This document shows positions 1 to 23,556 of a DNA stretch of 23,556 nucleotides, in pieces (position 1 is the stretch's first letter; each line of letters starts with the position of its first letter). Under the pieces are notes generated by a model. It was given only the letters and a program-made list of their open reading frames with translations. It was not told the origin of the DNA and did no database searches. This DNA comes from Gemmatimonadota bacterium (GTDB taxonomy: Bacteria > 4572-55 > J002), in contig RFFQ01000184.1 in the NCBI GenBank assembly GCA_003697105.1, forward strand, positions 1 to 23,556. The letters are read 5' to 3'. The translations under genes were made by a program, and so were the position numbers.

Positions 1-219
1 ATATGTTATTTCATTAATTGTAGTGGATTCCCGATTTGCTGTCAATGAGTATTTGTAGGGTGGAAAAAATTTGGTCACTGGATTCCTTACCGGGGTTGCG
101 AATATTTATAACTTATTCTTTATAAATACTTTACTGAAGTGGTATTACTTCTGCATTAGCGATTTCACAACCGACTTTCTTCACTATAGCATCCCACCTC
201 AGGGAACCGGTGGCAATCG
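1..219. other. Intergenic region upstream of the large TPR gene
   Basis: No gene is visible here. The stretch 96-126 is AT-rich and holds a loose promoter-like pair, TTGCGA at 96-101 and TATAAA at 121-126, with a long 19-nt spacer, so the promoter is only a suggestion. A short inverted repeat, GAAGT at 136-140 and ACTTC at 147-151, lies between this and the start codon and could be an operator or a small hairpin. The start codon at 220 is preceded only by a weak AGGGAA-like ribosome binding site. Confidence 0.35.
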
Positions 220-3200
220 ATGAAATTCATTATCTTCATTTTACTCTCAAGCCTGATTATCGTTTCCGGTATGTGGGGGCTGGAAGCGGCGGAGTTACCG
301 GAGTTGGAAGCCCAGATTCAGTATGAGAGCCACAAACTGGAACAGGTAACACAAGCCCTCCATGCGCTCCAAAACACCGGCGATACCTCTCCGTTTGAGG
401 TGGCAGAGATTCTCTTTGCGGCAGGACTATATGCCGCTGCCGCTCCGCTGTATAAACAGGTGATCTCTGATACCACGTTGAGCCATGATGTGGATTTAGC
501 GTATTTTCGGTTGATTCGGCTTTCTTACGCGTTACATCAATTTGAAAATCTGCGTGCCTACCATGCCAGTTTGATCCGGAATTACCCCCATTCCCAGTGG
601 GTTTCATTAGCAAGTTATCTAGCCGCCCTTAGTTACTATCAAGAACGAGATTGGCAAGGGGTTACCCGCACCGCACAATGGGTCGTAGCGGAACATCCGG
701 CATATAGTTATGCCCAACATCTACTGGGACATAGTTATCTCCAATTGAATCAATATGAGGCTGCCGAGGTTGCCTTTCAAAATGCGCTGAAAACCTCAGC
801 CGGTGACGCCCTTTGTGAAAAAGCCCGGTTTGGCTTGGCGGAAACATACCGGCGTACTCAAAAATATGATCAAGCATTGAATTTTTATCAGATGATTTCA
901 ACAAAAAGTGCGATTTACCCGGATGTACGGTTTGCCCAAGGCTGGCTGTTGATCGAACAGGGTAACATCGAGGCCGGATCCCTTGTATTACAGCAAGTCA
1001 TGACGGACTTTCCACGAACCCCAGCGGCGGCAAATGCGGCGGTTGCCTTAGGACATCTAGCTTTAAACCAACATCAATATGTGCGAGCAGACGATTTATA
1101 CCATACGGCAATTATGGATTTTATTGCGATCAATCCATTTTATCTTCCGGCGGAGCAGGCATTGGTGCGTAAAATTGCCGCTGAGAAAAAGTGGATTGCG
1201 ATGCAAAAGGTCAAATTAGCCAGCATGACCGAAAATGCCGGTGATGACTGGGCATTTCAGGCTAAAATTTACGATCAGATGGATGTCTTGGAAGCGTTGA
1301 CCAGTGAAATTACCGAACTGGAAGTACAATTGACCGGCACCCAGATCGAAGCAAAACGAGAACGGTTGTTGAACGAAATTGCAAGCGAACAAAATCGGGT
1401 TTGGGAACTCCAAAATGCCCTCAGTCAATTACAACAACGGGGACAACTCGCCGTACAGGCAACTACCGTCGAGACCGAGTTGCAAGCCCTCATCCATGCG
1501 TTAGATGACTTGGAATACTCATATAATGACTTCCAGTATGAGAAAATTCAGCAACTTGCTGATGCGGAATATGGCTTAGTTGCGACAGCATACGCGATGG
1601 CGGCAGAGGGGTTGATCCCTTATGAAATGGCGGCTCATCGTCACCAAACCTTTTTGGATATTTATCCCAACAGTAAATATTTACCCCGCGTATTATTGCA
1701 AGCCGCGGAATTGGCATACCTTATTGAGCATGAAAAATTTTTAGCCGGATGGGTCGAGCAACCCGATCACCGGCAAGCACTCCGCTATTACCAGCAGGTG
1801 ATCGATTTTGATCCACAAGGCGAGTTGGCAGAAGCGGCATATTATGGTGCGGGCTATTGCTACAGCGAAATGGGTGATTTGGAAGCCGCCGCCACCACAT
1901 TTGAGGCACTTGTTACCGCGTTTCCAACCAGTATGTATGCCGCCGATAGTTACCTGCGTTGGGGGGACGCTTTGCTTGCACTCAATCAGCCCGAACAGGC
2001 GGCAGAAGCCTATCAAGCGGTGTTGCCCTTTGAAGAAGACCCGCTTTCTGCACGAGCGTTGTTCCGGTTAGGGAAAATGTACTACCAAATGGAAGCCTAC
2101 GAACAGTCCATCACGGCATTTGCTCAAGTGGTGGATGATCAGCATTACCGGGCGTTGATTACTCCTGAAGAATATCAGCAAGCACAGCATTGGGTACTCA
2201 ATAGTTTGCTTACCTTTGAAGATGCGCCAGAAGTTGCCCGCCGTACCCTACAACGTGCCGGAGCGCAGACCTATGCTTACGAGGTAATGACCCGTTTAGC
2301 CGAGGTTTATCAGGTATTGGATAAGACAGATGCCGCGTTCGCCATGTACCAACACCTTCTGGAGATGGCACCGTTGCACCCGCACGCACCCCAAATTAGC
2401 CTGAAAATGATAAATTGTAAGGATTCATTGAATGTCGATCAACTCTGGCGGCAAAAGCGGCTTGTTTTTGAACGATACCAACCCCACAGTGAGTGGTACC
2501 GGGCACAGTCCCCGGAAGTCCAGCAGCGCACGGCTCAATGGGTAGAAGATGGGATGTACACCCTTGCCGCTGAGGCGCACCAACAAGGGCATTATCGTGA
2601 CGCGATTGAGCTATATTCACAATTTCTGACATACTTTCCAAAGTCGGAACGTGCCCTAGCTGTCAACTTTTATCGCGGAGAATGTTATTGGGAAATGGGG
2701 CAATTTGAGAAGGCACGGCTCGATTACCAATTTGTGGCACTTGCTCCCGACAATCCCTTTCATGTGGATGCCGCGTACACCGTCATTGCTTGCTTGGATA
2801 CTCTGAACCGTATTGCCCCCAATCCCCAAACTGAATATGAATTGTTACAAGCTTGCACCAAATTTATCAAATTGACCTCAGATGACCCCCGCCGGGCTGA
2901 GGTCCTGCTGAAGCAAGGTGAACTGTATTTGAACCAACATGACTACGACCGCGCCGCGGAGATTTATACGTATGTCGCGCAAAATTATCAGGCAGACCCT
3001 GATGTCTATCCGGTAGCACTGGAACTGACCGTGCATGCTTATGAACTCGCGGGGAAACGGGATGTAGCCACATCCTGGCGCCAACAAATTTATGCCGATA
3101 ACCGCGTTGGTACGGCATTAAAAGCTAAAATGCGTGACCAATTGCGGGCAGATGTTTACCGGCAGGTAAATGATTTGAAGGCGCAAGGTGACCTGCTGGG

Positions 3201-4509
3201 TGCCGTCGCAGAGCTTGAACGCTTTGCGGCGTCGCACTCCGATTGGGTAGCGGTCGATGTCCTTTGGTGGGATGCCGCACAACTGGGTCGGCAAGCCGGT
3301 ACGTGGGATCAGGCGGCTCGGTGCTATCAACGAATCGTTCAAGATTATCCGGCGTCGGAATATGTGCCGCGGGCGCTGTTTCGGTGGGGGGAATGCTTGA
3401 GCGAGATGGAAGATTGGCGGTCTGCGCGAGATGTGTTTTTAGCCTTTGCCCAGCGGTATCCGGATCAGGAACTGGTATTGGAAGCTCGCTGCCGGGCAGT
3501 ATTGGCATTGACCCAAACAAATCCAGATGAAAACCGAATCCGGCAGGAATGCCAAATGATCCTTGCGGAGTCACCCTCTCCCATCGCTTCGTTGACAGAT
3601 CGATTGTGGTTAGCGCGTTGTGCTTATCTGCTGGCAGAAATGGATTACGAGGCATTCCAGACGATTGCACTCGTAGAACCGCTCGACCAGAATTTTGCCG
3701 CCAAACAGCATCACATGGATAATGCGTTGCATCAGTATAGCCGTGTGGTCGATCTGGCAGTGGCAGAGACAACACTACCGGCGTTGTTTCGTATTGGGCA
3801 GATTTATGAGCGCTTTTTAGTCGATTTATGGACATCGGAACGCCCGGCTGGTTTGGATGAGGCGGAACGGATGGCGTATAACGTCCAGTTGGAGGACCAA
3901 TTAATCGCCTACGAAGCAAAAGCACTGGCGGCATATCAGGCAGTACAAGCGCAAGCGGCTGCAAATCAATTAGCGGCGGATTGGCAGTACCGGGCGCAAA
4001 CTCGGGAGACCCAAATCAAACAGCGGCTCTATTTGGAAACGGAGCAGGTGGTGAGCGATGCCCAGTGGAAGGTCAGCGTGGAGGACGTTCCGCACTGGAT
4101 AGATACGCATTTTGACGATCAAAATTGGCAGTCTGTTAAGACTGTACCAGCGCCGGGCATCACCAGCGTTGTCGCCTTTACTTCTTTAAGCGAAGCGGCG
4201 GCATCGGCGTGGGTGTGGTATCCCGAACCCATCCCGCAGATTCGTCTGCGCCGTACATTTACGCAAGGGCTAGTACCCTTGCCACATGACCTCAATATTT
4301 GGAGCATCACCCCGCCACGAGTATGGATCAATGGCGAGGCGGTTGTTTTGCACCGTACACAACAGGCAATGCAGTACCGGGCGGAAATCACCCCCTATTT
4401 ACAAGCCGGGCTCAACGCCATTGCGATTGAGGCGACCATTCCCTCACCAAGCCAGCAGGGCATCCGGATTGAAAGCCGCCCGCAGATGATGCAGTCCCGC
4501 CACGAATAG
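220..4509 (+). CDS. Secreted giant tetratricopeptide-repeat protein with C-terminal jelly-roll-like domain
   Basis: The 1429-residue protein opens with a typical signal peptide (hydrophobic residues 3-20, small residues near 22-25), which supports the ATG at 220. Most of the chain is degenerate TPR/Sel1-like helical pairs carrying the usual A-x-x-x-Y/F and G-x-x-x-Y/L spacing, for example around residues 60-300 and 540-1150, similar in style to YfiO/YbgF-type envelope TPR proteins. A charged coiled-coil stretch (about 307-410) interrupts the repeats. The last ~150 residues (from about 1280) differ: a W-x(n)-F-D-D-x-x-W pattern, a VWINGE segment and an ITPYLQAGLNAIAIEA-like strand resemble galactose-binding jelly-roll domains of glycosidases. 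The protein is probably periplasmic or surface-attached and acts as a scaffold; its ligand is unknown. It ends 11 nt from the convergent gene at 4521. The TPR call is firm, the C-terminal domain is inferred. Confidence 0.85.
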   Translation: MKFIIFILLSSLIIVSGMWGLEAAELPELEAQIQYESHKLEQVTQALHALQNTGDTSPFEVAEILFAAGLYAAAAPLYKQVISDTTLSHDVDLAYFRLIRLSYALHQFENLRAYHASLIRNYPHSQWVSLASYLAALSYYQERDWQGVTRTAQWVVAEHPAYSYAQHLLGHSYLQLNQYEAAEVAFQNALKTSAGDALCEKARFGLAETYRRTQKYDQALNFYQMISTKSAIYPDVRFAQGWLLIEQGNIEAGSLVLQQVMTDFPRTPAAANAAVALGHLALNQHQYVRADDLYHTAIMDFIAINPFYLPAEQALVRKIAAEKKWIAMQKVKLASMTENAGDDWAFQAKIYDQMDVLEALTSEITELEVQLTGTQIEAKRERLLNEIASEQNRVWELQNALSQLQQRGQLAVQATTVETELQALIHALDDLEYSYNDFQYEKIQQLADAEYGLVATAYAMAAEGLIPYEMAAHRHQTFLDIYPNSKYLPRVLLQAAELAYLIEHEKFLAGWVEQPDHRQALRYYQQVIDFDPQGELAEAAYYGAGYCYSEMGDLEAAATTFEALVTAFPTSMYAADSYLRWGDALLALNQPEQAAEAYQAVLPFEEDPLSARALFRLGKMYYQMEAYEQSITAFAQVVDDQHYRALITPEEYQQAQHWVLNSLLTFEDAPEVARRTLQRAGAQTYAYEVMTRLAEVYQVLDKTDAAFAMYQHLLEMAPLHPHAPQISLKMINCKDSLNVDQLWRQKRLVFERYQPHSEWYRAQSPEVQQRTAQWVEDGMYTLAAEAHQQGHYRDAIELYSQFLTYFPKSERALAVNFYRGECYWEMGQFEKARLDYQFVALAPDNPFHVDAAYTVIACLDTLNRIAPNPQTEYELLQACTKFIKLTSDDPRRAEVLLKQGELYLNQHDYDRAAEIYTYVAQNYQADPDVYPVALELTVHAYELAGKRDVATSWRQQIYADNRVGTALKAKMRDQLRADVYRQVNDLKAQGDLLGAVAELERFAASHSDWVAVDVLWWDAAQLGRQAGTWDQAARCYQRIVQDYPASEYVPRALFRWGECLSEMEDWRSARDVFLAFAQRYPDQELVLEARCRAVLALTQTNPDENRIRQECQMILAESPSPIASLTDRLWLARCAYLLAEMDYEAFQTIALVEPLDQNFAAKQHHMDNALHQYSRVVDLAVAETTLPALFRIGQIYERFLVDLWTSERPAGLDEAERMAYNVQLEDQLIAYEAKALAAYQAVQAQAAANQLAADWQYRAQTRETQIKQRLYLETEQVVSDAQWKVSVEDVPHWIDTHFDDQNWQSVKTVPAPGITSVVAFTSLSEAAASAWVWYPEPIPQIRLRRTFTQGLVPLPHDLNIWSITPPRVWINGEAVVLHRTQQAMQYRAEITPYLQAGLNAIAIEATIPSPSQQGIRIESRPQMMQSRHE

Positions 4510-4520
4510 ATACTCCCGCG

Positions 4521-4868
4521 TTATTTATCCATCCAATCTTGACGCTGCCGGTGGAATAACTCCAGAATCTCTGGGGTAACCGGCTGTTGTAGCGCATCCA
4601 TTTTTTGGATAAGCTGAAGGTCGATCCCGCCTCGATGCAATCCACAGGCTTTTAAATCGACAAAATCCATGTAGGGATATACCACCAAGCTAAATTCCGT
4701 GAAATAGCCGTCAAATGCCCGTACCCGTTGCCCCTCATGGACAAACCACATCTGGGTATCCTGCGATTTGCGCATTTCGTTGAGGATTTCAGAAGGAATG
4801 TGGCGGATGTTCCAACACTGACCCGTATCTGCTTGAATTTGATGATTTACATGTTCGATGATGTTCAT
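4521..4868 (-). CDS. Small conserved-looking protein of unknown function, coupled to the D-glutamate cyclase-like gene
   Basis: A 115-residue soluble protein that I do not recognise. It has no signal peptide or membrane segment. It contains aromatic-rich central strands (residues about 40-70, including FDGYFTEFSLVVYPYMDF) and a helical C-terminus, suggesting a small alpha/beta fold. Its ATG overlaps the TGA of the upstream gene as ATGA (4865-4868), so translation is probably coupled and the two products may act together. No terminator is visible in the 11 nt separating it from the convergent TPR gene. No function is assigned. Confidence 0.7.
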   Translation of the reverse strand: MNIIEHVNHQIQADTGQCWNIRHIPSEILNEMRKSQDTQMWFVHEGQRVRAFDGYFTEFSLVVYPYMDFVDLKACGLHRGGIDLQLIQKMDALQQPVTPEILELFHRQRQDWMDK

Positions 4869-5719
4869 TGGTTTATCTCCATGATATGCCGAATCGATTC
4901 TAACATTTGTAGATGGACTGCCAGTGGAAATCCATCGATGAGCATTTTCGGAATACCGGTTATCCCATCAACCGCTCCTGCCCTGATCAATGCTTGCAAT
5001 ACATCGTGTTCGACATGAGGTTCAGGCATCACGGATTCGCCGCTCAGTACGGATAATCCGGCTAAAAGCGCCCATGTACCCCAATTGGAGACACCACAAG
5101 TGATCAAAAAGTCGGTTGTGGTGGTGCTGGCGATGGTTTCACCATGGGGGATATAGGCTTGAACCAGACCGAACCGTTTACCCATACCGATTTCATTACC
5201 GCCATCACCAATGCCCGTTGTTCGGATGCCCCTTGAACGCGCCGTGATAATTAGGCAGTCCATCGGCGCGGTGTAAGCGGTGATAGATTCCCCGCGCATG
5301 CTGTAATAATTGCCATCCCTTGCCACACCCGCCCGCTCAATTGCCACCAGATGGTCAAATCCTTTATCTAATTGATGTGTTACAAAGACATCTGTATTTT
5401 CAAAGGGATATTCAACCAATGGAATGTCAGGTGCAACGGTATCCAGTCCGGCACGCAAAAGGGGTAGGTTGGGTGCATCCGTAAAAATTACCGGATATTT
5501 ACCGAGTTTGGCGAGTCCCCTTGCCAGCGCAATGGCACCGGGAGGTCCATCGGTTTCACCGGTACCGGCACGAAGGACATAGAACCCGGTCAAAATTCCG
5601 ACCCGGTTAGCGGTAAATAGGGCTTTGGTTGCTTGTTGTAGGTCACCGGGGACGCGTAATGGGGCGATGCTCCGTTTTCCAATATCGTAGGCAATGTGGT
5701 TTTCTAGCGATTGAAACAT
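4865..5719 (-). CDS. D-glutamate cyclase-like protein (DUF4392 family)
   Basis: The protein has 284 residues when started at the ATG at 5719. A longer reading from a TTG at 5764 would translate intergenic repeat sequence and is rejected. The chain shows the DUF4392/D-glutamate cyclase C-terminal domain pattern: GILTGFYV at 41-48, a G-E-T-D-G-P-P-G-A segment at 54-62, an EYPFENTDVFV-like strand near 103-113, and the hallmark GDGGNEIGMG at 171-180. In mitochondria the homologous domain of DGLUCY converts D-glutamate to 5-oxo-D-proline; stand-alone bacterial versions are mostly uncharacterised. It appears cytoplasmic. The next gene overlaps its stop codon. Family membership is confident; the substrate is inferred from the family. 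Confidence 0.85.
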   Translation of the reverse strand: MFQSLENHIAYDIGKRSIAPLRVPGDLQQATKALFTANRVGILTGFYVLRAGTGETDGPPGAIALARGLAKLGKYPVIFTDAPNLPLLRAGLDTVAPDIPLVEYPFENTDVFVTHQLDKGFDHLVAIERAGVARDGNYYSMRGESITAYTAPMDCLIITARSRGIRTTGIGDGGNEIGMGKRFGLVQAYIPHGETIASTTTTDFLITCGVSNWGTWALLAGLSVLSGESVMPEPHVEHDVLQALIRAGAVDGITGIPKMLIDGFPLAVHLQMLESIRHIMEINQ

Positions 5720-5731
5720 GAATGAACCGTT

Positions 5732-5850
5732 ATCCGTGAGCCGTGACCCAAACTCCCGAATCAAGATTTAGGGATTAGGATTTCGGGGTTCATGTAATTC
5801 CCGAACTCATAAACTCCTCAACTCCCGAACTCCCCAACTCCCGAACTCAC
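5732..5850. repeat. Intergenic direct repeat, copy A (downstream of flavodoxin)
   Basis: This copy has a 62-nt core (5739-5800) that by hand alignment matches copy B (6404-6465) at 57 of 62 positions without gaps. The core is followed by a tail (5801-5850) of short tandem units of the AACTCCCGAACTCC type. It starts just upstream of the D-glutamate cyclase-like ATG and runs into the flavodoxin stop codon (5847-5849), which is formed by the repeat itself. It resembles the short-unit intergenic repeat families of cyanobacteria and some uncultured phyla. Confidence 0.85.
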
Positions 5851-6353
5851 AAAAATTCAGTTTTGATCTGCTGGATCCATGTCTCAATTCGCTGTTCTGT
5901 AAGATGATATTCAGTATCTTCGTCCAGCGGCAATCCGACAAATCGACCGTTCACGACCGCTCGGGATTTTTGGAACTTATAACCTTTGGTTGAATAAAAT
6001 CCAATGATCTCTGCCCCTCGCTCGATCAACTTTTCGTACAAAATCCCTATCCCATCACAAAAAAATTGAGGAAAGCGGAAGCAGTCGCCCAACCCAAAAA
6101 TTGCGACTTTTTTGCCTTTGAAATCAATATGATCCAGTTGGGGGAAAAAATCTAACCAATCATCTTGTAGTTCCCCGTCGTACCACGTAGAGACACCTAA
6201 AATCAACTGATCCCATTGAGCGATGTCATCCGGTGTCGTATCAACAATGTTTTGGACCAGCGCAATTTGATTCGGCATCATCTGTTGGATCAGTTTGGCG
6301 ATTTCCTCTGTTGCACCCGTGGTGCTACCGTAAAATAAAGCAATATTTTTCAT
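5847..6353 (-). CDS. Long-chain flavodoxin
   Basis: The 168-residue length is usual for long-chain flavodoxins, the FMN-dependent one-electron carriers that replace ferredoxin. The phosphate-binding loop is GSTTGA at residues 9-14, followed by a helix (TEEIAKLIQQMM). Conserved segments include LILGVSTWYDGELQDDW near 50-66, with the FMN-stacking Trp, and KVAIFGLGDCFRFPQFF near 82-98, which matches the usual G-L-G-D-x-x-x-Y/F-x-x-x-F pattern. The product is cytoplasmic. The gene sits alone between two copies of a direct repeat and ends inside copy A. No strong promoter or ribosome binding site is seen; the ATG at 6353 follows an AT-rich leader with a weak TGAG. The redox partner is not visible in the window. 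Confidence 0.93.
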   Translation of the reverse strand: MKNIALFYGSTTGATEEIAKLIQQMMPNQIALVQNIVDTTPDDIAQWDQLILGVSTWYDGELQDDWLDFFPQLDHIDFKGKKVAIFGLGDCFRFPQFFCDGIGILYEKLIERGAEIIGFYSTKGYKFQKSRAVVNGRFVGLPLDEDTEYHLTEQRIETWIQQIKTEFL

Positions 6354-6393
6354 GAATTACTCAATAATTTAATAATGAATGAGGTAGTTGCCT

Positions 6394-6522
6394 GTCCGCA
6401 GTTAGCAGTGAGCCAAACTCCCAAATCAGGATTTAGGGATTAGGATTTAGGGGTTCATGTAATTCTCTAACTCCCGAACTCCTCAACTCCCAGATTCCTC
6501 AACTCCCAAACTCCCCAACTCA
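6394..6522. repeat. Intergenic direct repeat, copy B (upstream of flavodoxin)
   Basis: Second copy, in the same orientation as copy A. The core 6404-6465 is shared with 5739-5800, then a tail of AACTCCCGAACTCCTC-like units runs to the stop codon of the membrane/coiled-coil gene, whose TGA (6520-6522) abuts the last unit. Weaker similarity (a TCCG...AG.CAGTGA pattern) extends a few bases further upstream, to about 6394. Tail unit number and phase differ between the copies, as expected for slippage of short tandem repeats. Confidence 0.85.
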
Positions 6523-8298
6523 TTCCGGTTTAATGGCTTCAAAATAGTCTTTCACATATCCTTGATAGCCACGCGGTATTTCGGCTTGATTGAGCGCCGC
6601 TTCAGCCGCCTGCCGGTAGTCTAGGTACATTTCATAGGCGGGTCGATTTGCGATTTCGCCACTTGGTAAGGCCGTTGTCTCGGCTTGTCCGGCGAACTCA
6701 CCCTCGCCTAATTTTCCGGTAACTCGTGTTCCTTTGGTGGTGACTTCTGTTCGACGGGGGTCATACAACCGGTGGTAGGCTTCCACCTGAGAGCGGGGGG
6801 CTTCACCTTGCCGATGTTGCTGTGAGGGTTCGTTTTTTACTTCCTTGCCGGATTCCTGTGCCAAATTGGTAGATTCTGTTCCCCAGTCACCTGTACCGGA
6901 TTGAGCATGTCCTTGCCCAGAAGCGTTTTGTGGTTGGGGCGTACCCCCTGATACCGCCTCTTCCGGTGACGTTCCAGATTGCGGGTTTTGTTCGGATGGA
7001 TTGGATGTGCCGGATGGCTCGCCATCTTGCCCAATTTGACCGGATGAGATACTGGGATTATCATCAAAGGTTTGGGCATATTTCTCCGCCTGTTGCATTT
7101 GCTGCGAAGCACCGGCGATGGTTTGCTTGCTATCCCGTACCTGATCGAGTGCTTCCTGCATTGCCTGATGTTGGGCGAGCTGTTGCTCGGCAGATTTCAT
7201 TTCCTGTTCTAATGCCGCTATGGCGTCCTCAATGGCATCTGCCGCCTCCTGTTGATCACCTTGATCGAGTTCAGCGGCAGCATCCGCTAGATGATCTCCT
7301 GCTGTTTCCATGTCCATCTGATCCAAATTTTGGGACATGTGATCGAGAGCTTTTGCGACATCTTTTTGTTCCGATTTGGTAAAAGACTCGTTTTGTAATG
7401 CCTGCGAGAGTTTTTCTAATTGTCGTTTGGCTTTTGCGAGTTCCTGCGCTTTTTGTGAGGCGAGCCGGTGCCGGTTTACATCTGCGGTTTGGTTTTCTGC
7501 CAGTTCATTTGTCGAATTGTTTTGTGCCGCTTCTAGCTGTTTCACCGCCTGACGGAGCTTCTTTGTATCCCATTGCGCCAGTTCTTGTTTTTGCTGTTCC
7601 GTAATCTGTTGTTCCATTTGGGAGAGCTTGCGGAGTGCTTCTTTTTTATCGATTTGCTGTTTTTGGAGCTGTTTGGCAATTTGCTTCATCTTTTCTGCCA
7701 TCTTTCGTACCTCATCCAACTCTTTTTCAATCGCCTTATCTTGAAGCTGGCCGGCGTATTTTTCCAGTTCTTTTGCCTCTTTGTGAATGAGTGCTACGGT
7801 ATCGGGGTCTGTTGGCGCGGAGTGTCCGGGAAAATCTGGCAATACAATAAGCCCGATCAACAGCACACCCAGAGAGAACACCCAACGGGATTGGCGAGGC
7901 AAAACGTACGGTACCACGCTTTGGGGGTCCAGTTGGTTGGCGATAGTGCGGGCATCATCTAACAGGGGTTTGGTAAAAGGGGAGATCGGATCGGCAGCGA
8001 ATTCCAAAGCACTGCTAAGCCGTTCTTGTGAATGGGTGCGGGCATCTGCCACCCGGGCGGCATGGCTACGGGTAACCGGTTTCATCATGCCGCTGAATAT
8101 TCCGCCTGCCATGCCGGCGGCGATTATCCCCCAACACATCAGCCCGACCGGTAGAGGTACTACTATCCCCTTGGAAAGCATCACCAGCCCACAGCAGAGC
8201 GCAAGGCTGATCAGCAAGAAAAATACAATCTGCTGAATGAGATGCACCCAACGCAGCCGCCGCTGAATCTGATCCAATTTGTAATAGAGGGATTCCAT
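6520..8298 (-). CDS. Membrane protein with long coiled coil, of the type found in MoxR/DUF58 loci (DUF4175-like)
   Basis: The start is ATG 8298, which has a good AAAGGA ribosome binding site 6-7 nt upstream; an extension to TTG 8370 would begin inside a promoter -35 box. The 592-residue product has membrane segments at about 22-43, 52-70 and 138-153 and a conserved-looking S-Q-E-R-L-S-S-A-L-E-F motif near 90-100. A very long Gln/Lys/Glu coiled coil (about 170-410) and a Gly/Ser/Gln/Asn-rich linker (about 425-520) follow. The C-terminus (about 505-592) reads YHRLYDPRR...PSGEIANRPAYEMY...IPRGYQGYVKDYFEAIKP. This architecture recurs next to MoxR ATPases, DUF58 proteins and BatA-like proteins and is presumed to act at the inner membrane. 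A DUF58 gene lies 2 kb upstream on the same strand. The exact family name is uncertain. Confidence 0.7.
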   Translation of the reverse strand: MESLYYKLDQIQRRLRWVHLIQQIVFFLLISLALCCGLVMLSKGIVVPLPVGLMCWGIIAAGMAGGIFSGMMKPVTRSHAARVADARTHSQERLSSALEFAADPISPFTKPLLDDARTIANQLDPQSVVPYVLPRQSRWVFSLGVLLIGLIVLPDFPGHSAPTDPDTVALIHKEAKELEKYAGQLQDKAIEKELDEVRKMAEKMKQIAKQLQKQQIDKKEALRKLSQMEQQITEQQKQELAQWDTKKLRQAVKQLEAAQNNSTNELAENQTADVNRHRLASQKAQELAKAKRQLEKLSQALQNESFTKSEQKDVAKALDHMSQNLDQMDMETAGDHLADAAAELDQGDQQEAADAIEDAIAALEQEMKSAEQQLAQHQAMQEALDQVRDSKQTIAGASQQMQQAEKYAQTFDDNPSISSGQIGQDGEPSGTSNPSEQNPQSGTSPEEAVSGGTPQPQNASGQGHAQSGTGDWGTESTNLAQESGKEVKNEPSQQHRQGEAPRSQVEAYHRLYDPRRTEVTTKGTRVTGKLGEGEFAGQAETTALPSGEIANRPAYEMYLDYRQAAEAALNQAEIPRGYQGYVKDYFEAIKPE

Positions 8299-8340
8299 GA
8301 CATATCCTTTGTTCATCAACTCATAACAGCCAACTGTTGG

Positions 8341-8370
8341 AATGTAACGAGTCTGGTAGGTGGGTGTCAA
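8341..8370 (-). promoter_or_regulatory. Sigma70-like promoter of the membrane/coiled-coil gene
   Basis: On the minus strand, TTGACA (8365-8370) and TACATT (8341-8346) are separated by 18 nt. The pair lies 43 nt upstream of the ATG at 8298. It begins immediately after the U-tract of the preceding terminator, so this gene appears to be transcribed independently of the TIR cassette. Confidence 0.6.
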
Positions 8371-8372
8371 TG

Positions 8373-8406
8373 AAAAAGCCTGTGAACCCTTAAATGGTGC
8401 ACAGGC
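8373..8406 (-). terminator. Rho-independent terminator of the TIR/TPR cassette
   Basis: In minus-strand RNA a 7-bp stem GCCTGTG/CACAGGC (8400-8406 pairing with 8378-8384) encloses a 15-nt loop. It is followed by five U residues (8373-8377). It lies about 25 nt after the stop codon of the membrane TPR gene. Confidence 0.8.
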
Positions 8407-8431
8407 GTATTCTAAAGCTATTGAACCTTGG

Positions 8432-9640
8432 CTATGCCGCCGTATGGGGGGGTTGTTTTAACTCCTCCAGTAGGGTATGTACCGCTTGTTCCCCGTTCGT
8501 ATCATTGGTTTGCCGGTAGATTTTCAAAGCGTCCTCGGCAAGTTTTCGGGCTAATTCGGGGCGTTGTTCCGCTTGATACACCCGTGCCAAACCCAAATTG
8601 GCACCTGCCATAAGATGGCTCAGGGTGGTATCCTCAGCGGCAAGTGAGATCGTTTTGATGTACCATTTACTAGCATCGCCCCAATCCTTTTGGGTCAATG
8701 CCAACTGTCCCAAATTATAGCTGTATTCGGCTTGTTTTGCTGTTTTTCTGACCCGTTCCGCCAGATAAAATGCGTGCTTAAAATATTGCTGGGCAATCTC
8801 CGGCTTGTGTTGGTGTTGAGCGTATTCTCCCAACCGATTATAGACCATTCCGAAAATATCGTAATAAATATCCCGGTCAAAACTGGGGTCTTTGCGGATA
8901 AACTGGTGTACTGCCAGCTGAACGTCTTCCAATAATTTCGATTTTTCTGGGGTATCGTCCGGTTCACCAATCCACGTGTCTTGGCTGATAATATTTTCGT
9001 CGGAAAGTTGCTGAATAATAAAATCTAAGTCCCGGTATTGTACCAGTTCCCGGATAATCAGGGAATAGCGCCCGGAATTCCCCCAGAGGGTGAAATCCAT
9101 ACTCAGTTTTTTCTTTTCTTCTTGGGTGAGATCATGAATTCCTTGCAGAATAAACTCGGCTTCATTCTGGAAGCGCTCTTTATCAATGATGTTGTTGTGG
9201 AGTTTTTTGATTTCGCGGTCGATACGCTGGGTCAGTTTGCGGTTGATGGAGGTATTGAGGTAATCGTAAATGAAATCCCGAAGTGTTTTGAGTTGGGGCG
9301 TATTTTCCCCTTGGGAGACGGTCGGCACTGCCACGGTGGAGATCACGCCAATAAACAGCCCAGCCCCCAATAAGCTTTGCAAACTTTTGTTTAGGAAGAG
9401 GTCATTCCCAAAACTGATGCCCAGCGCCGCCAGAGCATACGTAACCCCCGCCGCACCACAGGCAGAAACAAACACGTAAAAATAGGCGGAAAAAAATCCG
9501 GCAAGATACCGTTGGGTGGTTGGATACTTGCGGGCTAAATCCACCCATGCAAAGATAATCCCCAAAAAAAAGCCCCACACTGCCGGATTCACGGTGGCGG
9601 GGTTAACCAGATTTTGTAAGGTTGAAAGTACCGTTGCCAT
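8432..9640 (-). CDS. Membrane-anchored TPR protein, partner of the TIR protein
   Basis: A 402-residue protein with three hydrophobic stretches at the N-terminus (about 20-35, 46-74 and 87-106; the middle one may cross twice). A charged helical region (115-260) leads to C-terminal TPR repeats: residues about 266-300 (Y-N-R-L-G-E-Y...A-x-x-Y-F-K-H-A), 306-335 (Y-N-L-G-Q-L-A...A-S-K-W-Y-I-K) and 346-380 (A-N-L-G-L-A-R-V-Y...A-R-K-L). The repeats probably face the cytoplasm. Its ATG lies 3 nt after the TIR stop codon with no clear ribosome binding site of its own, so translation is probably coupled to the TIR gene. No catalytic domain is recognised. By context it could be the membrane sensor or pore-forming effector of a TIR-linked system; this is inference. 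It could also be an ordinary TPR scaffold. Confidence 0.75.
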   Translation of the reverse strand: MATVLSTLQNLVNPATVNPAVWGFFLGIIFAWVDLARKYPTTQRYLAGFFSAYFYVFVSACGAAGVTYALAALGISFGNDLFLNKSLQSLLGAGLFIGVISTVAVPTVSQGENTPQLKTLRDFIYDYLNTSINRKLTQRIDREIKKLHNNIIDKERFQNEAEFILQGIHDLTQEEKKKLSMDFTLWGNSGRYSLIIRELVQYRDLDFIIQQLSDENIISQDTWIGEPDDTPEKSKLLEDVQLAVHQFIRKDPSFDRDIYYDIFGMVYNRLGEYAQHQHKPEIAQQYFKHAFYLAERVRKTAKQAEYSYNLGQLALTQKDWGDASKWYIKTISLAAEDTTLSHLMAGANLGLARVYQAEQRPELARKLAEDALKIYRQTNDTNGEQAVHTLLEELKQPPHTAA

Positions 9641-9643
9641 GAG

Positions 9644-10231
9644 TTATTTTTGTTTAACCTGTTGGATGACGTTGGCGATGGTCGAAAAGGGATCAGTGGT
9701 GATATTCGGAATCTCAACCACATATTTGCTCTCCAAAAAGAGCGGGAAATGCGGCTTTTTCGGGGTGAGCACCAGATGAATGAAGGGGATATTTTGCTGG
9801 CTCAGTTCGATCAATACCCGGGCGAGGTCGTTATCGCGCCAAGGCTCCACATGCCCGGTCACGATCAATCCGGTTTCAAAAGTGCAAGTCATCCCCGAAA
9901 TAAGCGCGTTCCAATCATCAAAAATGGAAAGCTGGTAATCCTGCATCAAATGGGTTTTGGTTTGTTCGGCAAATTCAGCGTCTTCCCGGTGATAGCCAAG
10001 GAAGGCATCAAAATGATGCTCGGGGGCACTCTGTTTGGTTATTGGGGGAGTGGCATTTAGTTGCTGGATTATTTTCAGTTCCCGCTGAAGTTCCTTGAGT
10101 TCGGATTCCGTTGATTCGATTTGCTTTGCCAGCTTAAATTTAAGGGCGGAATCCGTTTCGTGAATATAGGCTTGTCGTAGCCGGGTTAATTTCTCGTTTA
10201 GAAGCTCGTGAAGATCGCCTCGTTTATTCAT
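9644..10231 (-). CDS. TIR-domain protein with helical effector-associated-like N-terminus
   Basis: The ATG at 10231 is preferred (GAGGTGG 3-4 nt upstream) over TTG at 10252, giving 195 residues. Residues 7-52 form a charged helical hairpin (HELLNEKLTRLRQAY, then KFKLAKQIESTESELKELQREL) of a kind common at the N-termini of bacterial TIR and CHAT proteins in conflict systems. A TIR domain follows (about 73-176): FDAFLGYHRED at 74-84 is the first strand and BB-side motif, LSIFDDWNALISG at 101-113 is the second strand region, and PWRDNDL at 130-136 plus IPFIHLVLT at 148-156 are later elements. Bacterial TIR domains often cleave NAD+ or make cyclic ADP-ribose signals. The segment between ISGM and EPW is about 10 residues shorter than in typical TIRs, so catalysis is uncertain. 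It is the first gene of a two-gene unit with its own promoter. Confidence 0.8.
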   Translation of the reverse strand: MNKRGDLHELLNEKLTRLRQAYIHETDSALKFKLAKQIESTESELKELQRELKIIQQLNATPPITKQSAPEHHFDAFLGYHREDAEFAEQTKTHLMQDYQLSIFDDWNALISGMTCTFETGLIVTGHVEPWRDNDLARVLIELSQQNIPFIHLVLTPKKPHFPLFLESKYVVEIPNITTDPFSTIANVIQQVKQK

Positions 10232-10279
10232 GTTCCACCTCAGTTTCCTCAAATACGTTCCGCGCTATTTCATTTTCTC

Positions 10280-10308
10280 ATTGTAAACCGGTGGCGGATG
10301 CTTGTCAA
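10280..10308 (-). promoter_or_regulatory. Near-consensus sigma70 promoter of the TIR/TPR cassette
   Basis: On the minus strand, TTGACA (10303-10308), a 17-nt spacer and TACAAT (10280-10285) match 11 of 12 consensus positions at ideal spacing. Transcription would start near 10273, about 42 nt before the TIR ATG. The -35 box begins 8 nt after the DUF58 stop codon. Confidence 0.75.
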
Positions 10309-10316
10309 CGGAAATA

Positions 10317-11189
10317 TTACCGGACAAAATTGCGGTGTCGTAAATAGTTGAGAATTAAATCTTCAAAAGGGATGTTCGTGGTAGCGCGAATATGCCGGAT
10401 GCCTCGTTTCCGGCAATAAGATTCAATTTCATTACAAAATGCTTGCACCGTCCGGCGATAGGCATTGAGGGTGCGTTCCCCGGTGCTAATTTCGCAGGTT
10501 TCCCCGGTTTCCGCATCCGTCAGTTTGAGATCGCCGGTAACGGTGGGGTTTATCTCTTCCGGGCTGAGCAGATGGATGGTGAAGACCTCAAAGTTACGGT
10601 GTAGAAACCGTTTGAGTGCCATCTGGTAGCCCTGCGGGTCTAAAAAGTCGGAAATCAGAAGAGCCACACCGGTGCGCTTGATGCGTAAACTGTAGTCTGC
10701 GGCGGCGCGATGTAGATTTGTACCGTCCTTGGGTTCAAGTTGTTCCAGCTCTTTCAATATTCGGAAAATCTGCCCCTTACCGCGCACGGGGGGGATCATT
10801 CGTACCAATTTTGCATTGAACGTTGCGACACTAACCCGGTCAAGGTTCACTAAGCTGATATAGGCAAGGGCGGCGGCGATTTTAGCGGCATATTCCAGTT
10901 TGGTAGGTGTTCCAAAATTCATGGAAGCGCTGGTATCGATCAGGATATACACATGAAGGTCTTCTTCCTCTAAAAACAACTTGAGAAAGAGCCGTTCCAA
11001 CCGCCCAAAGATATTCCAATCCACATAGCGGAAGTCATCGCCAACCGAATAGGTTTTATAATCGGCAAATTCGACACTATGTCCCCAGCGGGAGCTCCGA
11101 CGTTCCCCCGACGTTGCTCCGCGATGAATTTGTTTGGAAAGTAGGGTTAATCGTTCAAGTTTGGCTAAAAAATCGGCATCCAGTACCAT
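10317..11189 (-). CDS. DUF58 family (VWA-like) protein
   Basis: The ATG at 11189 has a GGGAG ribosome binding site; an upstream TTG at 11204 is in frame but would include that site. The 290-residue protein has the DUF58 signature: a conserved G-R-R-S-S-R-W-G-H-S-V-E-F-A-D-Y-K-T-Y block, then VGDDFRYVDWNIFGR. A VWA-like half follows, with a MIDAS-type DTSASM motif and a second acidic element at the end of ALLISDFLD. DUF58 proteins usually pair with MoxR AAA+ ATPases and membrane VWA proteins and may recruit substrates for metal insertion or folding. The function in this organism is unknown. No MoxR gene is in the window. The usual membrane partner type (6520-8298) lies downstream, beyond the TIR cassette. 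Confidence 0.9.
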   Translation of the reverse strand: MVLDADFLAKLERLTLLSKQIHRGATSGERRSSRWGHSVEFADYKTYSVGDDFRYVDWNIFGRLERLFLKLFLEEEDLHVYILIDTSASMNFGTPTKLEYAAKIAAALAYISLVNLDRVSVATFNAKLVRMIPPVRGKGQIFRILKELEQLEPKDGTNLHRAAADYSLRIKRTGVALLISDFLDPQGYQMALKRFLHRNFEVFTIHLLSPEEINPTVTGDLKLTDAETGETCEISTGERTLNAYRRTVQAFCNEIESYCRKRGIRHIRATTNIPFEDLILNYLRHRNFVR

Positions 11190-11296
11190 AGACCGCTCCC
11201 GCAAAAGATGGCAAGAGACAAAGACACCTGCTAAACCTAGTTATTAACTCTCGTAAAATCAAGGATAAAGGTCGATTATTCCAGTGGAAAAAACCG

Positions 11297-11325
11297 TTGA
11301 CGCTGACCCTGTTTTACCGTATTAT
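11297..11325 (+). promoter_or_regulatory. Distal promoter candidate for the PIN/TRAM gene
   Basis: TTGACG (11297-11302), a 17-nt spacer and TATTAT (11320-11325) match 10 of 12 consensus positions. If used, it would give a 5' leader of about 180 nt. Confidence 0.5.
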
Positions 11326-11430
11326 TTTAGATACACTTTAATTTTCATCAGGGTACTTTCCAATCATCCATTTTATTTTTACCCTCATTTTTCCACCACG
11401 TATCACGTTTGTTCATGTGTCTAGGATGTG

Positions 11431-11459
11431 TTGGAAGGCACATCACCGATATCTATAAT
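11431..11459 (+). promoter_or_regulatory. Proximal promoter candidate for the PIN/TRAM gene
   Basis: TTGGAA (11431-11436), a 17-nt spacer and a perfect TATAAT (11454-11459) lie 52 nt before the ATG. The start codon at 11512 also has a strong AAAGGAGG ribosome binding site at 11495-11502. Confidence 0.6.
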
Positions 11460-11511
11460 AACTCACAAGTTTTGTTTAATCCCACTATAACGCTAAAGGA
11501 GGTATCTCTTC

Positions 11512-12570
11512 ATGAAAAATGCCCTCCATTGGGCAAGAGCAATCCTGACGATCTGTTCTATTTTATTTTTCGTTTTGCTACTCAATGATGGTTCTTCAAT
11601 GGGTGCCGTTATCGGGTTTATTGTCGGATTCGCTATCGCTATCACAATCATTAGCATTGAAATGATTTTTGCAAAGTTGACGGCAAAACAGATCGCATTT
11701 GGACTTTTTGGCTTATTAGCAGGATTGCTCGTTGCAAATTTACTGGGTTATACCATTATCCATATTACGCAATTGCAAACCACTGAAGCGATCCAATCTG
11801 GTTTATTGATCGCGTTTAATCTCTGCTTTGCCTATTTAGGCATTATTACCGGCATTCGGAAACGTGATGAGTTTCGGATTTCACCTTTTTTTCAGGGAGC
11901 AGGTGGTGCGAGTTCAAGTAAAGTGCTGGATACGAGTGTCATTATCGATGGGCGTATTGCCGACATCTGTGAAACTGGCTTTTTAGAAGGCACGCTGTTG
12001 ATCCCCAAATTTGTTCTGCAGGAATTGCAATATATTGCGGATTCTGCGGATGCCCTCAAACGCAACCGTGGGCGACGCGGCTTAGATATTCTCAAAAAAA
12101 TTCAGGAACAAAATGACGTGGCGGTGGTGATCGATGATCGCGATTTCCCGGATTTGAAAGAAGTCGATTCCAAATTGGTCAAATTGGCAGAGACCATCAA
12201 AGGAAAAATTTTAACCAACGATTTCAATCTGAATAAAGTCGCCGAATTGCACGGTGTACCGGTGCTCAACATCAATGAATTAGCGAATGCATTAAAACCG
12301 GTCGTCTTACCCAATGAAGAAATGCGCATCCGGTTGATGAAACGCGGTAAAGAATACGATCAAGGGGTGGGCTATCTGGAAGATGGCACCATGGTTGTGG
12401 TGGATGAAGCCCGCAATTATATTGGTAAAACCGTGGATGTTGTAGTGACGAGCGTACTCCAAACGACTGCTGGACGGATGATCTTCTCCAAACTAAAAAG
12501 CACTGATAGCAGTTCCTCCGGGACAGGACAATCCACCGGTGGTTCCAATTGGAACACGTCCCGCTACTAA
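11512..12570 (+). CDS. Membrane-anchored PIN/TRAM domain protein (YacL-like)
   Basis: A 352-residue protein. Four hydrophobic segments (about 8-24, 29-50, 60-82 and 94-114) precede a PIN nuclease-fold domain: LDTSVIIDGRIAD with Asp140, VLQELQ with Glu171, EVDSKLV with Asp219, and TNDFNLNK with Asp237. All the acidic residues expected for metal binding are present. A TRAM-type beta domain follows (about 268-328, GVGYLEDGTMVVVDEARNYIGKTVDVVVTSVLQTTAGRMIF), then a low-complexity Ser/Gly tail. This is the architecture of Bacillus subtilis YacL and its relatives in Firmicutes, cyanobacteria and other phyla, which are likely membrane-associated ribonucleases or RNA-binding proteins. The gene has its own promoter candidates and a terminator (12619-12656), so it is monocistronic. 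Confidence 0.93.
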   Translation: MKNALHWARAILTICSILFFVLLLNDGSSMGAVIGFIVGFAIAITIISIEMIFAKLTAKQIAFGLFGLLAGLLVANLLGYTIIHITQLQTTEAIQSGLLIAFNLCFAYLGIITGIRKRDEFRISPFFQGAGGASSSKVLDTSVIIDGRIADICETGFLEGTLLIPKFVLQELQYIADSADALKRNRGRRGLDILKKIQEQNDVAVVIDDRDFPDLKEVDSKLVKLAETIKGKILTNDFNLNKVAELHGVPVLNINELANALKPVVLPNEEMRIRLMKRGKEYDQGVGYLEDGTMVVVDEARNYIGKTVDVVVTSVLQTTAGRMIFSKLKSTDSSSSGTGQSTGGSNWNTSRY

Positions 12571-12618
12571 AAGAGAGACGCTTTTGAGAGTATAATGGGA
12601 CCATCCAAAGTTGCGATG

Positions 12619-12656
12619 AAAGGATGCTAGGCATAGATAAGCATCCTTTTCTTTTT
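12619..12656 (+). terminator. Rho-independent terminator after the PIN/TRAM gene
   Basis: A perfect 10-bp stem AAAGGATGCT (12619-12628) and AGCATCCTTT (12640-12649) has an 11-nt loop. It is followed by TCTTTTTG. The lexA -35 box starts only 3 nt further on. Confidence 0.88.
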
Positions 12657-12658
12657 GC

Positions 12659-12688
12659 TTGACAAGTTCGGACGTGTACTGTAATTAT
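12659..12688 (+). promoter_or_regulatory. lexA promoter
   Basis: A perfect TTGACA (12659-12664) is followed at 18 nt by AATTAT (12683-12688), 4 of 6 with TATAAT. The -10 box lies inside the LexA operator (12677-12696), the usual arrangement for lexA autorepression. A strong AGGAGG ribosome binding site (12710-12715) sits 8 nt before the ATG. Confidence 0.7.
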
Positions 12689-12696
12689 AAACAGGT
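12677..12696 (+). promoter_or_regulatory. LexA operator (SOS box, CTGT-N8-ACAG type)
   Basis: The sequence TACTGTAATTATAAACAGGT contains a perfect CTGT-N8-ACAG dyad with an all-A/T spacer. It matches 15 of 20 positions of the Escherichia coli SOS box consensus. It overlaps the lexA -10 region and precedes the gene by 27 nt. The site type is established for gammaproteobacteria; use by this LexA is inferred from position. Confidence 0.85.
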
Positions 12697-12723
12697 TTAA
12701 CATTCATTCAGGAGGATAATTTG

Positions 12724-13347
12724 ATGGCACGTTCGTTAGAATTAACCAAAAAGCAAAAAGCTGTGCTGAATTACATTGAAACGTACTACGCTCGCAAAGG
12801 TTTCTCTCCTACTTATGAGGAAATTGCGGAGCGTTTCGGTTTTGGCTCGTATAACTCGGTAACGGATTATATCAAAGTACTCAAGAAAAAGGGCTATCTG
12901 GACAATGAAGCCGGCAAAAGCCGGGGAATTGTTCCAATCCGGATCGCCCGAAATTGGTCGATCCCTTTGGTCGGGACGATCACCGCCGGAGAGCCTATTG
13001 AAGCGGTGCAAAATATTGAAACGTATCTTAATTTGAGCACCATGGGCATTGATAACCGTAACGAAGATAAATTTGCCCTGCGAGTCCGGGGTAATTCGAT
13101 GATCAATCGCGGTATTCGGGATGGGGATATTGTAATTATTCGTAAACAGAAAGAAGTCGGCAAGCGGGATGTTGCCGCCGTTCGAGTTGGCAATGATGCC
13201 ACCCTGAAATATGTAGAACGTACCAAAACACGAATCAAACTCGTTCCCGATAATAACCGAATGAAACCGCTCAGTTACAAGATAAGCCCGGAGCTGGACA
13301 TCGAGGTTTTAGGCAAAGTGATCGGGTTATACCGGGATGGTGTGTAA
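12724..13347 (+). CDS. lexA: LexA repressor, SOS response regulator
   Basis: The ATG at 12724 follows a strong AGGAGG at 8 nt (an in-frame TTG sits just before it), giving 207 residues. The N-terminal winged helix-turn-helix is residues 1-70, with recognition-helix region GFGSYNSVTDYIKVLKKKG. The hinge and autocleavage site is VGTITAGEP, cut between Ala88 and Gly89. The S24 protease domain has Ser125 (in VRGNSMINRGIRDGD) and Lys162 (in ATLKYVERTK), matching Ser119 and Lys156 of E. coli. RecA-stimulated self-cleavage would derepress SOS genes. The recognition helix keeps the Ser and Asn of the E. coli protein, although neighbouring residues differ (Thr and Asp for the two Glu). An SOS box lies in its own promoter. 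Its TAA overlaps the coaX ATG by one base. Confidence 0.97.
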   Translation: MARSLELTKKQKAVLNYIETYYARKGFSPTYEEIAERFGFGSYNSVTDYIKVLKKKGYLDNEAGKSRGIVPIRIARNWSIPLVGTITAGEPIEAVQNIETYLNLSTMGIDNRNEDKFALRVRGNSMINRGIRDGDIVIIRKQKEVGKRDVAAVRVGNDATLKYVERTKTRIKLVPDNNRMKPLSYKISPELDIEVLGKVIGLYRDGV

Positions 13348-14135
13348 TGGCACGGGCGACCTTATTGGCGATTGATATTGGCAATACCCATACGGTGATC
13401 GGAGTTTATCACGCCACACAATTACTTTATCTGTGGCGGATCAACAGCGACCGTGAGCGCACCGTTGATGAGGTTGGTGTATGGGTGCACGACCTTTTCC
13501 GGATTCATACCATTGATCCGGCAACACTCCAACACGGGATTATCGCCTCCGTTGTGCCACGCTTAACCCGCACATTTACGGAGATGATGATGCGATACTT
13601 CGATCTTTCGCCGTTGGTTGTGACACATCAAATTCCATTAGGTATTGAACTTCGCGTAGATTATCCGGCGGAAGTGGGTGCGGATCGTTTGGTCAACTCC
13701 GTCGCGGCATTGCATTTGTATGCGGATAACTGTATTGTGGTCGATTTTGGTACGGCGACCACGTTTGATGTGGTAGCGAAAGAGGGTGCATACTTGGGCG
13801 GCGTGATTTCACCCGGTATCCAGACCGCCGCCAGTAGTTTGGCGGATAATGCGGCACAACTGTACCGGGTTCCGTTGACGAAACCTCCCCGTGTAATCGG
13901 TAAAAGCACTATTGAAGCAATGCAAGCGGGTATTTTTTATGGGGCTGTAGGACAATGTGATGCCATTGTTCGCCAATTGAAGGCGGAGTGGGGTGTTGAA
14001 TCCTGTAAAGTGATCGCAACGGGGGGACTCGCAACCCTTCTCGTGACCGATTCCCATGAAATCGAGACCGTACATGAGGATTTGACCTTACTTGGTTTGC
14101 GTCTGATTGCGGAGCGGAATTTCAGTACTACATAA
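13347..14135 (+). CDS. coaX: Type III pantothenate kinase
   Basis: A 262-residue enzyme for the first step of coenzyme A synthesis (pantothenate to 4'-phosphopantothenate), of the ASKHA fold. It shows the phosphate-1 loop DIGNTHTVIGVY at 10-21, EVGADRLVNSVAAL at 109-122 with the catalytic Asp113, DFGTATTFDVV at 133-143, GGVISPGIQTAASSL at 151-165, and a C-terminal KVIATGGLA adenosine element. Type III kinases are not inhibited by CoA and usually need a monovalent cation. The start overlaps the lexA stop as TAATG, so expression should follow the lexA promoter and rise during SOS induction. No separate promoter is visible. Confidence 0.96.
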   Translation: MARATLLAIDIGNTHTVIGVYHATQLLYLWRINSDRERTVDEVGVWVHDLFRIHTIDPATLQHGIIASVVPRLTRTFTEMMMRYFDLSPLVVTHQIPLGIELRVDYPAEVGADRLVNSVAALHLYADNCIVVDFGTATTFDVVAKEGAYLGGVISPGIQTAASSLADNAAQLYRVPLTKPPRVIGKSTIEAMQAGIFYGAVGQCDAIVRQLKAEWGVESCKVIATGGLATLLVTDSHEIETVHEDLTLLGLRLIAERNFSTT

Positions 14136-14161
14136 TCCTTAAGCTGGTGTTTCCCCAATTG

Positions 14162-14197
14162 AAAACCCTGACCGGTTCATAGCCGAGAGGGTTTTTG
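14162..14197 (+). terminator. Rho-independent terminator after coaX
   Basis: An 8-bp stem AAAACCCT (14162-14169) and AGGGTTTT (14188-14195) encloses an 18-nt loop that can itself pair CGG with CCG. The descending arm runs into a T-tract (14192-14196). It ends the lexA-coaX unit. A second small GC-rich dyad (GCCGG...CCGGC) follows at about 14210-14226, with no assigned role. Confidence 0.8.
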
Positions 14198-14278
14198 TAG
14201 TTTTAAACCGCCGGTGTTCCGCCGGCATCTGTCTAACCCTAATTTTATGCACCCCGCCACGTGTGTTACTCTCTGCGC

Positions 14279-14307
14279 TTGACAATTTGTGGTGGCAATG
14301 CTAAGTT
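14279..14307 (+). promoter_or_regulatory. Promoter candidate for the S9 peptidase gene
   Basis: A perfect TTGACA (14279-14284), a 17-nt spacer and TAAGTT (14302-14307) preceded by a TGC extended -10 element. The -10 hexamer itself is poor (3 of 6). The leader to the ATG at 14375 would be about 60 nt. Confidence 0.45.
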
Positions 14308-14374
14308 CACCCCTCAATTATCTCCGAGGCAAGCGGTGTTTAACTTTTTACTTTTATCTGAAAGGGTTTTATTG

Positions 14375-16504
14375 ATGAATATCGGGTTGAAAAGGAGCAT
14401 AGTGATGATGGGAGTCACGCTTTTCCCGCTAATGTTGTTTGCAGATGACCAAATCGTACCACCCATTGCTCCCCAAATTCCGTATGTGGATACACTGTTT
14501 GGGGAGATTCGGACAGACCCGTACCATTGGTTGCGCGATCGAGAGAATCCAGAAGTTATCCGCTATCTGGAAGCAGAAAATCAATACACAGAAGCCATGA
14601 CCCAGCACACTGCCGGTCTGCAAGAAACCTTATTTCAGGAGATGAAATCGCGGATTAAAGAGACGGATGAATCGGTACCGGTACATTTGGATGATTATTT
14701 TTACTATTGGCGGGAGGAAGAAGGGCAACAGTATGCAATTTACTGCCGTAAAAAAGGTGGGTTGGATGCCCCAGAAGAAATTTTGCTCAATGAAAATCAA
14801 TTGGCGAAAGGGCATGATTTTTTTGATCTTGGTACTGCCCGAGTTAGTACCGATCACAACCTGCTGGTATTTGCGGTAGATACAACCGGATATGAACAAT
14901 ATACCTTGTATATCAAGGATTTGCGTGCGGGGATGCTCCTACCGGATCGGATACCGCATACCAGTGGCAATGTGCGTTGGGCAACAGATAATCAAACCCT
15001 TTTTTATACCACATTAGATGAAACCCAGCGCCCGTACCGGTTGTACCGTCACCGGTTGGGCACCGATCCCGCTCAGGATACGCTACTGTACCAAGAAGAT
15101 GACGGCGCCTTTTTCGCCGCTATTACCCGTTCCAAAAGTAAAAAATATCTTTTCTTAACGCTGAATAGTAAGACGACCTCCGAGGTACACTACCTCCCCG
15201 CCGGGAATCCAAGTGGCACATTTACGGTGATACACGCACGCGAACCGGAATTGGAATATGATGTGGAACATCACGGGGATTATTTTTACATCTTGACCAA
15301 TGCGGATGATGCCAGAAATTACAAATTGATGAGAACCCCCGTGGATCAACCTGAACGGGATCACTGGGAAACCGTCATTCCCCACCGGGATTCAGTTCGG
15401 ATTGATGATATTGAAGTGTTTCAGGATTATTTGGTGATTGTAGAACGGGAAAATGGTATAACCCAACTGCGAATCCGGCATTTAGAACGTGGGGAGGAAC
15501 ACTTCATTGCCTTTCCTGAACCAAGTTACACCTGCTACTTGCGGGATAATCCCACTTTCGAGACTACAAAACTACGTTTTGTGTATTCCTCATTTTTGAC
15601 TCCCCCATCCGTTTTTGATTACGATATGGCAACCCAGGAGCGTACCTTACTGAAACAACGGGAGGTTCTTGGCGGATTTAACCCGGATAATTACCGTGCC
15701 GAGCGCATCTGGGCAACCGCACAGGATGGTACACGTATCCCCATTTCGTTGATGTATGCCGCCACCGATCCCGGGCAACACGACCGGACACCTCATCCCC
15801 TCTATTTGACGGGATACGGGGCGTACAGTGACAACTATGACCCCTATTTTTCGTCCAACCGGTTGAGTTTAGTCGATCGGGGATTTGTGTATGCCATCGC
15901 ACACATTCGAGGTGGCGGTGAAATGGGGCGGGATTGGTACGATGCCGGACGGCTGTTGAACAAAAAAAATAGCTTCACGGATTTTATCGCTTGTGCCGAA
16001 CATCTGATTACCACCGGATATACGTCGTCCGATCAACTGGTGATTAGTGGCGGGAGTGCGGGCGGTTTGCTGATGGGTGCCGTGACCAACATGCGCCCCG
16101 ACTTGTTCCAGATTGTCGTGGCTGAGGTGCCTTTTGTGGATGTGCTCAACACGATGCTAGACCCTACCATCCCGTTAACGATCACGGAATACGATGAGTG
16201 GGGTAACCCACAGGAGCGTATCTATTATGATTACATCCGTTCTTACTCGCCCTATGACAACGTCACGGCGCAAGCATATCCCCACATGATCGTTACGGCC
16301 GGATTAAACGATTCACGGGTAGGCTATTGGGAACCGGCAAAGTGGGTAGCAAAATTGCGCTCGCTCAAAACGGATGATCATTTGCTGATCCTAAAGACCA
16401 ATATGGGCGCAGGTCATGGGGGAGCATCGGGGCGATACGATTATTTGCGGGAAATCGCTTTTGAATATGCGGTCATCTTGGATTTGCTCGGTATGGCGGA
16501 ATGA
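14375..16504 (+). CDS. Oligopeptidase B-like S9A serine peptidase with signal peptide
   Basis: The ATG at 14375, after an AAAGGG site, is chosen over a GTG at 14261 because it places a signal peptide at the N-terminus (MNIGLKRSIVMMGVTLFPLM, then LFADD). The product has 709 residues. The N-terminal S9 leader (PYVDTLFGEIRTDPYHWLRDRENPEV) is followed by the beta-propeller and the alpha/beta-hydrolase domain. The triad is Ser561 in SGGSAGG, Asp646 in LNDSRVGYWEP and His681 in GAGHGG. IRGGGEMGRDWYDAGRLLNKKNSF and ITEYDEWGNP point to oligopeptidase B, which cleaves short peptides after basic residues. Classical PtrB is cytosolic; the leader here suggests export to the periplasm. The gene is monocistronic between a promoter candidate and a convergent neighbour. 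Confidence 0.93.
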   Translation: MNIGLKRSIVMMGVTLFPLMLFADDQIVPPIAPQIPYVDTLFGEIRTDPYHWLRDRENPEVIRYLEAENQYTEAMTQHTAGLQETLFQEMKSRIKETDESVPVHLDDYFYYWREEEGQQYAIYCRKKGGLDAPEEILLNENQLAKGHDFFDLGTARVSTDHNLLVFAVDTTGYEQYTLYIKDLRAGMLLPDRIPHTSGNVRWATDNQTLFYTTLDETQRPYRLYRHRLGTDPAQDTLLYQEDDGAFFAAITRSKSKKYLFLTLNSKTTSEVHYLPAGNPSGTFTVIHAREPELEYDVEHHGDYFYILTNADDARNYKLMRTPVDQPERDHWETVIPHRDSVRIDDIEVFQDYLVIVERENGITQLRIRHLERGEEHFIAFPEPSYTCYLRDNPTFETTKLRFVYSSFLTPPSVFDYDMATQERTLLKQREVLGGFNPDNYRAERIWATAQDGTRIPISLMYAATDPGQHDRTPHPLYLTGYGAYSDNYDPYFSSNRLSLVDRGFVYAIAHIRGGGEMGRDWYDAGRLLNKKNSFTDFIACAEHLITTGYTSSDQLVISGGSAGGLLMGAVTNMRPDLFQIVVAEVPFVDVLNTMLDPTIPLTITEYDEWGNPQERIYYDYIRSYSPYDNVTAQAYPHMIVTAGLNDSRVGYWEPAKWVAKLRSLKTDDHLLILKTNMGAGHGGASGRYDYLREIAFEYAVILDLLGMAE

Positions 16505-16513
16505 AAAAAGCCT

Positions 16514-16545
16514 AAAAAAGTACTTTCACCGGAAAAACGCCGGTG
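16514..16545 (-). terminator. Possible terminator of the seven-gene minus-strand operon
   Basis: In minus-strand RNA a 6-bp GC-rich stem CACCGG/CCGGTG (16527-16532 and 16540-16545) with a 7-nt loop is followed after 7 nt by six U residues (16514-16519). The gap before the U-run is longer than ideal, so the call is tentative. In the other direction it could act as a weak hairpin for the convergent peptidase gene. Confidence 0.4.
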
Positions 16546-16586
16546 GCGAACCCGCAGATCAACGCTCCATTCCCGAAAATACCGCT

Positions 16587-17675
16587 TTAATGGTGTTCCG
16601 CCTCGAACGTTTTGACCCACTCCCGAATTTCCGCACGATCCGAGGCATGGACAAAGGAGTTATACACCTTAAAGAAGTTCCCTTTATCGACAATTTGGGG
16701 ATAGACCATCTTACATGCCATGACCCGGTTGGTGCTATGGACAAAGGTCTCTAAAATATCGATCACCTGATCAACCGTGTAGTAATTATGCGTGGAAGCA
16801 TCCTCTAAAATATTGAGCCGGTTTCGCTCGAAAGGTTCATTTTCCAGCACGGCGAGTAAAGCGGTGAAATCTGCGGGTCGCATTGCCTCCCGGATTTCAA
16901 GGGGATCGAAATCGGGTAAAACGGGATCCGCGGTAACGGGAATCGGGGTAATTTTTTGTTCGTAAAACCGGTGATTGCGATAGATAAGATGCGTCCGGTA
17001 GCCCCCCCGAACCTGAACTGTCGTTTCAGCTATTATGGACCCGCCATAGCCCCGTTCGGGTAGGAAAAGTTGAATCTGATGGGCACCGGCAAGAATATCA
17101 CAAATGACGGTACCCTTCCGATTTGGCATCACCCGGACACCATTGATTAAGAGGAAGGTCGCGCGGTCGTCGTCCAATCTCAATTCGAGTTGCCCGCGTT
17201 CTCTGGAGGTGTTTTCGGGAAGGTGTGACCGAACTAAAACGGTGCTAAGTTTATTGGCAAGTTCTGCCACTGCCAGATCCATTTGGTCTAAATGGTCTGC
17301 CCGGGCGCTCACGCCCGAACCGGGCAAAAACTGCCCCGTAGCAACCTCCACCACCCGTGCATCCAACCGAATGACTCGCCCTAAATTGACAAAGGACCCC
17401 ATCACAATCCGGTCGGGTGTCAAGGCTTTGGTGACCTGAATTGCTTTTGCCGGAGTGCTGGCTGTTTGGGAGCGTAACGCATCCCGGTTGAGCAGAAGCA
17501 GTGCCTCATGTTTACTCAGTTCGGTCACCAGCATATCGGCAATGGCTTCGCTCAGATAATCATATTGAAATGTACCGTTATTCTCAAAATCCAGTACGGC
17601 TATACGGGACGGCGCTGGTATGGCGGTTGCCCCGCTAAAAAGGGTCACGAGAACAACCCATGCTAGGATTCGCAT
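16587..17675 (-). CDS. Secreted CsgG/FlgO-like protein with PEGA-like and DUF4476 domains
   Basis: A 362-residue protein with a signal peptide (1-19, cleavage likely after ATA). Residues about 23-150 resemble the CsgG/FlgO/TolB-N fold: RIAVLDFENNG, LSEAIADMLVTELSK, LLLNRDALRSQ, then a RIVMGSFVNLGRVIRLDARVVEVATG strand pair. Residues about 163-245 form a PEGA-like beta domain (LLINGVRV...ILAGAHQIQLFLPERGY). Residues about 265-357 match the DUF4476 pattern: FTALLAVLENEPFERNRL, YYTVDQVIDILETFVHSTNRVMACKMVYPQIVDKGNFFKVY. The product is probably periplasmic or outer-membrane associated. Its ATG is 3 nt after the phosphohexomutase stop, so it is the last gene of the operon. The function is unknown; the domain calls are by pattern. 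Confidence 0.75.
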   Translation of the reverse strand: MRILAWVVLVTLFSGATAIPAPSRIAVLDFENNGTFQYDYLSEAIADMLVTELSKHEALLLLNRDALRSQTASTPAKAIQVTKALTPDRIVMGSFVNLGRVIRLDARVVEVATGQFLPGSGVSARADHLDQMDLAVAELANKLSTVLVRSHLPENTSRERGQLELRLDDDRATFLLINGVRVMPNRKGTVICDILAGAHQIQLFLPERGYGGSIIAETTVQVRGGYRTHLIYRNHRFYEQKITPIPVTADPVLPDFDPLEIREAMRPADFTALLAVLENEPFERNRLNILEDASTHNYYTVDQVIDILETFVHSTNRVMACKMVYPQIVDKGNFFKVYNSFVHASDRAEIREWVKTFEAEHH

Positions 17676-17678
17676 GTT

Positions 17679-19100
17679 TTACTCTTCTTCTATGTATGCC
17701 ATTCCGATCTGCTTTAGATGTTCCAGATCGGTGGTGTTGCTTGCTTCTACGTACAGCCGAACCACCGGTTCTGTACCGGACAGCCGGATCAACATCCAAC
17801 GGGAATCATCAAAAATGAATTTGGTACCATCAATGGTAACAACCTTTTCGACGGTCAACTCTCCGAAGCGGGTTGGCGGTGTTTTTAGTTTTTCCCGGAC
17901 GGATGCCATCCGTTGCGGGGTCAGATGCAGATTCACCCGTTCGTTGAGCACCGTACCGGTTTTTGCGTATAGGTCTTTCAACTGTTGGGAGAGCGTTTTG
18001 CCGCTCACGGCGACCATCTCCGCCGCCAAAAGGCATGCCAAAATACCATCTTTTTCCGGGACATGGTGACGGATGGTCAAACCGGCGCTCTCTTCCCCGC
18101 CAATGGTGATCGCATCTTTGCTGATTAAATCCCCAATCCATTTAAAGCCGACCGGTGTTTCGTGTAGTTCAATACCATGCTGTTGGGCAACTTTATCAAC
18201 CAACTGGCTGGTGGCGACGGATCGAGCCGCGCCTTTTTTCCAACCACGTGTGGTGATCAAGTGATCCAGAGCCATCGCTAAAAACGCATTGGGATTGATG
18301 AATGTTCCGCCATTATCGACGATGCCGTAGCGGTCGGCATCACCATCGACCGCCAAACCCAAGTGGTAAGAGCGATCGCGCATGATATTGAGCATCTCTT
18401 TGAGGGTTTCGGGGGAAGGTTCGGGTTGCGCCCCGCCAAACAGCGGGTCTCGAAAGTCATGCACCACTGTAATTTCGCACCCGGCACGTTCCAGCAGGGT
18501 GGAAAGATACCCCCGTCCCGCTCCGTACAACGGGTCAACGACGATCTTCAAATTCGCGTTTTGAATGGCATCCACATCAATTTTGTCCAGAACCGCCGCA
18601 AAATAATCTTCACGGGGGTCGATCCGTGTCAGCAGGCCTTCCGCTGTGGCATCCTCAACGGATTTAATCTGGAATTCCGGGTGTTGCATCAGCTCGTTTG
18701 CCCGTCGCTCAATCTGCCGGGTGGTTTCCGGTAAGGCGGGACCTCCCCAAGCCGGTGAAAATTTCAGCCCGTTGTATTCCGGTGGATTATGGCTGGCAGT
18801 AAAATTGATGCCACCGGCTGCTTTCCGGCGCAAAATCTCAAACGCAATCGTTGGAGTCGGGGTCGCCCGGTCACAGATAAATACGGGGATACCATTGCCA
18901 CACAAGATTTCCGCCGTGGTGTGGGCAAAATTTTCGGACATAAAGCGGCTATCATAACCAATCACTACGCCACCGGCAGGATTTTCGGTTTTTTTGATGT
19001 AATCGGCGATCGCTTGGGAAACGACCCGCACATTATGAAAGGTAAATTCATCTGCGATAATTGCCCGCCAACCGGACGTTCCAAATTTGATTGTAGCCAT
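17679..19100 (-). CDS. Phosphoglucomutase/phosphomannomutase (alpha-D-phosphohexomutase family)
   Basis: A 473-residue cytoplasmic enzyme interconverting hexose 1- and 6-phosphates, feeding glycogen or surface polysaccharide synthesis. All four family loops are intact: the phosphoserine loop TASHNPPEYNGLK with Ser103, the Mg2+ loop DGDADR at 252-257, the sugar-binding loop GGEESAG at 334-340, and the phosphate-binding loop RLSGTEP at 439-445. The start FGTSGWRAIIADEFT is typical of the family. An AGGAGAGG ribosome binding site precedes the ATG. It follows the transporter gene by 24 nt and precedes the CsgG-like gene by 3 nt. Glucose versus mannose specificity cannot be told from sequence here. 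Confidence 0.93.
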   Translation of the reverse strand: MATIKFGTSGWRAIIADEFTFHNVRVVSQAIADYIKKTENPAGGVVIGYDSRFMSENFAHTTAEILCGNGIPVFICDRATPTPTIAFEILRRKAAGGINFTASHNPPEYNGLKFSPAWGGPALPETTRQIERRANELMQHPEFQIKSVEDATAEGLLTRIDPREDYFAAVLDKIDVDAIQNANLKIVVDPLYGAGRGYLSTLLERAGCEITVVHDFRDPLFGGAQPEPSPETLKEMLNIMRDRSYHLGLAVDGDADRYGIVDNGGTFINPNAFLAMALDHLITTRGWKKGAARSVATSQLVDKVAQQHGIELHETPVGFKWIGDLISKDAITIGGEESAGLTIRHHVPEKDGILACLLAAEMVAVSGKTLSQQLKDLYAKTGTVLNERVNLHLTPQRMASVREKLKTPPTRFGELTVEKVVTIDGTKFIFDDSRWMLIRLSGTEPVVRLYVEASNTTDLEHLKQIGMAYIEEE

Positions 19101-19124
19101 TGTCCTCTCCTGTTAAGCTCGGAT

Positions 19125-20570
19125 TTAACGTAGAAAAATAAATGTTATCAGGATAAAAACCGGAAAAAGAATAAGCGCCGCTCGTAACATATATCCAAAA
19201 AATGAAGGCATCGGTGTACCTTTATTTTCGACAATAGACCGCACCATAAAATTGGGTCCATTGCCAATATAGGAATTTGCACCCATAAAGACCGCCCCCA
19301 AACTGATGGCTTTTAGCAGTTGTTCCCCTGCATGCCCTATCTGATCTTTTAGTAAAATCAAATCGCCTATTTGGTGAAGGGTCACCGAATATTGGGATTC
19401 AATCACGCCTTGGGCAATAGACCCAAAGGTGAGGTATGTCGGCGCATTATCGAGCACGGATGATAGTAATCCGGTTGACCAAAAAAATTGCCACGGCTCA
19501 ACAATACCCAGCGTTCCCCCTTTTGCTTTTAGGATCAGCATCGCTGGGATCATGGTCGTAAAAATGCCCGCAAACAGGACGGCAACTTCTTTCACCGGAT
19601 AAAAATTAAACTCGTTCTTCTGATGGACTTCTTGGGGGGTGCGGAGGTACGAGACAATCGCCGCTAGGGCAATGACTCCATCGCGAGTCAAGCCCGCCCA
19701 CATTTCTGGTTGTGGCAGGTGCAACCGCTCATAAGCGGTATGAATTTCAGACGTCATTAGTACTGCTCCCAGTACAATACCCAACGGAATAAAATTACGG
19801 ATGCCTTCTAACCCGAAGGTTTCGCCGCTATTGGGGGTCTCGGAGAGGCTTTCCTTCCGGTATGCTATTGTATCCCACACGAAAAAGATCGTAATCAACA
19901 TACCAACGGCAGTCAACCATTCCGGGAAGAGGTGCAACGTCCAGAAAAAGGGTACCCCGCGTAAAAAACCTAAAAAGAGCGGGGGATCGCCAAGTGGGGT
20001 TAAACAACCACCAATGTTGCTCACCAAAAAGATAAAAAACAGCGGAATATGGGCGATATTCTGGCGGTGTTTGTTTGCCCGGAGTACCGGCCGGATGAGT
20101 AACATACTGGCGCCCGGCGTTCCTATGAAATTTGCCAGTATCGCTCCAACACCCAAAAAACTGGTATTTACAACCGGTGTTCCCTTCAATTCGCCACGAA
20201 TGTAAATCCCTCCAGAAATTGTGAATAGCGCCCCGACATACACAATAAAGGAGATATATTCAAGCCCGGTGTGAACCAACTGGTGATAATCAATGAACAA
20301 AAAATAAATAAACATTGGGCCGCCCCAAATGGCGGAAACCAAGGCTTGGTTCCGGGTGAGATGCCACCAATGCGCCTTTATCAGTGGAATCACCGCAATA
20401 CTGATGAGCATTGCCGCAAACGGAAGAACCGTCCACAGCGGTAAGACTGTCCCAAGGGATGGGCTACTATGCTCCATTGCATCGCCGGCGGCTTGTGCCA
20501 ATGCGGGTACTGCCCCAAACACCAACAAGCCCAGCGACAAAATAGGTCTCCTGAAGAACGATTTGAGCAT
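19125..20570 (-). CDS. NhaD-like sodium:proton antiporter / ion transporter superfamily membrane protein
   Basis: The ATG at 20570 gives 481 residues; a TTG at 20597 would overlap the previous gene by 11 nt and is a possible alternative. The protein has about 11-12 hydrophobic segments after a signal-like N-terminus (residues 10-28). Conserved membrane motifs are NFIGTPGAS near 147-155 with LIRPVLRANKHR, SNIGGCLTPLGDPPLFLGFLRG near 184-204, and a late SSVLDNAPTYLTFGS, which mirror the two half-repeats of the NhaD/ArsB/CitMHS transporters. Many such proteins are annotated as sodium:proton antiporters, but the substrate (Na+/H+ or an organic anion) is not proven. It lies in the middle of the minus-strand operon, 16 nt after the YqaA-like gene. 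Confidence 0.85.
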   Translation of the reverse strand: MLKSFFRRPILSLGLLVFGAVPALAQAAGDAMEHSSPSLGTVLPLWTVLPFAAMLISIAVIPLIKAHWWHLTRNQALVSAIWGGPMFIYFLFIDYHQLVHTGLEYISFIVYVGALFTISGGIYIRGELKGTPVVNTSFLGVGAILANFIGTPGASMLLIRPVLRANKHRQNIAHIPLFFIFLVSNIGGCLTPLGDPPLFLGFLRGVPFFWTLHLFPEWLTAVGMLITIFFVWDTIAYRKESLSETPNSGETFGLEGIRNFIPLGIVLGAVLMTSEIHTAYERLHLPQPEMWAGLTRDGVIALAAIVSYLRTPQEVHQKNEFNFYPVKEVAVLFAGIFTTMIPAMLILKAKGGTLGIVEPWQFFWSTGLLSSVLDNAPTYLTFGSIAQGVIESQYSVTLHQIGDLILLKDQIGHAGEQLLKAISLGAVFMGANSYIGNGPNFMVRSIVENKGTPMPSFFGYMLRAALILFPVFILITFIFLR

Positions 20571-20586
20571 CAGTTCAATTTTCTGG

Positions 20587-21186
20587 CTAATGAACAATGA
20601 ATTTTAAGACCACAAACCCTAAGATCAACAAGATAGTAAACAAAATAGCGAGGATGTCAAAATATTTTTCGATGAAGGTACGGATGCTTGCCCCAAAGAG
20701 GAAGATCAAGCCTCCGACGAAAAAAAACCGGAATCCACGTCCGATAATCGAGGCACCCACAAAGGTCAAAAAATTAAAATGAAAGACTCCAGAAGCGATG
20801 GTGAACACCTTGTAAGGAATGGGGGTGATGGCGGCAACTAAGATGCCCCAAAAGCCATAGGTATCATACCAAAATTGGATTTTCGCCATTACCGCCTGCC
20901 CGTGATAAAACTCAACGATCTGAACACCGATGGTATCGTAAGCAAATAATCCGATTCCATAGCCTAGCATACCCCCCACAACCGAACCAGTCGTGCAGAT
21001 CAAGGCGTATAAGAAGGACTTGCGGGGGATGGAAACGGCAAGGGCAATCAGGAGCACATCGGGGGGAATCGGGAAGAATGAAGATTCCGCAAATGCTAAC
21101 AGGAAGAGCGCCGGCACGGCATACGGTGTTTCTGCCCAGTGCAATACCCAGTCATACAACCGGCGGATTATGTTCGGTTTTGCCAC
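20587..21186 (-). CDS. YqaA/DedA-like SNARE-associated membrane protein
   Basis: No ATG is available near the N-terminus. GTG at 21186 is chosen because GGGAGG lies 7 nt upstream; a GTG at 21201 is in frame but would include that site. The 199-residue protein has about five membrane segments. DedA/VTT-domain features are visible: ALFLLAFAESSFFPIPPDVLL near 26-46 with Glu34 and the FPIPPD turn, GSVVGGMLGYGIG, and ITPIPYKVFTIASGVFHFNFLTFVGASIIGRGFRF near 128-162. DedA proteins are implicated in undecaprenyl-phosphate or phospholipid flipping and proton-motive force; the YqaA branch is less studied. The start overlaps the surE end by 19 nt. A SurE-YqaA neighbourhood is also seen in other bacteria. 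Confidence 0.9.
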   Translation of the reverse strand: MAKPNIIRRLYDWVLHWAETPYAVPALFLLAFAESSFFPIPPDVLLIALAVSIPRKSFLYALICTTGSVVGGMLGYGIGLFAYDTIGVQIVEFYHGQAVMAKIQFWYDTYGFWGILVAAITPIPYKVFTIASGVFHFNFLTFVGASIIGRGFRFFFVGGLIFLFGASIRTFIEKYFDILAILFTILLILGFVVLKFIVH

Positions 21187-21929
21187 AAATTGACCTCCCA
21201 CTCCCGAATATGAGAAATGGTTTCATAGTGCGTTAAGTCCAGATGAATTGGGGTAATCGAGATGTAATCATTCTCGATGGCATAGGTGTCGGTATCCGTG
21301 CCCAAATCCGTGTTGACGGGTGTACCCGCAAGCCAGTAATAATTGCGTCCCCGCGGGTCTTCTTTTTTAACTACTGGATTCTGGTAGGTGCGTTTCCCCA
21401 ATCGTGTGATGCGCACTCCCCGAATCTCACCGGCGTCAACTGCCGGAATATTGACATTCAACAGGACATCCTGTGGCAGACCGTGTTCCAGCACCTGTTT
21501 AACTAAGGTGGCGGCAAAATCGGCGGCAACTTGATAGTTTTCCGATTCATAACTTGCCAGCGAAAACGCAATGGCGGGAACGCCCAACAAAGTACTCTCC
21601 ATGGCGGCGGCAACTGTGCCGGAATAGGTAACGTCATCTGCTAGATTGGGACCTCGATTAATACCGGAGACCAGAATATCGGGTTGCCGGTCTAATAAGG
21701 AACGGAGTGCCAACATCACGGAATCCGTGGGTGTGCCACTTACCGCGATGGTTTCTGAATCAAGATGGGTTGCCCGAATCGGTTGGTGAAAGGTGAGCGA
21801 GTGGCTTGTGGCGCTTTGTTCACGGTCGGGAGCGACGATAATGGTCTCTCCGAGAGTTCGCATGGCGTCGCGTAAGGCTTGGATTCCCGGCGCCTGAACA
21901 CCATCATCATTGCTAATTAAAATGTACAT
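21168..21929 (-). CDS. surE: 5'/3'-nucleotidase SurE
   Basis: A 253-residue cytoplasmic nucleoside-monophosphate phosphatase, also able to hydrolyse short polyphosphate in other species. The metal site is complete: Asp8 and Asp9 in ISNDDG, Ser39 in DREQSATSHSLT, and Asn91 in SGINRGPNLADDVTYSGTVAAAME. VSGTPTDSVMLAL at 63-75 is also diagnostic. SurE is usually associated with stress survival. It lies 15 nt downstream of the short exported-protein gene and overlaps the YqaA-like gene. Length is normal for the family. Confidence 0.97.
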   Translation of the reverse strand: MYILISNDDGVQAPGIQALRDAMRTLGETIIVAPDREQSATSHSLTFHQPIRATHLDSETIAVSGTPTDSVMLALRSLLDRQPDILVSGINRGPNLADDVTYSGTVAAAMESTLLGVPAIAFSLASYESENYQVAADFAATLVKQVLEHGLPQDVLLNVNIPAVDAGEIRGVRITRLGKRTYQNPVVKKEDPRGRNYYWLAGTPVNTDLGTDTDTYAIENDYISITPIHLDLTHYETISHIREWEVNLWQNRT

Positions 21930-21944
21930 ATTTTCCTATATTTT

Positions 21945-22418
21945 TTAAGAGGTTAGCGTCGATACGATGCGTTGAAGTTCTGTTTCGAGTGTCTGAATCT
22001 GGTTGAGATCGATGTAAATCACATTTTCGCTGGGGGTCTGTGCTTCTTGGTGCGAGATCACCACAAACGAAAGATGCGGGTATGCGCGGGCATAATCTTC
22101 TAGCGGCGCTGGATCATCCGGTAGGACAACCACAACCAACTGTACCGGATTTGCCAACGCGATGTCCAGTGCCGCCAATGGTCGCGCATCCCGGTCGGGT
22201 ATAAACTCCAACCAATCCATCTGACCGGTCTGGGACGTGGAGATAATTGTCTGGTTTAGAATTCGCGTAAGGGTTGCCGGTTCATTCGGGGCGTGAATGA
22301 CGGCTCCTAAAATGGAAGGGGTTCTTCCCTCCTCGGCGGGGGTTTCCCAACCCAGCCATGAGGTGCATTGCTGGGGCAGACTCACCAGTAACAACATTCC
22401 CACTAACATGGGTTTCAT
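21945..22418 (-). CDS. Short exported protein, weakly BMP/periplasmic-binding-like
   Basis: The ATG at 22418 (ATGA overlap with the upstream M55 gene) gives 157 residues with a signal peptide (MKPMLVGMLLLVSLPQQC). A Cys at about residue 18 hints at a lipoprotein, but the box is not canonical (PQQC). The mature part has two Rossmann-like strands: LVVVVLPDDPAPLEDYARAYPHLSFVVIS recalls the segment of BMP-family (PnrA/Med-like) binding proteins that reads D-A-V-E-x-x-A-x-x-Y-P-x-x-x-F-V-I. At this length it would be only about half a binding-protein lobe, so it may be a truncated or divergent relative. A longer reading to 22556 lies inside the M55 gene and is not favoured. The function is unknown. 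Confidence 0.65.
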   Translation of the reverse strand: MKPMLVGMLLLVSLPQQCTSWLGWETPAEEGRTPSILGAVIHAPNEPATLTRILNQTIISTSQTGQMDWLEFIPDRDARPLAALDIALANPVQLVVVVLPDDPAPLEDYARAYPHLSFVVISHQEAQTPSENVIYIDLNQIQTLETELQRIVSTLTS

Positions 22419-23245
22419 GTCAAATTTTTTTCGATTGCGTCTAAACAAGATAGAAGGTAGATGGTGCGGTACGTTTCGATCATATTGACACCAACCAGCG
22501 AAATCTGATAACCATCCACCCGTTGGACCCCGGGGATCCATTCTGCAATATCGCACAACGTTGTCCGGGGGAAAGTTGCCTTGAGATGGATGGGAGGTTC
22601 GATAATATAGGGCGGGATTTCATTTGCTTTGACAATGGCGGTGCGGGCGGCGCTTTGAATTTCCTGACAAACATGGTGCGGGTGTAAACAGCGTGCCGCC
22701 ATAGACGAATACGCAATTTTCGTTGCCACCGTTTGGGTACCGGGTAGCATTTCATGCACACTATCAATGAGCGACGCATCCCCAGTGACCAAGCCAACCG
22801 GAATCGAATAATGTCCGGCAACGGCGGCTAATACGCCAACTTCACCATAAGCGCGATCATTAATTTCGATATGCATCACTTCGCTCAAATGCGCCAGGGA
22901 AAACCCTTTGCCAGAACTGAGATCGGAATGAAATCCCATTAGAAAGACCATATCACAGGGTTCAGCAAAGGTGGCAAATTCGGCTCCAATTTGGGAGGTC
23001 AGGGGACCGCTGATCAACTCCACATCTTCATAAAGATCGACATGCGTGATGTTGCGCATGCTGCCGTAAAAATCCCGAACAATGACTTTCGTGGCACCCG
23101 CTTCAATCGCACCGGTGACCGCGGCATTGATTTCGTCGATTTGTAACTGGCGGATACGGTTATATTCGTGAGGGTTGATCTGCTTCCAGTCTGCACAAAC
23201 TACCCCGCCAACACCTTCTAAATTGGCAATGATAAATATTCTCAC
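22415..23245 (-). CDS. M55 family (DppA D-aminopeptidase-like) protein with altered metal site
   Basis: It starts at GTG 23245 (AGGA about 8 nt upstream) and has 276 residues, the family's usual size. Overall it matches B. subtilis DppA: N-terminal MRIFIIANLEGVGGVV, VIVRDFYGSMRN, VFLMGFHSDLSSGKGFSLAHLSE, and GEVGVLAAVAGHYSIPVGLVTGDASL. DppA binds two zincs through Asp8, Glu10, His60, His104 and Glu133. Here Glu10, His106 and Glu135 remain, but position 8 is Asn and position 60 is Tyr. The SxDxEG signature reads IANLEG. Peptidase activity on D-amino acid peptides is therefore doubtful. It is the first gene of the seven-gene operon and overlaps the next gene by ATGA. No signal peptide is seen, so it is cytoplasmic. 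Confidence 0.88.
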   Translation of the reverse strand: MRIFIIANLEGVGGVVCADWKQINPHEYNRIRQLQIDEINAAVTGAIEAGATKVIVRDFYGSMRNITHVDLYEDVELISGPLTSQIGAEFATFAEPCDMVFLMGFHSDLSSGKGFSLAHLSEVMHIEINDRAYGEVGVLAAVAGHYSIPVGLVTGDASLIDSVHEMLPGTQTVATKIAYSSMAARCLHPHHVCQEIQSAARTAIVKANEIPPYIIEPPIHLKATFPRTTLCDIAEWIPGVQRVDGYQISLVGVNMIETYRTIYLLSCLDAIEKNLT

Positions 23246-23296
23246 GGATTTTTCCTGCGGGTTCGTGTAAAATTGAAGGCAACATAGTGCGCTGGT

Positions 23297-23325
23297 AGTC
23301 TACGATATATCCCGCGTTACGTCAA
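23297..23325 (-). promoter_or_regulatory. Promoter of the seven-gene minus-strand operon
   Basis: On the minus strand, TTGACG (23320-23325), a 17-nt spacer and TAGACT (23297-23302) match 9 of 12 consensus positions. The predicted leader to GTG 23245 is about 45 nt. Gaps of 24 nt or less, or overlaps, between all seven genes down to 16587 suggest one transcript. Confidence 0.55.
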
Positions 23326-23351
23326 GCAAATTTTCTCAGGAGAACTACCCC

Positions 23352-23384
23352 AGCAGAGGGGACGCTCCACCGGACCCCACTGCT
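23352..23384. other. Strong inverted repeat in the divergent intergenic region
   Basis: AGCAG (23352-23356), A, GGGG (23358-23361) can pair with CCCC (23375-23378), A, CTGCT (23380-23384), leaving a 13-nt loop that can form TCC/GGA. The same GGGG can instead pair with an upstream CCCC (23348-23351). No T-run follows on either strand, so it is not a standard terminator. It may be a regulatory RNA structure or a protein-binding dyad. Confidence 0.5.
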
Positions 23385-23466
23385 AACGGAAACAGAGGTT
23401 ATTGAAATAACTCTTGAAAACCGGTCTAAGGCGTATTAAGTTGGGGCAACCGAAAATTAGGTTCTG

Positions 23467-23497
23467 TTGACATTTCGTAATTTGTTTATGACATATT
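23467..23497 (+). promoter_or_regulatory. Promoter candidate for the gene starting at 23523
   Basis: A perfect TTGACA (23467-23472) is followed by the AT-rich CATATT (23492-23497) after 19 nt. The -35 is convincing; the -10 and its spacing are poor. Confidence 0.4.
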
Positions 23498-23522
23498 GTT
23501 TCTTTGAAAGGAGAAACGCCCT

Positions 23523-23556
23523 ATGTCATCAAAATTACGAACGGATCAATGGTCAA
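23523..23556 (+). CDS. Start of a plus-strand gene, truncated by the window end
   Basis: An ATG at 23523 is preceded by a good AAAGGAG ribosome binding site 8-9 nt upstream and a TTGACA box at 23467. Only eleven codons are present (MSSKLRTDQWS), too few to identify the product. It is divergent from the M55-led operon. Confidence 0.65.
   Translation, partial: MSSKLRTDQWS

Follow-up and report, generated by a model that had tools for sequence, protein, structure and literature searches.

The window analysed here is a stretch of 23,556 nt (contig RFFQ01000184.1) from the draft genome, 96.85% complete, of a Gemmatimonadota bacterium (GCA_003697105.1). Two intact open reading frames with ATG starts lie side by side on its minus strand. 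The first (9644..10231) encodes P0001, a protein of 195 aa with an EAD-like and a TIR-like part; the second (8432..9640) encodes P0002, a protein of 402 aa with three membrane segments, a helical middle part and TPRs. The stop codon of P0001 and the start of P0002 are separated by 3 nt. Ahead of the two genes lies a sigma70-like promoter (TTGACA-17-TACAAT, 10280..10308, minus strand) with 11 of 12 consensus positions, the top-scoring site of the region, which begins 8 nt past the stop of a DUF58 gene (10317). Behind them follows an intrinsic terminator (GCCTGTG...CACAGGC and then TTTTT, about 8373..8406, minus strand) of -16.3 kcal/mol (z -4.9 against shuffles), and directly after it comes the promoter-like site of the next gene, P0004 (8370-8341, minus strand, 10/12 match). 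The terminator hairpin was missed by a simple scan, probably because its stem is interrupted. As promoter-like sites number 13 where 7.3 are expected by chance, both the 11/12 and the 10/12 site stay consensus matches. All of these elements, namely the two adjoining genes (10231-9644 and 9640-8432), their own promoter right behind DUF58 and a terminator ahead of the next promoter, had been put forward in a preliminary description of this DNA, and all of them were found again. The 3-nt spacing together with a single promoter and a single terminator suggests joint expression; judged by its sequence, the two-gene unit is well delimited as a separate transcription unit, its promoter boundaries being consensus matches only.

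P0002 carries hydrophobic segments at residues 15-37, 45-78 and 86-111, all of them within the first 111 residues, and TPRs at about 256-395 (TPR_12, E 2e-14), which agrees with its earlier reading as a multi-pass membrane TPR protein. In the structural model (mean pLDDT 57) the TPR helices are confident and well formed; the rest is of low confidence, with a helical middle part. Pfam, PADLOC and NCBIfam models returned no known effector domain for P0002, SIR2, SLOG and macro included. Its N-terminal half (the first 238 residues) has no believable relative in 386 genomes, where it gave six weak matches (E 2e-4 to 4e-3). All six were set aside. Three that were inspected overlap unrelated proteins: L023 falls on an MFS transporter, L026 on a transporter of NRAMP-like type and L027 on a protein of other make-up. 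Two others (L024 and L025) carry stop codons.

Residues 70-195 of P0001 (9647..10024, minus strand) form a divergent TIR_2-like domain. The Pfam model TIR_2 (PF13676) stays below threshold here, covering only the first 33 residues with E 0.19 and 12.6 bits against a cut-off of 28. The domain can nevertheless be aligned over about 107 residues (FDAFL...PLFL) with the TIR of P0006, a genuine TIR_2 protein from a genome of the same class, hereafter the class-mate. The score of this alignment is 75 compared to 25.6 +/- 4.0 for shuffles, a distance of 12 sd, and phmmer gives E 1.2e-7 as a single comparison. The initial TIR call was correct though weak, and on the strength of these alignments we regard this part of P0001 as a true but divergent TIR homologue. 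Its AF2 model is poor (pLDDT mostly 30-67), and because this part of the model is unreliable, a fold search with P0001 gave nothing useful.

In alignments, about 9-10 residues are missing from P0001 where the alphaB helix should come after the BB-loop glycine, a shortening absent from about ten other alignable TIRs. The conserved glutamate of TIR domains lies in or beside this helix. SARM1 and plant TIRs depend on the conserved glutamate to cleave NAD+ (PMC8635717). Because the alphaB segment near the catalytic position is largely missing, NAD+ depletion by P0001, which had been envisaged at the outset, becomes doubtful, and the domain is likely to be catalytically inactive. Loss of catalysis is not certain, since Glu119 may be kept at G+6 when GMTCTFE is aligned with GIPWQKE. 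The shortened TIR favours a role of scaffold or adaptor for P0001, with P0002 as its membrane anchor or sensor.

The N-terminus of P0001 (residues 1-59, 10055..10231, minus strand) is an EAD9-like helical hairpin, a putative adaptor domain. AF2 places helices at 3-24 and 28-59 with pLDDT of about 70-94, so that a small helical domain is predicted at this end of the protein. It was initially described as an effector-associated-like helical N-terminus, a description that we retain at the level of E 6e-4 and 20 bits for Pfam EAD9, below the curated cut-off of 25 bits; no member of the group scores above the gathering cut-off in either of the two genomes (0/2). The same hairpin opens two other proteins of the host, P0005 and P0007. 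The copy of P0001 shares 41-43% identity with the other two, against which it scores 14-16 sd above shuffles; pairwise scores lie at 14-17 sd overall, and the likeness spans only about 55 residues of the hairpin. In P0005 the hairpin is followed by a TIR_2 domain (E 1e-13), in P0007 (L009:1468-2571, plus strand) by membrane helices and CarboxypepD_reg-like repeats; P0007 is a possible partner of P0001. In the class-mate the hairpin is N-terminal on an nSTAND2 ATPase, P0008, and C-terminal on the TIR protein P0006. The gene of this EAD-carrying nSTAND2 ATPase adjoins there that of a 1161-aa protein with an N-terminal membrane part and, by eye, a STAND-like ATPase part; the two genes are at L098:8767-9987 and 10106-13591 (minus strand).

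A hairpin profile was built from five proteins (P0001, P0005, P0007, the class-mate nSTAND2 protein and P0006) and matches in the genomes G000 and G001. Searched against 290 genomes, it produced two further matches with E of about 3e-4. One is a weaker match at the C-terminus of an open reading frame in the distant genome G048 (E 2.9e-4), which we read as caspase-like from its sequence motifs. The other falls within the frame of an ATPase and probably arose by chance.

EADs are terminal helical domains, often present several times in one genome, that are attached to various effectors, signalling domains and STAND cores; they pair with copies of themselves and thereby bring effectors and signalling proteins together, and EAD9 is counted with the domains whose main task is to recruit signalling components (PMC7159879, PMC8195603). 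P0001 fits this principle. Like the EAD systems of Kaur et al. (2020, 2021), the host and its class-mate possess a small terminal helical domain in several copies per genome, on TIR, STAND or membrane proteins, and the nearest Pfam model is EAD9, with the reservation that all members found here score below its cut-off. In the host's 96.85%-complete draft genome no STAND, VMAP or iSTAND core carrying the hairpin was found, whereas the class-mate has it on the nSTAND2 protein P0008; a further difference from those systems is the partner, a three-helix membrane TPR protein.

We propose, with a probability of about 0.42, that the unit consists of a TIR adaptor and a membrane anchor or receptor working within an EAD network of the host. 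P0001 would bind other proteins with the same hairpin, for example P0005 with its TIR and P0007 with its membrane helices, and the shortened TIR of P0001 would offer a surface for docking or assembly in place of NADase activity. Through its three membrane helices P0002 would keep the complex at the inner membrane, and its TPRs would bind partners or a trigger. The response so produced would probably be one of stress, cell death or defence against invaders. Joint action of P0001 and P0002 is suggested by gene order, the one line of evidence for their partnership, as a single instance of the pair turned up in the data searched. The pair probably falls under an established type of cell-death or defence signalling. 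Its parts are of known kinds; their combination, in which an EAD-like domain and a shortened TIR share one protein and the partner is a membrane TPR protein, did not turn up in the collections and literature searched.

Upstream of the unit lies the DUF58 (vWA-like) gene (10317..11186, minus strand; DUF58 4e-43, VWA_2 6e-12), whose product is, of the host's three compared DUF58 proteins, the closest to those of coiled-coil/MoxR/DUF58 operons. Downstream lies P0004 (6520..8298, minus strand), with N-terminal membrane segments and a long coiled coil, whose relatives elsewhere are found upstream of MoxR-DUF58. Its N-terminal domain has relatives in 24 other sampled genomes, and a P0004-type gene is absent from the sole available genome of the same class. 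The two kinds of gene had been described as usual neighbours, which accords with 8 of 20 fetched loci, where a DUF58 gene follows the P0004-type gene on the same strand within about 8 kb; in six of these eight a MoxR gene stands between them. Short imperfect GGGAGTTGAGGA-type repeats were noticed at 6440-6512 of the window, between P0004 and a flavodoxin gene.

Both flanking genes are thus of the MoxR-DUF58 (Bat-type) kind, but the locus differs from such operons in two respects. Firstly, other loci usually have the coiled-coil gene first, then MoxR and then DUF58, whereas the order here is DUF58, TIR, TPR, P0004. Secondly, no MoxR was matched on the contig of the window; the host's MoxR genes are on contigs C150, C48, C16 and C153, and the best-matching one (54-63% identity) is on C48 with no DUF58 recognised around it. 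A vWA-MoxR ternary system needs MoxR, a vWA protein and a third component in one locus, which is not the arrangement seen here. At L113:6600-7655 (plus strand) stands the MoxR gene that most closely resembles those of coiled-coil/MoxR/DUF58 operons; after it comes not DUF58 but a predicted membrane protein, and this site reads as a split Bat-type operon. Given the cognate-type MoxR on C48 and the altered gene order, the original operon has probably been broken up in the host lineage, and the earlier notion of an insertion into an intact DUF58 locus is too simple: DUF58 comes first, and the locus has been rearranged.

From this neighbourhood it could be argued that the pair serves the envelope or a stress response together with the DUF58 and coiled-coil neighbours, its TIR and EAD being only protein-binding modules without an anti-phage role. 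The type of the flanking genes speaks for it, as do the codon usage of both genes, which fits the rest of the window, and the remaining neighbours, which are housekeeping genes (LexA, pantothenate kinase, phosphomannomutase, SurE). We nonetheless hold this account to be somewhat unlikely. The unit has a promoter and a terminator of its own. Loci elsewhere that have both flanking genes do so without the unit; among those listed, none contains a TIR-TPR unit between DUF58 and P0004-type genes. Moreover, outside this locus the EAD-like domain sits on proteins of conflict type, i.e. the nSTAND2 ATPase, a TIR protein and, by the weak match, a caspase-like protein.

The preliminary description saw in the unit a candidate new defence module, self-contained. 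A rival account of this kind takes the two genes for an anti-phage abortive module resembling Thoeris: the TIR protein would degrade NAD+ or produce a nucleotide signal, and the membrane TPR protein would act as sensor or killing effector. A TIR gene and a membrane partner under one promoter are consistent with this, and so is the possibly kept glutamate at G+6; TIR and EAD domains are also typical of conflict systems (PMC8195603). What the unit shares with Thoeris (ThsB, a TIR protein, with ThsA) is the neighbourhood of a TIR gene and another gene, and membrane segments are present in some ThsA proteins too. However, no effector domain of a known kind was detected in P0002, neither SIR2-SLOG nor macro as in ThsA-type partners, and P0001 is not matched by ThsB models. 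The shortened alphaB, unlike about ten other aligned TIRs, further weakens the case for such a module.

Mobility would have lent support to this module. No homologous pair of P0001 and P0002 was found in 98 genomes, in two scans of genome contigs, in viral contigs or in plasmids. These searches, and one of phages with P0001 only, returned nothing beyond EAD-like or chance matches. No direct repeat of at least 8 nt was found at the junctions of the unit, and no mobile-element, defence or tRNA gene is found among the annotated neighbours in the window. The idea of a mobile module is therefore not borne out, considering that no homologous pair turned up in up to 386 genomes, that codon usage is native and that junction repeats are lacking; nor did the search reveal the pair co-occurring in unrelated loci or near defence genes. 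An abortive module of two genes seems to us improbable. Least convincing of all is a decaying remnant of a former EAD-TIR system that lost its TIR helix and its partners: the shortened TIR and the N-terminal half of P0002 without relatives (386 genomes) would suit it, but neither reading frame is interrupted, the codon usage resembles that of the host, the promoter match is strong, the terminator stable and the TPR helices of P0002 well formed in the model.

The host also encodes three giant proteins (L100:3510-9581, L101:222-3638 and L102:1747-6063, all on the minus strand) with 5, 3 and 3 tandem TIR_2 domains, respectively, set apart by helical spacers and followed by membrane and WD40 parts. 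As we read the alignment, the G+6 glutamate is kept by the final TIR of each array but not by the first. A protein of this layout with a single TIR is encoded by the class-mate (L103:478-3291). Arrays of tandem TIRs also exist outside the host, as three TIR-like matches (L130, L137, L140) fall into one open frame of 1494 aa on contig C52 of the distant genome G323.

Returning to the adaptor-and-anchor reading, a bolder form of it can be imagined. P0001 would be a TIR of structural function only, with most of its alphaB helix lost, and would be paired with P0002 as a dedicated membrane TPR receptor; the pair would then be a bacterial counterpart of the adaptor TIRs of animals and would connect a membrane sensor, by EAD pairing, to catalytic EAD-TIR proteins in other parts of the cell. 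We consider this form improbable.

Most work on bacterial TIR domains concerns enzymes. If the adaptor-and-anchor explanation is true, EAD-type adaptor networks would be placed in a poorly sampled lineage, represented by one class-mate among the genomes searched. A TIR encoded by an intact gene, lacking the helix beside the active site and standing next to a membrane partner, would then offer a simple bacterial model for TIRs that act as scaffolds, as they do in animal innate immunity.

Follow-up and report, generated by a model that had tools for sequence, protein, structure and literature searches.

What becomes of a metallopeptidase when part of its metal site is replaced? The point of reference for this locus is B. 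subtilis DppA (MEROPS M55.001), a D-aminopeptidase that forms a D5 homodecamer and is represented by PDB entry 1HI9. The 2001 structure paper of Remaut et al. is said to name Asp8, Glu10, His60, His104 and Glu133 as its zinc ligands, with Asp8 bridging. Two zincs are assigned to DppA in a review table. The window, by which we mean the whole 23,556-nucleotide stretch analysed here, encodes a DppA-like protein in which two of these five positions are occupied by other residues:

22415-23245, minus strand: M55 (DppA-like) protein of 276 amino acids, with Asn8, Glu10, Tyr60, His106 and Glu135 at the zinc-ligand positions (PF04951, 1hi9 fold, translation)
23222-23224, minus strand: codon 8, AAT (Asn); Asp in every other examined M55 that covers the column (alignment and codon reading)
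23066-23068, minus strand: codon 60, TAC (Tyr); His in every other examined M55 (alignment and codon reading)

By sequence and fold, the product is a member of family M55. It scores 217.1 bits against the Pfam profile PF04951 (Peptidase_M55; cut-off 25), covering profile positions 1-262 of 264; among solved structures, sequence comparison found a single relative, DppA of B. subtilis (1hi9; phmmer E 2.6e-25). The NCBIfam equivalog model for DppA, NF058634, gives 127 bits, so far under its cut-off of 430 that this M55 protein is no DppA orthologue by that model. The open reading frame begins with GTG, preceded by a Shine-Dalgarno-like AGGA, and ends with TGA; it is the sole M55 gene detected in the source genome, a draft in 199 contigs that is 96.85% complete.

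How secure is the reading of the ligand positions? Over roughly the first 90 residues the phmmer alignment to DppA has no gaps, which means that residues 8 and 60 carry the same numbers as in DppA; further on, His106 and Glu135 correspond to His104 and Glu133 of DppA. Residues 6-11 read I-A-N-L-E-G and residues 58-61 read D-F-Y-G; set against the five-ligand signature of the family (Asp8, Glu10, His60, His104 and Glu133, with the SxDxEG motif), the protein has Asn8 and Tyr60, with Glu10 retained. The initial annotation had described exactly this, namely Asn8 for Asp and Tyr60 for His at sites whose numbering coincides with DppA, SxDxEG turned into IANLEG, and Glu10, His106 and Glu135 kept; codons, translation and alignment agree with it on every count. 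A compensating ligand is not evident in the sequence.

Could the two replacements be ordinary variation? M55 proteins were collected from ~390 sampled genomes, the closest relative's phylum, a scan of 84,980 species, and plasmids, yielding a comparison set of ~100 (an alignment of 95 others plus 8 further proteins). The ligand columns read DEHHE in 92 of the 95; one very divergent M55 (L017) has DDHHE, and two that are incomplete at the N-terminus give --HHE. DEHHE is also found in all eight further proteins (two genome relatives and six plasmid copies). Asp8 is therefore present in 93/93 M55s that have the column and His60 in 95/95, both being found again in the additional eight, and neither Asn8 nor Tyr60 occurs in any other M55 of the ~100 examined. 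Among the 13 columns conserved at 90% or more, the protein retains 11 and deviates at only two, both zinc ligands. With all five metal ligands practically invariant in every other M55 examined, the two substitutions are, by alignment, far beyond ordinary variation in the family, and an M55 protein with two ligands lost is a single case so far.

Downstream of the second replaced ligand, the catalytic loop is unusual as well:

22883-22921, minus strand: catalytic-loop region, codons 109-121, with an extra residue before His119, Leu120 for Thr/Ser, and pLDDT below 50 (alignments and AlphaFold2)

Asp108 occupies a position that is mostly Arg, Met, Lys, Gly or Pro in the 95 other proteins, Asp not being among the commonest residues; Ser110 stands where 81 of the 95 have Gly; and Leu120 is found in none of them, Thr or Ser taking this place in 93. 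His119, the equivalent of DppA His115, is present and followed by this Leu; relative to the Riflebacteria sisters it is shifted by one residue, and not all alignments put it in the same column. AlphaFold2 models the protein as a monomer with pLDDT 84 and pTM 0.87, residues 109-121 falling below 50 in a prediction from a shallow alignment; a canonical Riflebacteria protein (L121), modelled from the same sequence set, has no residue below 50. Because the alignment is shallow, the low loop confidence is suggestive only, pointing to an altered site. As had been claimed from the sequence at the outset, the rest of the M55 fold appears well preserved, judging by the PF04951 match and by a predicted structure that superposes on 1hi9_A with TM 0.84 (Z 32.9, rmsd 2.2 Å over 265 residues; the L121 model reaches Z 37.8 and 1.7 Å over 270 residues of 1hi9). 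The only clear fold match of the model is 1hi9; matches to flavodoxin/WrbA and glycosyltransferase structures (Z about 8-9) were discounted, such alpha/beta arrangements being widespread. In these models the M55 fold is kept and the active site is eroded or rebuilt.

When did the ligands change, and does any relative share the change? As a lone query, the protein found no matches among the genomes of 84,980 species or among 2.9 million viral contigs. A subfamily query allowing Asp or Asn at 8 and His or Tyr at 60 recovered 19 relatives from the 84,980 species, every one with Asp8 and His60, and none from the viral contigs; sampling again around other genomes brought up almost the same proteins, plus two further relatives, also canonical. 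The only other examined genome of the phylum contains no M55. A clade sharing Asn8 and Tyr60, which the initial annotation had proposed to look for, was thus not found in these searches, and the protein is a singleton among 84,980 species. Its nearest clade is the canonical M55 group of Candidatus Riflebacteria (support 98/90 with a single member, 95/86 with 13 members), from which it is separated by a long branch of its own (1.35 changes per column). Since this sister group is canonical at both positions (Ile, Val or Ala at 6, mostly Ala7, Asp8, Phe59, His60), both ligand losses fall on the protein's own long branch. A single G:C-to-A:T transition would turn an Asp codon into codon 8, and another would turn a His codon into codon 60. 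Ile6 for Ser6 does not belong to the loss, as the sisters likewise have Ile, Val or Ala there; by the same alignment, Ile6 and Phe59, odd-looking against DppA, are older and harmless. Two metagenome-assembled genomes labelled Methylomirabilis and Erysipelotrichia (L128 and L131) carry a Riflebacteria-type M55 in a Riflebacteria-type neighbourhood (UvrB-like and others) and are therefore probably mislabelled Riflebacteria.

What company does the gene keep? It heads a same-strand run that continues with three proteins listed below and then with a CitMHS_2 transporter, a phosphomutase-family protein and a DUF4476 protein:

21945-22418, minus strand: 157-amino-acid protein that starts with a hydrophobic, signal-like segment and has no family match (sequence, Pfam and PDB searches)
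21168-21929, minus strand: SurE 5'/3'-nucleotidase, next in the same-strand run (PF01975, 219 bits; NCBIfam SurE equivalogs)
20587-21201, minus strand: VTT/DedA-type membrane protein, the next gene (PF09335)

The M55 stop codon overlaps the start of the 157-amino-acid gene (ATGA), so the two are probably translationally coupled. For the small protein, Pfam gives no match and the PDB none that is meaningful; the idea that it is a truncated periplasmic-binding-type lipoprotein found no support in Pfam or PDB and one marginal match elsewhere, and was dropped. There are no dipeptide or oligopeptide ABC transporter genes among the downstream neighbours; upstream, the contig ends 311 bases from the start codon. 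In the other genome of the phylum, surE and a VTT gene whose product is 75% identical lie on either side of a gene that looks like one for a protein-isoaspartate methyltransferase. Since this relative has surE and VTT without M55, the M55 gene and the small protein would be lineage-specific, and together they appear to form a lineage-specific head of a conserved surE-VTT neighbourhood. At this locus of the relative (L144, G001 contig 20) the order is surE, the methyltransferase-like gene and VTT, an arrangement not present in the window. Elsewhere in the window, 17 kb from the M55 gene, lies a D-amino-acid-related gene of the D-glutamate cyclase type (4865-5764, minus strand; PF14336, 293 bits). 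A 202-amino-acid protein (9644-10252, minus strand) weakly matches the effector-associated domain EAD9 (E 6.5e-4) and adjoins a 402-amino-acid protein (8432-9640, minus strand); the two are possibly a bacterial conflict or NLR-like system.

If the site is so altered, why is the gene still there? The reading that we prefer, and consider probable by a narrow measure, is that the protein is a catalytically disabled M55, a pseudo-D-aminopeptidase kept for a non-catalytic role. Without the zinc-bridging Asp8 and one of the two His ligands, the di-zinc centre that activates water would not be assembled, and without that centre D-amino-acid peptides would not be cleaved. The initial annotation had likewise taken the protein to be probably no longer a di-zinc aminopeptidase; with two ligands missing that are universal in the examined M55s, and a loop that looks remodelled in alignment and model, we infer the same loss of activity. 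As to the role that is kept, our guess is that the protein assembles itself into a DppA-like barrel in the cytosol and there binds a small peptide or a D-amino-acid-like ligand, or else serves as a scaffold; either way, the M55 protein may be expressed together with SurE and the neighbouring small protein that bears the signal-like segment. A heteromer with an active paralogue is disfavoured: with no second M55 detected in so complete a genome, the protein is unlikely to serve an active paralogue as its regulatory subunit. The kept invariant residues suggest that the gene is under constraint, as the initial annotation had held. If it is indeed maintained, nature has separated the DppA barrel from its chemistry here, and the genome label "M55 metallopeptidase" does not guarantee an enzyme.

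The main rival to a pseudo-aminopeptidase is an enzyme with a single metal or an altered one. Elsewhere, Asn and Tyr are both able to coordinate metals in enzymes and, as Glu10, His106, Glu135 and His119 remain, a weakened or different metal site is conceivable. The protein would then still be a hydrolase with a rebuilt site and a changed substrate, holding one metal through Glu10, His106 and Glu135, or a different metal, with Asn8 and Tyr60 perhaps acting as weaker ligands. We think this rather unlikely: three of the five ligands, the loop-histidine equivalent and the other near-invariant columns are retained, and the new side chains are still metal-capable, yet the His119 loop, with its extra residue and without Thr/Ser, is left unplaced by AlphaFold2, and such a ligand set was seen in no other M55 examined. 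The broader proposal of a rebuilt Asn/Glu/Tyr/His/Glu site, which would make the protein the first DppA barrel to bind a ligand without catalysis, or else a hydrolase of different metal and chemistry, is a tentative one, possible and somewhat doubtful. Might the gene instead be recently disabled and decaying, with D8N and H60Y as early inactivating changes and no function left? That each codon is a single transition away from an Asp or a His codon fits such a history; so does an apparently dispensable function (the sole M55 in this genome, none in the other genome of the phylum), as does the failure of the 84,980-species searches to find a close homologue. Nevertheless, the 276-codon frame is intact, a plausible ribosome-binding site precedes it, the ATGA overlap links it to the next gene, the gene heads its run, and the several further changes in the catalytic loop imply that the loss is not brand-new. 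Together with the frame and the overlap, the 11 of 13 invariant columns kept over a long branch argue, at the level of sequence, against a long-dead gene, and we judge decay to be improbable. The last candidate is that one codon or both are wrong through base calling, assembly or a mixture of strains, and that the true protein is canonical. In a draft genome of 199 contigs, with each change a single base, such an error is imaginable; however, it is very unlikely that two point errors arose independently and hit precisely two of the five ligand codons, and the changes are accompanied by Asp108, Ser110, Leu120 and the extra residue, all rare or absent in the 95 other proteins. We give this explanation hardly any weight and return to the pseudo-D-aminopeptidase as the working view.

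How does the protein compare with known systems? It resembles DppA in fold, in length, in the positions of Glu10, His106 and Glu135, and in most of the glycine and proline invariants; unlike DppA, it has Asn8 and Tyr60 for Asp8 and His60 and a changed loop around the equivalent of His115, and its gene is not adjoined by a dipeptide ABC transporter. With the M55 proteins of Riflebacteria and Ozemobacter (L118-L128 and L131) it shares about 26-32% identity, Ala7, Phe59, the C-terminal W-I-P motif, the HP..V(C) region and a shorter stretch after the loop histidine. By contrast, all of these relatives have Asp8, His60 and a canonical HTY-type loop, and a uvrB-like gene, rather than surE, flanks most of their loci. 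Plasmid, rhizobial and enterobacterial proteins annotated as M55 family metallopeptidases are about 32-33% identical to it and differ in their DEHHE ligands; the canonical plasmid copies are encoded beside P1-family, S9 or other peptidases and peptide ABC transporter genes, whereas no P1-family or S9 peptidase gene or peptide ABC transporter gene was seen near the M55 gene in the window. The literature searched, with most subscription journals outside its scope, yielded no pseudoenzyme of family M55. In having lost catalytic residues and kept its fold, the protein is like pseudoenzymes in general (PMC10211241), a group in which, the same review points out, missing catalytic residues may have migrated.
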